Source of the DNA: a bacterium 336/3
GTDB lineage: Bacteria > Bacteroidota > Bacteroidia > Cytophagales > Thermonemataceae
Assembly: GCA_001281695.1 (NCBI GenBank)
Contig: LJIE01000001.1
Span: 750,107-814,106, forward strand
Direction: 5' to 3'
Length of the DNA stretch: 64,000 nucleotides
Numbering within the stretch: position 1 is the first letter of the stretch; each line of letters starts with the position of its first letter. Below the pieces are notes generated by a model that did not search any database, was not told the DNA's origin, and saw only the letters and a list, made by a program, of their open reading frames with translations. The position numbers and the translations under genes were made by a program. Shown here one piece after another: positions 1 to 64,000 of the stretch.

Positions 1-169
1 TAACATTGGAAGCACTATCACCCACCAAAATAATATCTATACCTGCTTCATCCACAATTTTTGCCATAGAAAAATCGTAGGCTGTGAGCATAGAAATTCT
101 TTCCCCTTTGTGCTTCATTTCAAGGAGTTTATGGGTAGTTACTTTTTTTATTTCAGAATGAACAGACAT
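1..169 (-). CDS. panB: 3-methyl-2-oxobutanoate hydroxymethyltransferase, N-terminal part (window edge)
   Basis: The first 56 codons of a minus-strand gene run off the left edge. They begin with ATG at 167-169. The peptide contains the PanB signature region: '[11 protein letters not shown]' followed by '[12 protein letters not shown]', which binds the substrate and Mg2+ at the start of the TIM barrel. PanB transfers a hydroxymethyl group from methylene-tetrahydrofolate to alpha-ketoisovalerate, giving ketopantoate for pantothenate and CoA synthesis in the cytoplasm. The gene lies 82 bases downstream of the acetoacetate-decarboxylase-like gene on the same strand and could be its operon partner or have its own promoter in 170-251. 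Identification rests on motif recognition; the C-terminal three quarters are not in the window. Confidence 0.9.
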
Positions 170-251
170 AAGGAGCGATAAATTATGAGTGTATATTGAT
201 ACAAATTTGGAGTGTTAAATTGAGTAAATTATCTTATTTATCCAAAAATTA

Positions 252-914
252 TCACAATTCTATATTTTTTGCTACGGGAAATTTCATAGTAAAATTACGA
301 ACAGCCATACATACCAAAGGGCGTTGTGTGGATATATCAGGAAATAAAGCGGAGTCTATTTGTAAATTTCTAAGCTTACATAATTTAGCCCAGCCTTTTC
401 CTTGGGGCTGTGTGAGCAAGGTTTTACTTTCTAATGGTTGATAAAAATTGAAAGGAAACAAAGCTGTATTGATATAAAAAGGTATGCCATAAGATTTTAT
501 ATCAGCCTGAAAGAAAGTTTTTTGACTGTTTTTTACTTCAAAATAGGCTTGATTTTGAGCAATTTGAGTAATCTCAAAATCTGCTAATTCTTTTGGAATA
601 CCCCAATTCTGGATACCATTATAGACACTTTCGTAAGTGGAAACATAAATTTTAGAAATATTAAAACCTGTTTTCTTTTCAAAATTAAACAACCCAGGGA
701 TAAATAAAAGCTCTTTGTATCCACCTACTTCCGAAGTGTGATAATCTACGAGCATTACGCTTCCAATCACACCTTTAAAAGTAGCTTTTTTATGAAATTC
801 TGTTAAAAAACCTTGTTTTTCAATAAATTCTTTAGAAAAACGATACAAAAAAATATATCCATTGCCCCTGAGTGTCCAAGGGGCAGGAGCAATGACAGAG
901 GGCTGAGGCATCAT
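252..914 (-). CDS. acetoacetate decarboxylase family protein
   Basis: A 220-residue protein resembling the acetoacetate decarboxylase (ADC) fold family. It opens with 'PAPWTLRGNGYIFLYRF', contains 'KELLFIPG', and around residue 105 has 'NWGIPKELADF', which aligns with the YPKKLG motif of Clostridium ADC. The first lysine (Schiff-base position) is kept. The second, which lowers its pKa, is Glu. This points to an ADC-like enzyme with altered chemistry, or a non-decarboxylating aldolase/dehydratase relative, rather than true acetoacetate decarboxylase. There is no signal peptide. Its ATG overlaps the stop of the upstream VWA/FHA gene as ATGA (911-914), so the two are probably translationally coupled. 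A second ATG follows immediately. The substrate is unknown. Confidence 0.75.
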   Translation of the reverse strand: MMPQPSVIAPAPWTLRGNGYIFLYRFSKEFIEKQGFLTEFHKKATFKGVIGSVMLVDYHTSEVGGYKELLFIPGLFNFEKKTGFNISKIYVSTYESVYNGIQNWGIPKELADFEITQIAQNQAYFEVKNSQKTFFQADIKSYGIPFYINTALFPFNFYQPLESKTLLTQPQGKGWAKLCKLRNLQIDSALFPDISTQRPLVCMAVRNFTMKFPVAKNIEL

Positions 915-2380
915 AAGTTAAAAGTCATTAAAGCTCCTCCTAACTGTATTTTATCACCTTGTTTTAGAATATGCTTATCAACTTTGTTTCCATTTACAAT
1001 GACACCATTAGTACTACCATTGTCTGTGATAAACCAGTTTCCTCCTTCGTTTGTCAAAATGGCATGTTTACCTGAAACACTTTGAACAGGGATTACAATG
1101 TCATTATCTTCTTTTCTACCAATAGTCATGGTGGGCTTGTGTAACTCAAAAGTTTTACTGATACCTTCTCCTGTAACAGAAAGGGTTGGCGTTCCACCAC
1201 CTACACCAATATATGTTTTTTTAGGGTCAAATTTTTTAGGTTCTTCTTTTACAACTGTTGGCTGTTGAGTAAATTGTTGATTTTGAAGTTGTTGCTGTAA
1301 TGCTTGTTGCTCTTGTAAAAACTGCTCTTTTTGTTGTTCCATTTGTTTTTTGAGGGCATTCTGCTCTTCTTGTTGGCGTTTTTTAGCTTTCTGATTTCTT
1401 TGAATAAATACAAAAACAAGAGCTGCCATTATTACAAAACCAATAGCTATAAATAATGGTAAATTATTGGTTTTTGAATCGCTTTTAGAGCTTTCAGGTT
1501 TGGTGATTGTAACATTTTGAGCCTTTCCATCTATACTGATTTGAATCCCCTCTACGCTTTCAGAGTTAGGTGGCGTAAAAGAAATTTCATATACTCCTGA
1601 AGATTGTTTTTCTGAGCTACCTATAAAACTATTGAGTTTTTCTGTAATTTCTGAGCTACCACTTACCATATCACTTTGTGCATTGGTTTTGTCAGCTAAT
1701 TTTTTAAGATTATCCAAAGCATACGGAAACCCAGTCTTATAAACCAAAGAATACACTTTTATTTTACTACTATTGGCTTTATCAATACAATCTTCAATTT
1801 TAAAATTAGAATAGCTTTTATTGACACCTGCTGTAAGCACCACAATGATTTTTTCAGGCTCGTTGGTGGATTGGCTTACATACTCAATGGCATCATAAAT
1901 AGCTTTATGAATATCTGCTTGTTTGATAGTATCTCTCACAGGTTTGATTTTTTGATTTAATTCGCTGATGAATAGCTCTTTATCGACAGTAAAATCGGCA
2001 CTCCAATTGTTTAGAATTTTACTGTCGCTGTTGGCTTTCCAAAATGAAGAAGCATTGAATAATGTACCTTCAGGAGTAGATTTGATGAAATCGGAAACAC
2101 CTGACTTAAAATGACTTACTACTTGGGAGCTTGTGAAGCCTGATGTTTCTATCAAAAAATAAATAGATTTTGCACCTACTTGACTATTAGAGTCTTTGGC
2201 GATTATGAAACTGATAGTTTGACCATTTTGGGTTATCTTTGTGTTTTCTTGTGTAATGGGTTTTTCAGATGTGATTTTAGCTTTAATATTGGGAAATCCT
2301 TGATTATCAATATCTATTTTTTGAGCTATGCCTTGAAAAGCATACACACTAATCCAGAATAAAACGAGAATCTTTTTCAT
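911..2380 (-). CDS. VWA and FHA domain membrane protein
   Basis: About 489 residues starting at the ATG at 2378-2380; an in-frame TTG lies three codons upstream. The order is an N-terminal signal peptide ending near 'GIAQ', a von Willebrand factor A-like domain (about 60-270) predicted outside the membrane, one transmembrane helix near residues 312-330, a Gln/Glu-rich coiled coil (about 335-385), and a C-terminal cytoplasmic FHA domain. The FHA domain has the classic 'GRKEDNDIVI', 'SGKHA' and 'NGSTNG' motifs that bind phosphothreonine. It probably links an envelope interaction to a Ser/Thr phosphorylation signal; no kinase is adjacent. It overlaps the downstream ADC-like gene by four bases. 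The specific role is unknown. Confidence 0.85.
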   Translation of the reverse strand: MKKILVLFWISVYAFQGIAQKIDIDNQGFPNIKAKITSEKPITQENTKITQNGQTISFIIAKDSNSQVGAKSIYFLIETSGFTSSQVVSHFKSGVSDFIKSTPEGTLFNASSFWKANSDSKILNNWSADFTVDKELFISELNQKIKPVRDTIKQADIHKAIYDAIEYVSQSTNEPEKIIVVLTAGVNKSYSNFKIEDCIDKANSSKIKVYSLVYKTGFPYALDNLKKLADKTNAQSDMVSGSSEITEKLNSFIGSSEKQSSGVYEISFTPPNSESVEGIQISIDGKAQNVTITKPESSKSDSKTNNLPLFIAIGFVIMAALVFVFIQRNQKAKKRQQEEQNALKKQMEQQKEQFLQEQQALQQQLQNQQFTQQPTVVKEEPKKFDPKKTYIGVGGGTPTLSVTGEGISKTFELHKPTMTIGRKEDNDIVIPVQSVSGKHAILTNEGGNWFITDNGSTNGVIVNGNKVDKHILKQGDKIQLGGALMTFNL

Positions 2381-2442
2381 ACTTAACAAAATGGTCTAAA
2401 TGATTTAGAGTGCTAATATAACGAAAAAATATTTGCTAAAAT

Positions 2443-2474
2443 TCTGATTTTCTTCTAAAAAAGCGATAAATTTG
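2443..2474 (+). promoter_or_regulatory. Bacteroidota-type promoter for trhO
   Basis: TAAATTTG at 2467-2474 matches the Bacteroidota -7 consensus TAnnTTTG exactly. A weak -33 element (TCTG, 2443-2446) lies 20 bases upstream. The predicted start near 2481 gives a leader of about 48 bases before the trhO ATG. Confidence 0.6.
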
Positions 2475-2490
2475 CGAAATTTTTTTAACC

Positions 2491-2523
2491 ACTCCGCCCT
2501 GAAACGGAGCTAAACAAAAAAGG
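2491..2523 (+). promoter_or_regulatory. leader hairpin with possible pseudoknot ahead of trhO
   Basis: Within the short trhO leader, CTCCG (2492-2496) pairs with CGGAG (2505-2509) around an 8-base loop. An A-rich linker follows, then AGG (2521-2523), which could pair with CCT in the loop (2498-2500) and lies just before the ATG at 2529. This is the layout of a small H-type pseudoknot such as preQ1-I or SAM-II riboswitches, but the sequence does not match either consensus I know. It may be a simple hairpin. Confidence 0.35.
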
Positions 2524-2528
2524 TATTT

Positions 2529-3503
2529 ATGGAAAATACAATTCCCCAACAAGAATATTGTGGGCTACTTTATTATTGTTATGCCCCAATCCAAGACCCA
2601 GAAGCTTATCGAGAAGAACATCATCTGTTTTGTATTGAAAATGGTATTTTAGGTCGTATTATTATTGCAAATGAAGGTTTGAATGGTGCTGTTTCTGGTA
2701 CAAAAGAAAACTGTCAGAAATATATGGACTATGTACTTGCTGATGAAAGATTTAAACACACTGACTTTAAGATAGAAAAAACAGATGGACATACTTTTAC
2801 AAAAATTCATGTTCGTGTAAAATCTGAAATTGTACATTCTGGCTTAACTGAAATAGACCCTAACCAAAAAACAGGAATCCACCTTGAACCAGAAGATTTC
2901 AAGAAAATGAAAAATGATGAGGATATTATCATTTTGGATGCCCGTTCTAACTATGAACATAAACTCGGAAAATTCAAAAATGCCATTACTTTAGATATTG
3001 AGAATTTTAGAGAATTTCCTGAAAAAGTAAAAGAAATATATCCTTTATTAGAAGGTAAGAAAATTGTAACATACTGTACAGGAGGTATTAAATGTGAAAA
3101 AGCAAGTGCTTATTTGTTAGAGCAAGGTTTTCAGAATGTCTATCAGTTGCATGGTGGAATTATTAAATATGGTATGGAAGCAGGTGGCGAAGATTTTGAA
3201 GGAAAATGTTATGTTTTTGATAACAGAATAGCTGTTGATGTAAATAAAGTCAATCCTGTGGTACTTTCACATTGTTATATCTGTGATACTGAGTGTGATA
3301 GAATGGTGAATTGTGCTAATCCTCATTGTAACAATCACTTACCAATTTGTGATAAATGTGGATGGGAATATAAAGGAGCTTGTTCTACAGAGTGTAAAGA
3401 AAACGAAGATATACGTCCTTATGATGGAACAGGCTATTACCAAAAGAAGACAAACGGCTATAACCCTTACAAAGGTTGGAAACGCAAACATACAGTTGAA
3501 TAA
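2529..3503 (+). CDS. trhO: tRNA uridine(34) hydroxylase (rhodanese family)
   Basis: A 324-residue cytoplasmic protein with the TrhO/YceA architecture: an N-terminal ferredoxin-like domain (about 1-95), a rhodanese domain (about 115-220) and a C-terminal cysteine-rich zinc-ribbon-like region (about 245-305, with C-x2-C and C-x4-C pairs). The rhodanese active loop is 'CTGGIKCEKA' with the catalytic Cys. TrhO installs the oxygen on wobble uridine U34 (ho5U) in an O2-dependent reaction, the first step toward cmo5U/mcmo5U modification. The length is normal for the family. It is monocistronic, with a consensus promoter, a structured leader and a strong hairpin terminator immediately after the stop. 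Confidence 0.92.
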   Translation: MENTIPQQEYCGLLYYCYAPIQDPEAYREEHHLFCIENGILGRIIIANEGLNGAVSGTKENCQKYMDYVLADERFKHTDFKIEKTDGHTFTKIHVRVKSEIVHSGLTEIDPNQKTGIHLEPEDFKKMKNDEDIIILDARSNYEHKLGKFKNAITLDIENFREFPEKVKEIYPLLEGKKIVTYCTGGIKCEKASAYLLEQGFQNVYQLHGGIIKYGMEAGGEDFEGKCYVFDNRIAVDVNKVNPVVLSHCYICDTECDRMVNCANPHCNNHLPICDKCGWEYKGACSTECKENEDIRPYDGTGYYQKKTNGYNPYKGWKRKHTVE

Positions 3504-3506
3504 AAC

Positions 3507-3536
3507 AAAATCCCACTTTTAAAAGTGGGATTTTTT
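3507..3536 (+). terminator. rho-independent terminator after trhO
   Basis: AAATCCCACTTTT pairs with AAAAGTGGGATTT (about 3508-3533), followed by a T run. It sits four bases after the trhO stop codon. Confidence 0.9.
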
Positions 3537-3575
3537 ATTGTAAAAAAACTACATTTGATTTTCAAATATCATTGC

Positions 3576-4658
3576 ATGTTATTTCTATTTCTTTCTATTA
3601 CAACACTTGTAATCATTATAGATATTCTTTGTTTTTTTCTTTTTAAAAAGAAAAATCAAAAAATCATTTTAGATAATTTACCTACAATATCTATTTTAGT
3701 TGCAGTCAGAAACGAAGAAAATAATATCTTGGCTTGCTTAGAATCGTTAAATCATCTGAATTATCCACAAAATAAACTGCAAATCTTAATAGGAAATGAC
3801 TTGTCCACAGATAGAACAGTCGAAATTGTGGAAAACTTTATCAGTAATAAGCCAAAGTTTCAACTTATCCACATTTCTGAAAATATAGGTGATACTATTG
3901 GTAAAGCAAATGTATTGGCTCAGTTAGCTCATCAAGCCATAGGAGAGTGGCTTTTTTTTACAGATGCTGATATTACTCATCAACCCGACTGGCTTCAAAA
4001 TATGCTTGTCTATGGGCATACCAAAGATTTGATAACTGGCTTTACATGGATAAAAGACAACACACTACAAGCGATAGAATGGACTTTTACGTTGGGAGTA
4101 GCCAAAGTATTTTCGGGTTTTAGACTGCCCACAACAGCCATGGGAAACAATATGGCAATCAAGAAAGAAATATACTTAAAAACAGGTGGTTATGAAAATT
4201 TGCCACCCAGCATTGTAGAAGATTTTGCATTGTTACAGGCTGTAATAAAACAAAATGGTAATTTTATCAATATTGTAGAAAAAGAAGTAAAAGCATATTC
4301 TAAACCTACAGAATCTTTTTTAATGCTTCTACAACAACGCAAACGATGGATGAAAGGAGCTGTACAAGCTCCTTGGTATGCAAAAATTTATATTTTCATA
4401 AAACTTATATTTATTGTAAGCCTTTTAGGTATTTTTTTTACAAACCCTGAACAATGGCAAATCATTTTAGGTATTTGGAGTATCAAAATCGTTTTTCAAA
4501 GTGCATTTATCTTGACATTATTGAAACGAATAGAACAGAAAGTTTATTGGTTGTATTTGCCTGTATATGACTTTTATACAAATATTTTGACAATTGTTTT
4601 AATCATTTATTATTTGCTTCCATTTAAAATATTTTGGAAAGGTAGGAAATATGCTTAA
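3576..4658 (+). CDS. family 2 glycosyltransferase, membrane-anchored
   Basis: About 360 residues from the ATG at 3576. A start at 3525 is open but would fall inside the upstream terminator. One N-terminal transmembrane helix is followed by a GT-A catalytic domain: 'VAVRNEENN' for nucleotide binding, 'FTDADI' as the DxD metal-binding motif, and 'QQRKRWMKG' as the QxxRW-type acceptor motif. Two or three C-terminal helices follow. This is the layout of processive or hopanoid/carotenoid-type GT2 enzymes that move a sugar from a nucleotide donor onto a membrane-embedded acceptor. The acceptor is not predictable. It converges with the TRIC gene, sharing four bases at the stops. Confidence 0.85.
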   Translation: MLFLFLSITTLVIIIDILCFFLFKKKNQKIILDNLPTISILVAVRNEENNILACLESLNHLNYPQNKLQILIGNDLSTDRTVEIVENFISNKPKFQLIHISENIGDTIGKANVLAQLAHQAIGEWLFFTDADITHQPDWLQNMLVYGHTKDLITGFTWIKDNTLQAIEWTFTLGVAKVFSGFRLPTTAMGNNMAIKKEIYLKTGGYENLPPSIVEDFALLQAVIKQNGNFINIVEKEVKAYSKPTESFLMLLQQRKRWMKGAVQAPWYAKIYIFIKLIFIVSLLGIFFTNPEQWQIILGIWSIKIVFQSAFILTLLKRIEQKVYWLYLPVYDFYTNILTIVLIIYYLLPFKIFWKGRKYA

Positions 4659-5257
4659 CGCAATGTTGGCAAACTCAATTTGTAACGTACAGCAAGCAAA
4701 CGAATAGTGATAATTACAGAGCTGGAAATTAGTAGGTTCCAATCTCTTTCAAGTCCAAAATAATGCAGAAATAAATATACGATAGCTCCTAAAAGACAAG
4801 CAGTTGCATAAATTTCTTTTCTAAATAAAACTGGGACTTCATTACTGAGTGTATCTCTGATAACTCCACCCATGACAGCCGTAAACATACCCATCATGGC
4901 TGCAATTTCTGGACGTACACCCATTCTAAGAGCTTTTTCGACACCCAAAATAGTGAAAAAGCCAATACCCACAGTATCAAACAACAAAAATGTTCTTTTA
5001 AGTTTTCTAACGAAATCCCAAGCGACTAATGATGTAAGAATTCCTGCTAAAATTGCATAAAAAAAGTTTATATCACCTATCCAAACAAGTGGATAACTGC
5101 CCAACAGAATATCCCGAAGGCTACCGCCCCCAATAGCAGTAATGAAGCCCATAAAAGCAGCTCCAAATACATCTTGCTCTTTATTTTCAAGAGCCAAAGC
5201 TCCAGAAATAGCAAAAAAATATGTTCCTAAAAGTTCAAAAAGATATTGTAAAGTCAT
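4655..5257 (-). CDS. TRIC-type (UPF0126/YicG) cation channel family protein
   Basis: A 200-residue integral membrane protein made of two homologous three-helix units plus a last helix, as in bacterial homologues of trimeric intracellular cation channels. The glycine-rich signature 'ITAIGGGSLRDILLG' in the first unit is echoed by 'TAVMGGVIRDTLS' in the second. Bacterial TRIC proteins form K+/monovalent-cation pores in the inner membrane. The length is typical. It is monocistronic, reads convergently into the GT2 gene and diverges from the gene at 5341 with 83 bases between the starts. Confidence 0.88.
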   Translation of the reverse strand: MTLQYLFELLGTYFFAISGALALENKEQDVFGAAFMGFITAIGGGSLRDILLGSYPLVWIGDINFFYAILAGILTSLVAWDFVRKLKRTFLLFDTVGIGFFTILGVEKALRMGVRPEIAAMMGMFTAVMGGVIRDTLSNEVPVLFRKEIYATACLLGAIVYLFLHYFGLERDWNLLISSSVIITIRLLAVRYKLSLPTLR

Positions 5258-5313
5258 TTTACTTGATTGTAAAGTTTAACAAAAGACTTCTTTTCTGTTT
5301 GCAAGTTTATGAT

Positions 5314-5321
5314 TAGATTTG
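5314..5321 (+). promoter_or_regulatory. -7 promoter element (TAGATTTG)
   Basis: TAGATTTG matches TAnnTTTG exactly, 19 bases before the ATG at 5341. I found no good -33 TTTG at the usual spacing (the nearest TTTG is 12 bases away), so this is a partial promoter call for the 5341-8103 run. Confidence 0.45.
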
Positions 5322-5340
5322 CAAAAAAACTAATATTTCT

Positions 5341-6834
5341 ATGAGTGCTCCAGTTCGTGAAGAAACAAAAGTTGTGCATTTTTATTATATGCCTTTTATT
5401 GTAGATATGTTTTTGCGTTGGTGTACGATGGGTTTGTATCGTTGGCGTGTAAAGCCTGTTCATGAATCAGAGGATTTTATCTTTTTTATAGTAGAACAAA
5501 TTATTATTACAGTAATAACGGTTCTATGGATTCTGAGAAGGTTTAATCAACTCAAAAAGCAATATGATTTTTTAAGAGAGGGATTTTATGAAGAAAAGGT
5601 ATCCTTACTATCTATTGCCTTTAGACTTTTCAATGTTGTTTCTGTTACATACATTATTGCTAATATTATCAGAGAGCAAAAATTTTATCACGAGTTTGTA
5701 GGAGTTCGTCAAGATGGTTCTCAATATGCTGCTTATTTTTTAGTGTTTTTGGTATATGCAGGTATTATGGTGTTTTTATCTTTCATTAGTATCAGAGTTT
5801 CTAAAGAACACGAGGAAGAATTTGTTTCTATTCCCATTGCGGACCCTATGCCATTAGGGAAATGGGTAAAAAAATTGACCAAACGTTACTCAAATGAGCA
5901 AGATATAGATACATCATCATTGATTGATAGATCCTTGTTTCTTAATTCATTTGATTACCAAATAGATAGAAATGATTTGGAAATTATTAAAGTAGAAGGG
6001 AGACTTCGCAACGAACATTCAAGGGTAGAAGCATATATTCTTGAAAGTGTTATGTTTGGAGCTTTGGCTTTTTCAGGATTTTTATCCATTATAGCCTCAG
6101 AGCGATTTAATTATACAATCAGTGAAAGGCAAGATTTTTTGACCAAAAACGTTAAAATTAATAATGAGTCTTTAGTAAAAGAAAATAGTACAATTGTTTT
6201 AAATACAACTAAAATAAAGGATGATAAAACGACTGCAAAAGAACAATCTGTACCCTTAGTAAAAACGACTGAAATGCGTCTTTTTTGGGAAGATACGATG
6301 GAGTTGTTTGATAATATTGTTTTATTCAAACTTCAGGATGCTTCTAAAAACTGGGATAAACTCATACAGCCCAGTAATTTGATTATGCTCATTACCATTG
6401 AAACACTTTTTTGTGCTTTATTTTTCCTTTCTGTAATTGCTTCACGGCTTCGATATACCAAAATGACAGAAGAAATTGATAATTTGGTACGTTTGGCAAG
6501 AAATTTTAATGATAAAGAAGAAGAAGTACACAATTTAGTATTACAAGGTTTAGGAGATGAGGCAGTACAAATCAACTTACACCAAAGACTACAAAGTTTG
6601 GGAGCAAAAATTAATCAATATTTAGAAAGAGCTAATATCCTTCTTTCTCAAACACGCCCTATTTTAATTTATATGAGTTTATTTAGAAATTTGGGTGTAA
6701 TTATGTTTATTTTTATTTTGATAACCAGTAGCTTGTTCTTCTCAAAATCACTTGCCATGATATTCTTAACATGCTCAATTGTGGCTTATATTTATGAATA
6801 TGTGGATATTAAATTACGCATGAAAGCTAAATAA
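5341..6834 (+). CDS. multi-pass membrane protein of unknown function
   Basis: I do not recognise this 497-residue protein. About seven hydrophobic segments are visible: near residues 47-65, 88-109, 128-150, 228-250, 345-367 and a double segment at 440-490. A hydrophilic, Lys/Thr-rich stretch at about 251-344 separates helices 4 and 5 and may lie outside the membrane. A predicted coiled-coil region at about 370-435 precedes the last helix pair. There is no signal peptide and no obvious catalytic motif. Its stop overlaps the next start as TAATG, so it is probably cotranslated with the MORN-type protein. The combination suggests an envelope or sensory scaffold; that is inference only. Confidence 0.7.
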   Translation: MSAPVREETKVVHFYYMPFIVDMFLRWCTMGLYRWRVKPVHESEDFIFFIVEQIIITVITVLWILRRFNQLKKQYDFLREGFYEEKVSLLSIAFRLFNVVSVTYIIANIIREQKFYHEFVGVRQDGSQYAAYFLVFLVYAGIMVFLSFISIRVSKEHEEEFVSIPIADPMPLGKWVKKLTKRYSNEQDIDTSSLIDRSLFLNSFDYQIDRNDLEIIKVEGRLRNEHSRVEAYILESVMFGALAFSGFLSIIASERFNYTISERQDFLTKNVKINNESLVKENSTIVLNTTKIKDDKTTAKEQSVPLVKTTEMRLFWEDTMELFDNIVLFKLQDASKNWDKLIQPSNLIMLITIETLFCALFFLSVIASRLRYTKMTEEIDNLVRLARNFNDKEEEVHNLVLQGLGDEAVQINLHQRLQSLGAKINQYLERANILLSQTRPILIYMSLFRNLGVIMFIFILITSSLFFSKSLAMIFLTCSIVAYIYEYVDIKLRMKAK

Positions 6835-7637
6835 TGTTTATATCTATGAAAATCTTATTTGTATTGTTTTGTTTTTTAGGCTCTTTTGGACTGTACGCTC
6901 AAGATTTGGAAACAAATCCTTTGGAAACAGATACTGTTCCAGACTTGAAAATAAAAATGCCTAAAGAAAAGAAAACTGTAAAAGAAGCTAAAGCTAAGAA
7001 AAATGTGTTTTATGGAAAAAAAACCCGTAAAACATTCATTAAAAACGGAGCAATTACAGAGGTCTTCCATTACTTGACTGTCAATGAGCAACCGAATAAA
7101 TATATAGAAGAAATTTACTCTTATAACCCAAGTAAAAAAAGAATTTATGTATCCAACTATCAAAAACTAGATATGGATGATAATAAAGTTTTGCATGGTC
7201 CCTATAAAAAAATGAGAGATAATAAAGTAATAGAAGAAGGCTTTTTTTATATAGGTGTCAAGCATGGTCGATGGGAAAAGTTTGGAAATGATGCATTAGA
7301 TAGAGATTTTGTAATGACTGAGAAAGTAAAATATAATAGAGGATTTCTAAAGGATTCGAAAGTCCAGTATTATGATGACCAACGTAAAAAACTTAAAGAA
7401 GTAATTCCCATTAAAAATGATAAAGAAGATGGAACATATTATTTATATCATTCCAATGGCAATTTAGCTATCAAGGGGAATTATCAGAACGGAGTAAAAG
7501 TAGGCTTATGGGTAGAATACCATACCAATGGAAAAAGAAAAAAAGAAACTACATATAATAAAAACTGGTATGATAAAAATACAGAGCCTCCTCAAATCAG
7601 AGAATATGATGAGAATGGTAGAATTATTCAAAATTAA
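6834..7637 (+). CDS. exported MORN-repeat (YwqK-type) protein
   Basis: A 267-residue protein with a signal peptide ending 'GLYAQ', so probably periplasmic or exported. After a Lys-rich linker it carries MORN_2-like units of the form 'G.Y..YH.NG.L...G.Y..G...G.W': 'GTYYLYHSNGNLAIKGNYQ' near residues 202-220, then 'GLWVEYHTNGKRKKETTY'. Such proteins are often annotated as YwqK-family antitoxins, but Bacteroidota members are usually exported and the antitoxin label should not be taken literally. The first ATG overlaps the upstream stop by one base; a second ATG at 6846 gives the same signal peptide and is an equally good start. The 3' end overlaps the Rid lipoprotein start. Confidence 0.75.
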   Translation: MFISMKILFVLFCFLGSFGLYAQDLETNPLETDTVPDLKIKMPKEKKTVKEAKAKKNVFYGKKTRKTFIKNGAITEVFHYLTVNEQPNKYIEEIYSYNPSKKRIYVSNYQKLDMDDNKVLHGPYKKMRDNKVIEEGFFYIGVKHGRWEKFGNDALDRDFVMTEKVKYNRGFLKDSKVQYYDDQRKKLKEVIPIKNDKEDGTYYLYHSNGNLAIKGNYQNGVKVGLWVEYHTNGKRKKETTYNKNWYDKNTEPPQIREYDENGRIIQN

Positions 7638-8103
7638 AAAGGCTGAAATAAAAGGAATTATTATCCTTCTAACAAGTTTGTCAATAAGTTCTTGTAATAC
7701 AATTCAAAAGTCTAACTTTAAAAAAGAATATATTCATCCTGCCAATGGTTACTCTCAAGTGGTAAGCATTACGTCTGGCAACACCAAAACACTCTATATT
7801 TCTGGTCAGATAGGAGAGGGGAAGGATTTGGAAGCTCAAATGCATTCAGTATTTTCTAAATTAAAAATAGAACTGGAAACTTGTGGGGCAACTTATAAAG
7901 ACATCGTAAAAATCAACACTTATATTGTCAATTATAAAGAAGAATATTACGAAACCTTTCGTAGAATACGCAGAGAGGTTTTAGGAACAGAAGAGATGCC
8001 AGCAAGTACTTTGATAGGAGTAACCTCTTTGGCAAAATCAGAATATTTGATTGAAATGGATGCAATAGCAGTGATTCCATTAGATAAAACAAATAAAAAA
8101 TAA
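7615..8103 (+). CDS. Rid (YjgF/UK114) family lipoprotein
   Basis: From the ATG at 7615 (alternatives at 7606 and 7609) the protein has a lipoprotein signal peptide with lipobox 'LSISSC', followed by a complete Rid fold of about 125 residues: 'LYISGQIG', 'CGATYKDIVKINTYIVN', and a C-terminal 'IEMDAIAVIP'. Classical RidA is a cytosolic imine/enamine deaminase. Here the protein should be lipidated and exported. At the position of the catalytic Arg105 ('PARS' in RidA) this protein reads 'PAST', so deaminase activity is unlikely. It starts inside the end of the MORN-type gene, indicating coupling. The family call is solid and the function open. Confidence 0.82.
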   Translation: MVELFKIKKAEIKGIIILLTSLSISSCNTIQKSNFKKEYIHPANGYSQVVSITSGNTKTLYISGQIGEGKDLEAQMHSVFSKLKIELETCGATYKDIVKINTYIVNYKEEYYETFRRIRREVLGTEEMPASTLIGVTSLAKSEYLIEMDAIAVIPLDKTNKK

Positions 8104-8104
8104 A

Positions 8105-8130
8105 AAGCTCGCATAAAGCGAGCTTTTTTT
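8105..8130. terminator. hairpin terminator between convergent Rid and nuoE genes
   Basis: AAGCTCGC pairs with GCGAGCTT around ATAAA, followed by a T run on the plus strand and preceded by an A run, so it can serve both genes. The T run overlaps the nuoE stop codon. Confidence 0.85.
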
Positions 8131-8671
8131 ATATCCATTCTTTCTGAATCAATTCATCTATTTTTTCGGGTGTCAGGTTTTCATAATATTTATAAATTCC
8201 ATCTTCCGATTTGAGTTTTACTTGTAAACAAGGAGCACCACCACAAGCAGCCAAACACTCTACAGCTTTAATAGTAAATCGGCCGTCAGCAGAAACTTCG
8301 TTGAGTTCTACACCAAGCTTTTTCTTAAGATACTCAAATACTTCATCTGCTCCACAAATCATACAAGGCCCTGTACGGCAAACTTCCAATACATATTTTC
8401 CAACGGGCTCTAAATGAAACATTGTATAAAATGATGCAACTTCATATACTTCAATAGGTTTGATATCGAGTATTTGAGCTACATAATCCATCACATTTAC
8501 ACTCATCCATCCAAACTCTGTTTGAGCAATGTGTAAAATAGGTAATATTGCGGATTTTTGCTTTCCTTCTGGATAACGGCTTATAATCTCTTTAATTTCC
8601 TTCATTCTCTCATCAGAAAATTGTGGGTTCTGATGGTATTGTCTGTCTTTATTGGCATGAAAAGCACCCAT
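8129..8671 (-). CDS. nuoE: NADH-quinone oxidoreductase subunit E (24 kDa, 2Fe-2S)
   Basis: A 180-residue NuoE/thioredoxin-like ferredoxin. The N-terminal helical part ('YPEGKQKSAILPILHIAQ', 'ASFYTMF') is followed by the [2Fe-2S] ligand set: 'CRTGPCMICGA' near residue 98 and 'ECLAACGGAPC' near 139. It is part of the NADH-oxidising arm of complex I, with NuoF and NuoG, and carries the off-pathway N1a cluster. Family length is normal (150-185). No other nuo gene is in the window. The genes on either side are unrelated and both gaps contain terminators or promoters, so nuoE appears detached from nuoF here. Confidence 0.9.
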   Translation of the reverse strand: MGAFHANKDRQYHQNPQFSDERMKEIKEIISRYPEGKQKSAILPILHIAQTEFGWMSVNVMDYVAQILDIKPIEVYEVASFYTMFHLEPVGKYVLEVCRTGPCMICGADEVFEYLKKKLGVELNEVSADGRFTIKAVECLAACGGAPCLQVKLKSEDGIYKYYENLTPEKIDELIQKEWI

Positions 8672-8794
8672 ACGTCAAAATTAGAATTTAATGTTCAAAT
8701 TGATAAATTTGAAATACCTATGAATTGTTCCAAATTTATAGTAATATTTTCTAAAAAGTAAAAAATTAGATTAGAAAAATCTGATTATTGAGAA

Positions 8795-8820
8795 AAACCT
8801 GTTAGAAGTCTAACAGGTTT
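8795..8820 (-). terminator. terminator of the DUF4175/RsbW-like operon
   Basis: AAACCTGTTAGA and TCTAACAGGTTT form a 12-base inverted repeat with a tiny loop. On the minus strand the repeat is followed by a T-rich stretch. It overlaps the stop codon (8819-8821) of the RsbW-like gene. Confidence 0.85.
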
Positions 8821-9220
8821 AATTTATATAAAATATCATTTCGACCTCTCTACCACTGTCTTTGAAGTGGACTTCATCAGCAAGATGTTTGATTAGGAAT
8901 ACGCCTCTTCCTCCAATTTTATCCAAATTCTCAGGCGATACTGGGTCTGGAATATGATGGAAGTCAAAGCCTACACCCTCATCTTTTACTGTGAAACGAA
9001 CAGCATCATCCATCAATTGTAATGATAACACCACATTTTTAGATGGATTGCATTTATTTCCATGCTGAATAGCGTTGTTCACAGCTTCAGTGATAGCTAT
9101 TAGAATATTGCCATAAATATCATCATCTATGTTGTATTGCTCTTTCACATTGTCTATAAAACTTTCAACAATACGAATGTTTTCTGGCAGAGAAGGTATC
9201 TGCAAGCTAATGGACTCCAT
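8819..9220 (-). CDS. RsbW-like anti-sigma/serine kinase ATPase (HATPase_c_2)
   Basis: A 133-residue stand-alone GHKL ATPase starting at the ATG at 9218-9220; an upstream in-frame TTG at 9262 overlaps DUF4175 and is less likely. It has the N box 'EAVNNAIQHGN', the G1 box 'DEGVGFD' and the G2 box 'GGRGVFLIKHLADEV', as in RsbW/SpoIIAB serine kinases that hold sigma factors or phosphorylate STAS antagonists. No STAS partner or sigma gene is adjacent, so its partner is elsewhere. SpoIIE-type phosphatases at 30541 and 59904 are possible opponents in a partner-switching circuit. It lies 22 bases after DUF4175 and ends at a strong terminator. Confidence 0.88.
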   Translation of the reverse strand: MESISLQIPSLPENIRIVESFIDNVKEQYNIDDDIYGNILIAITEAVNNAIQHGNKCNPSKNVVLSLQLMDDAVRFTVKDEGVGFDFHHIPDPVSPENLDKIGGRGVFLIKHLADEVHFKDSGREVEMIFYIN

Positions 9221-9242
9221 TTTATTTGCGATATGTGTTGGT

Positions 9243-12200
9243 TTATTTTCCAATTTTCTCAAAGTATTTATCTATTTCTTTTTTGTAATAGGGATTGAGT
9301 GCAGGTGAAACTGTACGTAATATCTCTATTGATTTTTCTTTGGTTTTTGTATAAGGTTGAAGATTCTTAGGAATAGTTTTTTCTTTCACTTTTCCTGTTT
9401 CTCCTTTCCTCTTTTCTTCTTCACCTCTTTCTCTTTGAGCTTTCTCGTATTCTAAAAGTCTCGTTTCTATCTCTTGTTGACGTTTGATAAGTTGGTCTGT
9501 GAGACGTTTATTAATTAAATCTTCCTCATTTTTTTCCATTTGCTTAATCATATCACTCAACTGTTGCCCCATGTTTTCACCATTCTTATCCATCTGATTC
9601 CCTTTCTTGAGTTCTTCCATCTTCCGACGAAGAGCTTCTTGCTTTGCTGCCAATTTAGCTAATTCTTCAGAAAGTTGTTTACCCGATTTACCACTTTTTT
9701 TCAAATCTTGTATCTTTTGTCCCAATTCTTTTTGCAATTCGCCTAAACTTTGTCCTTTTTGCTTCCCTTTTTTCTTTCCACTGGACTGTCCTTGTGCGTT
9801 CATTTGATTTTGCATTTGTTGCATAGAGTTATTAAGCATCAAAGCAAGATTATTCATAGAGGTCATAGCAGATTGCTGTTTACCAGCAGCAACACCCAAT
9901 TTACGTTCCTTAATACCTTTAGAACTCTCTTCCATAGCTTTTTGCATGTCACTTAATTCACGTGTTACATACGATTCTATTTGAGGTGTTCTTTTGGCAA
10001 GAGCAGTTAAACTATCTTCTATAATTTTTGCATCATCTCTTAATTTTAACTGCTTTTGAGCTAAGTCTATAAAACGAGGGTCAGAAACATTCACATTTTT
10101 AAATTCTTTCATCAACTCTTCTTGTCCAAATGAAAGCTTTACCAAATTATCTAAAATATTTCTCAGATTATCCAAATCTTCTTCTTTACTCTCTTGTTCC
10201 ATCTCTTCTTGCATTTGTTGCATTTGTTGTTGCATTTCCTGCATTTTTTGAGCTGCTTTTTTCTGAGATTGAGAAGCTTTTTTGTTCTCTTTACTTTTGA
10301 GTTGTTCTGAACTGTTTTCCTGCTCTTTATCTACTTCTTTTTCTTGCTGTTCCATATTCATTTCAGGATTTTTATCTTCCAACTCCTGATTCATCTTCTC
10401 CATTTTATCCATTTCTTTTTTGATGTCCTCAAACTTTTCATTGAGCTTTTCTTGTTGTTTTTGAAGCTCTTGTTGTTTGGCATCATCTTTTTTATTGCTT
10501 TTGTCAGTTTCTTCAGAAAGTTTCTTTTGCTCTTCAGCCAATTTCTCTAAATTATTCTTAATATCCTCAAATTTTTGCTCATACTGCATTTGTTTGTACA
10601 GTTCTAAGGCTCTATCAAGCTCTTTCTCAAGATTTTCTTCTTTATTGAGGAGTTTATCTAAATTTTCTTGAAGTTTTGGGTCATTGCGTTGTTGTTCAAG
10701 CAATTTCTCAAGCTCTTCATAGAGTTTTTTAGTTTCTTCATCCATCAATTTATCCATGAGCTTTTGAAGTTGCTCCATTTTTTCTTTTAATTCCTCATTT
10801 TTAGGGTCTTCAAACAACTCTTTCTTCTCCTCATTCATTTTATTCATTTCTTGAAGTTGCTTGATGTCTTGCTCCAAATCTTGCTTTTTCTGCAAAATAT
10901 CTTGAATCTGTTTGCGGTCGTTGTAATCTAAATTTTTCTTTGTTTTTATTTTTGTATCAAGGTCTTTGATTTCATTTTTTAATTCTTTGGCTTTCTGCAA
11001 AGTTTTATCCAATTGAGAAGTTGTTTTTTGGGCATTTTTATCTATTTCATCTCTCAGTTCTGTTTCATTGGGTAATTTGAATTGATATACTTGAGTCTTA
11101 GCACTTTTAGCACCATTTACACCATCATTGTCCCAAACCTGAGAAAAGTACTCTACTTGCTCACTTGGCTTTAGATTCAAAGATTTCAAATCCATTTCGT
11201 AGTAGAAATTTTGAGCCACAGAGCCTCCTTGTATGCCAATAGGCATAGACTTGTACTCTGTTTTGGGTTTACCATCAGCTCCCAAAATTCTGTAAAAGAA
11301 TTTTAACTGAGAAAGTCCATAATCATCACTAATGCTACCACCTACACTTACATAGCTATAAAGAGCTGTGTCTTTGTAAGTTTCCATGCCAATTTTAGGG
11401 TATTGGTCAGGGATTACATTGATATAATAAGTAATGTTTTCTTTGTTTTCACTGTGCTCATTTTTTAAACGAACAGTATAATTTTGTGAAGCTCTGAGTT
11501 GTTTGCTATACAAAAATGATTTATTACTTTCTTTTTCAGCTTTGGCAAGCGTTTTATCTTGTTCAAAAGAAATAAACAAGCTATCAGTTTTTCCTACATT
11601 AAATTGCCATTCAACTTGCGTTCCTTCAGGAACAACCAAATTACCAATATTTTTAAGACTTTCAGGTGTTTTACCAAGATAAGCAGGATAAATCAGATTG
11701 GCACTAAAACTCAAAAGACTTGGACGTTCTAACAGTTCTATTTCGTAGGTATTGGAATTGAAACCTGCTGCTTCAAAACTAAACTTTTCAGACTTTTGTA
11801 ATTTTTGGAAATTATAAAAATAGCCATTGGCATCTTGTTGCATTTTTATTTTTCCTTCGGATGTTATCAAATAAACTTCTTTGGGTAAAGTGTTGCCATT
11901 CAATTTTAAATCTATTCTTAAATCTTCACCTTTAAAGGCTTTTAATTTAGAATTTTGAAGTTCAAACTGAAAAGGTGCTTCATCGGCAAAGGTATCACCA
12001 TATCGGATAATTCTTTTGGTGGGTTCTGTGAAAAACTTCATCCCATCAATCATAAAACCTATAAAAGCAAGAAACAGAAGCAATAAGAAATAACGAATGT
12101 ACTTTCTATTTTCAGAAATATCAATGGCATCAGGAAAGTGAAAAACACTCAATTCTTTACTTTTTTGTTCAATACCAGCCAATAACAAATCGTTTTTTTG

Positions 12201-12545
12201 CTCAATTTTTTTTAATTGAAGCGTATTGAGTAATTTATCATTAATATTTGAAAAGTAATTGCCAATGTGTGATGCTGCCTGCTCATCTGAAATTTGCTTG
12301 GAAACTCTGAGCATTTTGAGTAAAGGAATGATTACCCAATAAGTCATGGAAAATATAGCACTAGCGATAAAGCTAAATAATAAAAATCCTCTGATAGAAG
12401 AGTTAAATCTGCCAAAATGCTCAACTGTACTAAATAGCAAATAAATAGCAATTGTAAGGGCAAATACAATTAAAGAGCCTTTTACAAATAAATTGAAGTA
12501 ATATTTTCGCTTATAACGAGCGATATTTTCATTTAATGTTTCCAT
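9243..12545 (-). CDS. DUF4175 family membrane/coiled-coil protein
   Basis: A very long protein (1100 residues). Two hydrophobic segments near residues 16-40 and 50-75, and a third near 150-170, anchor it in the membrane. A beta-rich region (about 180-480) follows, then an extraordinary low-complexity coiled coil dominated by K, E, Q, L, N and M (about 490-1060), with strings such as 'KMQEMQQQMQQMQEEM'. The basic C-terminus reads 'PYTKTKEKSIEILRTVSPALNPYYKKEI'. This is the DUF4175 architecture seen in Bacteroidota and alphaproteobacteria, whose function is unknown. It shares an operon with the RsbW-like ATPase. The charged repeats are compositional, not a DNA tandem repeat. Confidence 0.85.
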   Translation of the reverse strand: METLNENIARYKRKYYFNLFVKGSLIVFALTIAIYLLFSTVEHFGRFNSSIRGFLLFSFIASAIFSMTYWVIIPLLKMLRVSKQISDEQAASHIGNYFSNINDKLLNTLQLKKIEQKNDLLLAGIEQKSKELSVFHFPDAIDISENRKYIRYFLLLLFLAFIGFMIDGMKFFTEPTKRIIRYGDTFADEAPFQFELQNSKLKAFKGEDLRIDLKLNGNTLPKEVYLITSEGKIKMQQDANGYFYNFQKLQKSEKFSFEAAGFNSNTYEIELLERPSLLSFSANLIYPAYLGKTPESLKNIGNLVVPEGTQVEWQFNVGKTDSLFISFEQDKTLAKAEKESNKSFLYSKQLRASQNYTVRLKNEHSENKENITYYINVIPDQYPKIGMETYKDTALYSYVSVGGSISDDYGLSQLKFFYRILGADGKPKTEYKSMPIGIQGGSVAQNFYYEMDLKSLNLKPSEQVEYFSQVWDNDGVNGAKSAKTQVYQFKLPNETELRDEIDKNAQKTTSQLDKTLQKAKELKNEIKDLDTKIKTKKNLDYNDRKQIQDILQKKQDLEQDIKQLQEMNKMNEEKKELFEDPKNEELKEKMEQLQKLMDKLMDEETKKLYEELEKLLEQQRNDPKLQENLDKLLNKEENLEKELDRALELYKQMQYEQKFEDIKNNLEKLAEEQKKLSEETDKSNKKDDAKQQELQKQQEKLNEKFEDIKKEMDKMEKMNQELEDKNPEMNMEQQEKEVDKEQENSSEQLKSKENKKASQSQKKAAQKMQEMQQQMQQMQEEMEQESKEEDLDNLRNILDNLVKLSFGQEELMKEFKNVNVSDPRFIDLAQKQLKLRDDAKIIEDSLTALAKRTPQIESYVTRELSDMQKAMEESSKGIKERKLGVAAGKQQSAMTSMNNLALMLNNSMQQMQNQMNAQGQSSGKKKGKQKGQSLGELQKELGQKIQDLKKSGKSGKQLSEELAKLAAKQEALRRKMEELKKGNQMDKNGENMGQQLSDMIKQMEKNEEDLINKRLTDQLIKRQQEIETRLLEYEKAQRERGEEEKRKGETGKVKEKTIPKNLQPYTKTKEKSIEILRTVSPALNPYYKKEIDKYFEKIGK

Positions 12546-12616
12546 AGCTTTACTAATTTATCAAAATACCACAAAATTCGTACAAAAGCTATTTGTATAA
12601 AGGCTTATTTGTGTAT

Positions 12617-14341
12617 TTATTTACTAAAATAAGTTTTGCTAAAATCCCAATACTGCATAGGGTTATTAGGGCAATCTTTTACGTTAGGTTTGATAATTCT
12701 ATATACTTCATCATACCAAAGCACAAGAACAGCCGCTTCATCCATCAAAACTTGTTCAGCTTTACTAAAATACTCATAAGCTTCATCTACTGTATTGGCT
12801 TGTAAACCTTTCTCGTAGTACTCATCATATCTAACGTTTTTGAAACGTGGCATATTAGGATAAGACTTATCTTTTTCTGATGCGGGTACATTTTTGCCCC
12901 AAAATAACCACAAAAAGTTTTCAGGACTTGGATAATCAGCATAATATGCCATACGCATAAACTCAAAATCTCCAGTCAAACCTCTATCAATCAATTGAGC
13001 TACAGGTTGTTGATTAATTGAAACATCTATATTCAGATTTTCTTTTAGTTGGCGAATAACAGCCTGAGCCACATTGATATGTCTTTCTCCTTCAGGTGAA
13101 ATATGCAATTGTATTGAAGGCAAACCTTTTCCTGCTTCAAAACCTGCTTTTTTCAAATAGTACAAAGCTGAATCAACATTATATTCATAACCTCTGATGC
13201 GAGCAATATCATATTTATTGAAAACGGGAGGAGTAATGCCATGGTCGCCAGCAGCTTCACCTTCTCCATTGAGAACGGCATCCAAAATTTCTTGACGATT
13301 GATAGCAAATGAAAAGGCTTTTCTTAAATCTTTATTTTTGAATAAACCTCTCTGTGTCATAAAATTAAGGTATTGAGTAGTCATTTCAGGAGAACGTTCC
13401 AACTCAAATTTTTTATTCAAACTATCTTGTTTAGCTCTATTGAAAATCTCAATGATATCTTCTGAAGGCAAACGTACAACCATATCCAAACCACCTTTCT
13501 CAAATTCTAAAAGTTCAGTTTTTTTATCTTTGATAAATGAAATTTTTACAGCATCTAAAAGTGGTAATTGATTTCCTTTATCATCTTTTTTGTAATAATT
13601 GGGGTTACGTTTTAAAAGAATAGTTGTTCCTTCATCTACTTTTGCCAAATAAAAAGGACCTGTACCTACAGCTTTGATACGCATATCTTCACCATATTTA
13701 TCTATTGCTTCTTTAGGATAAATAAAAGCAAAAGGGCGAGCTAAGTTGCTGGTAAATAAAGCATAAGGTTTCGTTAATTCCAATTGAATGGTATGAGAAT
13801 CAATCACTTTGATACCATCTATTTCTTTAGAAGGTTTCTTCCCATCAGCTGAAGCAGCATAATGTTCATCAGCTCCTTTAAGCAACCCTTGAAAAATCGT
13901 AAATCCTTGATTGATTTTATTTTGCGTACAAACCTGTGTGAAACAGAACTTTACGTCTTCGGCTGTAACCTCTCTACCTTTTCCACCATCAAAACAATCT
14001 GCATCATGGAAGCGAACGCCTTTTCTGAGTTTGATTGTATAAATGGTTTTGGTTTCATCCAATGTATAGCTTTCTGCCAAACCTTCAGTTGGCATTAAGT
14101 CTTGAGGGTTAAATTTGAAAAGTCCTTCATAAATTTGAGTGGATACTCTATAAGAGTAAACATCAATGATATTTAATGGATAAAGACTCTTGATGTACTC
14201 ATTCTGATTGACTTTGAGAACACCTCCATATTTTTTGCCTCCTTTGGCTTCTTTGAGCGATTCTGAGCCTGTTTTATCTGTTCCACTACCACAAGATGTG
14301 ATGGTTGCAATAGCTATCAAAAAAACAGCAATCTTTTTCAT
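12617..14341 (-). CDS. ABC transporter substrate-binding lipoprotein (peptide/nickel type, SBP_bac_5)
   Basis: About 574 residues from the ATG at 14341; an ATG three codons upstream is also open. The N-terminus is a lipoprotein signal with lipobox 'TITSC'. The body follows the OppA/DppA pattern: 'YEGLFKFNPQDLMPTEGLAESY', 'YTIKLRKGVRFHDADCF' and 'AVGTGPFYLAK'. It ends in the usual 'AAVLVLWYDEVYRI' region. The family captures oligopeptides, dipeptides or nickel for an ABC importer. No permease or ATPase gene is nearby, so it is an orphan binding protein here. It is monocistronic and 71 bases upstream of DUF4175. Ligand unknown. Confidence 0.9.
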   Translation of the reverse strand: MKKIAVFLIAIATITSCGSGTDKTGSESLKEAKGGKKYGGVLKVNQNEYIKSLYPLNIIDVYSYRVSTQIYEGLFKFNPQDLMPTEGLAESYTLDETKTIYTIKLRKGVRFHDADCFDGGKGREVTAEDVKFCFTQVCTQNKINQGFTIFQGLLKGADEHYAASADGKKPSKEIDGIKVIDSHTIQLELTKPYALFTSNLARPFAFIYPKEAIDKYGEDMRIKAVGTGPFYLAKVDEGTTILLKRNPNYYKKDDKGNQLPLLDAVKISFIKDKKTELLEFEKGGLDMVVRLPSEDIIEIFNRAKQDSLNKKFELERSPEMTTQYLNFMTQRGLFKNKDLRKAFSFAINRQEILDAVLNGEGEAAGDHGITPPVFNKYDIARIRGYEYNVDSALYYLKKAGFEAGKGLPSIQLHISPEGERHINVAQAVIRQLKENLNIDVSINQQPVAQLIDRGLTGDFEFMRMAYYADYPSPENFLWLFWGKNVPASEKDKSYPNMPRFKNVRYDEYYEKGLQANTVDEAYEYFSKAEQVLMDEAAVLVLWYDEVYRIIKPNVKDCPNNPMQYWDFSKTYFSK

Positions 14342-14473
14342 TGGAATCATTATTTTGAGATAATTTTGAAAAGACTTAGAGTTTTTAAAAGTACAAAAAA
14401 TTTAGAAAAAAACATTTTTATTTAAAAAAAAAAACAAAATGATTATTAAATAAATTGATTTATAAGTTTTTAA

Positions 14474-16180
14474 TTAATTAAAAAGACTTTGAAAACGAGA
14501 TGATTTTTTGAAATTATGAAATTCTAAGTCATTTTTCACCTTATTTTTCCACTCAGGTATTTGTATGATTTTCCCCAAAGCTTCAATACACTTCTCTTCA
14601 TTGCCTTTTCTAGCTTCAATAATTGCCACACAGTAATTAACGAGTTGCTTATCATAGTTGTTTTCAATAAGGGTATTAAAAATTCCCTCAGCTTTGTCAT
14701 ACTCATGTATAAGTAAGTATGCTAAAGCCTTGTTAAACAATATGTTATTGTGGTTTCCTGCTTCAGAGAAGTACTTAATCGACTCTTTATATTTTTTATC
14801 TCGATAACTTTTTGCTTTTTTAGCCAAATCAAGTCCTTTTAAAGCATATAGACCTTCATGCTTCAATTGCATTTTAATAGCTTTATTTAAGGATTCTTCA
14901 GCTTTTTGAGACTGCTTTGTTAGAGTATAAAGTAAAACTTCCTGATAAAAAGTTTCTGCTCTTGCATCTATTTGATTTGCAATAACAGTATGATAAAGAG
15001 CTAATTGAAATAATTTGTTTTGTTTTTCTGAATTCAATTCTTTTTGAGCCAATTCAAACTGTATTTTACCTAGATTATGATGAGATACAGAACTGTTATT
15101 GATTTTGATATTTTGCTCATAAAAATGGATTTGTTCTTCAAGCGTAGATTGTTTAATAGAACTATTTTTATCTCTTAACTGAATTCTTGCATATCTCAAC
15201 TTAGGATATACCTTTTTTCTGATTTCTTGATAAAAAGGATAATTGCTTAATTTTGCGTCTAAAGAATCTAATTTTGTGTTTTGTATGATGTTAAAAATAG
15301 TTTCTGTGTCTGTAGAGGCTAAATTACTTTCTTGTACAAGTTCTTGAAAATGGGTTTTTAAATTGGAAATCTGCTGTTTTATTTGAGGAAAAGGAAGCTT
15401 GTGATTTTTTGCTAACTCTGCCAAATGCTTTTTGAGTGCTTCTGCTCTGTTATTAGCCAAAACCTGATTGTTTTTTTCTGAACCTTCTAACGAAAAAGCT
15501 GATTCTATGAGCAAAGGCTCTTGATTTTTGATGATTTTCAAAAAAAACTCCTCATAATTATTTAATTGTTCTTTTTGTAACACTGCATCACTTTGTTCAA
15601 AAAAGAAATTGATGGTGTAATCTTTGAAATTAAAAGCTTCATTTTTAGGGATTTCTAAAAATACACTCTCTTGCCAAACATCCTTAAATAACATAGATGT
15701 TTGTATAATCCCTTTATTGATAAAGAAATAAGGTGTTTCAAATTTCTTTTTCCCTTTGATTTGGGTGGTTTTTACAACAATATCACCATTACTTTTATTA
15801 TGCTCATATAAAAAAGCAAAGTCTTGTTCTTTGAGAGGGGTTTTCTTTTTAGATAAGTAATTGTTGGCATTGAAAGTAATTGAACCTACTTCTGCTATAA
15901 AACTTTCTGTTCCTTTGGTGTTCTGAGCATTTGTAAAGAAAATTTTTGCTTCATATTGAGCATCTTTTTGTAGCATTTCAGTGGGCAACAAAAATTTAAT
16001 ATTGAAATGGACCTCTCCACCATGTACTTCCAAAGGAGAGGGATTTATTTCTATTTGTTGCTTTTTAGCAATTTTTTCAAATTGCTTTGAGCCATTACAA
16101 GCAAATAAAATTAGGGAAAATATTAAATAATAGAGGTTTGATAAAGTTTTTTGATTTTTTTTTATAAAAATTTTGTACAT
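14474..16180 (-). CDS. TPR lipoprotein with OmpA-like segment
   Basis: About 568 residues from the ATG at 16178-16180; the frame is open for 32 more codons upstream but without a sensible signal. The lipobox 'LFAC' follows a hydrophobic stretch. A beta-rich region (about 30-200) is followed by a weak OmpA_C-like segment: 'IESAFSLEGSE', then 'NNRAEALKKHLAE' near 235-265. The C-terminal half carries tetratricopeptide-like helices ('ALNKALAYLLIHEYDKAEGIF' type) to the end. It looks like an outer-membrane or periplasmic scaffold lipoprotein of the gliding/OmpA-TPR sort. I do not recognise a named family. Its start codon overlaps the divergent PspC-gene promoter. Confidence 0.7.
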   Translation of the reverse strand: MYKIFIKKNQKTLSNLYYLIFSLILFACNGSKQFEKIAKKQQIEINPSPLEVHGGEVHFNIKFLLPTEMLQKDAQYEAKIFFTNAQNTKGTESFIAEVGSITFNANNYLSKKKTPLKEQDFAFLYEHNKSNGDIVVKTTQIKGKKKFETPYFFINKGIIQTSMLFKDVWQESVFLEIPKNEAFNFKDYTINFFFEQSDAVLQKEQLNNYEEFFLKIIKNQEPLLIESAFSLEGSEKNNQVLANNRAEALKKHLAELAKNHKLPFPQIKQQISNLKTHFQELVQESNLASTDTETIFNIIQNTKLDSLDAKLSNYPFYQEIRKKVYPKLRYARIQLRDKNSSIKQSTLEEQIHFYEQNIKINNSSVSHHNLGKIQFELAQKELNSEKQNKLFQLALYHTVIANQIDARAETFYQEVLLYTLTKQSQKAEESLNKAIKMQLKHEGLYALKGLDLAKKAKSYRDKKYKESIKYFSEAGNHNNILFNKALAYLLIHEYDKAEGIFNTLIENNYDKQLVNYCVAIIEARKGNEEKCIEALGKIIQIPEWKNKVKNDLEFHNFKKSSRFQSLFN

Positions 16181-16183
16181 TTG
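16150..16183 (+). promoter_or_regulatory. consensus promoter for the PspC-like/def operon
   Basis: TTTG at 16150-16153, a 22-base spacer and TACATTTG at 16176-16183 match the Bacteroidota -33/-7 pattern very well. The predicted start near 16190 gives a leader of about 54 bases. The -7 box covers the start codon of the divergent TPR lipoprotein gene. Confidence 0.7.
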
Positions 16184-16243
16184 GGCATATATTTTGTTTT
16201 TTACAAAACTAAAAAAAACAGTTGGTTGAAGATATTTTTTAAG

Positions 16244-16465
16244 ATGGAAAAGTTTAAATCTTTTTTGGAGTTTCATGCATTTGGAGTTTGTACCCGTTTA
16301 GGAGAAAAAATGGGTATGGCAATCTCTAATATACGTCTGTTTTTTATTTACACAACTTTTCTGACCTTTGGTTCGCCCATTGTTATCTATTTGGCTCTGG
16401 CATTTATCATGAATATCAGACGTTATCTTAGAAGAGCCAACAACCCAAGTGTTTGGGATATTTAA
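16244..16465 (+). CDS. PspC domain protein
   Basis: A 73-residue protein from the ATG at 16244; the upstream open frame reads through the promoter and is not coding. It is essentially one PspC domain: 'FGVCTRLGEKMGMAISNIRL' followed by a hydrophobic stretch ending 'YLALAFIM', then a short basic tail. PspC-domain proteins are small inner-membrane proteins tied to envelope-stress responses (phage-shock) or acting as toxin-like regulators. No pspA/B is near. It is followed 53 bases later by def and probably shares its transcript. Confidence 0.78.
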   Translation: MEKFKSFLEFHAFGVCTRLGEKMGMAISNIRLFFIYTTFLTFGSPIVIYLALAFIMNIRRYLRRANNPSVWDI

Positions 16466-16518
16466 TAAATTTTAAAAGAGAGGACAAGTGATTTTGTTCC
16501 AGATAATTAATAATTGAT

Positions 16519-17088
16519 ATGATTTTACCTATTGTAGCCTACGGAGACCCTGTACTTAAACAAGTAGCTAAGGATATAGAAATTGGCACAGACTTAAAAA
16601 GTTTAATAGACGATATGTTTGAAACCATGTATGAAGCTCATGGTATAGGACTTGCTGCTCCCCAAATTGGAAAAGGTATTCGTTTGTTCATTGTAGATGG
16701 TACACAACTCGAAGAAGAAGAGGAACCTATACTAAAAACATTCAAAAAAGCGTTTATCAATCCAATGATTTTAGAGGAAAAAGGTAAACCTTGGACAATG
16801 GAAGAGGGTTGTTTGAGTATTCCAGGTATCAGAGAAAATGTAAGTAGAAAAGAAACACTTACTATTCGTTATTATGATATAGATTGGAAATTACAAGAAG
16901 AAACCTATGATGGAATGGCTGCAAGAATTATCCAACATGAATATGACCATATTGAAGGAAAATTATTTGTAGATTATCTTTCTCCACTAAAAAAACGATT
17001 ATTGAAAGGGAAACTTGCAAATATCAGTAAAGGAATTACAGATGCTGACTACAAAATGCGTTTTCCTTTGGCATCAAAAGCTAGGTAA
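16519..17088 (+). CDS. def: peptide deformylase
   Basis: A 189-residue metalloenzyme that removes the formyl group from the initiator methionine of nascent proteins. All three signature motifs are present: motif 1 'GIGLAAPQIG' (about 44-53), motif 2 'EEGCLSIPG' with the metal-ligand Cys (about 96-104), and motif 3 'QHEYDHIEGKLF' with the HExxH pair (about 138-149). The length is normal for Bacteroidota type 1 deformylases. No methionyl-tRNA formyltransferase is adjacent. The EEP gene starts 22 bases downstream and is likely cotranscribed. Confidence 0.96.
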   Translation: MILPIVAYGDPVLKQVAKDIEIGTDLKSLIDDMFETMYEAHGIGLAAPQIGKGIRLFIVDGTQLEEEEEPILKTFKKAFINPMILEEKGKPWTMEEGCLSIPGIRENVSRKETLTIRYYDIDWKLQEETYDGMAARIIQHEYDHIEGKLFVDYLSPLKKRLLKGKLANISKGITDADYKMRFPLASKAR

Positions 17089-17110
17089 TAACAAATAATT
17101 ATAGATTGTT

Positions 17111-18190
17111 TTGGTAAAAGGACGAAAAAGGCTCATAGGGAATAGTATTGTAGCCCTTATAACGCTGATAGCATATTTTTGTACAACCATCTCACCTGCA
17201 AATTATGGGTGGGCTGGTTTTTTTGCTTTACTTGTTCCTTTACTCATTATTACCAACTTCATCTTTTTCTTTCATTGGTTTCTAAAAAAATCTCCTAAAC
17301 TTTTTATATCACTTATTGTTATTCTAATAGGTTTTTCATATTTAAAAAGTTCTATCAATTTTAGTTTTACAAGTTCTAAAGCTAAAAAAAAGGGCTACTT
17401 TAGTGTAATGAGCTATAATGTAAAGGTTTTTAATGTTTATAATCACTTACAAGGTAAAGACAGCATCAATGCAAAAAACCTAATTAGACAGGTTGTTGAA
17501 GATAGTAGCGATATTAAATGCCTTCAAGAGTTTTTCTGTGAGGATAACTCAAAGGTTTTCAACACAATAGCTCGAATCAATCAAGATAAAAAATATTACT
17601 ATATCACTACTCCAAAACTAAAAAAACGTCATAATTATTTCGGGTTAGCAATTTTTTCTAAATATCCTATCATCAATTCAGGTGAAATTATATTTCCTAA
17701 GAGTAAAAACAAAAGCCATTTTGCAGATATTAAAATTAAGAATGATATTGTAAGGGTTTATAATGTTCATTTTCAATCTATTAGTTTAGATGAAAGCAAA
17801 ATGTTTGATAACGAAAGCTATGAAGAGTTTAAAGAAACTTATGACAATGTTTTTGAACGAATGAAAAAGGGGTTTCAGAAACGAGCCAAACAAGCAGACT
17901 TGTTAATTGAACATATCAAGAAAAGTCCTTATCCTGTTATTGTTTGTGGCGATTTCAACGATACACCTTATAGTTATACTTACACAAGTTTTAAAAATAT
18001 ATTATCAAATGCTTTTGAGAAAGCAGGTAGTGGTTTTGACTTTTCATATAATGGTAAAATGTTTTTTTTAAGAATTGATAATCAGTTTTTTAATGAAAAA
18101 TTAAAAATTCATTACTTTGAAACAGATAGAAAAATGTCATATTCTGACCATTTCCCACTAAAAGCCATCTATGAAGTGATAAAACCCTAA
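17111..18190 (+). CDS. endonuclease/exonuclease/phosphatase family membrane protein
   Basis: About 359 residues. Two or three N-terminal transmembrane helices (residues 8-80) are followed by an EEP (DNase I-like) domain with the conserved 'MSYNVKVFN', 'CLQEF', 'YNVHFQS', 'CGDFNDTPYSY' and terminal 'YSDHFPL' motifs, which contain the metal and phosphate-binding Asn, Glu, Asp and His. The start appears to be TTG at 17111; there is no ATG between an in-frame stop at 17102 and the helices. EEP members cleave phosphodiesters in nucleic acids, sphingomyelin or phosphoinositides, and with this topology the domain may lie in the periplasm. The substrate cannot be told from sequence. Confidence 0.85.
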   Translation: MVKGRKRLIGNSIVALITLIAYFCTTISPANYGWAGFFALLVPLLIITNFIFFFHWFLKKSPKLFISLIVILIGFSYLKSSINFSFTSSKAKKKGYFSVMSYNVKVFNVYNHLQGKDSINAKNLIRQVVEDSSDIKCLQEFFCEDNSKVFNTIARINQDKKYYYITTPKLKKRHNYFGLAIFSKYPIINSGEIIFPKSKNKSHFADIKIKNDIVRVYNVHFQSISLDESKMFDNESYEEFKETYDNVFERMKKGFQKRAKQADLLIEHIKKSPYPVIVCGDFNDTPYSYTYTSFKNILSNAFEKAGSGFDFSYNGKMFFLRIDNQFFNEKLKIHYFETDRKMSYSDHFPLKAIYEVIKP

Positions 18191-18214
18191 AACTTACTAA
18201 ACAACTTAAATAAT

Positions 18215-19225
18215 ATGAAAAAAGTATTTGTTTTAATGCTACTCACTTTTTGGAGCGTAGAGATATTTGCTCAACAAAAAGTTCGCCCTGTGATTGTAAT
18301 TCATGGTGGAGCAGGTACAATTCGTAAATCTGAAATGACACCCGAACAAGAAAAAGCTTATACTCAAGCCCTCGAAGAAGCTCTCAAAATAGGCTATGCA
18401 GTACTCGAAAAAGGTGGAACAAGCCTTGAGGCTGTCGAAAAAGCTATTCAAGTTATGGAAGAATCACCTCTTTTCAATGCAGGTAGGGGTTGTGTACTAA
18501 ACAATCAAGGGCAACCCGAATTAGATGCCTCCATTATGAATGGAAAAACATTGGAAGCTGGTGCTGTGGCAGGTGTAAACAAAATAAAAAGTCCTATCAG
18601 TGCAGCCAAAGCTGTGATGCAACAATCTGAACATGTGATGCTTGTGGGTAAAGGAGCAGAAATTTTTGCAAAGTCTAAAGGACTCGAAATGGTTTCGCCA
18701 GATTATTTTATTGTTGAAAAAAGAAAAAAACAATTGGATAAGGTAAAGAAGAAGGAAAAAGAAAATAAAGATAAAAATACAAAAAGTGAGTGGGAAGATA
18801 CCAATCCTGACCGAAAATACGGTACAGTTGGTTGTGTGGCATTAGACCAATATGGAAATATTGCTGCAGGTACATCTACGGGTGGCATGATGAACAAACG
18901 TTATGGTAGAGTAGGAGATGCTCCTATCATTGGAGCTGGTACTTATGCCGATAACAATGGTTGTGGCGTTTCAGCAACAGGTCATGGAGAATATTTTATC
19001 CGTTCAGTTGTAGCATTTCGTATCAATGCCCTCATGCAAATGAAAGGACTTTCAGTAGAAGAAGCAGCTCAACAAACCATTGATTTTGTTGGGAAATTAG
19101 GAGGAATAGGTGGTGTAATTGTCTTAGATGCAAAAGGTAATATTGCTATGCCATTCAATAGCGAAGGAATGTACAGAGGCTATATCAATGCTGATAAAAA
19201 AATGGAAACATTGATGTATAAATAA
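18215..19225 (+). CDS. isoaspartyl peptidase / L-asparaginase (Ntn-hydrolase)
   Basis: A 336-residue plant-type asparaginase with a signal peptide ending 'VEIFAQQ', so exported. The alpha chain begins 'VIVIHGGAGTI' and includes 'NAGRGCVLN'. Autocleavage is expected before the nucleophile Thr in 'KYGTVGCVA' (about residue 203). The beta chain carries 'GTSTGGMMNKRYGRVGD' and 'ISAT/GHGE'-type substrate loops. A Lys/Glu-rich linker of about 30 residues precedes the cleavage site. It hydrolyses isoaspartyl dipeptides and asparagine. The methyltransferase gene follows directly, one base after the stop, so the two are one operon. Confidence 0.92.
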   Translation: MKKVFVLMLLTFWSVEIFAQQKVRPVIVIHGGAGTIRKSEMTPEQEKAYTQALEEALKIGYAVLEKGGTSLEAVEKAIQVMEESPLFNAGRGCVLNNQGQPELDASIMNGKTLEAGAVAGVNKIKSPISAAKAVMQQSEHVMLVGKGAEIFAKSKGLEMVSPDYFIVEKRKKQLDKVKKKEKENKDKNTKSEWEDTNPDRKYGTVGCVALDQYGNIAAGTSTGGMMNKRYGRVGDAPIIGAGTYADNNGCGVSATGHGEYFIRSVVAFRINALMQMKGLSVEEAAQQTIDFVGKLGGIGGVIVLDAKGNIAMPFNSEGMYRGYINADKKMETLMYK

Positions 19226-19226
19226 A

Positions 19227-19817
19227 ATGATGGAAAATATTATTTTAGATGGACAATATTGGAGTAACCGATACCTCAGCAACGAAACAGGTTGGGATAT
19301 AGGTAATTCGGCTACTCCATTAGCCAATTATATCAACCAACTCACAGATAAAAACATCAAAATTTTAATTCCTGGTTGTGGAAATGCTTATGAAGCGGAG
19401 TATTTATTAGCTAAAGGTTTTACCAATATTACACTACTTGATATTTCGGAAGTGTTGGTAAAAAACTTACAAGAAAAGTTTAAAGAAAATTCCCATATTA
19501 AAATTATTTGTGAGGATTTTTTTGAACATCAAGAAGAGTATGACTTGGTCTTAGAACAAACATTTTTTTGTGCCATCAACCCAACCCTAAGACCCCACTA
19601 TGCTTTAAAAATGGCTCAAATTCTGAAAAAACAAGGTAAATTAGTAGGCTTATTATTCAATAAAAACTTTGAAATCAACCCTCCATTTGGTGGTAATACA
19701 CAGGAATATATCTTGTATTTTGAACCTTACTTTGAATTTAAAACCTTTGAAGAATGTTATAATTCTATTCCCCCAAGAGCTAAAAGTGAGCTATTTATAA
19801 ACTTCATAAAAAAGTAA
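19227..19817 (+). CDS. TPMT-family SAM-dependent methyltransferase
   Basis: A 196-residue cytoplasmic methyltransferase of the thiopurine S-methyltransferase family. The N-terminus 'YWSNRYLSNETGWDIG' is the family hallmark (W-x3-Y-x6-WD). SAM motif I is 'ILIPGCGNAYEAEYLL', then 'ITLLDIS' and 'EDFF', with 'VLEQTFFCAINP' as the post-motif. Members methylate small thiols, halides, selenium/tellurium or aliphatic nitriles. The substrate is not predictable here. Two ATGs at 19227 and 19230 are both possible starts. It is coupled to the asparaginase gene upstream. Confidence 0.88.
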   Translation: MMENIILDGQYWSNRYLSNETGWDIGNSATPLANYINQLTDKNIKILIPGCGNAYEAEYLLAKGFTNITLLDISEVLVKNLQEKFKENSHIKIICEDFFEHQEEYDLVLEQTFFCAINPTLRPHYALKMAQILKKQGKLVGLLFNKNFEINPPFGGNTQEYILYFEPYFEFKTFEECYNSIPPRAKSELFINFIKK

Positions 19818-19882
19818 AATCAAAACTAAAACAAAAAATATATCAGAGCGTTTTTCAGATATAAAAACTATTCCAACCAACT

Positions 19883-22228
19883 ATGAAACTATTTTTTTCA
19901 ACTATCCTTTTTATCATTTCCTTTTTTCAACTTCAGGCTCAACAAAAATATACCATTAGTGGCTATGTAAAAGACATTGCCAATGGTGAAGACCTCATTG
20001 GAGCTTCTGTTTGGGAAAGCAAAACAAAAGTAGGAACTACAACCAATAGCTATGGTTATTTTGCCATCGAAGTACCAGCAACAACAGATACACTAATCTT
20101 AAGAGCTTCATATAGTGGATTTTTGGATTATTCTAAAAAAATAGTTTTAGATAAAAATCTGCAAATCAATATTATGATGAGTGTGGATAAAGGACAAGAA
20201 CAAATTGAAGGAATAGAGGTGATAGATGAAGATAAATTTAAAGATGCTGTGGAAAAAACGCAGATGAGTGTGGATAAACTCGAATACCGAGAAATCAAAA
20301 CTATTCCTGTTATTTTTGGAGAAACTGATTTAATTAAAGTTTTACAATTAAAACCAGGGGTAAAATCTGGTTCTGAGGCTTCAGCAGGCTTGTATGTACG
20401 AGGAGGTGGCCCAGACCAAAATTTAGTTCTTTTAGATGAAGCAACTGTGTATAATGCCTCACATTTGTTTGGTTTCTTTAGTATCTTCAATTCTGATGCC
20501 ATCAAAAATGTAGAACTCTACAAAGGCGATTTTCCTGCTCAATATGGAGGACGCTTGTCTTCTGTTTTGGACATCAAAATGAAAGAAGGAAATAAAAATA
20601 AATTCTCTGGTGCAGGAGGAATTGGACTTATAGCATCAAGACTGACCCTTGAAGGACCTATCCAAAAAGGTAAATCTTCATTCATAGTATCTGGTAGAAG
20701 AACTTATTTTGACCTTATCACAAGGCAAATCAATAAAGCCAACGAAGGTAAAAAAGATTACAATCCCATTCCTGATTACTATTTCTATGACTTGAATGTT
20801 AAAGCAAACTATGAAATAAGTCCTAAAGATAGACTTTTTGTAAGTGGTTATTTTGGACGAGATGTATTTCAGTTTGCAGGTACAGGAGGTAATTTTAATT
20901 TTGATTTTGACTGGGGAAATACCACGGCCACAGCTCGTTGGAATCATGTGTTCAATCCTAAACTATTTTTAAATACAACACTCATTTATTCTGATTATCA
21001 GTATAAAATTAGAAATAGATTCAGTTCTTTTATTTTTAATATTGGCTCTGCTGTCAAAGATTATAGTTTTAAAACAGATTTTGATTACTTACATAGTGAA
21101 AAACATCATATTCGTTTTGGCTCACAACTCACTCACCATAAATTTGATGTAGCTCGTATCCGATTTGCAAGTGATGATAATCGTGTAAATTTCAATTCTG
21201 GTAATGGTTTTGAAGGTACGGAAATGGGTGTGTATGCCAATGATGATATTAAAATTGATGAGCAATGGCGTCTAAACGTAGGTCTCAGAGGTTCAGGATT
21301 TTTGGGTAGAAACAAATTTTATACAGGTTTAGAGCCAAGAACAGCTGTTCGATACAAACTCAATGAAAGAACATCTTTGAAGACTAGTTTTTCACAAATG
21401 TATCAATATGTACATTTACTTTCTAACTCAGGTGCTACACTACCTACGGATATTTGGTATCCTTCTAATGATGTAGTGCGTCCACAACGCTCAAGACAAG
21501 TGGCAGCAGGGATAAGCCATTTATTAAAAGAAAATACGTTTTTATTTACAGCTGAGGCTTATTACAAAACCATGAAAAATCAAATTGATTTTAAAGATGG
21601 TGCTCAGTTGTTTGCAAATGATAATCTGGATGCAGAATTTGTATTTGGAAAAGGTTGGAGTTATGGTGTTGAGTTATATATAGAAAAAAAAGCTGGCAAA
21701 CTAACTGGTTGGGTTGGTTATACACTTTCTTGGACGAAACGTCAATTTGCAGATTCTTCCAATGGCAACGGACCTATCAATTTCGGAAAAGCATTTTATC
21801 CTCGTTATGATAGAAGACACGATATTTCTTTGGTACTCATGTATCAACTCAACGACAAATGGACTTTTGCATTCAATTGGGTATTAGGTAATAATAGCTG
21901 GGTAACACTCCAACAAGGCAGATTCGGAGTACAAGGTGTCAATGGTTCGGATTTTACTTTAGGAAACGATTTTGGCTTGAGAAATAATTATCAGATGCCT
22001 TCTTATCACAGAGCAGACTTCAATATTATTCGCAAATTTAAACCTCGTTGGGGTGAATCTGATTTGACATTCAGTGTTTATAATGTGTATAGTCGTAGAA
22101 ATGCGTTTATTATTTATTATGAACCTGTCACTGAAGGTGCAGACATCAATTTTACGACTAATTACAGAGCTAGACAATTGGCTTTGTTTCCAATTATTCC
22201 AACTCTTACCTACAATTTTAGATTTTAA
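19883..22228 (+). CDS. TonB-dependent receptor with carboxypeptidase-like regulatory domain
   Basis: A 781-residue outer-membrane receptor. A signal peptide (about 1-20) is followed by a CarboxypepD_reg-like beta domain (about 24-105), a plug domain (about 145-240, with 'LKPGVKSGSEASAGLYVRGG' and 'YPAQYGGRLSSVLDI'-like features) and a long beta-barrel ending in Phe. It lacks the SusC length and motifs. It is followed 3 bases later by a DUF4249 lipoprotein, a pairing common in Bacteroidota whose ligand is unknown. Uptake would be powered by an ExbB/ExbD/TonB complex such as the one encoded at 32147-35842. Confidence 0.93.
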   Translation: MKLFFSTILFIISFFQLQAQQKYTISGYVKDIANGEDLIGASVWESKTKVGTTTNSYGYFAIEVPATTDTLILRASYSGFLDYSKKIVLDKNLQINIMMSVDKGQEQIEGIEVIDEDKFKDAVEKTQMSVDKLEYREIKTIPVIFGETDLIKVLQLKPGVKSGSEASAGLYVRGGGPDQNLVLLDEATVYNASHLFGFFSIFNSDAIKNVELYKGDFPAQYGGRLSSVLDIKMKEGNKNKFSGAGGIGLIASRLTLEGPIQKGKSSFIVSGRRTYFDLITRQINKANEGKKDYNPIPDYYFYDLNVKANYEISPKDRLFVSGYFGRDVFQFAGTGGNFNFDFDWGNTTATARWNHVFNPKLFLNTTLIYSDYQYKIRNRFSSFIFNIGSAVKDYSFKTDFDYLHSEKHHIRFGSQLTHHKFDVARIRFASDDNRVNFNSGNGFEGTEMGVYANDDIKIDEQWRLNVGLRGSGFLGRNKFYTGLEPRTAVRYKLNERTSLKTSFSQMYQYVHLLSNSGATLPTDIWYPSNDVVRPQRSRQVAAGISHLLKENTFLFTAEAYYKTMKNQIDFKDGAQLFANDNLDAEFVFGKGWSYGVELYIEKKAGKLTGWVGYTLSWTKRQFADSSNGNGPINFGKAFYPRYDRRHDISLVLMYQLNDKWTFAFNWVLGNNSWVTLQQGRFGVQGVNGSDFTLGNDFGLRNNYQMPSYHRADFNIIRKFKPRWGESDLTFSVYNVYSRRNAFIIYYEPVTEGADINFTTNYRARQLALFPIIPTLTYNFRF

Positions 22229-22231
22229 ACT

Positions 22232-23071
22232 ATGAAACGTATATCATTTTTATTTGTAAGCATATTGCTTGTTTTTCTTATGGTAAGTTGTGGTTTAGAA
22301 AGAGATATAGACCTCAATTTGCCCAAATATGATAAAAAATTAGTAGTAGAGTGTTATTTGGAGCGTGGTAAACCAATCAGATTGCTTCTTACTGAATCTC
22401 AAGAGTTTTTGAGTTCAAGTATATTGCCTCCAGATGTTCCCAACGCTACTGTAAAAATTACCAATGGTAATAAGGTTTATAATATTCCTTATAGACCAGA
22501 AGCTGATTCTGCTTTTGGAAAAGTTTATAATTATACAACAGATGAAATCATTCCTACAGAGCCACAAGGAGAGTTTTTCTTAGAAATAAGAGATTCTAAA
22601 GGGCGAAAAATTACGGGAAAAACAAGTTTCTTGGAAAAACTTCCTATCAATGAAATTACATGGGAATTTGAAGACAAAGACAAAGAAATTAAAGAAGATT
22701 CTGCTGAGGCTCTCGTACTGATGCGTCATCCTATATCACCTTCTGGAGATTTTTATCGTTTTATTATCAATAAAAAGGAAAAAGAAAATTTCAGCAACCA
22801 ACTGGATTTTATTTATAGAGGCATTACAGCAACCAATGGCGAAATCAGTATTGGTACAGCGTATCGCTTCAAAAATAACGACTCTCTCCAAATTCTATTT
22901 TTCCATATCGAAAAGCAATTCTATAACTATATCAGAAGTGTAGAAGATGCCCGAGATGCAGCAGGCAACCCATTCGCTCAACCAGCTCCTATTCTTTCAG
23001 GTGTAGAGGGTGGGATAGGAATTTTCACAACTTTACAATCTGATGAAAAATATATAGTGGTTACAAAGTAA
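22232..23071 (+). CDS. DUF4249 lipoprotein
   Basis: A 279-residue lipoprotein with lipobox 'MVSC' followed by the DUF4249 start pattern 'LPKYDKKLVVECYLERGKP'. DUF4249 proteins are surface or outer-membrane partners encoded beside TonB-dependent receptors, much as SusD is to SusC, though not homologous in sequence. Their binding target is unknown. It starts 3 bases after the receptor stop. The 3' end overlaps the convergent BtuF-like gene by 11 bases. Confidence 0.88.
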   Translation: MKRISFLFVSILLVFLMVSCGLERDIDLNLPKYDKKLVVECYLERGKPIRLLLTESQEFLSSSILPPDVPNATVKITNGNKVYNIPYRPEADSAFGKVYNYTTDEIIPTEPQGEFFLEIRDSKGRKITGKTSFLEKLPINEITWEFEDKDKEIKEDSAEALVLMRHPISPSGDFYRFIINKKEKENFSNQLDFIYRGITATNGEISIGTAYRFKNNDSLQILFFHIEKQFYNYIRSVEDARDAAGNPFAQPAPILSGVEGGIGIFTTLQSDEKYIVVTK

Positions 23072-23840
23072 CTACTAACTCCTTAAAATACTCTACACTT
23101 TTCAGCAAACGGCTGCCATACCACGAAAACATTTCCCCATCTACCAACACAATTTTGGAATTGGGGAAAATACTTTGTAATTCTTTGATGCGTTTTTCTT
23201 TAAAAGGGTAAGGCTCAGAGGATAAAAATATATATTGAGGGTTCTTTTCTTGAAGCTGTTCCAGTGTAATTTCAGGATAACGTTCTAAATCATTAAATAC
23301 ATTCTGAAAGCCTATTTTCTGTAAAATATGGTCTATAAAGGTATTGGTAGTAGCTATCATCCAAGGCTTCCGCCAAATAAAATAAGCTACTTTTGGGCTG
23401 TTTTGTACCAAAGGTAGTTCTTGAAACATAACGGCTATATTTTGAGCCATTTCATTGGCTTTTGTTTGAATATCAAGCACTTTGCCCAATATTCGAATCA
23501 TGCTCAAAGAGTCTTCCAATGTATAAATATCACTCATCCAAACAGGATACTTTTTTGCCAAAGATTCTATACCTTCCTGATAGTTTTCTTCTTTATTACC
23601 AATAATTAAATCAGGTTTTAAAGTTTCAATTATTTCAAAATCAAATTTTTTTGTACCTCCAATTTTAGGAATAAGTTTTACGTCATCTTTTGGGTGAATA
23701 CAAAACTTCGTTATACCAACAACTTTGGTTTTTAAACTTAAATCGAATAACAATTCTGTTTGTGAAGGGACTAAAGATACAATACGTTGAGGAGTATGAG
23801 GCAAAATTACTTCTCTGCCCATTTGGTCAGTAAAAACCAT
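23061..23840 (-). CDS. BtuF-like helical-backbone metal/cobalamin receptor without signal peptide
   Basis: A 259-residue class III periplasmic-binding-fold protein (BtuF/FhuD type). It has 'RIVSLVPSQTELLFDL' at the N-terminus, 'KPDLIIGNKEEN' near 95, a long backbone helix and 'NPQYIFLSSEPYPF' in the second lobe. The start at 23838-23840 gives no signal peptide, and the gene follows mutL by only 3 bases, leaving no room for one. It is therefore either cytoplasmic or exported by another route. Similar signal-less homologues are known in Bacteroidota. Binding of cobalamin or a siderophore is a family inference. No permease or ATPase is nearby. Confidence 0.8.
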   Translation of the reverse strand: MVFTDQMGREVILPHTPQRIVSLVPSQTELLFDLSLKTKVVGITKFCIHPKDDVKLIPKIGGTKKFDFEIIETLKPDLIIGNKEENYQEGIESLAKKYPVWMSDIYTLEDSLSMIRILGKVLDIQTKANEMAQNIAVMFQELPLVQNSPKVAYFIWRKPWMIATTNTFIDHILQKIGFQNVFNDLERYPEITLEQLQEKNPQYIFLSSEPYPFKEKRIKELQSIFPNSKIVLVDGEMFSWYGSRLLKSVEYFKELVVTL

Positions 23841-23843
23841 ATC

Positions 23844-25691
23844 TTATTCACTAAAAAACCATTGACCAATCTGAAGCATATCCATGACTACCATAGTAGG
23901 GTCTCCATTGGGGCTATAATTGGGATTAGATGAAGAAAAAAGTTGAGCCAAAAGTGTTTGAATTTCTTGAATAGAAAGCCTTGTTCCATAACGCATCGCT
24001 GAGCGAGATGCCATCAGTCGAGCAATTTTTTCGTGGCTATGGTTTTTAAGCTCTGAAGTGGAGTTTTTGAGTTGCTCCAAAAAGTTTTCTAAAACTTCTT
24101 TTTCTTGTTCATGAGGCATTCCTGAAGGAGAGCCTTTAAGCAAAATACTATTATCCAAAATATCAAATACAAACCCCAAGTTTCTAATTTCAGTTTCTAC
24201 TTCAGCAAGCAGAGCAAAATCTGCTGGGCTAAACTCTATTTTTACAGGAAACAATAATTGTTGTGAAACTCGTCCATTTCCATGATTTTGCAATAGGTTT
24301 AAATATTTATCATACAAAATTCTTTGATGAGCTAAATGTTGGTCTATAATCATCAAACCAGCTTTTACTTGTGTTACGATATAGCGTTGATGAAGTTGGA
24401 ACGTTTTACCTTCAATACTTTCAGGTTCGTTTTTAGAAATATTTTGAGGTGTTTCTTCTTGAAACAAATGGTTAGATTCTTTCTCAAAGGAAGAAACCGT
24501 TTTATTTTGTAAACCTGAAAATATAGTTTCCCAATTGTTTAAATTAGAGCGTTCTCGTGGTGTTTTCTGATAACCTGTATAATTATTTTCTTGAGAAGGC
24601 TCAAAGTTTGTTTTGGGTGTAAAAGTAAAAGAATTATATTTCTCCGAAGCAATATCTTCTATTTTAAAATCAAAACTTTTGGATTCAAAATCTAACCCCA
24701 TGTGATGCGAACCCAAAGCCTTTCTTACAGAAGCATTTACAATAGCATACACACTTTTTTCATCATCAAATTTAATTTCTGTTTTTGTTGGATGCACATT
24801 GATATCAATGTGCTGAGGTTCTATTTCCAAAAATATTACATAAAATGGAAAACCATCTTTAGGCAAAACTTCTTGGAAGGCTGTCATGATGGCATGATGC
24901 AAATAACCATGTTTGATATAACGATTATTGACAAAGAAAAACTGTTCGCCTCGTGTTTTTTTAGCTGCTTCAGGTTTGCCAATATAGCCTTTTACCTTCA
25001 CAAGTGGAATCTCTTCTTGACAAGGAATAAGCCATTCTCTATAATTTTTTCCAAAAATATTAATAATTCTTTGGGCTAATTTGCCTTTTGGTAGGTTGTA
25101 TATTTCTGTTTCGTTATGAAATAAGCTAAAACTTACCTCTGGAAAAGCCAATGCAACCCTTTGAAACTCATCTAAAATGTGTTTCATTTCAATAGGATTG
25201 GACTTTAAGAAGTTTCTGCGAGCAGGAACATTAAAAAATAAATTTTTAACAGCAATAGAAGTTCCTTTAGGGCAGGCAATTTTTTCGTTAGATTTTAACT
25301 CTGAAGCTTCAATACGAATCTGAATACCTAAGTTATCAACATTTCGGCGTGTCTTTAGCTCAATCTGAGCAACAGCTGCAATAGAAGCAAGAGCTTCACC
25401 ACGAAAGCCCATGGTCATAATTTTAAATAAATCTTCTTGCTCTTTAATTTTAGAAGTAGCATGACGCTCAAAACTCATCCTTGCATCCGTTTCGGACATT
25501 CCTGTCCCATCATCAACTACTTGGATAAGCGTTTTTCCTGAATCTTTTACAATAAGTTGTATGTGGGTAGCCTGAGCATCAATAGCATTTTCAAGCAATT
25601 CTTTTACCACAGAAGCAGGGCGTTGCACCACTTCGCCAGCAGCAATCTGGTTTGCCAAGGAATCAGGTAAAAGTCTTATTACATCTATCAT
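23844..25691 (-). CDS. mutL: DNA mismatch repair protein MutL
   Basis: 615 residues. The N-terminal GHKL ATPase has 'LPDSLANQIAAGEVVQRPAS', 'ELLENAIDA', 'DDGTGM', 'RHATSKI' and 'GFRGEALASI'. A variable linker (about 330-430) leads to the C-terminal dimerisation domain. There the endonuclease motif DQHAxxExxxxE of nicking MutLs reads 'DQHLAHQRILYD' (about 449), so the key Glu is Gln. MutL couples MutS mismatch recognition (mutS at 36300 here) to strand processing. It heads an operon with the BtuF-like gene and probably shares regulation with nothing upstream, as a 132-base gap separates it from the SDR gene. Confidence 0.96.
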   Translation of the reverse strand: MIDVIRLLPDSLANQIAAGEVVQRPASVVKELLENAIDAQATHIQLIVKDSGKTLIQVVDDGTGMSETDARMSFERHATSKIKEQEDLFKIMTMGFRGEALASIAAVAQIELKTRRNVDNLGIQIRIEASELKSNEKIACPKGTSIAVKNLFFNVPARRNFLKSNPIEMKHILDEFQRVALAFPEVSFSLFHNETEIYNLPKGKLAQRIINIFGKNYREWLIPCQEEIPLVKVKGYIGKPEAAKKTRGEQFFFVNNRYIKHGYLHHAIMTAFQEVLPKDGFPFYVIFLEIEPQHIDINVHPTKTEIKFDDEKSVYAIVNASVRKALGSHHMGLDFESKSFDFKIEDIASEKYNSFTFTPKTNFEPSQENNYTGYQKTPRERSNLNNWETIFSGLQNKTVSSFEKESNHLFQEETPQNISKNEPESIEGKTFQLHQRYIVTQVKAGLMIIDQHLAHQRILYDKYLNLLQNHGNGRVSQQLLFPVKIEFSPADFALLAEVETEIRNLGFVFDILDNSILLKGSPSGMPHEQEKEVLENFLEQLKNSTSELKNHSHEKIARLMASRSAMRYGTRLSIQEIQTLLAQLFSSSNPNYSPNGDPTMVVMDMLQIGQWFFSE

Positions 25692-25770
25692 AAAGAAGTA
25701 TAGAGATATTAGTAATGAGTATTAGGTAATTAAAAAGAGTTGTATGGATATACTTAGATAATCTATGAAA

Positions 25771-25820
25771 TTCATGAAGAGTCAAACTTGTTCAATGCTT
25801 CATGAAACACTATTCATGAC
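25771..25820. repeat. three TTCATGA repeats in the mutL-SDR gap
   Basis: TTCATGA occurs at 25771-25777, 25799-25805 and 25813-25819; the first two extend to the palindrome TTCATGAA. Spacings are 28 and 14 bases. The repeats lie just downstream of the SDR gene and 80-130 bases upstream of the mutL start, so they could be an operator or a relic; chance in AT-rich DNA is possible. Confidence 0.35.
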
Positions 25821-25823
25821 TAT

Positions 25824-26642
25824 TTAATTAACTTTTTTCAAAGGGGAATCGTTCTCTTTAGCCAAACTATTGAACACCAATTTATCAATAACTTTCTTAG
25901 GAAGCCATTTGTTCAAAAATACAGTAAGCTTTCCTTGTCCTGTAAGCACCAATTCGGGTTTACGTTTTTTTACAGCGTGTAAAATATGTTTTGCGACTTC
26001 TTCTGCACTCATCATTTTTTGTTCATCTCTTGGAGATTCACCTTGTGATGTTCCATCTTTGGAAAGAGCTGTATTTCTAATATTAGAAGAGGTAAAACCA
26101 GGAGCGGCTGTAAGTACATGAACACCTTTAGGAATCATTTCTGTACGTAAAGCTTCTAAAAAACCATTCATAGCAAATTTTGAAGCAGAGTAACCACTTC
26201 TTGCAGGTAAACCACGATAGCCTGCAATTGAAGAAATCCCTACAATAGAGCCTTTGGTAGCAATAATATGAGGGAGAGCAAATTTAGTAGCATAGACTGT
26301 TCCAAAAAAGTTTGTTTCCATCAGTTGTCTAATTACAGAAATTTCACATTCTTCAAAAAGAGCTCGCATAGAAATCCCTGCATTATTGATAAGAACATCA
26401 ATTCTTCCAAAATTGCGAACAGTATCTGAAATTAGATTAGCATTATCAGCTTCAATATCAGAATTTGCAATAATACCCAAACACTCAATACCTTTTTCAG
26501 TCAGATATTTAATGGTCTCTTGTAAAGGTTTTTCTTTTCTTCCTGTAATAACTATTTTAGCTCCTTCTAATCCAAATATTTCTGCACATGCTTTGCCTAT
26601 TCCCGAAGAGCCACCAGTAATAACTACAACTTTATTTTTCAT
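25824..26642 (-). CDS. short-chain dehydrogenase/reductase
   Basis: 272 residues of classical SDR: the cofactor loop 'TGGSSGIGKA' (about 9-18), 'NNAGIS' (about 87), the catalytic Ser in 'GISSIAG', and 'YSASKFA' with the Tyr/Lys pair (about 155-161). The Arg in 'ITGRKEK' after beta-2 suggests NADP(H) preference. The C-terminal 'KPELVLTGQGKLTVFLNKWLPK' hydrophobic tail resembles DHRS7-type membrane-associated reductases. The substrate is unknown, perhaps a lipid or keto-acyl compound. The gene stands alone. Confidence 0.9.
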   Translation of the reverse strand: MKNKVVVITGGSSGIGKACAEIFGLEGAKIVITGRKEKPLQETIKYLTEKGIECLGIIANSDIEADNANLISDTVRNFGRIDVLINNAGISMRALFEECEISVIRQLMETNFFGTVYATKFALPHIIATKGSIVGISSIAGYRGLPARSGYSASKFAMNGFLEALRTEMIPKGVHVLTAAPGFTSSNIRNTALSKDGTSQGESPRDEQKMMSAEEVAKHILHAVKKRKPELVLTGQGKLTVFLNKWLPKKVIDKLVFNSLAKENDSPLKKVN

Positions 26643-26764
26643 TATTTTTAATAGTTGAAGGGTGTAAATATTTACAAATATACATAAAAAATAAATTATT
26701 TCTCTGAAAAAACAACATTATAATCATAGTTACGTATAGGAACTATTGTTTACTAAAATTTAAA

Positions 26765-27331
26765 ATGATGTACAAAAAAAGCTTAATAACAATTGTTTTT
26801 ACACTTTTTTCATGGAATGCTTTTGCTCAAGATATGAGCTTGGGTTTGCGATTTGGAGACCCTTTGGCTGTTTCTTTCAAAAAATATTTGAAAGGAGGTA
26901 GAAATGCTTTTGAACTGAATGTAGGGAGTTATGGATATATGTATGGCTATGGAAGATATAATAATGGAAGGTATAATGGTAGATATAGATATTATGGAGA
27001 TTATTATTATAAACAAGGTGGTATAGTAATTATGGGGGATTATCTATGGCAGAAACCTTTTTCTAAAACAAAAGAGCTATCTTGGTATGTTGGATTAGGG
27101 GGACAGTTGCGAACATTAAGCTATTTGAAAGATAAAGATAAAGATGGCTTTTATGATGATGATGTTTCAGGCATTGGCATAGGACCTGATGGAGTATTGG
27201 GAATAGAATGGATACCCAACGATATTCCAGAAATAGCAGTATTTTTGGATACAAGAATTTATTTAGAAATTATTCCACAACCTTGGGTTATCCCACAAGT
27301 AGGAGTAGGCGTTCGTTATAATTTTAAATAA
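26765..27331 (+). CDS. small exported Gly/Tyr-rich protein, probable outer-membrane beta-barrel
   Basis: A 188-residue protein with a clean signal peptide ending 'NAFAQ'. The mature part alternates short amphipathic beta strands and ends 'VGVGVRYNFK', typical of small Bacteroidota barrels (aromatic-rich last strand). Residues about 56-83 form a Tyr/Gly/Arg/Asn low-complexity stretch with 'NNGRYNGRYRYYGDYYY'. A 'DKDKDGFYDDD' acidic loop near 120 could bind Ca2+. I do not recognise a named family. It is monocistronic and ends at a strong bidirectional terminator. Confidence 0.75.
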   Translation: MMYKKSLITIVFTLFSWNAFAQDMSLGLRFGDPLAVSFKKYLKGGRNAFELNVGSYGYMYGYGRYNNGRYNGRYRYYGDYYYKQGGIVIMGDYLWQKPFSKTKELSWYVGLGGQLRTLSYLKDKDKDGFYDDDVSGIGIGPDGVLGIEWIPNDIPEIAVFLDTRIYLEIIPQPWVIPQVGVGVRYNFK

Positions 27332-27368
27332 CAAAGAAGGCAGGTAATTTACCTGCCTTCTTTGTTAT
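27328..27368. terminator. bidirectional terminator between the barrel gene and acyl-CoA dehydrogenase
   Basis: A near-perfect 20-21 base inverted repeat ('AAAGAAGGCAGGTAA' and its complement) with a one- to three-base centre, flanked by A and T runs. It overlaps the stop codons of both convergent genes. Confidence 0.93.
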
Positions 27369-28513
27369 TTTAGGATATTTCTTGAAATTACTAATTTCTG
27401 AATTTCGGTAGTACCTTCACCAATGGTACAAAGTTTAGAATCTCTGTAAAATTTCTCCACAGGGAAATCTTTAGTATAACCATAACCACCAAAAATCTGT
27501 ACAGCTTCATTAGCTATTTTTACACAGGCTTCAGAAGCATAATATTTTGCCATAGCAGAGGCTTGTGTAACAGGTAAACCTTTGTCTTTTAACTCCGCAG
27601 AGTGAAAAATCAAAAGTCTAGAAGCTTCTATTTCAGTTGCCATTTCAGCTAATTTAAAAGCAATAGACTGAAATTTAGAAATAGATTGCCCAAATTGTTC
27701 ACGTTCTTTTGCATATTGTAAAGCTGCTTCATAAGCTCCTACTGCAATACCCAAAGACAATGCAGCAATCGAAATACGACCACCATCTAATATTTTCATG
27801 GCTTGATGAAACCCATCACCTATATTACCTAAAATCTGGCTTTTGTGTACACGAACATTATCAAAAACAAGTTCAGTAGTTTCAGAAGCTCTCATACCCA
27901 ATTTATTTTCCTTCTTACCAGCAGAAAAACCAGGTGTACCTTTTTCAATAATGAATGCTGTGGAATTGTTAGAAGTACGAGGTTCGCCTGTACGAGTCAT
28001 AACAACAGCAACATTTCCTGTTTTGCCATGTGTAATAAAATTTTTAGAACCGTTGATGATATAATAATCACCATCTTGAACAGCAACTGTACGCATATTG
28101 CTTGCATCGGAACCAGTATTGGGTTCAGTAAGCCCCCAAGCTCCAATCCATTCGGCAGTAGCAAGTTTAGGTAAATAGCGTTGCTTTTGTTCTTCATTTC
28201 CAAACATTAAGATATGATTGGTACATAAAGAATTATGAGCTGCCATAGAAAGCCCAATAGAAGGGTCTGCTTTGGATAGCTCAACAATAGCTGTTACATA
28301 TTCTTTGTATCCTAAGCCAGCTCCTTGATATTCTGTGGGTACAAGCATACCCATCAAACCCATTTCACCTAATTTTTTGAATACATCCACAGGAAATTCT
28401 TGGCTTTCATCCCAGTCCATTACTTTTGGAAGGATATTGATTTTAGCAAAATCTTTTACAGATTTAGCAATTTCATCTAATAATTCGTTGCGTTCTAAGG
28501 TTTCAGCTACCAT
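27365..28513 (-). CDS. acyl-CoA dehydrogenase
   Basis: A 382-residue flavoenzyme of the short/branched-chain acyl-CoA dehydrogenase type. Features are 'WIGAWGLTEPNTGSDAS' (FAD/substrate loop, about 124-140), the middle beta domain with 'GSKNFITHG', 'DGGRISIAALSLG' and the C-terminal 'YTKDFPVEKFYRD', ending 'IGEGTTEIQKLVISRNIL' with the catalytic-base Glu in the EGT motif. It oxidises acyl-CoA to enoyl-CoA, passing electrons to ETF, in fatty-acid or branched-chain amino-acid breakdown. No ETF or thiolase is nearby. It has a consensus promoter upstream. Confidence 0.93.
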   Translation of the reverse strand: MVAETLERNELLDEIAKSVKDFAKINILPKVMDWDESQEFPVDVFKKLGEMGLMGMLVPTEYQGAGLGYKEYVTAIVELSKADPSIGLSMAAHNSLCTNHILMFGNEEQKQRYLPKLATAEWIGAWGLTEPNTGSDASNMRTVAVQDGDYYIINGSKNFITHGKTGNVAVVMTRTGEPRTSNNSTAFIIEKGTPGFSAGKKENKLGMRASETTELVFDNVRVHKSQILGNIGDGFHQAMKILDGGRISIAALSLGIAVGAYEAALQYAKEREQFGQSISKFQSIAFKLAEMATEIEASRLLIFHSAELKDKGLPVTQASAMAKYYASEACVKIANEAVQIFGGYGYTKDFPVEKFYRDSKLCTIGEGTTEIQKLVISRNILK

Positions 28514-28543
28514 GACCGTATTTTGAGTTTGTGTTTATGACTA

Positions 28544-28577
28544 CAAAGATAGGAAAATGTTGGAAATATTACATCAA
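28544..28577 (-). promoter_or_regulatory. promoter of the acyl-CoA dehydrogenase gene
   Basis: On the minus strand TATCTTTG (28551 to 28544) matches TAnnTTTG exactly, with TTG (28577-28575) 23 bases upstream as the -33 element. The leader would be about 24 bases. Confidence 0.6.
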
Positions 28578-28705
28578 TTCTAAAAAAATTACAAAAGTTG
28601 TATTTAAGTAACCTCAATGAAGACTTTGTGTTTAAAAGAATTGTTTTTTTCAAAATTTCTCTTAAAATTTACCATTCTTAGTCCAAAAATAAATATTTCA
28701 ATGTT

Positions 28706-29389
28706 ATGAAAACAATCTGTTTGATTTTATGGGTGAGCTTATCTTTACAAACAGGAATGGCTCAAAAACTGATTATGGATATTTTAGACCCAACAGGTGC
28801 AAACCAAAACATGAGTTCTGGGGTAAATAGGTCGGAAATAGTAGGAAGTGTATATCTAACAGACTGGCAAGAAGGGTATCTGATGTATGGACAAACCAAA
28901 GAAAAGAAAACAATGCGTTATAATGTATATAAAGATGCATTGCATGTAAAAGATGCTCAAAAGAAAGAGATTATAATACAAGAAGGACAAGTAGAGCGAT
29001 TTATTATTGTAGATAAAAATGTAGAATATAACTTCAGATGGTTAAATAATATACCTAAAATAAATTATGGGTATGTTCAAATTATTTATGAAAATCAAGT
29101 AAAACTCTATTACAGGCATCACAGAAGACAAAAACAATCTGTTTCTGGTACAGAAGGCTATATGCCCAATATAGAAAATGATGTTTTGGTAGAAGATAAC
29201 TCGTTTGTAATTGTATTACCAAATGGAATAACACATATCACCAAAGCTAAAAAGAAAGATATACTCAATATTTTTCTTGATAAAAAATCAGATTTGGAAG
29301 CTTTTATCAAGGCTGAAAAAATTGATACACAAACACTAACAGGTCTGATGAAGGTCATTCAAAAATATGAAGAACTCTTGAAAAAATAG
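28706..29389 (+). CDS. exported protein of unknown function
   Basis: A 227-residue protein with a signal peptide ending 'QTGMAQ'. The body is beta-rich to about residue 165 ('GSVYLTDWQEGYLMY', 'YNVYKDALHV', 'VLVEDNSFVIVLPNG') and ends in a Lys-rich helical tail ('KSDLEAFIKAEKIDTQTLTG'). The tail resembles the C-terminal 'FL..K...L..F......' element found in many exported Bacteroidota hypothetical proteins. I do not recognise the family. It may share a transcript with the downstream leader ORF and M23 peptidase, 64 bases on. Confidence 0.65.
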   Translation: MKTICLILWVSLSLQTGMAQKLIMDILDPTGANQNMSSGVNRSEIVGSVYLTDWQEGYLMYGQTKEKKTMRYNVYKDALHVKDAQKKEIIIQEGQVERFIIVDKNVEYNFRWLNNIPKINYGYVQIIYENQVKLYYRHHRRQKQSVSGTEGYMPNIENDVLVEDNSFVIVLPNGITHITKAKKKDILNIFLDKKSDLEAFIKAEKIDTQTLTGLMKVIQKYEELLKK

Positions 29390-29452
29390 AAAAACTCATA
29401 AATTAAAGACTCTATCTAAAAAGAAATCCTTATTTTTGCCTTTTGTATTTTT

Positions 29453-29506
29453 ATGAAACCACTGTGCTATGTGTCTGGCGGACTCATTGCCTATAACTTA
29501 TTTTGA
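29453..29506 (+). CDS. 17-codon leader ORF coupled to the M23 peptidase
   Basis: ATG at 29453 opens a 17-codon frame encoding MKPLCYVSGGLIAYNLF and ending TGA at 29504-29506. The stop overlaps the peptidase ATG as TGATG. A TATTTTTG (-7-like) box lies at 29431-29438, 14 bases upstream, though no -33 box is clear. The codons (CTG, TGC, GGC, ATT GCC) are less AT-rich than those of the neighbours. It may be a regulatory leader peptide or chance. Confidence 0.35.
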   Translation: MKPLCYVSGGLIAYNLF

Positions 29507-30537
29507 TGATGCGTTTTATAGTTATATTGTTGATATTTTTTTCGTTAGTAAATGTTTATGCCCAAGGACAAGAGCCTAAACACAAAAAAAATAATCTGAA
29601 AATTAGAAATAATCCTCCTGTAAAAAAGGATACAACTAAGAAAAAAATAGTAAAACCTGATACAACAAAACAGGAAAAACCTGAAGATACACTGAAAAAA
29701 GAAGCTGTACCTTTTGATCCTTTTAGAATCCCTAATTTACCTGCTGAACGGATTGCAGAAATAGATACATCCATCAGTTCAGTTGTACAAGTATCAGAAT
29801 ACTTAAAAATAGATTGTGTTTGGGTAAAAGCTGCTGACTATTATTCTGTTTGGAGTTCTGAGTATATCAATCCTTACAGAAAAAACCCATCTAAAGATAC
29901 AGTACACTTAATGCTATATGATGAAGTAAGAAGTCAATTATGGGCAAAACCTTTGGACGATATCCTACTTACATCTCATTTTGGACCTCGTTGGGGACGT
30001 ATGCATCCAGGTATAGATTTGAATCTCAGAATGGGGACACCCATTTATACCATTTTTGATGGTATTGTTAGGATAGCTACAGCTGGAAGTGGTTACGGAT
30101 ATCATGTGGTGGTGCGACACTCCAACGGTTTAGAAACGCTCTACGCTCACATGAGTAAACTAAGCGTACAAGTAGGGCAAGTGGTGAGGGCAGGAGAACT
30201 TTTGGGTTTGGGAGGCTCAACAGGGTGGAGCACAGGACCTCACCTGCATTTAGAATTAATGTATGCAGGAAATGTTTTTAACCCCTTATTTGTTTTAGAA
30301 GTAAACCCTAAATCTGAAATACCATTTGTACGAACAAAATTCTTTGATTTAACACCTCATCATTTTAGGCATATTGGCACAGTTGTTAAAAAAGATTATT
30401 TCCATACTGTAAAAGCAGGAGAAACGCTCAACAGTATAGCTCGAAGATATGGTACAAATGCATTGTATTTGGCTAAAATGAATGGTTTGACTACTAACAC
30501 AATTTTGAAAGTAGGGCAAAGAATTAAGCTAAAATAA
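29506..30537 (+). CDS. M23 family peptidoglycan metalloendopeptidase with LysM domain
   Basis: About 343 residues; the start is ATG at 29506 or 29509. A signal peptide ends near 'VNVYAQ'. A Lys/Thr/Pro linker (20-70) precedes an uncharacterised segment, then the M23 LytM domain (about 150-270): 'MHPGIDLNLRMGTPI' (HxxxD zinc ligands), 'YGYHVVVRHSNGLETLYAHMS' and 'TGPHLHLEL' (HxH). A single C-terminal LysM follows (about 302-344, 'HTVKAGETLNSIARRYG'). It cleaves peptidoglycan cross-links or acts as an amidase activator in the periplasm. Its end overlaps a palindrome shared with the convergent SpoIIE gene. Confidence 0.93.
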   Translation: MMRFIVILLIFFSLVNVYAQGQEPKHKKNNLKIRNNPPVKKDTTKKKIVKPDTTKQEKPEDTLKKEAVPFDPFRIPNLPAERIAEIDTSISSVVQVSEYLKIDCVWVKAADYYSVWSSEYINPYRKNPSKDTVHLMLYDEVRSQLWAKPLDDILLTSHFGPRWGRMHPGIDLNLRMGTPIYTIFDGIVRIATAGSGYGYHVVVRHSNGLETLYAHMSKLSVQVGQVVRAGELLGLGGSTGWSTGPHLHLELMYAGNVFNPLFVLEVNPKSEIPFVRTKFFDLTPHHFRHIGTVVKKDYFHTVKAGETLNSIARRYGTNALYLAKMNGLTTNTILKVGQRIKLK

Positions 30538-30550
30538 TTTTTAGCTTAAT
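30523..30550. terminator. palindromic bidirectional terminator overlapping two stop codons
   Basis: ATTAAGCTAAAA (30523-30534) and TTTTAGCTTAAT (30539-30550) form a perfect 12-base stem with loop TAAT. The stem includes the last codons and stops of both the M23 peptidase and the SpoIIE phosphatase, which are only 3 bases apart. Confidence 0.7.
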
Positions 30551-32037
30551 CTTATTCCCAGTACTGTAATATCATCCAACTGTTTTTCATCTCCTTCAAG
30601 CATCCAATTCTCAATAGTTTGCTTGAGATAATGTTGTTGCTTTTCCATGCTTAAAGGGTGAATTTTTTGTAATAATTCCTTGAAACGTTTGCTACTAAAT
30701 TTCTTTTTTTCACTTCCTCCAAATTGGTCAGTATAACCATCTGAAGAAAGATAAATAGTTGTAGGTATTGTTAAAGAAATGGAATGTTTTTGAAAACTTT
30801 GTTCACTATCATAAGTCTTTAAACCTCCAATAATAATTCTATCACCTTTTATTTGATTAAGAATATCATTCTGCATATATAATAATGAAATACCAGCACC
30901 AGCATACTCCAATTTAGCTTCTCCTAAATGCTCTTTATAAGAATCAGGAAAATTATCAACAGTACAAATGGCTACATCCATACCATCCTGATTATTACTT
31001 TCCTCTTGACGTAAAGTATGAATAATGCCTTTTCGGAGCTGATACAATATTTTATCTGGTTCTGTAATATTCCTTGATTTAATAATATCATTTAAAATTT
31101 CATTACCTATCATACTCATCAGAGCACCAGGGATGCCATGTCCTGTACAATCAACAGCAGCGATAATAATCTTATAGTTTTTAGAGGTAAACCAATAAAA
31201 ATCTCCACTAACAATATCTCGTGGCTTATAAAGTACAAAGCTTTCTGGAAAAAAGCTTTTAATAGTTTCTATTTCAGGGAGAATAGCATGTTGTATTCTT
31301 TTCGCATAATTAATACTTGATGTGATTTCTTGATTAGTTCTTTCAATAATGAAATTCTTATTTTCTAAAATTTTATTCTGCTCATCAATATGGTCTCTCT
31401 GAGATACGATTTCCTCATTTTGTTGCTTAATTTCTTCATTCATCACAAGCAATTCTTCTTTTTGCTCTTTGAGTTCAATATTTTGCTCTTCTAACTGCTT
31501 TTTTACTTTGAGTATCGAAACTCCTCTATGAAAGGATATAAAGGCGACATAATGTGTTGCAGCAAATAAATAGATAACAGATGGAATAAATGCCCAAACA
31601 TTGTCTGCTGACATCAACATGATTTTTTGTGGCAATGGAAAAAATACCAAAATAATCAGATTTGCCAAGAGCCACAAACCCCAAGCTCTTACAAAAGCTT
31701 TAATTCCTCCAACTGAATAAGCTGTTGCTGAATTAGCCAATAAAAAAGGTAAAGCACTCATTAAATTAAAATCCAACAAGTAGCCTATCCAACCTATCCA
31801 AAATAAATCAATGCCCAATACCCAAAACTCTGCTTCTCGGTGGTCTTTGGCTTTGTTACTAAGAATAAGAGCCATATGAGGATATACAAGAAAAATACCA
31901 ATAATTACCCATGCTGTTGTAGAAATTGAATTCCAAATGTAATATTGGTGAAAAATAATACTCAGTATGGCAAGTAAATAACCTATAATCCGAACAGGAT
32001 AAATAGCTTTGTTGATGTTAGAACGTTTTTGAGACAT
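30541..32037 (-). CDS. membrane-bound PP2C/SpoIIE family serine phosphatase
   Basis: A 498-residue protein. About six N-terminal transmembrane helices (residues 14-170) are followed by a coiled coil ('EEQNIELKEQKEELLVMNEE', about 175-240) and a SpoIIE/PP2C domain (about 250-498). The domain starts 'SINYAKRIQHAILPE' and carries metal-binding aspartates in 'VSGDFYWF', 'VDCTGHGIPGA', 'DGMDVAIC' and 'SSDGYTDQFGG'. It should remove phosphate from a STAS-type or SiaC-type partner protein in response to a membrane signal. Neighbouring genes give no partner. The catalytic domain resembles that of the large phosphatase at 59904. Confidence 0.9.
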   Translation of the reverse strand: MSQKRSNINKAIYPVRIIGYLLAILSIIFHQYYIWNSISTTAWVIIGIFLVYPHMALILSNKAKDHREAEFWVLGIDLFWIGWIGYLLDFNLMSALPFLLANSATAYSVGGIKAFVRAWGLWLLANLIILVFFPLPQKIMLMSADNVWAFIPSVIYLFAATHYVAFISFHRGVSILKVKKQLEEQNIELKEQKEELLVMNEEIKQQNEEIVSQRDHIDEQNKILENKNFIIERTNQEITSSINYAKRIQHAILPEIETIKSFFPESFVLYKPRDIVSGDFYWFTSKNYKIIIAAVDCTGHGIPGALMSMIGNEILNDIIKSRNITEPDKILYQLRKGIIHTLRQEESNNQDGMDVAICTVDNFPDSYKEHLGEAKLEYAGAGISLLYMQNDILNQIKGDRIIIGGLKTYDSEQSFQKHSISLTIPTTIYLSSDGYTDQFGGSEKKKFSSKRFKELLQKIHPLSMEKQQHYLKQTIENWMLEGDEKQLDDITVLGIRLS

Positions 32038-32094
32038 AGGTTCAATTAATTAGGCTTATAAGTTATAGAAAATCTTTTGGGCTACAAAAAAAAC

Positions 32095-32127
32095 ATAAAA
32101 AAACCTGCTAAACTTGTTTAGCAGGTT
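32095..32127 (-). terminator. terminator of the exbB-exbD-tonB operon
   Basis: AACCTGCTAAAC (32102-32113) pairs with GTTTAGCAGGTT (32116-32127). On the minus strand the hairpin is followed by a T run. It lies 20 bases after the tonB stop. Confidence 0.9.
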
Positions 32128-32146
32128 AAGTATTGAGTTTAAGACT

Positions 32147-32998
32147 CTATTTATCCAATTTGAAAGATACTGGAATAGACTTTCTTACTTTTACGGGTTT
32201 TCCTTGAGCATTTTTGGCTGGAGCCCATCTGGTACTCATTTGTTTCAAAGCTTTTACGGCTTCATCACCACAACCATCTCCAATATCTCTTAAAACTTTG
32301 ATGTCTGTAAGAGAACCATCTCTATCAATAGTGAATTGAACTACAACATTACCTTGAGTTTCTTTTCTTTTTGCTAAAGAAGGATAGCTTATTTTCTTTT
32401 GCAATTCTTTTCTGAATGCATTGATACCACCTTCGTATTCAGCATTTTGAGCAACCTCAAACTCTTGGAAAGTTTTGTTTTCATCTTCGCCTGTTCCCGC
32501 TTCTTTGTTTTCTCCAGGTTTTTCAACTTTGATAACTTCCTCTGGTTTCTCAGGAGAAGCTTCACCTTCTTTGGTTTCTGTTGAAACAGCAGTTTCTTTT
32601 TCTTCTATTTCTTTGTTTTCAACAATAGGTTTATCTACTTTCTCTTCTTTAATTTCGATAACTGTGAATTTAGTTTGGTCAACTTCGGGAGGGGGAGGAA
32701 CTTCAATGACTACTTCAGCCTTTTTTTGCTCTTCTTTAGGTTCTTCTGGAGGAAGTTCTAAAAGTGCTTCTTGTATTTCGTCTTCTGGATTGGTTTTAGC
32801 AATTTTTTCTTCATTATTTTTTTCAATAAGCCTTTTAATAATAGGATAAGAAAAAATCAAGCTACTAGATATAATAACAGCAATCAATACAAAAGTAACG
32901 ATACGAGTATATTTTCTACGAAGTACGTATGCTCCGTATTCTTGGTTTCTACCCTCGAATCCTTCGTGGGCAGTGTAACAAAAACCTTGTAAGTCCAT
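32147..32998 (-). CDS. tonB: energy transducer TonB
   Basis: 283 residues. A short cytoplasmic segment with 'FEGRNQEYGAYVLRRKY' (typical of Bacteroidota TonB) precedes a single transmembrane helix (about 32-55). A long Pro/Glu/Lys-rich periplasmic spacer follows (about 70-190, with 'PPPPEVD'-like runs), then the TonB C-terminal domain (about 195-283, with 'ISYPSLAKRKETQGNVVVQF' and 'ALKQMSTRWAPAKNAQGKPV'). It transmits proton-motive energy from the ExbB/ExbD motor to outer-membrane receptors. It is the last gene of the operon, 28 bases after the third exbD, and is followed by a terminator. Confidence 0.95.
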   Translation of the reverse strand: MDLQGFCYTAHEGFEGRNQEYGAYVLRRKYTRIVTFVLIAVIISSSLIFSYPIIKRLIEKNNEEKIAKTNPEDEIQEALLELPPEEPKEEQKKAEVVIEVPPPPEVDQTKFTVIEIKEEKVDKPIVENKEIEEKETAVSTETKEGEASPEKPEEVIKVEKPGENKEAGTGEDENKTFQEFEVAQNAEYEGGINAFRKELQKKISYPSLAKRKETQGNVVVQFTIDRDGSLTDIKVLRDIGDGCGDEAVKALKQMSTRWAPAKNAQGKPVKVRKSIPVSFKLDK

Positions 32999-33026
32999 AA
33001 TTTTTTTTTGAGTTATAGTGTGAAAT

Positions 33027-33563
33027 TTATTTAGATGCTTGTAAATTATGAGCTTCGATAAGCTGAATTTCCTCTTTCGTTATATCTTGTATGCCATATC
33101 GAGAAACTCCCACAATATTCATTTCATCTAAAATATCCACTACATTTTTGAATGAAGCATCGTCTTTAAATTTAACTACTACTGTAAACTGCTTATAGCA
33201 ATCTTCTTTTACTAAAGTTTCTTTTTTCTTCTGAATTAAAAATTCTCTTATCTTTTCTGGGCTTGCATCCAACGTTTGGAGGCTTGCCTTACTTACATTC
33301 GCCGACTGATACCAATACAATTTGTCATTTTTACCACCTAAAAGAACTAAAGTACAATCATCATCACCTCCTTGTGAGGATTCCTTATTAGGCATAATGA
33401 CCTGCATAATTTTAGGCGTATTGAAAGTAGTGGTCAGCATAAAGAATGTAATCAATAAGAATGCCAAATCTACCATTGGTGTCATATCTACTTTTGTAGA
33501 TACTTTCTTAGAAGCTCTCTTTTTGCTTCCTTCTTGTTGATTTGATGAATTAATTTCAGCCAT
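33027..33563 (-). CDS. exbD: ExbD/TolR biopolymer transport protein (copy 3)
   Basis: 178 residues: a basic Ser/Lys N-terminus and one transmembrane helix with the proton-carrying Asp in 'MTPMVDLAFLLITFF' (about 28-42). A periplasmic ExbD domain follows, starting 'MLTTTFNTPKIMQV' and ending near 'YGIQDITKEEIQLIEAH'. It forms the stator-gated proton path with ExbB and TonB. It is strikingly similar to the next upstream copy (33607), including 'FNTPKIMQV' and 'VSRYGIQD', which indicates tandem duplication. Central insert lengths differ. Confidence 0.93.
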   Translation of the reverse strand: MAEINSSNQQEGSKKRASKKVSTKVDMTPMVDLAFLLITFFMLTTTFNTPKIMQVIMPNKESSQGGDDDCTLVLLGGKNDKLYWYQSANVSKASLQTLDASPEKIREFLIQKKKETLVKEDCYKQFTVVVKFKDDASFKNVVDILDEMNIVGVSRYGIQDITKEEIQLIEAHNLQASK

Positions 33564-33606
33564 AGTTATATAATTTAGAGTGAAAGAAACTTAATCAAAA
33601 AGAAAA

Positions 33607-34155
33607 TTACTTCTTTGCAGCAACACCTTTATAAGCATCAATCAATTTTATGTCGTTGTCTTCCAAATCTTGGATACCATAACGAGAAACCTGCACAATA
33701 GACATCTCATCAAGTAAATCTACCATATTTTTATAAGAAGCTTTATCCTTGAATTTTAAAACGACAGTAAACTGATTGTTACAACTACCATAACTAACAG
33801 CTTCTCTCTTCTTTTTCATCAAAAACTCTCTAATCGCACTGCTACTATAAGGTAATTGCTGTAACTCTGGGTCTTGCCCCTTAATTACCTGATACCAATA
33901 AAGTGTATTTTTTTCATCACCTAACAAAATTACAGAACATCTGCCTTCAGCCTCATCTCTTTTCTTAGGGTCTTTCTCTGTTTTATCAGGCATCAGTACC
34001 TGCATAATTTTGGGGGTATTGAAGGTGGTGGTAAGCATAAAGAAAGTAATCAATAAGAATGCCAAATCTACCATTGGCGTCATATCTACTTTGGTTGAGA
34101 CTTTCTTTGGACCTTTTTTCTTACCACCACCCGATGAGGTGTCTATATCTGCCAT
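33607..34155 (-). CDS. exbD: ExbD/TolR biopolymer transport protein (copy 2)
   Basis: 182 residues with the same layout as copy 3: a basic N-terminus ('GGGKKKGPKKVSTK'), a helix with Asp ('VDLAFLLITFF') and a periplasmic domain with 'LKFKDKASYKNMVDLLDEM' and 'VSRYGIQDLEDNDIKLID'. It works in the inner membrane as part of the ExbB/ExbD/TonB motor. Spacers of 43 and 27 bases separate it from its neighbours, so the operon is continuous. Confidence 0.93.
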   Translation of the reverse strand: MADIDTSSGGGKKKGPKKVSTKVDMTPMVDLAFLLITFFMLTTTFNTPKIMQVLMPDKTEKDPKKRDEAEGRCSVILLGDEKNTLYWYQVIKGQDPELQQLPYSSSAIREFLMKKKREAVSYGSCNNQFTVVLKFKDKASYKNMVDLLDEMSIVQVSRYGIQDLEDNDIKLIDAYKGVAAKK

Positions 34156-34182
34156 TGTTTTACAATATTTTTGAGTTTAAAA

Positions 34183-34950
34183 CTATTTTTTAGTTTCTTC
34201 TTTTTTTGTTTCACCACCAGCACCACCATCTTTTAGGTTTGTTATCAAATGCACACGATAAACTTTACGCTCTTGTAATACATCTAAAACTTTTTTTACG
34301 ACAGCATAATCAGCTTTTCCATCACCAAACAAAACTACTTTCAAATTATTGTTTTGTTCTTTTTCCCAAAAGTCTTTGTCTTCTTTGCTCATTCCTGCTG
34401 ATGAAGTCTTAGCTACAATTTGTTTTTGTTTTTCTGTCATATTCCCTCTTCTTTCGATACGCTCTTTTTCATAAACCTTATTAGCATATAAAATCCAGGT
34501 ACCTAATTGGTTATTTGCAGAATCTAATGGAATACCTATTCTTGCATTCAATTTTTTGTAAGCTTCAGGGGTAAGGGCTTTGTTTTTAAGAACTTTGGGT
34601 AAATCTTGAATAGAAACGCCAAAATTTTCTCTTCCTTCAAACTCTTTGAAATCAGCTTCATCAAATTTGCCAAGCAATTGATAGTGTTGAGCTACAAAAT
34701 TAAGCAGTTCTCTTCTTTTTTTTGCTTCTTTGATACCAAAGAAAACAGTTCCTTTTGTATCAACAGTAATTTTTACTACTTTTTCGGTTTCCTCTTTGTT
34801 GGATGTAGATGAGGGGGCATCTACTTCTATGGGCGATTCGGGCTTAAACTGTGCTGTAAGAATAAAGAAAGTCAGCAACAAGAATGCCATATCACACATA
34901 GCAGTCATATCCAACGTGGGGTTTTTTCTGGGTATTTTAATTTTTCCCAT
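34183..34950 (-). CDS. divergent ExbD-like biopolymer transport protein (copy 1)
   Basis: 255 residues, the first exbD after exbB. The N-terminus 'KIPRKNPTLDMTAMCDMAFLLLTFFILTAQF' keeps the transmembrane Asp. The periplasmic part is longer and different from the two short copies: it includes 'AKKRRELLNFVAQHY', 'NARIGIPLDS' and an inserted helical region (about 110-190) before a recognisable ExbD ending ('DYAVVKKVLDVLQERKVYRVHLITN'). A Gly/Lys/Glu-rich tail follows. It probably has a distinct binding role in the motor rather than being a redundant copy. Confidence 0.88.
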   Translation of the reverse strand: MGKIKIPRKNPTLDMTAMCDMAFLLLTFFILTAQFKPESPIEVDAPSSTSNKEETEKVVKITVDTKGTVFFGIKEAKKRRELLNFVAQHYQLLGKFDEADFKEFEGRENFGVSIQDLPKVLKNKALTPEAYKKLNARIGIPLDSANNQLGTWILYANKVYEKERIERRGNMTEKQKQIVAKTSSAGMSKEDKDFWEKEQNNNLKVVLFGDGKADYAVVKKVLDVLQERKVYRVHLITNLKDGGAGGETKKEETKK

Positions 34951-35038
34951 ATTATATTAAAATGATGAGTTTTGGATAGAATGACTTTAATATAATCTTT
35001 GCCTTTATGTATTAAAAAGCAAAGATTATACCATAAAA

Positions 35039-35842
35039 CTATTTTACTTGAGCATTAAAGTTCTGTAAAATACTGTAACTTACTTCATCAATATTATAAG
35101 TAAGCTCATCAATTTTGCTTGTGAAATAGTTGTAAGCAATGATAGCAACAGCAGAAGTACCAATACCAATAGCTGTGTTAATCAAGGCTTCAGAAATACC
35201 AACTGCAAGGTTTGCAGCAGCAGCAGCACCACCACCACTCATAGAAGAGAACGCCTTAATCATACCCAATACAGTACCTAAAAGACCAATTAGTGTTGCA
35301 ACAGATGCAAGAGTAGCTATAATTGTTAAGTTTTTCTCTAACATAGGAAGCTCTAAAGCAGTAGCATCCTCTTGTTCTTTAGTAATAGCAGCTACTTTTT
35401 GCTCTTTATCTTTGGTGTTGTCTGTAAGCATTTCTTTGTATTTCTCTAAAACAGAACGAACAACATTGCCGATAGAACCTTTTTGCTTATCACAAGCTTC
35501 CAAAGCTCCATTTACATCATTTTCAGCCAAAAGACCTTTAACTTTATAAACAAAATTAGTGATAGAACCTGAACCAGATGCCATCATGATAGTAATAAAT
35601 CTTTCAATAGAGAATGTAATTACAATAAATAAACAAGTCATTAGCACTGGCACAACCATACCACCTAAATAAATAGTACCGAACATATTTTTAGGGTGAG
35701 GGGCTCCATCTTTCATTTCAAAGTTACCTGGGTCACCAAGAAAATACTTGTAAATAAGTACTGCGACTATAAACAGTACCAAAATTGCTAAGCCTGCGAA
35801 AATGTTTTGAAAAGTACTGGGTTTTTTCTTCATTGTACTCAT
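35039..35842 (-). CDS. exbB: MotA/TolQ/ExbB proton channel family protein
   Basis: 267 residues. The N-terminal helix (about 15-36) is followed by a second helix near 55-80 and, after a cytoplasmic loop with an acidic helix (about 105-165), by the two conserved channel helices (about 170-200 and 215-240). These carry 'LPMLEKNLTIIATLASVATLIGLLGTVLGMI' and 'AVGISEALINTAIGIGTSAVAI', the pore-lining motifs. ExbB forms the proton-driven pentamer that energises TonB. It is the first gene of the operon and has a near-consensus promoter upstream. Confidence 0.95.
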   Translation of the reverse strand: MSTMKKKPSTFQNIFAGLAILVLFIVAVLIYKYFLGDPGNFEMKDGAPHPKNMFGTIYLGGMVVPVLMTCLFIVITFSIERFITIMMASGSGSITNFVYKVKGLLAENDVNGALEACDKQKGSIGNVVRSVLEKYKEMLTDNTKDKEQKVAAITKEQEDATALELPMLEKNLTIIATLASVATLIGLLGTVLGMIKAFSSMSGGGAAAAANLAVGISEALINTAIGIGTSAVAIIAYNYFTSKIDELTYNIDEVSYSILQNFNAQVK

Positions 35843-35883
35843 AAAAATTTTTATTTAATGTTGGGTTTAGTAACTATTGGGTG

Positions 35884-35914
35884 CAAAACTAATAACTTTT
35901 AGCTTTTTACCAAG
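35884..35914 (-). promoter_or_regulatory. promoter of the exbB-exbD-tonB operon
   Basis: On the minus strand CTTG (35914-35911), a 19-base spacer and TAGTTTTG (35891-35884) match the TTTG-N19-TAnnTTTG consensus with one mismatch. The transcript would start near 35877, giving a leader of about 35 bases before exbB. Confidence 0.7.
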
Positions 35915-36054
35915 TAAGGTTTCGCAAATATGGAAAAATATGTTTCTAAATTTACACAAATTGATAAAAAAAATTTTTTTATTTGGTGTTATACCACAAA
36001 AACAAACAATATTTTTGAAATGTTATTTATTTATTAAAAAATTAATACCTAAAA

Positions 36055-36294
36055 ATGAAGGTGATTAGAAATATTCCACACGAATCTTTTGATATAACGC
36101 TATTTTGGTGGAATCAGAAGTATATTTTAAAGTTTGAGAAGCACCATTTGGAGCAAACTTATAAAATAAGTGAATTGGATTTTTTGGAACAAGAAGTAGA
36201 AGCCCTCATCACAAATGAAGGCTTTATGAAAAATGTACTCAAACGTTTTGAAGAAATGTATCAGGATTTGTATAAATCTTTGGACGAATCTTAA
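36055..36294 (+). CDS. small conserved-looking protein of unknown function
   Basis: 79 residues, no signal peptide or transmembrane segment. The N-terminal half is beta-like ('HESFDITLFWWNQKYILKFEK') and resembles a ubiquitin-sized strand-turn unit. The C-terminal half is helical and acidic ('LDFLEQEVEALITNEGFMKNVLKRFEEM'). I do not recognise the family. It is convergent with mutS (5 bases between the stops) and no terminator hairpin is visible, so transcripts probably overlap. Confidence 0.6.
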   Translation: MKVIRNIPHESFDITLFWWNQKYILKFEKHHLEQTYKISELDFLEQEVEALITNEGFMKNVLKRFEEMYQDLYKSLDES

Positions 36295-36299
36295 GAATA

Positions 36300-38924
36300 C
36301 TATGAAATCATCTTTCTGAGTTCATTGAGTTTAATCAAGGCTTCGATAGGTGTAAGGGTATTCACATCTATTTGTTTCAGATGCTTTTTTAGTTTTTCAA
36401 GCTCTGGATTATATGATTCAAAAAGAGTAAGTTGTCCAACTTGTTGTGTGTTTTTAGGCATTTCTTTTACCTTTTCACCCAATTCTTCATGGATTTTTTC
36501 TTTTTCTAAATGACTTAAAACTTCATTGGCTCTCTGGACAATGGTTGAAGGCATACCAGCCATCTGTGCAACATGTATCCCAAAGCTGTGTTCACTACCT
36601 CCTGGTTGTAATTTACGTAAGAAAATAATTTTATTATTTTCTTCTTGAACAGAAACATTATAATTTTTGACTCTTTCTAAATCATACTCTAATTGATTAA
36701 GCTCATGATAATGTGTCGCAAATAAGGTTTTTGCTTTTGACTTAGGATGATTGTGTAAAAATTCCAAAATACTCCATGCAATCGAAATTCCATCATAAGT
36801 ACTTGTACCTCTGCCTATTTCATCCATCAGCACCAAACTTTTTCCACTCAAATTGTTCATGATACTGGCTGTTTCAGTCATCTCTACCATAAAAGTAGAT
36901 TCCCCTTTGGCAATATTATCAGATGCCCCAACTCGTGTAAAAATCTTATCTACAATACCAATAGTAGCTTTTTCGGCAGGAACAAAACAGCCAATTTGAG
37001 TCATTAAAACAATGAGAGCTGTTTGGCGTAATAAAGCAGATTTACCAGCCATGTTAGGTCCTGTAATGATAATAATTTGCTGATTATGAGTATCTAAAAA
37101 TACATCGTTAGGGATATAGCTTTCTCCAATAGGCAACTGTTGCTCTATTACAGGATGCCTGCCAGCTTTGATGTCCAAAATATCAGAATCATTAATTTCT
37201 GGTCTAGCATAATTAAATTTATGACTAATTTTTGCAAAAGATACCAACACATCCAAACCTGCTAATACTTTTGCATTTTGTTGAGCAATAGCAATTTGTG
37301 TAGCACAAAAATCAACAAGCTCTTGAAACAAAAGCTGTTCTATACCAAAAATTTTTTCTTCTGCAGTTAAGATTTTTTCCTCATAAATTTTGACTTCTTC
37401 TGTAATATACCTTTCAGCGTTGGTAAGTGTTTGTTTGCGAGTCCAATCACTCGGAACTTTGTGTTTGTTGGCATTAGAAACCTCCAAGTAATAACCAAAA
37501 ACTTTGTTAAATTGTATTTTAAGGCTATTGATGCCTGTTCTTTCAATTTCTCTTTCTGTGATTTTTTCTAAATATTCTTTACCTGAATTAAGTAGTTCAT
37601 GAAGTTCGTCTAATTCTTTGTTGATACCTCTCTGAATCATTTTCCCTTGATTAGAAGTAAGAGGAGCATCATCTTTGAGTGTAGAATGAATTTTATTTAC
37701 TACAAGCTCACTATCTTGTAAATTCTGAATAAATTTCAGTAGAATATTTTGAGTTTTTTGAGGCAGATTTGAAAGCATGCTGTTTAGCTCTTTTCTAATG
37801 GGCTCTACCTGAGCAAGAGCTTTTTTAAAAAGAACCAATTCTTTAGGACTAATACGTTTTGAAGCAATTTTAGATACCATACGTTCCAAATCTCCTATTG
37901 TTCCTAAAATCTCTCGAATCAACTCCAAAGGTTCAATATTTGCAACAAAAGCTTCAACCAAATCTAATCTTTCTTCTATTTTATTGATTTCTTTGAGGGG
38001 CAATGCTATCCAGCGTCTGAGCAAACGTCCACCCATAGGTGTTTGAGTTTGATCTAAAATATCTACTAATGGAACGCCTTTTTCTTGTTGTGGGAAAAGA
38101 AGCTCTAAATTTCTGATAGTAAATTTATCTAACCACACATAACGTTCTTCTTCGAGGCGTGTAAGCTGCGAAATATGGCTAACCTGATGATGTTCTGTTT
38201 CTGTAAGATAATGTAAAACAACTCCTGCTGAGATAATTCCCATAGGCAAATGCTCTACTCCAAAACCTTTAGTACTTTGTGTTTTAAAGTGTTCTTTTAT
38301 TTTGTTTTCTGCAAAATCTGTTTGAAAAACCCAATCATCTACAAAAAAAGTGTTAAAATCCTCACCAAATAATTCTTTGAAAAGTAGTTTTTGAGGTTTA
38401 GGAAATAAAATTTCGGAAGGATGTAAGCTTTGCAAAAGTTTATCAGCATACTCTTTAGAACCCTGCGAAACCATAAATTCACCCGTTGAAATATCTAAAA
38501 ATGCTAATCCAAAAATATCTTTGTAAGGTGTAATAGCACAGAGATAATTATTTCTTTTGACTTCAAGAACAGCATCGTTGAAAGAAACACCAGGTGTAAC
38601 AAGCTCTGTTACACCTCTTTTTACTAAGCCTTTGGCTAATTTGGGGTCTTCAAGTTGGTCGCAAATAGCGACTCTTTCGCCTGCTTTTACAAGTTTGGGT
38701 AAGTAAGTATCTAAGGAATGATGTGGAAAACCTGCTAATTCTGTTTCGCTTGTACCTCCATTATTTCGTTTAGTAAGAACTATTCCTAATATTTTACTGG
38801 CTTTTACAGCATCTTCTCCAAAAGTTTCATAAAAATCGCCTACTCTAAACAACAACAATGCTCCTGGGTATTTCTTTTTGAACAAATTATATTGTTTCAT
38901 CAAAGGAGTTTCTTTTTCCTTCAT
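36300..38924 (-). CDS. mutS: DNA mismatch repair protein MutS
   Basis: An 874-residue MutS1-type protein of normal length. Domain I has the mismatch-reading motif in 'RVGDFYETFGEDA' (Phe-x-Glu). The core lever and clamp follow. The ATPase has Walker A 'GPNMAGKSALLRQ' (about 622), 'STFMVEM' and Walker B 'LVLMDEIGRGTSTYDG', then 'FATHYHEL', with a C-terminal helix-turn-helix dimer part. It recognises mismatches and recruits MutL (mutL at 23844). It is monocistronic and divergent from rplY, with 149 bases between the starts. Confidence 0.97.
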   Translation of the reverse strand: MKEKETPLMKQYNLFKKKYPGALLLFRVGDFYETFGEDAVKASKILGIVLTKRNNGGTSETELAGFPHHSLDTYLPKLVKAGERVAICDQLEDPKLAKGLVKRGVTELVTPGVSFNDAVLEVKRNNYLCAITPYKDIFGLAFLDISTGEFMVSQGSKEYADKLLQSLHPSEILFPKPQKLLFKELFGEDFNTFFVDDWVFQTDFAENKIKEHFKTQSTKGFGVEHLPMGIISAGVVLHYLTETEHHQVSHISQLTRLEEERYVWLDKFTIRNLELLFPQQEKGVPLVDILDQTQTPMGGRLLRRWIALPLKEINKIEERLDLVEAFVANIEPLELIREILGTIGDLERMVSKIASKRISPKELVLFKKALAQVEPIRKELNSMLSNLPQKTQNILLKFIQNLQDSELVVNKIHSTLKDDAPLTSNQGKMIQRGINKELDELHELLNSGKEYLEKITEREIERTGINSLKIQFNKVFGYYLEVSNANKHKVPSDWTRKQTLTNAERYITEEVKIYEEKILTAEEKIFGIEQLLFQELVDFCATQIAIAQQNAKVLAGLDVLVSFAKISHKFNYARPEINDSDILDIKAGRHPVIEQQLPIGESYIPNDVFLDTHNQQIIIITGPNMAGKSALLRQTALIVLMTQIGCFVPAEKATIGIVDKIFTRVGASDNIAKGESTFMVEMTETASIMNNLSGKSLVLMDEIGRGTSTYDGISIAWSILEFLHNHPKSKAKTLFATHYHELNQLEYDLERVKNYNVSVQEENNKIIFLRKLQPGGSEHSFGIHVAQMAGMPSTIVQRANEVLSHLEKEKIHEELGEKVKEMPKNTQQVGQLTLFESYNPELEKLKKHLKQIDVNTLTPIEALIKLNELRKMIS

Positions 38925-39019
38925 AACACTTTACTATTGAATTAATGAAATAGGATAAAACAGCAATGCAATTTATCAAAAATTATGCAAAATCTTTTTT
39001 ATAATTCTAAATTTTTTTA

Positions 39020-39027
39020 GACCTTTG
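39020..39027 (+). promoter_or_regulatory. -7 element for rplY
   Basis: GACCTTTG followed by CAC is one mismatch from TAnnTTTG and sits about 47 bases upstream of the rplY start. The region further upstream is T-rich without a clear TTTG at -33. Confidence 0.45.
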
Positions 39028-39073
39028 CACTCCAAAAAATAAATTTTTTTCAAACCTTTTAAAAACAATATTT

Positions 39074-39673
39074 ATGAAAGTAGTAGAGATTATAGGGTAT
39101 AAAAGAGCAAATCTCGGTAAAACAGAGGCTAAGCAACTTAGATTAGAAGGAAATGCTCCCTGTGTATTATACGGAGGAAAAGAGCAAATTCACTTCTATT
39201 CACCAATGATTTTATTCAGAGACTTGATTTACAAACCAGAAGCAGCCTTTGTAAAATTAAATATTGAAGGTGATGAATATGATGCAATTCTTCAAGATGC
39301 TGAATTTCACCCAACCAGCGAAATCTTATTACATGCTGACTTCTTGTTATTAAGAAATGACAAAGAAATTCGTATGGAAATACCTGTAAAATTTGTAGGT
39401 AACTCTGTAGGTGTGCAGAAAGGTGGTAAAATGGTTGCAAAACTTCGTAAATTAAGTATTGCTGCTTTACCTCAAGATATGCCTGAGTTTATAGAAGTAG
39501 ATATTACTGAATTGGAAGTAGGTAAATCATTCAAAGTGAAAGATTTAGGAGAGAAAAAATATAAAATATTAAATAGCCCTTCAAACCCTATTGTATCTAT
39601 TGAAGTAACAAGAGCGTTGCGTCAAGCAGAACAAGAAGCAGCTAAAGATGCTAAAGGTGCTAAGAAGAAATAA
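39074..39673 (+). CDS. rplY: 50S ribosomal protein L25/general stress protein Ctc
   Basis: 199 residues of the long, two-domain (CTC) L25 form. The N-terminal 5S-rRNA-binding domain is about 1-93 ('RANLGKTEAKQLRLEGNAPC', 'ILLHADFLLL'). The C-terminal beta domain is about 100-185 ('IPVKFVGNSVGVQKGGKMV', 'FIEVDITELEVGKSFKVKDL'), followed by an Ala/Lys-rich tail. It binds 5S rRNA in the large subunit. Monocistronic, with a terminator downstream. The usual neighbours prs and pth are not adjacent. Confidence 0.95.
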   Translation: MKVVEIIGYKRANLGKTEAKQLRLEGNAPCVLYGGKEQIHFYSPMILFRDLIYKPEAAFVKLNIEGDEYDAILQDAEFHPTSEILLHADFLLLRNDKEIRMEIPVKFVGNSVGVQKGGKMVAKLRKLSIAALPQDMPEFIEVDITELEVGKSFKVKDLGEKKYKILNSPSNPIVSIEVTRALRQAEQEAAKDAKGAKKK

Positions 39674-39698
39674 TTCTTCCATTTTAATATATTTAGAT

Positions 39699-39729
39699 AA
39701 GCATTGGTTTACATCCAATGCTTTTTTTA
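39699..39729 (+). terminator. terminator after rplY
   Basis: AAGCATTGG (about 39699-39707) pairs with CCAATGCTT (39715-39723), followed by a T run. Confidence 0.9.
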
Positions 39730-39808
39730 TTTGTAAAAAAAATCTTTGTAATGATTATTTGTTTTTTTGACAACAATCATAGAAATTGAAGGGAGAATCA
39801 ATAGAACC

Positions 39809-41185
39809 ATGACAAGCCTTAAATCTGTTCGTTTCTACATACAACTTTATTGGGGAGAAATCCTTAAAATGCTTAGACTCAGTTTTCCAATTATTGTTGC
39901 ACAAATCAGTAGTGTACTGATGGGTGTGATAGATAGCGTGATGGTTGGAAAATTAGATGCAGATGCTCCACTTGCAGCAGCAGGAGTAGCTAACATTGTA
40001 TTTATTCTTGTAGCATGTATAGGAATAGGGGTTTTTGCTACTATATCACCTTTGGTTGCTAAAGCTCGAAGCTCAGGTAGAGAACAAGAGTGTGGATTAT
40101 ACTTATATAGTGGGCTTAAACTTTCTTTAAGTTTGGGTTTCATATTAATGCTGATATTAGTATTTATTAGTTATAATTTTCATTGGTTTGGTCAGAAACC
40201 AGAAGTAAGTTCTTTAGCTCCCAGTTATTTAAGAGTAATAGCCTTCTCAATTATTCCTATGACTTTTTTCTTAGCTGTCAAACATTTTAGTGATGGATTG
40301 GGAGTTACTGTACCTGCTATGGTTATTACAGTGGTGGGGTTATTAGTAAATATTGTGTTTAATTGGGTACTTATTTATGGGAAATTAGGATTTGCTGCTA
40401 TGGGTCTGTATGGTTCAGGCTTAGCAACACTCATTGCTCGTGTAGTGATGGCTTGTTTAATGATAGTTTATGTACTTGAATCAAAGTTTTTTCAAGCATA
40501 TTTACCCAATATTTTAGAAAACCACTCAACTCGCACACAAGCTAAACAAATTTTGCAGTTAGGTATTCCGAGTGGTATGCAGTATTTCTTTGAAACAGGA
40601 GTATTCGTATTTTGTACTATTAGTACAGGTTGGCTTGCTGTGGAAGCATTGGCAGCTCACACTATTATCTTAAATATTGCAACCATTACATATATGATTG
40701 CAGCAGGAGTTTCTTTTGCTGGAGCTATTTCAGTAGGTAGTGCTTTTGGAATAGGCAGTAGAACAAGAATTATCAGGGCTGGGATAGCTTCTATTCTATT
40801 GGTAGGGCTTTTAATGCTTTTTGCTTCTGTATTCCTACAAATTTTTGGACAAGATGTAATTTCTATGTATAAAAATAATAGCCCTGCCGTAACACAAATA
40901 GCCACTGCATTATTATTTATTTTTATATTTTATTTGTTAGCAGATGGAATACAAGCTGTAGGAGTAGGTATTTTGAGGGGGCTTTCAGATGTAAATATTC
41001 CAACAATTATTACATTATTGGCTTATTGGGCTGTGGGCATTCCTGCAAGTTATTTTTTGAGTAAAAAAACAGACTTAGGTGTACAAGGGATATGGATTGG
41101 TCTTACATTAGGTTTGGCTACTTCTGCGGTGCTACTTACATTAAGGTTTATATTTCTTACTCGTAAAGAAAAATTGAAGTTCTAA
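39809..41185 (+). CDS. MATE family multidrug/drug-sodium exporter
   Basis: About 458 residues from the ATG at 39809; the frame is open upstream from a TTG at 39767. It has twelve predicted transmembrane helices in two homologous halves. MATE signatures include 'LRLSFPIIVAQISSVLMGVIDSVMVG' (helix 1, Asp lining the cation site), 'LGVTVPAMVITVVGLLVNIVFNWVLIYG' (helix 6) and 'LQLGIPSGMQYFFETG' in the second half. It exports cationic or aromatic compounds using a Na+ or H+ gradient. It is followed by the SpoIIM-like gene with a 39-base gap. Confidence 0.93.
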   Translation: MTSLKSVRFYIQLYWGEILKMLRLSFPIIVAQISSVLMGVIDSVMVGKLDADAPLAAAGVANIVFILVACIGIGVFATISPLVAKARSSGREQECGLYLYSGLKLSLSLGFILMLILVFISYNFHWFGQKPEVSSLAPSYLRVIAFSIIPMTFFLAVKHFSDGLGVTVPAMVITVVGLLVNIVFNWVLIYGKLGFAAMGLYGSGLATLIARVVMACLMIVYVLESKFFQAYLPNILENHSTRTQAKQILQLGIPSGMQYFFETGVFVFCTISTGWLAVEALAAHTIILNIATITYMIAAGVSFAGAISVGSAFGIGSRTRIIRAGIASILLVGLLMLFASVFLQIFGQDVISMYKNNSPAVTQIATALLFIFIFYLLADGIQAVGVGILRGLSDVNIPTIITLLAYWAVGIPASYFLSKKTDLGVQGIWIGLTLGLATSAVLLTLRFIFLTRKEKLKF

Positions 41186-41224
41186 AAATAAGTGTAAATT
41201 TCAGTTAATCAATATTTTATAACT

Positions 41225-42241
41225 ATGAAAGAAGGACTTTTTTTAAGAAAAAATAAACAAAAATGGGAGAAAATAGAAGAAGAAACGAGGCAAATCAGTC
41301 AGGTACACCCTGATAGATTGGGAGATATATTTGTGGAACTTTCTGATGACCTTTCTTATGCCCGAACACATCACACAAAAAGCCCTGTAACAGACTATCT
41401 GAATGCTCTTACTGCAAGAGTATATCAAAGTATTTATAAACAACAAAATATTCGTTGGAAGCAAATTAAAGATTTTTGGGCAAAAGATTTACCACTTGCT
41501 TTGGCTCAGTCAAGAATAGAAATGTTGATATCTTTTCTAATATTTGGAATATCTACACTCATAGGCGTAGTTTCTGTGCTTTATGATACGGGAGAATATG
41601 AATTTGCGAGAGGCATATTGGGAAATGGGTATATTGATATGACATTAGAAAATATTAAAGAGGGGAATCCGATGGGAGTATATCAAAAAGAAGGAGCTCT
41701 CTTAATGGCTGTATATATTGCATATAACAATATAAGAGTTTCATTTCTCACATTTGCTTGGGGTGGAGTTGTGAAAATTTTGGGTATTCCATCTTTCTTT
41801 TTCCTTTCTATTGGAACGGCATACATCTTATTTGTTAATGGTGTGATGTTAGGAACATTTCAAACATTATTTTATAAAGAAAATTTGCTTTGGGAATCAG
41901 CAAGTGTTATTTGGTTACATGGAACAATTGAAATATGGTCTATTGTTATAGCAGGGATGGCAGGGATTATTGTAGGTAATAGCATTTTCTTTCCAAAAAC
42001 TTATACAAGAAGAGAATCTTTTAGAAAAGGAGCAGAAAAAGGTGGCAAAATTATGTTAGGCTTGGTTCCATTTTTTATCATGGCTGCTTTTATTGAGGGT
42101 TTTATAACTCGATATGCTAATATGCCTATGATTTTTAAATTACTGATTATCTTTGGTTCTTTGGCATTGGTTGTACATTATTTTGTTATATATCCCTATT
42201 TTGTAGAAAATAAACAAAAAACTGAAAATCAAGCAATCTAA
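41225..42241 (+). CDS. stage II sporulation protein M-like membrane protein
   Basis: 338 residues of the SpoIIM/DUF95 family. A soluble N-terminal segment ('HPDRLGDIFVELSDDLSYARTH', about 30-55) is followed by five or six transmembrane helices. The family motif region is 'IWLHGTIEIWSIVIAGMAGIIVGNS' (about 235-260). In spore formers SpoIIM belongs to the DMP peptidoglycan-remodelling complex; in Bacteroidota the role is unknown and no sporulation is implied. The usual companions (RDD protein, DUF4129, MoxR ATPase) are not adjacent here. It may be cotranscribed with the AlbA_2 gene (23-base gap). Confidence 0.85.
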   Translation: MKEGLFLRKNKQKWEKIEEETRQISQVHPDRLGDIFVELSDDLSYARTHHTKSPVTDYLNALTARVYQSIYKQQNIRWKQIKDFWAKDLPLALAQSRIEMLISFLIFGISTLIGVVSVLYDTGEYEFARGILGNGYIDMTLENIKEGNPMGVYQKEGALLMAVYIAYNNIRVSFLTFAWGGVVKILGIPSFFFLSIGTAYILFVNGVMLGTFQTLFYKENLLWESASVIWLHGTIEIWSIVIAGMAGIIVGNSIFFPKTYTRRESFRKGAEKGGKIMLGLVPFFIMAAFIEGFITRYANMPMIFKLLIIFGSLALVVHYFVIYPYFVENKQKTENQAI

Positions 42242-42264
42242 TTTGTAATCAAGACATAATATTT

Positions 42265-42933
42265 ATGATAACTGACTTGCAAACGCTCAAGAAAATAGTC
42301 AGACAAGGAGAAGGATTACAACTTGAGTTTAAATTGAAAACTTCACATCCTGAAAAAATTGTAAGAGAAGTACTCGCTTTTGCCAATACAGAAGGAGGAT
42401 CTTTAATGATTGGAATTAGTGATGACAAACAAATTGTAGGAGCTAAATTTCCTGATGAAGATGAATACATTTTAGAAAAAGCAATTAGAGAATATTGTTC
42501 TCCTGTTATAGAATACGAAATAGAACGAATAGCCATTGCAGAGGACTCTGAAAGAGAAATACTTGTCTTTCACATACCTAAAAGCAAACATATTCCTCAT
42601 AAAATCGTAAAAGGGGATGACATAGATAAGATTTATATCAGAGTAGCTGATAGAAGCATTCAGGCAAGCAAAGAAATGAAGGCTATTTTGAAAGAATCGA
42701 GAAAAGATAAAGAATTTAGATTTAATTATGGAAAAAAAGAGCAAATTTTGATGCAATATCTTTCTGAAAATGAAAGTATTACGGTTGAAAAGTTTGCTGA
42801 AATAGCCAATATTAATCCTAAAACAGCTTCAAGAACTTTGATATTATTGTGTCTGGCTCATGTGATTAAAGTGCAGCCTCAAGAAGAAGAAGATAAGTTT
42901 GTGAGGATAGAAGAAGTAGAAATAAAAATTTAA
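42265..42933 (+). CDS. AlbA_2 (Schlafen-like) ATP-binding domain protein with winged-helix C-terminus
   Basis: 222 residues. The AlbA_2/SLFN core (about 5-120) shows 'EGLQLEFKLKTSHPEKIVREVLAFANTEGGSLMIGISDD', whose 'E-F-K' and 'GG-x-L-x-I-G' parts are the family signature, and 'VFHIPKSKHIPHKI'. The C-terminal part (about 145-222) resembles a winged helix: 'ESITVEKFAEIANINPKTASRTLILLCL'. Such proteins are called ATP-binding or transcriptional regulators. No target is evident and there is no defence-gene context. Confidence 0.85.
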   Translation: MITDLQTLKKIVRQGEGLQLEFKLKTSHPEKIVREVLAFANTEGGSLMIGISDDKQIVGAKFPDEDEYILEKAIREYCSPVIEYEIERIAIAEDSEREILVFHIPKSKHIPHKIVKGDDIDKIYIRVADRSIQASKEMKAILKESRKDKEFRFNYGKKEQILMQYLSENESITVEKFAEIANINPKTASRTLILLCLAHVIKVQPQEEEDKFVRIEEVEIKI

Positions 42934-42989
42934 AAATTTTTATTTCTAAAGAAAAATATTAATTTTGCTGATTAGTAGATAAACTAAAA

Positions 42990-43289
42990 ATGAATAATAA
43001 CCAAAGTATTCTTTTAAGATTAGAGCATTTAGAAAATAAAATGCAACAATTGGTAGAAAAATATCAGGCTCTGAAAAAAGAACTTGAATTTACTACTGAG
43101 GAGAATTTTTCTTTGAAAGAGCTTTTGAAAAAACAAACAGTACAAATTAATAATTTCGAAAATCAATATAAAATAAGTAAAATAGTTACTTCTATTGCCC
43201 CTGATGCCGAAGATGCAGCAGAATTAAGAGAAAAAATAGATGCTTATATTACCGATATAGATAAGTGTATCACTTTTTTGAGTAAATAA
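42990..43289 (+). CDS. coiled-coil protein preceding zapA
   Basis: A 99-residue acidic protein dominated by a heptad coiled coil at about 7-58 ('LEHLENKMQQLVEKYQALKK'). A short conserved-looking tail (about 70-99, 'DAEDAAELREKIDAYITDIDKCITFLSK') follows. It has no signal or membrane segment. It lies 5 bases upstream of zapA, so the two are one unit. By position, length and coiled coil it may play a ZapB-like or ZapA-partner role at the divisome. That is inference; I cannot show homology. Confidence 0.7.
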   Translation: MNNNQSILLRLEHLENKMQQLVEKYQALKKELEFTTEENFSLKELLKKQTVQINNFENQYKISKIVTSIAPDAEDAAELREKIDAYITDIDKCITFLSK

Positions 43290-43294
43290 TAATA

Positions 43295-43582
43295 ATGACT
43301 TACACACTTCCCATAAGGTTAAAAATAGCCGATAGAGAATACCCTATGCAAGTAGAAGCTTCGCAAGAAGCAAGGGTAAGAACTGCTGGCAGAGAAATCA
43401 ACCAAATTATGAAAAATTATAGGGAAGAGTATCATGTAGACAATCACCAAGATCTCTTGGCTATGTTTGCTATTGATTGTATGATGCAAAAACAAGGTGT
43501 AGAGCAAGAAAAAGATGAATTGCAAAATATCATCCTCAAAAAAATAGATGATTTAGAAAGCTTACTTAATACGGTTCTCTAA
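43295..43582 (+). CDS. zapA: cell division protein ZapA
   Basis: 95 residues. The N-terminal ZapA domain ('RLKIADREYPMQVEASQEARVRTAGREIN', about 6-36) and the C-terminal coiled coil ('KQGVEQEKDELQNIILKKID') match the family. ZapA tetramers cross-link FtsZ filaments at mid-cell. It is followed by rny after 67 bases; zapA upstream of rny recurs in Bacteroidota. The intervening 67 bases are too short for a 6S RNA gene, which follows zapA in some other phyla. Confidence 0.88.
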   Translation: MTYTLPIRLKIADREYPMQVEASQEARVRTAGREINQIMKNYREEYHVDNHQDLLAMFAIDCMMQKQGVEQEKDELQNIILKKIDDLESLLNTVL

Positions 43583-43649
43583 AATTTCTCTCTTCTTTTG
43601 TATTTTCTGTTGTGGGATATAGGAGTATTCACCTAAATCACACTTAAAA

Positions 43650-45212
43650 ATGGATTCTGTTTATATAATTATTACGGCGGTAGTCTCGTTAGTGGCTGGT
43701 ATTGCTATCGGCAGATATGTTCTCCTAAAAATATTTGGAAGACGTGAAGAAGAAATTAAACGCAAAGCTGATTTAATTATTAAAGAAGCTGAAACTCAAG
43801 GAGAAACTATTAGAAAAGAAAAAGAGTTAGCAGCCAAAGAAAAATACCTTGAATTAAAAGCTGACTTTGAGCAAGATTCTAACAAAAAGAAGAATTTACT
43901 TATTACTAACGAGAATAAATTAAAACAGAAAGAGCAAGAAATTAAAAAATCGTATGAACAAGTAAAAAAGCGAGAAAATGAACTAGAAGTTCTTGAAAAA
44001 CAAATTGTTGAGCAAAACGAGATTATACAAAAGAAAAAAGAAGAAGCTGAAAAATTACGCCTTTCACAAGTAAAGCAATTAGAAAAAATCGCTGAAATGA
44101 CGGCAGAAGAGGCTAAAAATCAGCTGGTTGAAGCCCTAAAAGCAGAAGCTCAAACTCAAGCTTCAGGATATATCAAAGATATTTTGGAAGAGGCTAAATC
44201 TACAGCAGCCAAAAAAGCTAAAAAATTAGTTATTGAGGCTATCCAAAGAAATGGAACTGAACATACCATTGAAAACTGTGTATCTATTTTCCATATTGAA
44301 TCTGATGAAATCAAAGGAAAAATTATTGGTAGAGAAGGAAGAAATATCAGAGCTTTAGAAGCTGCTACAGGCGTAGAAATTATTGTAGATGATACTCCAG
44401 AAGCAATTATTATTTCAGGATTTGATCCTGTTCGTAGAGAAATTGCTCGTTTGTCGTTGCATAGATTGGTTGCTGATGGTAGAATTCACCCTGCAAGAAT
44501 TGAAGAAGTTGTAGCCAAAGTGCAGAAACAAATTGATGAAGAAATCATGGAAATTGGGGAACGTACTGCCATAGATCTAGGTATCAATGGTTTACATCCT
44601 GAATTGATTAAATTAGTAGGTAGAATGCGTTTCCGTTCTTCATATGGACAAAACTTATTACAACACTCTAAAGAAGTAGCAAACTTGTGTGCTATTTTGG
44701 CTGCTGAACTTGGATTGAATGTAAAGCTTGCCAAAAGAGCTGGTTTGTTGCATGATATTGGAAAAGTTGTTCCTGATGAACCCGAATTACCACACGCCAT
44801 TTTGGGTATGGAACTTGCCAAAAAATACAAAGAGCATCCAGAAGTTTGTAATGCCATAGGTGCTCACCACGATGAAATTGAAATGACTTCACTGATTTCT
44901 CCAATTGTTCAGGCTTGCGATGCTATTTCTGGATCACGCCCAGGAGCAAGAAGAGAAATGATGGAAGCCTATATCAAACGTCTCAAAGACTTAGAAGCAT
45001 TGGCTGTTTCGTTTGATGGTGTAGAAAAATGTTATGCTATACAAGCAGGTAGAGAACTTAGAGTAATTGTAGATGCTGAAAACGTAACAGATGATAAAGC
45101 AGGAATGCTATCTTTTGAAATTGCTCAAAAAATTGAAAAAGAAATGCAGTACCCAGGACAGATAAAAGTAACTGTTATTCGAGAAATGCGAGCCGTAAAT
45201 TATGCGAAATAA
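43650..45212 (+). CDS. rny: ribonuclease Y
   Basis: 520 residues, the canonical RNase Y length: an N-terminal transmembrane helix (about 3-25), a long Lys/Glu coiled coil (about 30-200), a KH domain ('[25 protein letters not shown]' region, about 210-270) and an HD domain ('[14 protein letters not shown]', '[10 protein letters not shown]' and 'GAHHDE', about 330-430). A C-terminal region ending '[16 protein letters not shown]' closes it. It is a membrane-tethered endoribonuclease that starts mRNA decay. It is followed by a strong terminator. Confidence 0.96.
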
Positions 45213-45216
45213 AATG

Positions 45217-45248
45217 AAAGCCTACACAATGTATGTGTAGGCTTTTTT
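45217..45248 (+). terminator. terminator after rny
   Basis: AAGCCTACAC (45218-45227) pairs with GTGTAGGCTT (45235-45244), followed by a T run. Confidence 0.9.
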
Positions 45249-45269
45249 ATTTATTAAAAATGATATATA

Positions 45270-47114
45270 TTAAGCTTTCTTTAAAGTAAAGTGTACACTT
45301 GTTCCCTTACCTGATTCACTTTCGATGTATAGTTTGCCTTCATTTTTTTGAACGAAATCTTTACACATCATCAATCCAAAGCCTGAACCTTTCTCATTAT
45401 TTGTTCCAAGCATTGAAATATGTACTTCAGGTTGGAATATTTTTTCTAAAAGCTCCTGAGTCATACCTACACCAGTATCTTTGATAGTAAACATCATCAT
45501 ATTTTTGCCTCTTGGTTTTGCAAAAATCTCGACTGTTCCGCCTTCATGTGTAAACTTAATGGCATTGGAAAGTAAATTGCGAAGGGTAAAATTAATCATG
45601 TCTTTATCACCAATAACAGTAACATCTTGCTGACGAACATGATTGATGATTTTAATATTTTTACTTTGAGCCATTTGCGAATGATATGCCAAAACTTGTT
45701 CCAGCATCTTACTGATATTGAATTGATTAGGATTGTATGCCAAATCCCCTGTTTGAGCTTGCGACCATTGCACAAGAGAATTCATCAGAACAGTAATTTT
45801 ATCAAAGGATAGATACATATCACTGGCTACTCCTGCAAGTTCTGTTGGGGTAAAAGTATCAGGGTGATGTTGCATCAAACTCAGAAAACCCTTCAAAGAG
45901 TTAAGAGGACTCTTTAAATCTTGTGTAATAATGGTGAATAAAGTATCTTTTAGTAATAAAAATTTTTCTAATCTCTTCTCTGAATCAGCAAGTTGTGCAT
46001 TTGCTCCTTGTAATTCTTGATTGCTAGATTCTAGTAAATGAGCATTGCTTTTAATTTCTTTAAACTGTTCTTGAATACGTCTAATCATCAAATTAAATTC
46101 GTCTGTCAAGATGCCAATTTCATCATTTGTATATTTTCTTGCAGGCTTCAAATCTTCTGAAAAGTTCATTTCTACGGATTTTTGCATAGACCTTGAAAGC
46201 TCTGTTACAGGAATAGTCATGAAAAAGGATAGGAAATAACTAAATGTAAGGCTTAAAACAACTACAATCAGTAAAGTTATTACAAATATGTTTTGAAACT
46301 CGCCCCGCATACCTTGTACACGCTTTTCTACAACTCTACTGGTTATTTCTATTAATTTTATAGCATTTTCACTATGTTCACGCATTTGAATTCTTAATCC
46401 ACTACTTTTAGTATCGTTGGATAATCCTAAAGCTTTGTCAATCTCTACCATTTGCAAAAAAGCTCCTTCGTATATTTCAAGTTGAGATAAATATTCTTTG
46501 GGAATAACTGTTTTAACAGTTTGAATTTGTTTATTAAAAAGAACTATGCTCAAAGAGTCTTTTCGCATAATATAGTCTTTTTCATATCGTCTTAAGTTCA
46601 ATAAAACAACTAAAGGCACCTTTTCGTTTTTTTCAAGTTCTGTAGCAATAGCTTTTAATTTACCCTCTAAACCTTCATCTTTAGTACCTCTTTCAAAATA
46701 AAATCGAACCGTTTTATTAAATTTTTTTTCGTATTCACTTAATTCATAAGATAATTGAGAAAGTTTAGAATCTACTTCAAAATCTTTAATTTCAGGTTTT
46801 TTTAACAAAATTTGGATTCTACGTTGGATGTCTTGCATCAAAGCCTTATTACGCTGATGGTATTGGCTTCTACCATTTTTAAAAAAATCGGTCTTTTGAA
46901 GTTCTTGTTCAAAAAAATCACCTTCTAATTTTACAAGTTTTAAAACATCTGTTGTAATTTCTTCGATTTGAGAGGTTACTTCTTGAATATTGTCCCTTTT
47001 ACTATAAAACCAAAAACTCATACCCGCTACCAAAATAATGATGCAGGTAAAAGTAAAAAAAGCAATGAATAACTTCCTTCTTAGTTTGGTATTATTGATA
47101 TACTGAAACAACAT
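45270..47114 (-). CDS. HAMP-type sensor histidine kinase lacking the phospho-accepting histidine
   Basis: 614 residues: transmembrane helix 1 (about 12-34), an extracytoplasmic helical sensor (about 35-275, with 'RRYEKDYIMRKDSL', typical of four-helix-bundle sensors), transmembrane helix 2 (about 278-302), HAMP (to about 350), a short coiled coil, DHp (about 385-450) and a GHKL ATPase (about 500-612; N box 'NLLSNAIKFTHEGG', G1 'DTGVGM', G2 'GSGFGLMMC'). At the place of the H-box His the sequence is 'IITQDLKSPLNSL', with Gln (CAA) at about residue 398. The ATP site looks complete. There is no response regulator nearby. It could be a pseudokinase or a regulatory partner. Confidence 0.9.
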   Translation of the reverse strand: MLFQYINNTKLRRKLFIAFFTFTCIIILVAGMSFWFYSKRDNIQEVTSQIEEITTDVLKLVKLEGDFFEQELQKTDFFKNGRSQYHQRNKALMQDIQRRIQILLKKPEIKDFEVDSKLSQLSYELSEYEKKFNKTVRFYFERGTKDEGLEGKLKAIATELEKNEKVPLVVLLNLRRYEKDYIMRKDSLSIVLFNKQIQTVKTVIPKEYLSQLEIYEGAFLQMVEIDKALGLSNDTKSSGLRIQMREHSENAIKLIEITSRVVEKRVQGMRGEFQNIFVITLLIVVVLSLTFSYFLSFFMTIPVTELSRSMQKSVEMNFSEDLKPARKYTNDEIGILTDEFNLMIRRIQEQFKEIKSNAHLLESSNQELQGANAQLADSEKRLEKFLLLKDTLFTIITQDLKSPLNSLKGFLSLMQHHPDTFTPTELAGVASDMYLSFDKITVLMNSLVQWSQAQTGDLAYNPNQFNISKMLEQVLAYHSQMAQSKNIKIINHVRQQDVTVIGDKDMINFTLRNLLSNAIKFTHEGGTVEIFAKPRGKNMMMFTIKDTGVGMTQELLEKIFQPEVHISMLGTNNEKGSGFGLMMCKDFVQKNEGKLYIESESGKGTSVHFTLKKA

Positions 47115-47239
47115 AGAAATAAAGTATGCCGTAAATATAATTTTTTATGATTTACGGCAAAGAAAATTTATGTATGATTATACAAAAAATAATATTTTTT
47201 TATACAACTAATTGTTTATGAGTTTTTTATAAAAAGACG

Positions 47240-48121
47240 TTATTTTTTACGCATTTGTTCTAAAAAATCCCACATTTGATTTGGCATTTCATTGAGGTCA
47301 TTAAATTCACCAGCACCTTTTATCCATTCGCCACCATCTATAGTAATCACTTCTCCATTTACATAAGATGAAAAATCAGAAACTAAATAAGCAGCCAAAT
47401 TAGCAAGTTCTTGATGTTCACCAACTCGTCCAAGTGGTACTCTGTGTTCAGGAGAAAGTTTTTTACCTAAATCTGTTTCTGCCAATGCAGGTGGGAATAA
47501 GCGTTCCCAAGCACCAGGCGTAGGAAATGGACCAGGAGCAATTGCATTAAATCTAATTTTATATTTTGCCCATTCTACTGCTAAAGAGCGTGTAAGAGCA
47601 AGTACACCTGCTTTTGCACAAGCTGAAGGCACTACATAACCTGAACCAGTCCATGCATAAGTGGTTACAATACTCAATACAGAAGCAGGGATTTGATTTT
47701 CTATCCAATATTTGCCCAAAGCCAAAGTACAATTATATGTTCCTTTCAGAACAATATCAACAACAGTATCAAAAGCTCTATTAGAAAGTCTTTCGGTAGG
47801 ACTGATAAAATTACCAGCAGCATTGTTTACTAAACCATTGACTTTGCCAAATTTATCAATGGCAGCTTTAAGTACAGCTTCTATTTCTTCATATTTGCGT
47901 ACATCGCAAGCTATGGGCAATACATTTGCATTTCCTGTTTCTTTGGTTAAAATTTGAGCAGACTCCTCTAAAACATCAAGTTTTCGACTCATAATTACGA
48001 CATTTGCCCCTAATTCTAGGAAATATTTACTCATAGAGTATCCTAAACCTGTTCCTCCTCCAGTTACAATAAGCGTTTTGCCTTGAAGGCTATTTTCTTT
48101 AAGCATGGGTTGATTATACAT
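47240..48121 (-). CDS. 2,4-dienoyl-CoA reductase-like SDR
   Basis: About 293 residues from the ATG at 48119-48121; a TTG further upstream is also open and an ATG follows at 48106. It has the cofactor loop 'TGGGTGLGYSMS', 'NNAAGNF', and, where classical SDRs have YxxxK, 'VVPSACAKAGV' with Ser for Tyr but Lys kept. A Tyr precedes it in 'TTYAWTGSG'. This is the arrangement of DECR1-type 2,4-dienoyl-CoA reductases, which use that upstream Tyr. 'RFNAIAPGPF' and the 'INGEVITIDGG'-like ending also fit. It would reduce 2,4-dienoyl-CoA in unsaturated fatty-acid oxidation. Confidence 0.88.
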   Translation of the reverse strand: MYNQPMLKENSLQGKTLIVTGGGTGLGYSMSKYFLELGANVVIMSRKLDVLEESAQILTKETGNANVLPIACDVRKYEEIEAVLKAAIDKFGKVNGLVNNAAGNFISPTERLSNRAFDTVVDIVLKGTYNCTLALGKYWIENQIPASVLSIVTTYAWTGSGYVVPSACAKAGVLALTRSLAVEWAKYKIRFNAIAPGPFPTPGAWERLFPPALAETDLGKKLSPEHRVPLGRVGEHQELANLAAYLVSDFSSYVNGEVITIDGGEWIKGAGEFNDLNEMPNQMWDFLEQMRKK

Positions 48122-48170
48122 AATAAAATATAATTTTAAAAGATTGATAAACAATGAAATAAATAGAAAA

Positions 48171-48767
48171 CTATCCTCTGTACCTTTCTAAAAGAACTAT
48201 CATCATAATTGCTAAATTGACAAGCCCTTCTTGTGATTCATCCAAAGAACCAACTTTATCCAATAAAAATCTGCGACCAAAGAATGAGGGTTGTTTTTTT
48301 AGTTCCAATATAATTTTACCACTATTGTCTTTGATTAAATATTTAGGATTGAAAAGATAACCTGTAAATATTGAAATAACTGGTATTTCATTGGCAATAG
48401 CATCTAAGACTTTTATCCAAGGGTTAGCCTCTTGTACTGTAAATAGATGTTGATCATTAAGGTCAAAAATATCGTAACTAGCTTTCCAAATAGAACGCAT
48501 ACCTTTACGGGCAATTTTACCAATATTCTGACCATCTTTGGTTGTAATACTATAAGTTGTATTGAAATCTAACCATTTATTTGCCTTAATTCTAAACAGT
48601 TCTTGTGAACGAGATTCATTGCTAAATACAACAACATCTTCTTTTAGTTTGAAAATTTTTTGCCTTACAAATGCTATTGAATTGCCTGTATTATCTTTTA
48701 TACTAAAATCACTTGCTAATGTTGAAATTTTAAAATCAAAGCGAAGAGGATATTGTAATGAGGGCAT
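48171..48767 (-). CDS. LURP-one/Tubby-like (scramblase-related) family protein
   Basis: 198 residues, no signal peptide. The strand pattern of a LURP-one barrel is visible: 'FSIKDNTGNSIAFVRQKIFKLKEDVVVFSN', 'YSITTKDGQNIGKIARKG' and 'YDIFDLNDQHLFTVQEANPW', with a final hydrophobic helix (about 176-195). The fold is shared with Tubby and phospholipid scramblases. Bacterial members are of unknown function and may bind lipids. It lies between the SDR and the nucleoside phosphorylase on the same strand. Confidence 0.75.
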   Translation of the reverse strand: MPSLQYPLRFDFKISTLASDFSIKDNTGNSIAFVRQKIFKLKEDVVVFSNESRSQELFRIKANKWLDFNTTYSITTKDGQNIGKIARKGMRSIWKASYDIFDLNDQHLFTVQEANPWIKVLDAIANEIPVISIFTGYLFNPKYLIKDNSGKIILELKKQPSFFGRRFLLDKVGSLDESQEGLVNLAIMMIVLLERYRG

Positions 48768-48794
48768 AGTTTCTTTAATTTGAAATAGTTTAAA

Positions 48795-49604
48795 TTAACA
48801 CCAAGCGATTAGTTCACTGATTATTTTGGTCATAGCAGGTTCTGCTTTATTAGCTGCATCAATAATTTCTTGTAAAGAAACTTGCTTGATCTTGTCCTCA
48901 AAACCTACATCTGTGATAACTGAAATAGCAAAACAACGCATTCCTTGATGCTTAGCTACAATAATTTCAGGTACAGTGGACATACCTACTGCATCTCCTC
49001 CAATAATTCGTAAATATTTATATTCTGCTTTTGTTTCCAAATTGGGACCTGCCACACTCACATAGACTCCTTTATGTACATGAAATTGCTCTCTAAGGGC
49101 TATTTCTTCTGCTTTCTGAACCAATGCTTTGTCGTATGCCTCACTCATATCAGGGAAACGAGGACCCAATTTGGGATATGGATTTCCACGTAAAGGATTA
49201 TCAGGCAATAAATTGATATGGTCTGTAATAATCATTAAATCACTTACTTCCATATGAGATTGTAAACCTCCTGAGGCATTAGATACAAAAAGTGTTTCTA
49301 CACCCAGCATTTTCATGACACGAATAGGAAAAGTAATTTGTTCCATGCTATAACCTTCATAATAATGAAAACGTCCTTGCATGATGATTACTTCTTTATC
49401 TTTAATTTTTCCTAAAATAAGTTTGCCTTTGTGGCTTTCGACAGTTGAAACAGGAAAATTTGGAATATTTCCATAAGGAATGCTTTGGGAGATTTCTACA
49501 TGATTAACCAAACCTCCAAGCCCTGTACCTAAAATAATGCCTATCTGAGGCTTTGATTGAATTTTACTTTCTAAAAATTTAGTGGTTTCTAAAAGTGCTT
49601 CCAT
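48795..49604 (-). CDS. purine-nucleoside phosphorylase (family 2)
   Basis: 269 residues of trimeric PNP: 'IGIILGTGLGGLVNHVEIS' (phosphate loop, about 21-39), 'GRFHYYEGYS' (about 77-86), 'FVSNASGGLQSH', 'DHINLLPDNPLRG' and 'GDAVGMSTVPEIIVAKH', with the base-binding Glu and Asn regions. It cleaves inosine/guanosine and deoxy forms to base and ribose-1-phosphate for purine salvage. It is 33 bases downstream of recF on the same strand and likely cotranscribed. The symbol punA/pnp is used for this family; I leave it blank as naming varies. Confidence 0.93.
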   Translation of the reverse strand: MEALLETTKFLESKIQSKPQIGIILGTGLGGLVNHVEISQSIPYGNIPNFPVSTVESHKGKLILGKIKDKEVIIMQGRFHYYEGYSMEQITFPIRVMKMLGVETLFVSNASGGLQSHMEVSDLMIITDHINLLPDNPLRGNPYPKLGPRFPDMSEAYDKALVQKAEEIALREQFHVHKGVYVSVAGPNLETKAEYKYLRIIGGDAVGMSTVPEIIVAKHQGMRCFAISVITDVGFEDKIKQVSLQEIIDAANKAEPAMTKIISELIAWC

Positions 49605-49637
49605 TCTTTCTTTTTTAAATAATTCTAAAAAATCTAT

Positions 49638-50732
49638 TTACAATTTATCAATTTCTATAATTCTCCAATTCTTTTTTTGATTAATGTATTCTACTCGATG
49701 GATATTTGCCTCTGTAACAATGACTTGTCCAAAAGGCTCTTGAGTTACAATCTCCATTAAATGCTCTGTTCTATTTTGGTCAAGTTTATCAAGAATGTCA
49801 TCTAAAAGTAAAATAGGTGTAATATCGAGCCTATTACGTAAGATTTCAAAAGTAGCAAATTTTAAAGCAATTACAAATGTTTTTTGTTGCCCTTGAGAAC
49901 CAAATTTTTTAATAGGATTTTCACCCAATAAAAACTCAAAATCATCTTTGTGTATACCCTTTGTAGTTCGTTCTAAAAAACAATCTTTTTGAAACGCATT
50001 TTTAAAATTCATCTCAAAAGCTATATCTAAACAATCAGATGTATAATGAATAGTTGTTTTTTCTGTACTTTGAGCAATAGCATCATAATACTTCTGTACA
50101 AGAGGTGTGATACTTTCAAGCAACTTTTTTCGAGATATATAAATGAAATTCATCAAAGGCAAAAGTTGCTCATCATAGACTTCAATAAGTGTTGGGTTGA
50201 TACTTTTTTGTGCTTTGAAGTAGCTAAGAGTAGCATTTCTCTGTTTTAAAATTTTATTATATTCAGAAAGCTTTTGTAGGTATTCTTTGTCTATTTGACA
50301 TAATAAAGTATCAAAAAAACGCCTTCTGTCTTCACTTCCTTCTCGGATCAAATCGGTATCGTTGGGGGCTATTAAAATTACAGGAAACTGTCCAATATAC
50401 TCAGCTAATAATGGATAATGATAATTGTTGACTGAAAAACTCTTTTTTTCAGTAGGGGTATAAGTCGCAACTACTTTTTTTTCTACATTTTCTATTTTAT
50501 AAGAAGCCTCTATTCTGCAAAAAAACTCTTCATGTTTAATGATTTGTCTATCTGTATGAAATGCACTTTTGGTAAGTGATAAAAAATAAATGGCATCCAA
50601 AAGATTTGTTTTGCCAATACCATTTGCCCCACAAATAATAGTATGCTGATAGTTTTGTAACTCTACTTGAATGTATTTATAATTTTTAAAATTCTGAATT
50701 TGGATAGCTGAAAGCTGAAGATATTGGGGCAT
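49638..50732 (-). CDS. recF: DNA replication and repair protein RecF
   Basis: 364 residues of RecF. The N-terminal 'IQNFKNYKYIQVEL', Walker A 'GANGIGKTNLLDAIYFLSLTKS' (about 36-57), 'PVILIAPNDTDLIREGSEDRRRFFDTLLCQID', the signature 'GSQGQQKTFVIALKFA' and Walker B 'ILLLDDILDKLD' all match. RecF loads RecA at single-strand gaps with RecO/RecR. dnaA, dnaN and gyrB are not adjacent. A terminator for the upstream PPK2 gene separates their transcripts. Confidence 0.95.
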   Translation of the reverse strand: MPQYLQLSAIQIQNFKNYKYIQVELQNYQHTIICGANGIGKTNLLDAIYFLSLTKSAFHTDRQIIKHEEFFCRIEASYKIENVEKKVVATYTPTEKKSFSVNNYHYPLLAEYIGQFPVILIAPNDTDLIREGSEDRRRFFDTLLCQIDKEYLQKLSEYNKILKQRNATLSYFKAQKSINPTLIEVYDEQLLPLMNFIYISRKKLLESITPLVQKYYDAIAQSTEKTTIHYTSDCLDIAFEMNFKNAFQKDCFLERTTKGIHKDDFEFLLGENPIKKFGSQGQQKTFVIALKFATFEILRNRLDITPILLLDDILDKLDQNRTEHLMEIVTQEPFGQVIVTEANIHRVEYINQKKNWRIIEIDKL

Positions 50733-50741
50733 GGTCTGAAA

Positions 50742-50778
50742 TTTTAACAGCCTCTTTTTCTATAAGAGGCTGTTAAAA
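50742..50778 (-). terminator. terminator after the PPK2 gene
   Basis: TTTTAACAGCCTCTT (50742-50756) pairs with AAGAGGCTGTTAAAA (50764-50778), a 15-base stem with T-rich flanks on both strands. It lies 5 bases past the PPK2 stop and just before the recF start. Confidence 0.9.
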
Positions 50779-50783
50779 TAAAA

Positions 50784-51740
50784 TTATTTCTTCGTTTTTT
50801 TGACTTTTTTGACTGCTTTTTTTTCTAAAGTATCAACTTTTTTGTCTTCAGATAAAAGTGTAATTTTTGCTTTTTGTAGAGCCTCTTTCTGAGCCAAGCT
50901 AACAGTTGGGTATTTTAACTCAAGTTTTTCAAACTGCTTATAAATAATAGAAGCAATAGTGAGTCTTGTAAACCATTTGTTATCAGCAGGAATAATAAAC
51001 CAAGGAGCATAATCTGTGGATGTAGCAGAAATTGCTTCAGCATAAGCTTTTTGATAATCATCCCAATAACCACGTTCTTTTAAATCGGATACAGAAAATT
51101 TCCAGTTTTTGCTTTCATCATCTATTCTTTCTAAAAAACGTTTTTTCTGCTCATCTTTGGAAACATGCAAAAAGAATTTGAGAATAATCATCCCATTTTC
51201 TGATAAGTTTTTTTCAAAACGTTTGATTTGTGTATATCTATTTTCCCAAAATTCTTTATTGATTTTTTTTATGTTATCAATTCCAGGAATATTTTCCCCT
51301 AAAATATATTCTGGATGCACTTTAGTGACCAAAACATTTTCATAATGAGAACGATTGTGAATGCCTATTTCGCCACGAGGTGGGAGTGCTTGCATGTGTC
51401 TCCAAAAATAATCATGGTCTAATTCATTGGCTGTGGGAGCTTTAAAACTTGAAACTTGTACCCCCAAAGGATTAAAACCTGACATAATATGTTTGACAGC
51501 TCCATCTTTTCCTGCTGCATCCATCGCTTGAAAGATAATCAAAATACTGTATTGATTATGAGCATACAACTTGTCTTGGATCATTGCTAACTGTTTTCTG
51601 CCTTCTTCCAATAACTTTTCAGCCTGTTCTTTGTTTAATTCTTTGCCTTCATATTTGGTAGAATAATCTTTGAGGCTAACTTTTGTATTTGGAGAAACAA
51701 GAAATTTTTTGGTTTCTATTAATTTTTCATTTGTAAGCAT
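50784..51740 (-). CDS. polyphosphate kinase 2 family protein
   Basis: 318 residues of the one-domain PPK2 family. It has Walker A 'MDAAGKDGAVKHIMSG' (about 72-87), 'FKAPTANELDHDYFWRHMQALPPRGEIG', the Walker B/lid region 'IHNRSHYENVLVTKVHPE', 'KFFLHVSKDEQKKRFLERIDD' and 'WFIIPADNKWFTRL'. A basic Lys-rich tail follows. PPK2 enzymes transfer phosphate between polyphosphate and nucleotides. The class (ADP, AMP or both) cannot be settled by eye, though the 'NRSHYE' form is typical of class III enzymes. Own terminator downstream. Confidence 0.93.
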   Translation of the reverse strand: MLTNEKLIETKKFLVSPNTKVSLKDYSTKYEGKELNKEQAEKLLEEGRKQLAMIQDKLYAHNQYSILIIFQAMDAAGKDGAVKHIMSGFNPLGVQVSSFKAPTANELDHDYFWRHMQALPPRGEIGIHNRSHYENVLVTKVHPEYILGENIPGIDNIKKINKEFWENRYTQIKRFEKNLSENGMIILKFFLHVSKDEQKKRFLERIDDESKNWKFSVSDLKERGYWDDYQKAYAEAISATSTDYAPWFIIPADNKWFTRLTIASIIYKQFEKLELKYPTVSLAQKEALQKAKITLLSEDKKVDTLEKKAVKKVKKTKK

Positions 51741-51950
51741 AGAAGTAAACTTTTAGTTGTGATAACAATATATTAATTCAATGTTAAGAAAAAATAATAA
51801 GGTTATCAAGTAATTACAGTATGATTTTTGTCAGTAAAACCTATAACATCATTTACTTTCTTATTATTAAACGTATATAGAATAAGTATAAACGCTCCAC
51901 TAAATATTATTTTTCACTATAAAATTATTCAGCTATGTCATTATATTTAC

Positions 51951-54900
51951 ATGAAGAAAGCGTTTTTATTAATATTTGCTCTTATTTTAGGAACAAATAT
52001 CCTTCAGGGGCAGACTATTACAGTAGGCTCTGTTACGCCCAATAATTTATGTGCAGGAGATAACATATCTATTACATATACAGTTTCTAGCAGTTTTAAT
52101 ACTGGAAATTTCTTTACTGCTGAACTTTCAGATGCGTTAGGAAGTTTTGCAAGTCCAACAGCTATTGGAACACTTATTAGTGTTACATCAGGTACAATAG
52201 GAGCTTCTATTCCTATTGCAACACCTAATGGAACAAATTATAGAGTTCGAATAATTGCTTCTGACCCTGCTATTACAAGCTCCAATACAAGTGGAGCCCT
52301 TACTGTCAATACTATAGCAGGAAGTCCTGCGGTATTTGGAAATGGACAATGGAATGTATATGCTTATACAGGTAATATTGTTACAAATACAAGTTTGGTT
52401 TACAAAGGAACTTATATTGAACCAGCTTTTAATTTTGACTCTCGAAACAGATGGGCAGATGGCAGTACACCTTCAGCAGCTTCAGGTTATACAGGTTGTC
52501 CTGTTACTGTGGATAACCATTCTGTGAGTTATAAAAGAACCAATTTTACTTGTGGTTATTATCGTTTTGATGTTGTAGGACTTGTCAATGCTAATGGTCA
52601 TGATGATGCTTATCAACTTTTAGTAGATGGTGTAGTAGTCGCTAGTAATGGAGGTTGCTGTGCTCCAAGACCTGATGTTTATAGAGGTATTTTAGGACCT
52701 GCATCAACTGTTGAATTTCGTTGGGCTGAAGGTGGAGGGGCTTCTTATGGAGCTTTACAAATTACACAACTTCCTGATTTGGATATGGTAACACAACCAA
52801 TACCCAGTATCTGTGCTTCATCTTCTGTCAATCTTTCAGTTGTTGCTAATATCAATAATGCCAATTATTCTTACTTGTGGACAGCCCCCAATGGTGCTAC
52901 TGGTACAGCAGCAACTTTCACAACACCAGTAGGTTTAGCAGGAACATACACATTACAAGTAACTCATATACCAACAGGTTGTGTCCAAACAGCCAATGTA
53001 CCTGTTAATTTTAATGCTGTACCAACCGTAACAATTACTCCTAATACAGCTACCATATGTCCTGGTGAGCAAGTAACACTAACTGCTTCAGGAGCAAATA
53101 CATATACTTGGTCTCCAGCTACAGGATTAAGTGCTACTACAGGAGCTACTGTAATAGCTTCCCCAACCACTACTACAACCTATACAGTCACAGGAAGCAA
53201 TGGTTGTACAACCTCAACGACTAATATTACAGTTAATGTTACTACACCCGCTCCAGACCCTGGTACTTTTGGAAATGGACAATGGTTTGTGGCATGTTAT
53301 AGAGGAAATAATTTTAATACATATTTTGGGAACTATATAGAGCCTCTTTTAACATTTGATTCTCGAAATAGATGGGGTACAGGAGCAAGCCCTTCTAACG
53401 CCTCTGGTTATACTGGTGGGTGTGTAGTCCCTGATGACCAACACTCTGTAATTTATAGAAGAACTAATTTTACTTGTGGTTACTATCAGATTGATATAAC
53501 AAATCATGATGACTATTCTTATTTATATATAAATGGTACATTAGTTTCTCAAAAATTGTTTTGTTGTACATCTCAAGATAATGTTTGGAGAGGTTTCCTT
53601 GGACCTACTTCTACAGTAGAGTTTAGATGGAGAGAGTTTGGTGGCGGTTCACATGGAGGATTGCGTTTCACAGAAATAAGTGCTTTACAAAGTCCAGTAA
53701 CTTCTCCAACGACGGTTACTATTTGTCAAGGTTCTAATACCAATATTACAACTACTGGATTGCCTATATTTGCTTATAGTAGCACATTTGGAACTACATT
53801 TGATACTTTTGGAGCTAATGCCAACATCACATGGACACAAGTAACAGGTAACCCTGGTGATTTTACAATTACTCCTGTAGGGTTAAATGCAACAGTTACA
53901 GCAAATGTAACACCAACACCCAATCCAGCTACAATTAGATATACGGCGACAGATCCTAGTACAGGATGTAGTATTAATAGAGATATTTTAATTACAGTTG
54001 ACCCCTTACCTGCTACAGGTGCAAGTGCATCATTAACAACGATTTGTGTGGGAGAAAATTCTGTATTAACAGCTACAGGAGCAAATACATATCAATGGTA
54101 TGATCAAGCTGTAGGGGGAACTTTAATAGGAACAAGTGCAACACTTACAGTTAACCCTACTACAACTACAACTTTTAGAGTGGAAGGTAATAATAATTGT
54201 GCAACTATCAATGCAACGGTTACAATTACAGTTGTTCCTAAGGGAGCACCTCCATTGACTGGTACAGAATTTGGAAATGGGGAGTGGATAGCTCATTGTT
54301 ATAATGGAAGGCTTATCTCTACACCTGGTACAGTAGAGTATAGAGGATATTATAGGGAAAAAAGCCTTACATTTGATTCAAGAACTCGTTGGAATCAAGG
54401 GAATAATCCAACTTTAGCAGTTACATTAGGTGATGGTTCAGCTGGATACAGTGGTTGTACTGTAAATAATGACAATCATTCAATTTCTTGGAGAAGAACA
54501 AACTTTTCTTGCGGACTTTACACCATTGGCGTTTTTGTTGATGATAGTTATCGATTATTAGTTAATGGGGTTCAAGTAGCAACAGGTGGGTGCTGTGGAT
54601 TTGTACCTAATGTTTGGTCAGGTCTTTTAGACGCTACATCCACAGTAGAATTGATTACACAAGATACAGGTGGAGGATCTTATGGTGGTTTAAGTATTGG
54701 ATTTTCGCTAGGATCACCAAGTACAGCTATTTGGACAGGTGCTGTCAACACTAATTGGTTTAACCCTGGAAATTGGTGTCCTACATCTCCTTCAGATATT
54801 ACAGATGTAATTATTCCAGGTGGTGGGGTAACAAATTTTCCAGTTATTAATGCTACAGGAGCAGAAGCTCGTAATATACAAATAGCTATTGGAGCTACAC

Positions 54901-56273
54901 TAACCATCAATACGGGTTTTTCTTTAGATGTGCATGGTAACTATATACAAGAAGGTACTTTAGTGGCTAATACCAATAGCTCAGTACAAATAGTTCATAA
55001 TGCTACACCTGTTAATTCTCAGATACAAGTTACAGGTATAGGTGCTTTCCATAATTTAATTGTTGATAAGTTAAATAATACTGTCAGCTTACTTACAAAT
55101 ATTCAAGTAAATAATCAACTTACACTTAATAATGGGGAGTTGAATCTTAATAGTAATACACTAACCATCAATAATTCAGCATTGACAGCTATTACACGAA
55201 ATAACAATGCTTATATTCGTAGTGAAACAAACTCTGCTACCAATAATAGTCGTATCTGTTGGAATATAGGAACAACTATAGGAGCTTATGTATATCCGTT
55301 TGGAGTTTCTGCTTCAGAATATATTCCTGTTACTTTCAATAAGCAAACAAATTCTAATGCAAATATCTGTATTTCAACAAGAGGTACATTAACTTCTGAT
55401 AATACTCCTTGGACAACAGGAGTAACCAATGTAGTAGGTGTTTCAGGAGCTACAGCTATTAATGATGTTGTAGATAGATGGTGGGATATTACCTCTACTG
55501 TGAATCCTTTACCTGCTCCTGGAGCTAATGTTACATTTAGTTATCGAGGTGTAGAAAATACATTAGCAAATCCAAGAACTGATAACTTGGCTGTACAGCA
55601 TTGGAGTGGGACAGCATGGGATGCTCCTTATACAGCTTCGAGTGCTGGGGTTACATCTGGAATAGGTTCTGTAACAGCTCAAAATATTAGAGATTTTTCT
55701 CCTTTTGTAGTTTCAAGAGAAATTAGACCTTTACCTGTTCAGTTATTAAGTTTTTCGGTTCAGGCAGAAAATAATATAGTAACTTTAAATTGGTTAATTG
55801 CTCAACGTGTAAATAATGAAACCTACATAATAGAACGTTCAGGAAATGGTATTCAGTTTGAAAAAATAGGTATTGTAAAATCTGAAAATAAATCTGATTA
55901 TCAGTGGATTGATAAAACACCATTGGAAGGAGTATCTTACTATCGTTTAAAACGCCAAGATGACAAAAATAATATTGAATATTCTCAAATAGAAGCTGTT
56001 AACTTACTAAATCTTTTGAAAGACGGGATGAGTATAATACCTAATCCAAGTAACGGTGAAAATGTATTGATTATATTGCAAACAAAAAGTAATGAAAAAG
56101 GTATATTAACCATCACAGATGCTTTGGGTAGAAATGTATATCAGGAAACTATAGAAACTGATATATATGGTAGAATTGATAAACAAATCAAAAATGGTTT
56201 ATCAAAGGGTATTTATATAGCTCAGATTGTTACAGAGAGTAAAATATATCAGGAGAAAATTGTAGTTAAATAA
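51951..56273 (+). CDS. large secreted T9SS protein with three Cys-rich modules
   Basis: 1440 residues from the ATG at 51951; 41 further upstream codons are open but the ATG gives a clean signal peptide, 'KKAFLLIFALILGTNILQGQ'. Three related modules of about 145 residues follow, at about 128-273, 439-580 and 771-920, each starting 'FGNGxW' and containing a double Cys ('GGCC' or 'LFCC') and 'TSTVEFRW'-like strands. Ig/PKD-like domains separate them ('TICPGEQVTLTASGANTYTW', 'TICVGENSVLTATGANTYQW'). Later comes a Trp-rich segment 'GNWCPTSPSDITDVIIPG', and the C-terminal T9SS type A sorting domain ('PNPSNGENVLIIL', ending 'YQEKIVVK'). The protein is exported and surface-attached or released; adhesion is an inference. 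Confidence 0.9.
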   Translation: MKKAFLLIFALILGTNILQGQTITVGSVTPNNLCAGDNISITYTVSSSFNTGNFFTAELSDALGSFASPTAIGTLISVTSGTIGASIPIATPNGTNYRVRIIASDPAITSSNTSGALTVNTIAGSPAVFGNGQWNVYAYTGNIVTNTSLVYKGTYIEPAFNFDSRNRWADGSTPSAASGYTGCPVTVDNHSVSYKRTNFTCGYYRFDVVGLVNANGHDDAYQLLVDGVVVASNGGCCAPRPDVYRGILGPASTVEFRWAEGGGASYGALQITQLPDLDMVTQPIPSICASSSVNLSVVANINNANYSYLWTAPNGATGTAATFTTPVGLAGTYTLQVTHIPTGCVQTANVPVNFNAVPTVTITPNTATICPGEQVTLTASGANTYTWSPATGLSATTGATVIASPTTTTTYTVTGSNGCTTSTTNITVNVTTPAPDPGTFGNGQWFVACYRGNNFNTYFGNYIEPLLTFDSRNRWGTGASPSNASGYTGGCVVPDDQHSVIYRRTNFTCGYYQIDITNHDDYSYLYINGTLVSQKLFCCTSQDNVWRGFLGPTSTVEFRWREFGGGSHGGLRFTEISALQSPVTSPTTVTICQGSNTNITTTGLPIFAYSSTFGTTFDTFGANANITWTQVTGNPGDFTITPVGLNATVTANVTPTPNPATIRYTATDPSTGCSINRDILITVDPLPATGASASLTTICVGENSVLTATGANTYQWYDQAVGGTLIGTSATLTVNPTTTTTFRVEGNNNCATINATVTITVVPKGAPPLTGTEFGNGEWIAHCYNGRLISTPGTVEYRGYYREKSLTFDSRTRWNQGNNPTLAVTLGDGSAGYSGCTVNNDNHSISWRRTNFSCGLYTIGVFVDDSYRLLVNGVQVATGGCCGFVPNVWSGLLDATSTVELITQDTGGGSYGGLSIGFSLGSPSTAIWTGAVNTNWFNPGNWCPTSPSDITDVIIPGGGVTNFPVINATGAEARNIQIAIGATLTINTGFSLDVHGNYIQEGTLVANTNSSVQIVHNATPVNSQIQVTGIGAFHNLIVDKLNNTVSLLTNIQVNNQLTLNNGELNLNSNTLTINNSALTAITRNNNAYIRSETNSATNNSRICWNIGTTIGAYVYPFGVSASEYIPVTFNKQTNSNANICISTRGTLTSDNTPWTTGVTNVVGVSGATAINDVVDRWWDITSTVNPLPAPGANVTFSYRGVENTLANPRTDNLAVQHWSGTAWDAPYTASSAGVTSGIGSVTAQNIRDFSPFVVSREIRPLPVQLLSFSVQAENNIVTLNWLIAQRVNNETYIIERSGNGIQFEKIGIVKSENKSDYQWIDKTPLEGVSYYRLKRQDDKNNIEYSQIEAVNLLNLLKDGMSIIPNPSNGENVLIILQTKSNEKGILTITDALGRNVYQETIETDIYGRIDKQIKNGLSKGIYIAQIVTESKIYQEKIVVK
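52333..54710 (+). repeat. three copies of a Cys-rich beta module inside the T9SS protein
   Basis: Copies at about 52333-52770, 53266-53690 and 54262-54710. Shared landmarks in order are 'FGNG-W', 'FDSRNRW', 'SGYTGC', 'DNHSVSYKRTNFTCGYY', 'CC', then 'TSTVEFRW' and 'GGGS.G.L'. The DNA copies have diverged, so this is an old protein-level duplication. Confidence 0.8.
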
Positions 56274-56298
56274 AAAAAGGGCTTTAAGCCCTTTTTTT
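56274..56298. terminator. terminator after the T9SS gene
   Basis: AAAGGGCTT pairs directly with AAGCCCTTT, flanked by A and T runs. The hairpin lies between convergent genes and can serve both. Confidence 0.88.
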
Positions 56299-57271
56299 AT
56301 ACACTTAATAATTGATTTTCTTGACTTTGAAGAGATTGAACGCTAATTTTTAATATATCGAATGCTACTTCTGCCATCACGTTACCTTTATCGTCTAAGA
56401 TTGGATTTATTTCTACCATTTCCCAGGCACACACTCGTTCATCAGCAATAAGAAGAGCATTTAATTCTTGTGTTTCTGCTACTGTAAAACCATCTTCTAC
56501 AGGTGTTCCTGTACCAATAGAGATAGAGGAGTCCATGCTATCTACATCAAAAGAAATATACAATAAGTCGCAATAAGCAAGTTTTTCTTCTAAAATTTCA
56601 CGTACAACAGTTTGGATACCTCTATTTCTGACATCTTCTACTGTATAAATCTTTATATCTTTCTTTTCTATAAAATAATCTTCTTGAATTTCAGTATCTC
56701 TTACACCTATCAATACTAAATCTGAAATATCAAATTTTGCTCCTTTTATACCAAGATTTTTAATTTGTTCCCAATAATTATGTGTTGTTTCATCAATTTC
56801 ATTGATTTGAGCATCTAAGTTATCTTCTGCAAGTGCCATAGCCAATGGCATTCCATGCATATTACCAGATGGCGAGGTATATGGTGAATGTAAATCTGCA
56901 TGAGCATCTATCCAAATAACACCTAATTTTTTATAAGGAAAAGCTTTCTTGATACCTGCAATAGTACCTGCTGCTGTGGAGTGGTCACCAGCTAATATAA
57001 CTGGGAAATTTTCTTGAACGAGGGTTTGTGAAACTTCTTCACAAACATTTTGCTGGACTTGTAATAGATGATTGATGCGTTTGGCGTGTAAATAGGGTGT
57101 TTCTTCAAATAAACTTTCATTAAAAACTTTTACTTCCTTGCTAGGAAAAAGACTAAAAAAAGAATCATTTTTATTAAATCCTACAATTTTGAGAGCATCT
57201 ACTCCTAAACTAGCTCCTCGTGTGCCAGCTCCAATTTCCGATTTTACTTCTAAAAATCTTATACATCTCAT
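56297..57271 (-). CDS. arginase/agmatinase family ureohydrolase
   Basis: 324 residues with the dinuclear Mn motifs 'GDHSTAAG' (about 99), 'DAHADLHSPYTSPSGNMHGM' (about 124-143) and 'SFDVDSMDSS' (about 245). The N-terminus 'EVKSEIGAGTRGASLG' and the overall length fit Bacteroidota arginases. Ureohydrolases release urea from arginine (to ornithine) or agmatine (to putrescine). The divergent neighbour is a group-III decarboxylase of the arginine/ornithine type, so either a linear or a branched polyamine route is possible. I favour arginase on the overall pattern; agmatinase is not excluded. Confidence 0.88.
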   Translation of the reverse strand: MRCIRFLEVKSEIGAGTRGASLGVDALKIVGFNKNDSFFSLFPSKEVKVFNESLFEETPYLHAKRINHLLQVQQNVCEEVSQTLVQENFPVILAGDHSTAAGTIAGIKKAFPYKKLGVIWIDAHADLHSPYTSPSGNMHGMPLAMALAEDNLDAQINEIDETTHNYWEQIKNLGIKGAKFDISDLVLIGVRDTEIQEDYFIEKKDIKIYTVEDVRNRGIQTVVREILEEKLAYCDLLYISFDVDSMDSSISIGTGTPVEDGFTVAETQELNALLIADERVCAWEMVEINPILDDKGNVMAEVAFDILKISVQSLQSQENQLLSV

Positions 57272-57389
57272 AAAAATATATTTTGGTGGAACATAGTTTG
57301 ATAAGGAATAATCAAGATTTTATTTTTATTTTTGTACCTTACCAAGAAAAATTTGTTTTTTAGCAAGATGTCATTTTTTTTCCTCATCG

Positions 57390-57458
57390 CAAAATTTTAT
57401 AGCAATTTATTGAAAAAAAGTAAAAAAAATCCCTAATTTCGCTTCAAAATTTTATAGC
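57390..57458 (+). promoter_or_regulatory. promoter region of the decarboxylase with a 14-base direct repeat
   Basis: CAAAATTTTATAGC occurs twice, at 57390-57403 and 57445-57458, 55 bases apart. Between them lies a promoter-like pair: TTG (57410-57412), 21 bases, then TAATTTCG (57434-57441), one mismatch from TAnnTTTG. The repeats bracket the promoter and could be a regulator-binding site. Confidence 0.45.
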
Positions 57459-57472
57459 CTTCCTTATTGCCA

Positions 57473-58861
57473 ATGAAAAGCTACATCGATTTAGTTGAAC
57501 AAACCTACGAATTCCCCACACCAGAGTTCAAAGTAAAACACAATGAACTGTTATTCAATGGAGTACCTCTGATGGATATTATTAAAGAATATGGTACACC
57601 TTTGAAACTGACATATTTGCCAAAAATTACTGAACATATTCAGTATTGTAAAGAACTTTTTGCAAATGCAATTAAAAAGTTTAAATATGACGGGTCATAC
57701 ACCTATTGTTATTGTACAAAATCATCACATTTTAGTTTTGTTTTGGAGGAAGCTCTTAAAAATGAAATCCATATAGAAACATCTTCTGCTTTTGATTTGC
57801 CTATTATCAAATCTTTGTATAAAAAGAAGAAGTTTACTAAAAAACAATATGTGATTTGCAATGGGTATAAAAGACCTTTATACACACAATACATCAATGA
57901 AATGCTCAATGATGGCTTTAAAATAGTTCCAATTCTTGATAATTTAGAAGAAATAGATGCGTATCAAGTTACCAAAGCTGATGAAGTAGAAGTAGGGATT
58001 CGTATTGCTGCTGACGAAGAGCCTAATTTTGAATTTTATACATCACGTTTAGGTGTGAGATACAGCGATATAATTCCATTATATAAAGAAAAAATCAGAG
58101 ATAATCCTAAGTTTAAACTTAAAATGTTACATTTCTTCATTAATACAGGTATCAAAGATACTGCTTATTATTGGAGTGAATTGAGTCGTTTCATGTATAA
58201 ATATTGCGAACTCAAGAAAATGTGTCCAGAATTGGATACGGTTGATATTGGAGGAGGTTTCCCTATTCAACTTTCTTTGAGTTTTGAATATAACTATAAG
58301 TATATGGTGGAGCAGATTATTGAGAATATTCAATGGATTTGCCAAAAAAATAATGTTCCTGTACCCAATTTATTTACTGAATTTGGTTCGTTTACAGTTG
58401 GTGAAAGTGGTGCTGCTATTTATTCTATTGTTGGACGAAAATTGCAGAACGATAAAGAGCTATGGTATATGATTGATGGCTCTTTTATTACACAATTGCC
58501 TGATGCTTGGGGAATTAATCAGAAGTTTATTTTATTGCCTATTAATAATTGGGATAAACCTTATCAAAAAATTCATTTAGGGGGGCTTACTTGCGATAGT
58601 TTAGATTATTATAGTACGGAAGCTAATATGTCAGAAGTATTCTTACCTATAGCAGATGAAGATGATGTACAGTATTTAGGATTTTTTCATACTGGAGCAT
58701 ATCAAGAGTCTGTTGGCGGATACGGAGGAGTTCAACACTGTTTAGTACCTGCTCCCAAACATATTATTATTAATAGAGATAAAAAAGGAAATATTAGTAC
58801 ACAATTATTTGCCCCTGAGCAAGATAGCGATTCTATGTTGAAACTCTTAGGGTACAAATAA
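57473..58861 (+). CDS. PLP-dependent arginine/ornithine decarboxylase-type enzyme (fold type III)
   Basis: 462 residues from the ATG at 57473; a TTG two codons earlier is also open. The barrel starts with the PLP lysine in 'YCYCTKSSHFSF' (about 80). 'MLHFFINTG' follows, then the glycine-rich PLP-phosphate loop 'DIGGGFPI' (about 260) and the C-terminal active-site 'GGLTCDSLDYYS' with Cys-Asp (about 372). The 'GEYGAYQES'-like end region reads 'TGAYQESVGG'. This matches Bacteroidota proteins annotated as arginine decarboxylase. The product would be agmatine or a related diamine. Divergent from the ureohydrolase gene, with terminator downstream. Confidence 0.85.
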   Translation: MKSYIDLVEQTYEFPTPEFKVKHNELLFNGVPLMDIIKEYGTPLKLTYLPKITEHIQYCKELFANAIKKFKYDGSYTYCYCTKSSHFSFVLEEALKNEIHIETSSAFDLPIIKSLYKKKKFTKKQYVICNGYKRPLYTQYINEMLNDGFKIVPILDNLEEIDAYQVTKADEVEVGIRIAADEEPNFEFYTSRLGVRYSDIIPLYKEKIRDNPKFKLKMLHFFINTGIKDTAYYWSELSRFMYKYCELKKMCPELDTVDIGGGFPIQLSLSFEYNYKYMVEQIIENIQWICQKNNVPVPNLFTEFGSFTVGESGAAIYSIVGRKLQNDKELWYMIDGSFITQLPDAWGINQKFILLPINNWDKPYQKIHLGGLTCDSLDYYSTEANMSEVFLPIADEDDVQYLGFFHTGAYQESVGGYGGVQHCLVPAPKHIIINRDKKGNISTQLFAPEQDSDSMLKLLGYK

Positions 58862-58905
58862 TGTCTATTACTTTGATATGATATTTTAAAAGTATCATGT
58901 ATAAT

Positions 58906-58938
58906 TTGATTGCTTGTGTTTTCGCAAGCAATCTTTTT
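58906..58938 (+). terminator. terminator after the decarboxylase gene
   Basis: GATTGCTTG (58908-58916) pairs with CAAGCAATC (58925-58933), extendable by a GU and a GC pair, followed by a T run. Confidence 0.9.
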
Positions 58939-59027
58939 ACATAATAAAGCGAAATTACTTGTAAAAAAATTGAATAATTATGAGAGGTTTATTATTATTG
59001 TATAATTTTCATTAAAAAAATATTTCA

Positions 59028-59861
59028 ATGAAATCTGGAACTTATAAAGTATTTGCAATAATTAGTATGGCTCTTTTTATACTTATATCAATAAAAGTTG
59101 GTTACGATTTCTATAATTTGGATGAGATTATTGTGAAAGAAATAGAAATAGTAGAGGTTAGTAAGAAAAAGAATTTATCAAGTATCATATTAAGATTAGC
59201 TGTTTTTGCTGGAATTGCGTTTTTTTCTGGTTTTCTAACAATCTTACTAACAAATATAGCTAATTCGAGCTATAGATATGGAGATAACATAAATACACAT
59301 GATCCATCTCTTGATCCAGATAAAGATTTAGTGAATGAAATTAATAATTTAAAGAATACAAAGAGTTCTTTAGGATTATCAGCTCTTGGTGAAGTCAATA
59401 AAATATTAAAGTCTTATACTGGAGAAGAAAGATTAGAGAAAATTTTAGGCTTGGTTTGTAAAAATCTTGAGGCATGTCAAGGTGCTATTTATGCTCTTAA
59501 AAAAGAATCTAAAAAAAGTTTGTATGTATTTCAAATAGGTTATGCTTATTATATTCCAGAAAGTCAAATCATGCAATATGAGCTGGGTGAAGGGTTGGTA
59601 GGACAGGTAGCCAAAGATGGTAACTCAATGCTTTTAAAGTCTGTACCAGAAGGGTATATGCAAGTAATATCTGGCTTGGGACAAGCTTCACCAAAAAGTT
59701 TGTTGATTGTACCTATTCGTTCTCAAAATGAAAGTGAAGTAATTGGTATTTTTGAAATAGCTTCTTTTGTGAATTTTACAGAATTACAAAAGAACTATTT
59801 ACAAGAAGTTTCTACATTATTATCAGAGCAAATAGCTGATAGTTTGGTTGCTACAGTGTAA
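59028..59861 (+). CDS. membrane-anchored GAF domain protein
   Basis: 277 residues. Two transmembrane helices (about 7-25 and 53-78) flank a short loop; the C-terminal part (about 115-275) is a GAF domain, beginning 'LSALGEVNKIL' and including 'ACQGAIYALKKE', 'GLVGQVAKDG', 'SGLGQASPKSLLIVPI' and 'EVIGIFEIASF'. It closely parallels the GAF domain inside the next gene (59904), which suggests duplication. The gap of 42 bases indicates an operon. It probably senses a small ligand or redox/light signal and passes it to the phosphatase next door, an inference from context. Confidence 0.85.
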   Translation: MKSGTYKVFAIISMALFILISIKVGYDFYNLDEIIVKEIEIVEVSKKKNLSSIILRLAVFAGIAFFSGFLTILLTNIANSSYRYGDNINTHDPSLDPDKDLVNEINNLKNTKSSLGLSALGEVNKILKSYTGEERLEKILGLVCKNLEACQGAIYALKKESKKSLYVFQIGYAYYIPESQIMQYELGEGLVGQVAKDGNSMLLKSVPEGYMQVISGLGQASPKSLLIVPIRSQNESEVIGIFEIASFVNFTELQKNYLQEVSTLLSEQIADSLVATV

Positions 59862-59903
59862 ACTAATTTAGGTATTCATTTTAAAGCCCTGTTGGGAATA
59901 GTT

Positions 59904-62900
59904 ATGTTTGGCTTGTTTTCAAAACTTAAAATTGGTGCTAAAATTTCTGCTATTTTATTAGTAGTGGTATTGGTGTCTGTACTTTCTGAAAGCTTCTTTG
60001 CTTATCAGCAAAGTAAGAATACTATTGAAGCAGATAAATTACAATCTCTCAATCGTATTGCTGATACAGAAGTAAAAAAGCTCCAAACCTTTATGAACGA
60101 TATTAATGCAGCTGTTCAAATAGGACAAGAGTTAAAAGCTATTAAAGACTTCTTAAAAGGTAATGCAAGTGGAGGTGATACAAAAAAAGATGAAGTTGGA
60201 ACTTTGAATTTTGAAGAGGAAATAAAATTAGATACTCCTGATATAAAAACAGATACAAAACCTGATGATACAGCTAATAAGCAAATAAAGCCAATAGAAA
60301 AAATACAAGGTCAGCAAATAACTTTTGATGCAGAGCTTGATGATGTTGTTTCAAGAATCCAATATGTATATAAAATTAATAATGTTTATATTGTAGATAA
60401 AGATAAAAAAGTAAAATACATTTCTAGAGAGACACCTGAACAAACTAGAGGTGAAGAATTTAAACTTCCTGCTGTTGACCCTTCAGTTTTGGTAAGAGGT
60501 AGAGATACTATTTACTTCAGTAAGGTAACTCTACAACAATTGGGAAAAGAGAAAAGAATAGTGTTCTTGGTTGCAGCACCCATTCGGGATGAATTAGAAG
60601 GGACAGGAAGAGAGGTATTGGGGCAACTTATCTATGAAATAGATATGGCAAGGGTAGAGCAACTTATTGCTGATAAAGCTGGATTGGGTAGTACAGGACA
60701 AATTTGGTTATTACAAGATCAAGAAAAAAGATTTGTTTATTTGAATTCTTTTATCAATAAAAAACAAAAAATATCACCACTAGATAATGCTGGCAATAAG
60801 GATGACCCTAGTACTTCCAAAGTTGTTTTAAGATCTCTCAAAAAAGAACAAAAACACAGTGAAGCAATTGATGAAAATGACTACTTGGCTGTTTCTAGAT
60901 TTGTTCCTGGTGTTGAATGGGGAGTAGTTGTGAAGAATGACAAAGCTGAGATTTATGCTCCTGCTGAAGCACTACTAAACCGATTTTTGATAGCAGGTCT
61001 TTTTGTAATTATAGCCTCTTTAATCATTGGTATATTATTTTCGCAACTTCTCACAAGACCTTTGAGTAGTCTTCAAAGAACTATTGATTCATTAGGTAGA
61101 GGCGAACTACCTCCTGTTTTAACTTCTGAATCACAAGATGAGATTGGCGAAATGACTAACCGAATTAACAGTTTGGTGGAAAACTTAAATAAAACTGCAA
61201 ACTTTGCCCAAAATATTGGTAATCAGCGTTTTGATACAGAATTCACACCTGTTAGTAAAAATGACATTCTTGGAAACGCTTTAATTAACGCTCGTGACAG
61301 TTTGGTGGCTTCTGCTGAAGCAAACAGTAAAGAAAACTGGGTTGTAAGCCGACTGGCTGAAGTAGGTGATATCTTACGTTCAACCAACCAGTTAGATGAA
61401 CTTGCAGACCAAGTATTAGCTTACGTAGTAAAAGAGTCTGGAGCAATTCAAGGAGCTTTTTATGTAATGAAAAAAGACGAAAAATCAGGGACAGACTTTC
61501 TTGAAATGATAGCCAGTTATGCCTACAACAAGAAAAAATACCTCAATGCAAAATTCAAATTTTATAAAAATAAATATGCAGAAGGTTTAGTAGGACAAGC
61601 TGCTATTGAGCAAGATATTATTCAAAGAACTGAAATACCTGATGAATATGCAACTATATCTTCTGGATTATTAGGAGATAAAAAACCTAAATGTTTGCTT
61701 ATTACTCCACTAATCACTAACGACACAGAAGTATTTGGTGTAATTGAACTTGCAGCATTTGAAGAATTTGGAGATAGAGAAGTGGCTTTTATCAAGCGTA
61801 TTAGTGAAATTACAGCCCGAACTATTTTCAACATTAACGTAAACGAAAACACTCGTAAACTTTTGGAAGAACAACAGAAACTTTCTCAAGAATTACAAGA
61901 AAACGAAGGTATTTTACGTAAAAGTGCTGAAGAATTAGAAAATAAAAACTTAGAAATTCAAAAAACCAATGAAGAGCTAGAAAGACAGTACCTTAATGTA
62001 CAAAATGAGCAACGTAAAATTCAAGCTCTTTTGGAAAATGCATCTGAGGTAATCACAATTTACAACTCTGATGGTAAAATTCGATTCATCTCTCCATCAG
62101 TAACCAAAATCTTAGGTTATGAACCTGAAGAACTTATTGGAAAAACAGATATGGAGCATATTGAAGGGCAAGGAAAAGAAATATTCCAAAAAATGTTTGA
62201 AGACTTGTTGCAATTCCCTGATGAAAAAACTACACCAATTCAGTTCTCTTATAAAACTCAAGATGGAGATAGTATTTGGCTAGAAGCAACAGGTACAAAC
62301 CTTTTAGATGACCCAGCAATTGAAGGTATTGTAATTAACACACGAGACATTACAGAAAGACGTAGAGCTGAACGAGAAGAAAGGATGCGTGGTCAGATGC
62401 AAGCGTTATCTGAAAATTCTGCCGACTTAATTCTTCGTATGAATCGTGAAGGTTTAGTTTATTATATTAACCCAACTATTGAAAGTTTAACAGGACATAA
62501 TCCTCATAAATTCTTACAAAAGAGCATTGATGCTGAACTTGTGCCACAAAGTGTATTGAATAAGTGGTTTAAGCTGGTAGAAAAGTCGTTCCGATTAGGC
62601 GAAAAATCCAGTGACGTGGTTGAATTCGAAACTATTGAAGGTAAGAAAATTATGAGTGTGAATGCTATCCCTGAAAGAAATGAAGAGGGTGGTACAGAAA
62701 CTTTCCTGTTAGTATCTCACGATATTACTGATAGAGAAGCCGATAAAGAGAGAATTGCTGTAGCTAATAAGAAAATTACAGACTCCATTAACTATGCTAA
62801 ACGTATTCAGGGTTCTATCTTGCCAGACAGTACATGGATGCAAGCTGTATTCCCAGATTCATTTGTAATGTTTAAACCCAAAGATATTGTAAGTGGAGAT

Positions 62901-63569
62901 TTTCCTTGGATGTTACGAACCGAAAAACATGTTTATATTGCTGTAGTGGACTGTACAGGACATGGAGTACCAGGTGCATTGATTTCTTTGATAGGATATT
63001 TCTTATTAAGTAATATATTTACTACAGAACAAAATCAAAACTTAACACCAGGTGAAGTTCTTGATTTGTTAGATGAAGCTGTTGTAAGAACTCTAAGACA
63101 AACAGAAGAAGATAGTGTAAGTAAAGATGGTATGGATGTTTCGTTATGTAAAATAGATATTACGAATCAAATTTTAGAATATTCTGGAGCTCACAGACCT
63201 TTATACTACATGGATATTCACAAACCTGAAATAGAAGAAGTTTTAGATGAGATAAAAGGCGATAAAATGCCAGTAGGTGGTGGACAATATAAAAATAGAG
63301 GAGCATTTGCAACACATAAACGTGAATACAAACAAGGTGACATGCTTTTGATGTTTTCTGACGGATTGCCAGATCAATTTGGTGGTCCTGATAACAGAAA
63401 ATTCTCTCCAAAACGTATTCGTGATATCCTTAAAAATAATGTTAATACTCCTATGATGGGTGTGAATGATGCTATTGAAAATGAACTCAGAGTTTGGATG
63501 AAATTTGATGGTAGAGATTACGTAATTAAACAAACTGATGATATATTAGTAATTGGTATTAGATTTTAA
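59904..63569 (+). CDS. multi-domain sensor serine phosphatase (HAMP-GAF-PAS-PAS-SpoIIE), SiaA-like
   Basis: About 1221 residues from the ATG at 59904; a TTG four codons earlier is also open. Transmembrane helix 1 (about 10-30) and helix 2 (about 360-380) enclose a large extracytoplasmic Cache-like sensor. HAMP follows (about 382-435), then a GAF (about 482-645, similar to the upstream gene), a coiled coil (to about 700), PAS 1 (about 706-825), PAS 2 (about 832-950) and a C-terminal PP2C/SpoIIE domain (about 962-1221). The PP2C part has 'SINYAKRIQGSILPD', 'VSGDFPW', 'VDCTGHGVPGA', 'DGMDVSLC' and 'FSDGLPDQFGG'. It should dephosphorylate a partner protein under sensor control; the SiaB-type kinase follows. 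Confidence 0.9.
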   Translation: MFGLFSKLKIGAKISAILLVVVLVSVLSESFFAYQQSKNTIEADKLQSLNRIADTEVKKLQTFMNDINAAVQIGQELKAIKDFLKGNASGGDTKKDEVGTLNFEEEIKLDTPDIKTDTKPDDTANKQIKPIEKIQGQQITFDAELDDVVSRIQYVYKINNVYIVDKDKKVKYISRETPEQTRGEEFKLPAVDPSVLVRGRDTIYFSKVTLQQLGKEKRIVFLVAAPIRDELEGTGREVLGQLIYEIDMARVEQLIADKAGLGSTGQIWLLQDQEKRFVYLNSFINKKQKISPLDNAGNKDDPSTSKVVLRSLKKEQKHSEAIDENDYLAVSRFVPGVEWGVVVKNDKAEIYAPAEALLNRFLIAGLFVIIASLIIGILFSQLLTRPLSSLQRTIDSLGRGELPPVLTSESQDEIGEMTNRINSLVENLNKTANFAQNIGNQRFDTEFTPVSKNDILGNALINARDSLVASAEANSKENWVVSRLAEVGDILRSTNQLDELADQVLAYVVKESGAIQGAFYVMKKDEKSGTDFLEMIASYAYNKKKYLNAKFKFYKNKYAEGLVGQAAIEQDIIQRTEIPDEYATISSGLLGDKKPKCLLITPLITNDTEVFGVIELAAFEEFGDREVAFIKRISEITARTIFNINVNENTRKLLEEQQKLSQELQENEGILRKSAEELENKNLEIQKTNEELERQYLNVQNEQRKIQALLENASEVITIYNSDGKIRFISPSVTKILGYEPEELIGKTDMEHIEGQGKEIFQKMFEDLLQFPDEKTTPIQFSYKTQDGDSIWLEATGTNLLDDPAIEGIVINTRDITERRRAEREERMRGQMQALSENSADLILRMNREGLVYYINPTIESLTGHNPHKFLQKSIDAELVPQSVLNKWFKLVEKSFRLGEKSSDVVEFETIEGKKIMSVNAIPERNEEGGTETFLLVSHDITDREADKERIAVANKKITDSINYAKRIQGSILPDSTWMQAVFPDSFVMFKPKDIVSGDFPWMLRTEKHVYIAVVDCTGHGVPGALISLIGYFLLSNIFTTEQNQNLTPGEVLDLLDEAVVRTLRQTEEDSVSKDGMDVSLCKIDITNQILEYSGAHRPLYYMDIHKPEIEEVLDEIKGDKMPVGGGQYKNRGAFATHKREYKQGDMLLMFSDGLPDQFGGPDNRKFSPKRIRDILKNNVNTPMMGVNDAIENELRVWMKFDGRDYVIKQTDDILVIGIRF

Positions 63570-63632
63570 GCAATATTTTAAGCAAAATTTTTTGTTTTGT
63601 GAAAAATAAGTATCTTACAGCAAAAAAATTAT

Positions 63633-63640
63633 TAAATTTG
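63633..63640 (+). promoter_or_regulatory. -7 element upstream of the SiaB-like gene
   Basis: TAAATTTG matches TAnnTTTG exactly, 31 bases upstream of the SiaB start. No TTTG at the right -33 distance is evident. A separate promoter in addition to read-through from the phosphatase gene is possible. Confidence 0.4.
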
Positions 63641-63670
63641 AGTCGTCATTCCTAAAATGTCAAGAATATT

Positions 63671-64000
63671 ATGAAATATGTTTATGATCTGCACAAAACA
63701 ATGATTGCCAATAACCTGATTATTGTTTACGAAGGTGAATTTACTCAGGAAATTACAAAATCAGTTTTGGCAATGGCAGAACGAAATATGGACGCTATTG
63801 GGGAGTCTGCCAATGTAAAAAGGAAAGTCTTTAACGTAATGGTTGAATGTCTCCAAAACATTGTAAAACACGCAGAAGACCTTAACGAAAAAGATGATGA
63901 TGGATTGAAGAATAATGCCATTTTTATGCTGGGCAAGCAAATCAATGAGTATATTGTTACCTCTGGAAATCCCGTACGCAACAACACTGTTGCTAAAATT
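63671..64000 (+). CDS. SiaB family protein kinase, N-terminal part (window edge)
   Basis: The first 110 codons of a plus-strand gene that runs off the right edge. The start is the ATG at 63671. The sequence begins 'KYVYDLHKTMIANNLIIVYEGEF' and has 'NVMVECLQNIVKHAEDLN', resembling the N box of a GHKL-type ATPase (Glu/Asn Mg-ATP ligands), as in SiaB/DUF6272 kinases. In Pseudomonas SiaB phosphorylates SiaC and SiaA, a PP2C phosphatase, removes the phosphate. The gene follows a SiaA-like phosphatase by 101 bases. The C-terminus and any SiaC (DUF1987) gene would lie beyond the window. Confidence 0.85.
   Translation, partial: MKYVYDLHKTMIANNLIIVYEGEFTQEITKSVLAMAERNMDAIGESANVKRKVFNVMVECLQNIVKHAEDLNEKDDDGLKNNAIFMLGKQINEYIVTSGNPVRNNTVAKI

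What the first reader, a model, noticed from the sequence alone, without database searches (positions are those of the whole stretch)
5341..8103. Unrecognised three-gene envelope operon
A 497-residue protein with about seven helices, a MORN/YwqK-type exported protein and a Rid lipoprotein are joined by TAATG and coding overlaps, so they are probably translated together. None has a clear known job in this setting, and the combination is not one I know.
Basis: inference. Interest (0 to 1): 0.5.

Follow-up and report, generated by a model that had tools for sequence, protein, structure and literature searches.

The report
Strain-specific string of three envelope genes
Three neighbouring genes for cell-envelope proteins are really there and may be read together, but in the genomes compared the trio was together in this genome alone, so it looks like a local arrangement around one undescribed membrane-protein family rather than a conserved machine.

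Summary
The three ORFs exist as described: A (5341-6834, membrane protein), B (6834-7637, exported MORN/YwqK type), C (Rid lipoprotein, likely start 7606-7615). One TAnnTTTG promoter-like box lies before A and none before B or C, so a single transcript is plausible.

Of 59 genomes (own included) only this one has A-B-C together. A-B is adjacent in 4 of 4 genomes of the genus (Raineya and relatives) and stayed together although both flanks were rearranged, but is adjacent in 0 of 5 other A-bearing relatives. In the other three genus genomes the gene after B is not a Rid gene.

The parts differ in history. A is a rare, unnamed 7-8-helix family: 24 of 291 genomes of the order, plus two Bacillota loci; its neighbours change by clade. 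B is a lineage-specific near-core gene: 264 of 291 genomes of the order, 0 of 208 sampled outside. C is an exported Rid with serine where RidA has its catalytic arginine.

Best reading: a genus-specific A-B pair with C added locally. A as an inner-membrane helical-stalk sensor or channel-like protein and B as a periplasmic scaffold are inferred.

The parts
5314..5321 (+). TAGATTTG, a match to the Bacteroidota -7 promoter element TAnnTTTG, 27 bp before A
   Evidence: also at -33 (L073), -35 (L074), -36 (L075) before A in the three other genus genomes; about 0.11 expected per 118 bp. The element and its consensus are recalled; no -33 box was tested.
5341..6834 (+). Gene A: 497-aa integral membrane protein, 7-8 helices, three long helices 197-252, 344-402, 407-467; unnamed family
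   Evidence: no family above cut-off; alignment of 23; model, hydropathy; distribution
6834..7637 (+). Gene B: exported MORN/YwqK-type protein; start 6834 or, more likely, 6846
7606..8103 (+). Gene C: exported Rid-fold lipoprotein (longest frame from 7528; 7609 and 7615 are alternative starts); serine at the RidA arginine position

Best explanation
In this genome A, B and C form one string of same-strand genes that is probably one transcript from a promoter just before A (inferred). The string has two layers. A-B is a genus-level pair: it is adjacent in all four genomes of the genus seen here and has survived rearrangement on both sides. C is a local addition whose reading frame starts inside the conserved 3' end of B. 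A is an inner-membrane protein of an undescribed, patchily distributed family; its most conserved parts are one membrane helix and the three long helices that run from the membrane into the cytoplasm, so the most likely job is to pass a membrane or envelope signal inwards, or to form a small channel-like assembly (inferred). B is the order-specific, near-universal exported beta-repeat protein that most likely works as a periplasmic scaffold or binding protein independently of A in most species (inferred). C is an exported Rid-fold protein that probably binds a small ligand rather than hydrolysing imines (inferred from the missing arginine). Shown: anatomy, distribution, linkage. Inferred: transcript and all three functions.
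For: Anatomy. A-B adjacent in G000-G003 (gaps 0 or 11, 35, 35, 72 bp), followed by a VWA-domain protein rather than Rid in the other three. Those flank genes lie elsewhere in this genome: VWA protein about 3.0 Mb away (85% identity), hisS about 67 kb away (73%). TAnnTTTG before A in 4 of 4. A: 24 of 291 order genomes (one of 25 matches dropped by eye), invariant residues clustered at 209-253 and 362-396, two models with the same long helices. B: 55 of 59 with E <= 6.8e-27, 264 of 291. C: serine at the arginine position against 3k0t; other exported Rids with the same PAST motif in L044, L045, L047, L048.
Against: No expression data. No consistent functional partner of A: next to it lie a hybrid PAS histidine kinase (L103, L104), GldJ (L079, L080, L101), PGA_cap and an RsmI-like gene (L099), TatC (L138) or GH3 (L078) in other clades, so neither B nor any one pathway explains A. 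The fold search gave no match at E <= 0.001. A Rid lipoprotein, not orthologous and with the arginine kept, lies 4.2 kb downstream of A in L103, and a cytoplasmic RidA lies 4.0 kb from A on the other strand in L079; these could be read as weak recurrence of A near Rid genes.
Confidence: 0.5

Rival explanations
1. A-B-C is a real functional module (a complex of inner-membrane A, periplasmic B and lipoprotein C) that was assembled in this lineage and is simply rare in sequenced genomes.
For: Tight spacing and overlaps; all three are predicted envelope proteins; A-B linkage resists rearrangement.
Against: Trio in 1 of 59 genomes; B occurs without A in most genomes of the order; orthologue-like exported Rids in G010 and G030 are not near B.
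Confidence: 0.12
2. Chance adjacency: even A-B has no shared function and is kept together in the genus only by a shared promoter or by lack of time.
For: B is near-core without A; A has other neighbours elsewhere; A and B are apart in 5 of 5 other A-bearing relatives.
Against: Both flanks have moved while A-B stayed, at about 64% protein identity.
Confidence: 0.3
3. A belongs to the gliding or type IX secretion apparatus.
For: gldJ lies directly upstream of A in the three Bernardetia-type loci scored.
Against: SprA is in 169 of 218 sampled genomes of the phylum, whereas A was found in none of the 395 sampled besides this genome once two chance matches were dropped by eye; A occurs in two Bacillota; gldJ of this genome lies about 0.27 Mb from A; Raineya is described as non-motile (PMC5982127, abstract).
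Confidence: 0.08

Closest known systems
Rid/YjgF/UK114 family (PF01042), RidA subfamily variants with serine
   Same: C matches PF01042 at E 2.7e-19 and solved Rid structures down to E 9.2e-10; PMC4433059 (passages read) says about 10% of RidA proteins carry serine instead of the arginine.
   Different: C is predicted to be an exported lipoprotein and lacks the arginine needed for imine hydrolysis.
MORN_2 / YwqK repeat proteins
   Same: B has two weak MORN_2 stretches. MORN and YwqK-type proteins co-purified with FtsX and EnvC in Fusobacterium (PMC5915739, passages read), so envelope roles exist.
   Different: B is below Pfam's cut-off, is exported, is near-core in one order, and has no toxin next to it.
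Membrane signal transducers with helical stalks (general architecture only)
   Same: Several membrane helices running on into long cytoplasmic helices.
   Different: No kinase, receiver, HAMP or other known domain in A; no fold match at E <= 0.001.

Membership tests
Conserved three-gene operon | The same three genes adjacent in several genomes | tested here: not met
   1 of 59 genomes; the other three genus genomes have A-B then a VWA gene
Conserved A-B pair | A and B adjacent in relatives with changed flanks | tested here: met
   4 of 4 in the genus; 0 of 5 other A-bearing relatives, so the pair is limited to the genus
Single transcription unit | One promoter before A, none before B or C | tested here: inconclusive
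   Consensus match only; no RNA data
Rid family (PF01042) | Match over the curated cut-off | tested here: met
   69.8 bits against 27.3
RidA imine deaminase | Conserved active-site arginine | tested here: not met
   Serine in PAST at that place; requirement from PMC4433059, passages
MORN_2 (PF07661) | Match over the curated cut-off | tested here: not met
   23.6 bits against 29.6; two stretches, repeat pattern visible in the alignment
YwqJK-type toxin and immunity pair | A toxin gene beside the YwqK-type gene | tested here: not met
   Neighbours of B in the window are A and C, with no toxin family in Pfam, NCBIfam or PADLOC; toxin requirement recalled
Type IX secretion / gliding component (for A and B) | Presence follows the secretion system | tested here: not met
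   SprA in 169 of 218, B (E <= 1e-15) in 10 of the same-sized sample of 218, A in 1 of 395
Any solved fold, for A | A fold match well above unrelated rows | tested here: inconclusive
   Foldseek none at E <= 0.001; VIA best Z 13.1, 174 aligned, rmsd 4.2, among unrelated long-helix proteins; model pLDDT 76.5, pTM 0.61

The most novel reading that the evidence does not exclude
A founds a new family of membrane sensors or channels in which a helix bundle continues from the membrane into the cytoplasm; in Raineya and relatives it has been wired to B, the order's own near-universal envelope scaffold, and in this genome further to a ligand-binding Rid lipoprotein, making an envelope-sensing relay; in other clades the same A is wired to a histidine kinase or to GldJ instead.
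Probability: 0.1. Interest if true: 0.6.

Novelty: new member of a known kind. Interest (0 to 1): 0.3.

Why it matters
If the inferred roles hold, A offers a compact, unnamed membrane family whose partners change by clade, which suits tests of what signal it carries. B matters more broadly: an exported gene that is near-core in one bacterial order and, at the threshold used, unseen in the 208 sampled genomes outside it is a good candidate for an order-defining envelope function. The trio as such matters little.

Tried and rejected
Trio as a conserved operon: rejected on distribution. Type IX secretion or gliding link: rejected for B and A, although gldJ adjoins A in the three loci scored. Defence or phage origin: PADLOC gave only weak chance-level matches (best 0.0057 for C, 0.066 for A); PHROGs none; viral contigs 304 pattern stretches but no relative of A; plasmids no match for the Bacillus relative of A. 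Solved relatives of A by profile: best E 0.073, a designed binder, taken as chance. Fold searches with both models of A: nothing at E <= 0.001; VIA rows are long-helix bundles such as BBH37 and BAR domains, which the tool's own note says may be only a common arrangement. The N-terminal four-helix half was barely tested there.

Rows dropped before counts: G106 (E 8.8e-4) and G542 with G106 were judged by eye from their frames to be symporter-like proteins, not relatives of A. Two of the 24 remaining (G057, G156) are partial frames, and G179 and G192 are fusions. In one search four genomes lack a strong B: G029, G044, G058 with none and G039 with E 4.8e-8.

Literature: searches for YwqK, MORN repeat and Bacteroidetes (3 papers), MORN repeat and Cytophaga (1 paper) and 'YwqK family antitoxin' (3 papers) listed nothing titled for this family; listings only, except passages of PMC5915739. 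A has no name to search for. Raineya: listing and abstract. Rid: listing and passages of PMC4433059.

Full report
What is there. The window holds three + strand ORFs in a row: A 5341-6834 (497 aa), B 6834-7637 (267 aa) and C within 7528-8103. A ends in TAA and B's first ATG shares its last base, giving TAATG; the three genus orthologues of B, however, start at the Met that aligns with a second ATG at 6846. C's longest frame overlaps B by 110 bp, but the starts that leave a lipoprotein signal (7606, 7609, 7615) overlap by 32, 29 or 23 bp. Those starts lie inside codons of B that are conserved in its relatives. A TAnnTTTG box (TAGATTTG, 5314-5321) stands 27 bp before A; similar boxes stand 33, 35 and 36 bp before A in the three other genus genomes; none was found in the 130 bp before B (6846) or C (7606) in the window; 0.11 are expected per 118 bp. 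I did not test the -33 element, so this supports but does not show one transcript.

Where it lies. The window is in a 4.7-Mb genome. One genus relative (G002) has a contig of 62,734 bases, the same length as the Raineya orbicola contig found, so the genus is Raineya or its GTDB equivalent (inference). Raineya orbicola is described as a slightly thermophilic, non-motile filamentous member of Bacteroidetes (PMC5982127, abstract).

The trio. In 59 genomes, own included, A matches in 9, B in 56 at E <= 0.001 and 55 at E <= 6.8e-27, and some Rid protein in 37. By coordinates A and B are adjacent in G000-G003, with gaps of 35, 35 and 72 bp in the other three, and apart in the other five A-bearing genomes (G004, G005, G021, G028, G043; the first two are drafts with A and B on different contigs whose near neighbours were read). 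A-B-C occurs in G000 only. In G001-G003 the gene after B encodes a VWA-domain protein. The flanks of A-B in those genomes are elsewhere in this one: the VWA gene about 3.0 Mb along the contig, hisS about 67 kb away. A-B is thus a genus-level pair that outlived rearrangement, and C is a local addition.

Results against a clean picture. In L079 (G028) a cytoplasmic RidA lies 4.0 kb from A on the other strand; my clustering put it with C, but it is 24% identical, and its alignment end shows an arginine-bearing motif by eye. In L103 a Rid lipoprotein lies 4.2 kb downstream of A on the same strand; it is 26% identical to C and keeps the arginine by eye. A tblastn of C against 46 loci around A or B found only this one place, in two overlapping loci; that search missed the L079 RidA, so it is not sensitive to distant Rids.

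A. No Pfam, NCBIfam or PHROGs family is reached. A scan of genome contigs found 15 loci: 13 Cytophagales-type and two Bacillota, Planomicrobium stackebrandtii and Bacillus sp. NTK071 (28% and 26% identity). That scan used short peptide patterns and can miss relatives. In the order 24 of 291 genomes have it (one match dropped by eye); in a sample of 395 genomes of the phylum only this genome (two chance matches dropped by eye). In G179 and G192 the family is part of a 1211-aa frame with more hydrophobic stretches and weak TPR matches below cut-off. Over 23 sequences the conservation peaks at 231-253 (0.83), 370-402 (0.69) and 345-369 (0.68). The second model (23 rows) has pLDDT 76.5 and pTM 0.61 with long helices 197-252, 344-402 and 407-467; the first (9 rows) agrees on these. 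Charges favour cytoplasmic ends for 69-90 and 370-440 and for the C-terminus. No fold match is convincing. Neighbours elsewhere: hybrid PAS histidine kinase overlapping A by 4 bp in L103 and 19 bp after it in L104; GldJ in L079, L080, L101; PGA_cap before and an RsmI-like gene (below cut-off) after in L099; TatC in L138; GH3 in L078.

B. A single strong orthologue per genome is the rule: 264 of 291 genomes of the order at E <= 1e-15, 233 of 252 among those at least 90% complete. Of the 27 without it 20 are listed: 14 belong to family f22, whose genomes here are 0.7-1.9 Mb, and the other six are under 90% complete; seven are not listed. Outside the order none of 208 sampled genomes matches at that threshold (the list is sorted by kinship and 188 are not shown). 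SprA, a type IX secretion marker, is in 169 of 218, so B does not follow that system. B's neighbours differ between families; a lipoyl-ligase gene, UPF0102 and HSP90 recur near it in some. MORN and YwqK-type proteins were among those co-purified with FtsX and EnvC in Fusobacterium nucleatum (PMC5915739, passages), which makes an envelope scaffold a fair guess and no more.

C. It matches PF01042. Where RidA has its essential arginine (PMC4433059, passages) C has serine in the motif PAST. Exported Rids with PAST occur in G010, G030, G024 and G027, none near A or B by coordinates. Exported here means a signal peptide seen by eye.

Verdict.

Noticed in passing
window 6834-7637 and its orthologues: B is near-core in the order (264 of 291) and unseen at E <= 1e-15 in 208 sampled genomes outside it; the listed well-assembled genomes without it belong to one family of small genomes.
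   Followed up: partly
L134 4637-8272 and L135 5604-9239 (minus strand): A-type region inside a 1211-aa frame with further hydrophobic stretches and weak TPR matches.
   Followed up: partly
L079, L080, L101 (Bernardetia-type loci): gldJ lies directly upstream of the A homologue on the same strand.
   Followed up: partly
L103 9398-11944, L104 9418-11469: A PAS-domain histidine kinase gene follows the A homologue with a 4-bp overlap or a 19-bp gap.
   Followed up: no
L106, L107: Relatives of A in two Bacillota (Planomicrobium, Bacillus), far from the Cytophagales; possible transfer.
   Followed up: no
window 911-2389 (minus strand): 492-aa protein with signal peptide, a membrane helix and a C-terminal FHA domain; by eye a VWA-like exported part.
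   Followed up: no
G000:C1:486159-489237: Two gldJ-type frames in tandem in this genome.
   Followed up: no
L044, L045, L047, L048: Exported Rid proteins with serine (PAST) at the RidA arginine position in several families of the order.
   Followed up: partly

Follow-up and report, generated by a model that had tools for sequence, protein, structure and literature searches.

A Sia-type phosphorylation module encoded beside an ABC exporter in Cytophagales, and the possible switching of export

What does a Sia-type phosphorylation switch act on in the Cytophagales? In Pseudomonas aeruginosa the kinase SiaB targets T68 of SiaC, and this phosphorylation blocks the binding of SiaC to its target, the diguanylate cyclase SiaD (PMC8457831). 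SiaC proteins are widespread, and a diguanylate cyclase is the only characterised target in the literature that we found. The question arises at the end of a 64,000-nt stretch of the genome of bacterium 336/3 (C1:750107-814106; hereafter the window), of which positions 59028-64000 were studied. Three genes, read as open reading frames, follow one another there on one strand and encode a small GAF protein, a phosphatase and a SiaB-family kinase (Table 1), with 42 bases between the first two and 101 between the phosphatase and the kinase; frames, strand and gaps agree with the original prediction made from this DNA. Downstream sequence was read from C1:805000-824999, where the gene order is SiaB, SiaC, an ABC exporter, a 297-aa lipoprotein-like protein and a 157-aa secreted protein, and where the lipoprotein and secreted protein pair is present a second time downstream of the first.

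Table 1. Features of the locus and of related proteins. Positions refer to the window unless another sequence is named; L008 is C1:805000-824999.
Feature	Position	Strand	Basis or context
Small membrane-anchored GAF protein, 277 aa	59028..59861	+	Pfam GAF_2 40.4 bits; hydrophobic helices
GAF domain of the small GAF protein	about 59424-59831	+	Pfam GAF_2/GAF over cut-off
SiaA-like sensor PP2C phosphatase, 1221 aa from ATG	59904..63569	+	ORF, Pfam, orthologues
Phosphatase HAMP, residues 379-429	61038..61190	+	Pfam HAMP 36.8 bits
Phosphatase GAF, residues 497-640	61392..61823	+	Pfam GAF 20.5 bits (just below cut-off 22.4)
Phosphatase coiled coil between GAF and PAS	61824..62012	+	Sequence
Phosphatase first PAS, residues 704-825	62013..62378	+	TIGR00229 and Pfam PAS_9
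Phosphatase second PAS, about residues 836-948	62409..62747	+	Second PAS stretch in profile matches
Phosphatase PP2C/SpoIIE	62922..63563	+	Pfam SpoIIE 61.9 bits; conservation in 29 orthologues
SiaB-family GHKL kinase (DUF6272), first 110 of 183 codons	63671..64000	+	ORF, DUF6272, NF038262
SiaC, 121 aa	L008 9368-9733		PF09345
ABC exporter, 1069 aa	L008 9791-13000		ABC_tran, ABC2_membrane
CheR and CheB of this genome	C1:933.8-935.3 kb		Pfam CheR, CheB_methylest
Module-SiaC fusion, 374 aa	L139 7868-8992		Encoded between siaC and exporter gene
Module-SiaC fusion, 367 aa	L143 8272-9375		Encoded between siaC and exporter gene

The original prediction had proposed a Sia-type module, had pointed to a possible SiaC gene past position 64000 and had allowed that the frame at 63671 might prove to be an unrelated ATPase once complete. 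Profile searches bear out the module: the complete frame, whose end at C1:814328 lies 222 bases beyond the window, is a SiaB-family kinase (182.3 bits against NCBIfam SiaB_fam_kinase NF038262, cut-off 85; DUF6272 also over its cut-off), and the gene that directly follows, starting 38 bases after it, encodes SiaC (133 bits against PF09345, cut-off 24.5). The N-box and G-box motifs of the kinase are conserved in about 30 orthologues. SiaC aligns with the P. aeruginosa structure 6kko (E 1e-10) across the NT-SS motif, with its Thr68 falling on T68, and this residue is invariant among 32 operon copies of SiaC. SiaC is structurally related to STAS domains (PMC8457831).

The phosphatase, which would be 1225 residues long if translated from an alternative TTG at 59892, consists of a first transmembrane segment, an extracytoplasmic part of about 330 residues, a second transmembrane segment, HAMP, GAF, a coiled coil, two PAS domains and PP2C/SpoIIE. 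The length of the extracytoplasmic part follows from the placing of the hydrophobic segments near residues 4-22 and 352-370, and a Pfam search of this part gave no family match. HAMP, both PAS domains and SpoIIE exceed their Pfam cut-offs, the GAF domain is strongly conserved across 29 orthologues, and the four acidic PP2C motifs (SGDF, VDCTGHG, FSDG and QTDD) are kept in 29 orthologues. A phosphatase with HAMP, PP2C and two transmembrane segments adjoins the kinase gene, the arrangement by which membership of a Sia module is judged. Against the NCBIfam SiaA equivalog NF038263 it scores 176 bits, below the cut-off of 700, with the best stretch at the PP2C end. The locus had been taken for a Cytophagales version of the system with extra cytoplasmic sensing, and the same phosphatase layout does recur in about 30 loci across the order.

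The locus shares with SiaABCD of P. aeruginosa a membrane HAMP-PP2C phosphatase, SiaB and SiaC in the same gene order, and the same Thr68 site. It differs in that the phosphatase has gained a GAF and two PAS domains and falls below the SiaA equivalog cut-off, in having a further membrane protein (the small GAF protein) and, among relatives, also CheR and CheB, and in its next gene, which encodes an ABC exporter in place of SiaD. A diguanylate cyclase was considered as the output and set aside for this operon, among whose genes Pfam finds no GGDEF domain after siaC. The output candidate that emerges past the window is instead the exporter together with the lipoprotein and the secreted protein; outputs had indeed been predicted downstream, although their identity had been left blank.

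In the exporter ABC_tran precedes ABC2_membrane, both over their Pfam cut-offs, which is the ABCG-like order; its best NCBIfam model is TIGR00955 (pigment precursor permease), below cut-off. The first 290 residues form an extra module ahead of the ATPase, which in the AlphaFold model (pLDDT 82) comprises a helical part followed by a beta-rich domain. The helical part appears to be TerB-like, as indicated by a Pfam match below threshold in a relative (E 0.019), and the top PDB matches of the beta-rich domain are all FHA domains (Foldseek probability 1.00 but a weak E of 0.01). Pfam FHA finds no match in the exporter, and the phosphothreonine-binding motif SRxH is not conserved in 32 aligned exporter N-termini; a role as a phosphothreonine reader was rejected since the fold is suggested but the binding residues were not seen, and a domain with an FHA-like fold and no conserved SRxH may serve protein docking. 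FHA-domain ABC transporters such as Rv1747 carry an FHA domain ahead of the ATPase of an ABCG-like half transporter, with threonine phosphorylation nearby. The exporter described here is alike in the placing of its candidate FHA-like domain, in its ABCG-like half-transporter form and in its proximity to threonine phosphorylation, whereas its FHA-like domain stands after TerB-like helices and lacks an evident SRxH, and the kinase is of the GHKL and not the Hanks type. For the lipoprotein an all-helical model was obtained (pLDDT 78.5) with no meaningful match in the PDB. Judging from the lipoprotein and secreted partners, one might guess that the cargo is an envelope component or a surface protein. 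The two exporter paralogues listed in this genome each lie more than 100 kb from any SiaC.

Conservation was assessed in 148 genomes of the order, of which 91 matched the exporter N-terminus and 93 matched DUF6272. Forty exporter-centred neighbourhoods were picked from the exporter matches and not by the position of the kinase; the addition of the window's own and three named neighbourhoods and the removal of two duplicates left 42 loci. The genes of relatives are six-frame open reading frames with HMM labels, and some of the genomes are fragmentary. Genomes G025 and G070 belong to the window's own genus. The raw counts of genes near the exporter and on its strand, which ignore kinship between the 42 loci, are 34 each for SiaC and the lipoprotein, 33 for SiaB, 30 each for the phosphatase and the small secreted protein, 23 for CheR and 21 for CheB. 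The full operon runs CheR, CheB, GAF protein, phosphatase, SiaB, SiaC, exporter, lipoprotein, secreted protein, with the CheR and CheB pair at its head in about 20 of the 42 loci; the adjacency of SiaC and exporter is lost in about eight.

Beyond the order, the exporter N-terminus is present in 154 of 295 genomes of the class, and 40 further neighbourhoods were inspected for SiaC beside the exporter. At eight class loci SiaC lies beside the exporter in the same direction, while at ten, in other Bacteroidia, the lipoprotein, the secreted protein and the exporter are followed by SiaC, mostly with SiaB, in convergent orientation. In a SiaC tree the same-direction proteins of this order and others form one clade (96/90), apart from the convergent SiaCs and from the SiaC paralogues of this genome. 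Taken with the two layouts, this split means that a single exporter family has neighbours from two SiaC subfamilies. In a second class sample no SiaC stood beside the exporter trio at 14 of 20 loci, so that here, as at the loci of the order that have lost the adjacency, the exporter can function with no switch encoded next to it. Two genomes encode a protein in which a copy of the exporter's N-terminal module is followed by a SiaC domain with an NTTSS motif (Table 1). Such fusions are rare, a search of the 295 class genomes having given a full-length match solely in the query's own genome, and their SiaC domains are divergent.

The small GAF protein has hydrophobic helices near residues 3-21 and 49-67, at its N-terminus, and its gene lies upstream of the phosphatase gene in the operons of most relatives. 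This conserved adjacency suggests that the protein may control the phosphatase. Its GAF domain and that of the phosphatase had been described in the original prediction as duplicates on the strength of shared landmarks, which members of this GAF family have in common. The small protein's GAF matches 13 places in the genome, itself included, and three other GAFs outscore that of the phosphatase. In a GAF tree the small-protein GAFs, taken from 14 genomes, fall into a single clade (100/100), the phosphatase GAFs form a separate clade (96/90) and the genome's other GAFs make up a third group; the first two clades are each order-wide, and midpoint rooting places the phosphatase GAF with the genome's other GAFs. 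A local duplication was rejected, as both the ranking of matches and the separate order-wide clades speak against it. The tree is unrooted and is thus still compatible with a very old duplication.

We consider it rather probable that the operon encodes a Sia-type partner switch with the ABC exporter as its output, a reading that extends from the sensing of signals through the SiaC cycle to contact with the exporter. The phosphatase would read an extracytoplasmic signal through its N-terminal sensor and cytoplasmic signals through its GAF and two PAS domains, perhaps aided by the small membrane-anchored GAF protein. The SiaB-family kinase would phosphorylate the STAS-like SiaC on Thr68 and the phosphatase would remove this phosphate; unphosphorylated SiaC would then bind the TerB-like/FHA-like N-terminal module of the exporter, or its ATPase, and so change its activity. 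The exporter would have as its partners the lipoprotein and the small secreted protein of the adjacent genes, and in most relatives reversible methylation by the CheR and CheB of the operon would probably modulate the phosphatase or the GAF protein. The gene content, the domains, the conserved site and gene order, the second arrangement and the SiaC-module fusions are observed. From these we infer a direct contact between SiaC and the exporter, as well as the direction of switching, the target of methylation, the signal and the cargo.

The proposed gating of the exporter by SiaC is best read by analogy with MlaB acting on MlaF. In Escherichia coli MlaB, a STAS protein, binds the ABC ATPase MlaF, a phosphomimetic substitution at Thr52 of MlaB weakens this binding, and phosphoregulation at Thr52 has been proposed but not shown (PMC7367683). 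The two systems would have in common a small STAS-type protein that acts with an ABC transporter through a contact bearing a conserved threonine; at the locus studied here this contact is deduced from the fusions and the gene neighbourhood. MlaFEDB differs in moving phospholipids and in having no known dedicated kinase or phosphatase, whereas the exporter considered here is ABCG-like with an N-terminal regulatory module of its own. SiaC is likened to MlaB on the ground of its structural relation to STAS domains (PMC8457831).

The locus might instead hold an ordinary Sia switch directed at a target outside it, be it a diguanylate cyclase, a sigma/anti-sigma pair or another regulator, the exporter being merely co-transcribed as a member of the same regulon. 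This would accord with the action of P. aeruginosa SiaC on SiaD (PMC8457831), with the several genomes in which the exporter trio has no SiaC neighbour, and with the profile-search totals for this genome, where about 22 SpoIIE-type phosphatases outnumber the seven SiaC and five SiaB proteins, numbers that make cross-talk possible. It is nonetheless unlikely, given that the link between SiaC and exporter recurs in two gene arrangements with two SiaC subfamilies, that SiaC is fused to the exporter module in two genomes and that the operon is free of a diguanylate cyclase gene. We regard it as very improbable that SiaC is a factor for exporter assembly or stability, its phosphorylation being slow or constitutive, and not a signal-driven switch. 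MlaB offers a parallel in being needed for MlaF stability and in that its phosphorylation in cells has not been shown (PMC7367683), but here a dedicated kinase and a sensor phosphatase, with catalytic motifs intact and conserved, are encoded alongside SiaC.

CheR and CheB, which belong to the ancestral form of the operon and are both over their Pfam cut-offs (CheR and CheB_methylest), were invisible from the window because the pair lies about 120 kb from the Sia operon in this genome, where this CheR is the only one found. In the window's genus the pair has moved away from the module, and in this genome it is preceded by a small gene that also lies upstream of it in the relative G056. That co-transcription is evidently not required would fit a pair that serves a canonical chemotaxis array, unrelated to the Sia module, and whose position in relatives is incidental. 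Yet the search for CheW gave no match in this genome, G025, G070 or G097, nor in 11 of the 20 genomes sampled that carry the pair within the operon (of the order's 148 genomes, 44 have CheW), and where members of this family do have CheW, another and distinct CheR is encoded nearby. Classical chemotaxis is thus an improbable role for the pair here, and we rate that explanation as decidedly doubtful. Compared with the chemotaxis pair, with which it shares the CheR and CheB_methylest families, the pair differs in that CheB lacks a receiver domain, the genome lacks CheW and relatives group the genes with a PP2C phosphatase and not with chemoreceptors. The phosphatase or the GAF protein would be the likeliest target of methylation. 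The coiled coil of the phosphatase of many relatives contains EEMxATQEEL, which resembles methylation segments and is degenerate in this genome; a form of it chosen post hoc, EE[ML]x[AS]TQxEL, is present in 12 of 21 phosphatases from operons with CheR and CheB compared with one of eight from those without the pair, and may be taken as a lead, and only a lead, to a methylation segment.

Returning to the exporter as output, the whole circuit, in which CheR and CheB would adapt the phosphatase, the phosphatase and SiaB would set the state of SiaC, and SiaC would dock on the TerB/FHA-like module and gate the exporter, is a tentative possibility. A literature search yielded no paper describing this operon, with subscription journals thinly covered, so that an earlier description is possible. 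Whether phosphorylation controls the STAS-type regulators of ABC transporters was not settled for MlaB (PMC7367683), and the clustering, across the order, of genes for a STAS-like protein, a kinase, a phosphatase and an ABC exporter makes this question testable in one place. The orphan CheR and CheB raise a second question, namely what is methylated where chemotaxis is absent. The conserved gene set suggests that phosphorylation here serves to start or stop an export pump and not to make c-di-GMP and, if the whole circuit were true, chemotaxis-style adaptation would drive transport instead of motility.

The site taken by CheR/CheB in relatives is filled, upstream of the 336/3 operon, by genes for an Arginase-family protein and a PLP-dependent decarboxylase. 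The same 102-aa gene precedes CheR/CheB both in 336/3 and in a relative (G056), and it marks the breakpoint at which the operon split. Towards the other end of the operon, the genes for the lipoprotein (Lipo) and the small secreted protein (S157) are tandemly duplicated in the genus of 336/3 and also in some relatives.

Features of the 336/3 genome (L008, stretch that includes the continuation of the operon past the window; L-numbered loci have their own coordinates)
Feature	Locus	Coordinates	Strand
Lipo, S157, Lipo, S157 gene array	L008	13074-15817	
Arginase-family gene, PLP-dependent decarboxylase gene	window	56297-58861	-, +
CheR, CheB	L122	8816-10753	
Another SiaB-SiaC pair	L013	8820-10754	
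Additional SpoIIE-type phosphatase gene	window	30541-32037	-

The further SiaB-SiaC pair lies head-on to a putative outer-membrane protein gene, whose product reads like a PorP/SprF-type protein. The additional phosphatase, the second of SpoIIE type in the window, has a hydrophobic N-terminus followed by a long coiled coil and a PP2C domain, and its neighbours gave no match to SiaB or SiaC. It is included among the approximately 22 SpoIIE-type genes of 336/3, against which there are only five SiaB kinases. Two genomes from one family (G047, G102) have 21 SiaB-type kinases each, and at one locus of G182 (L137) a single SiaC is preceded by three such kinase genes in succession.
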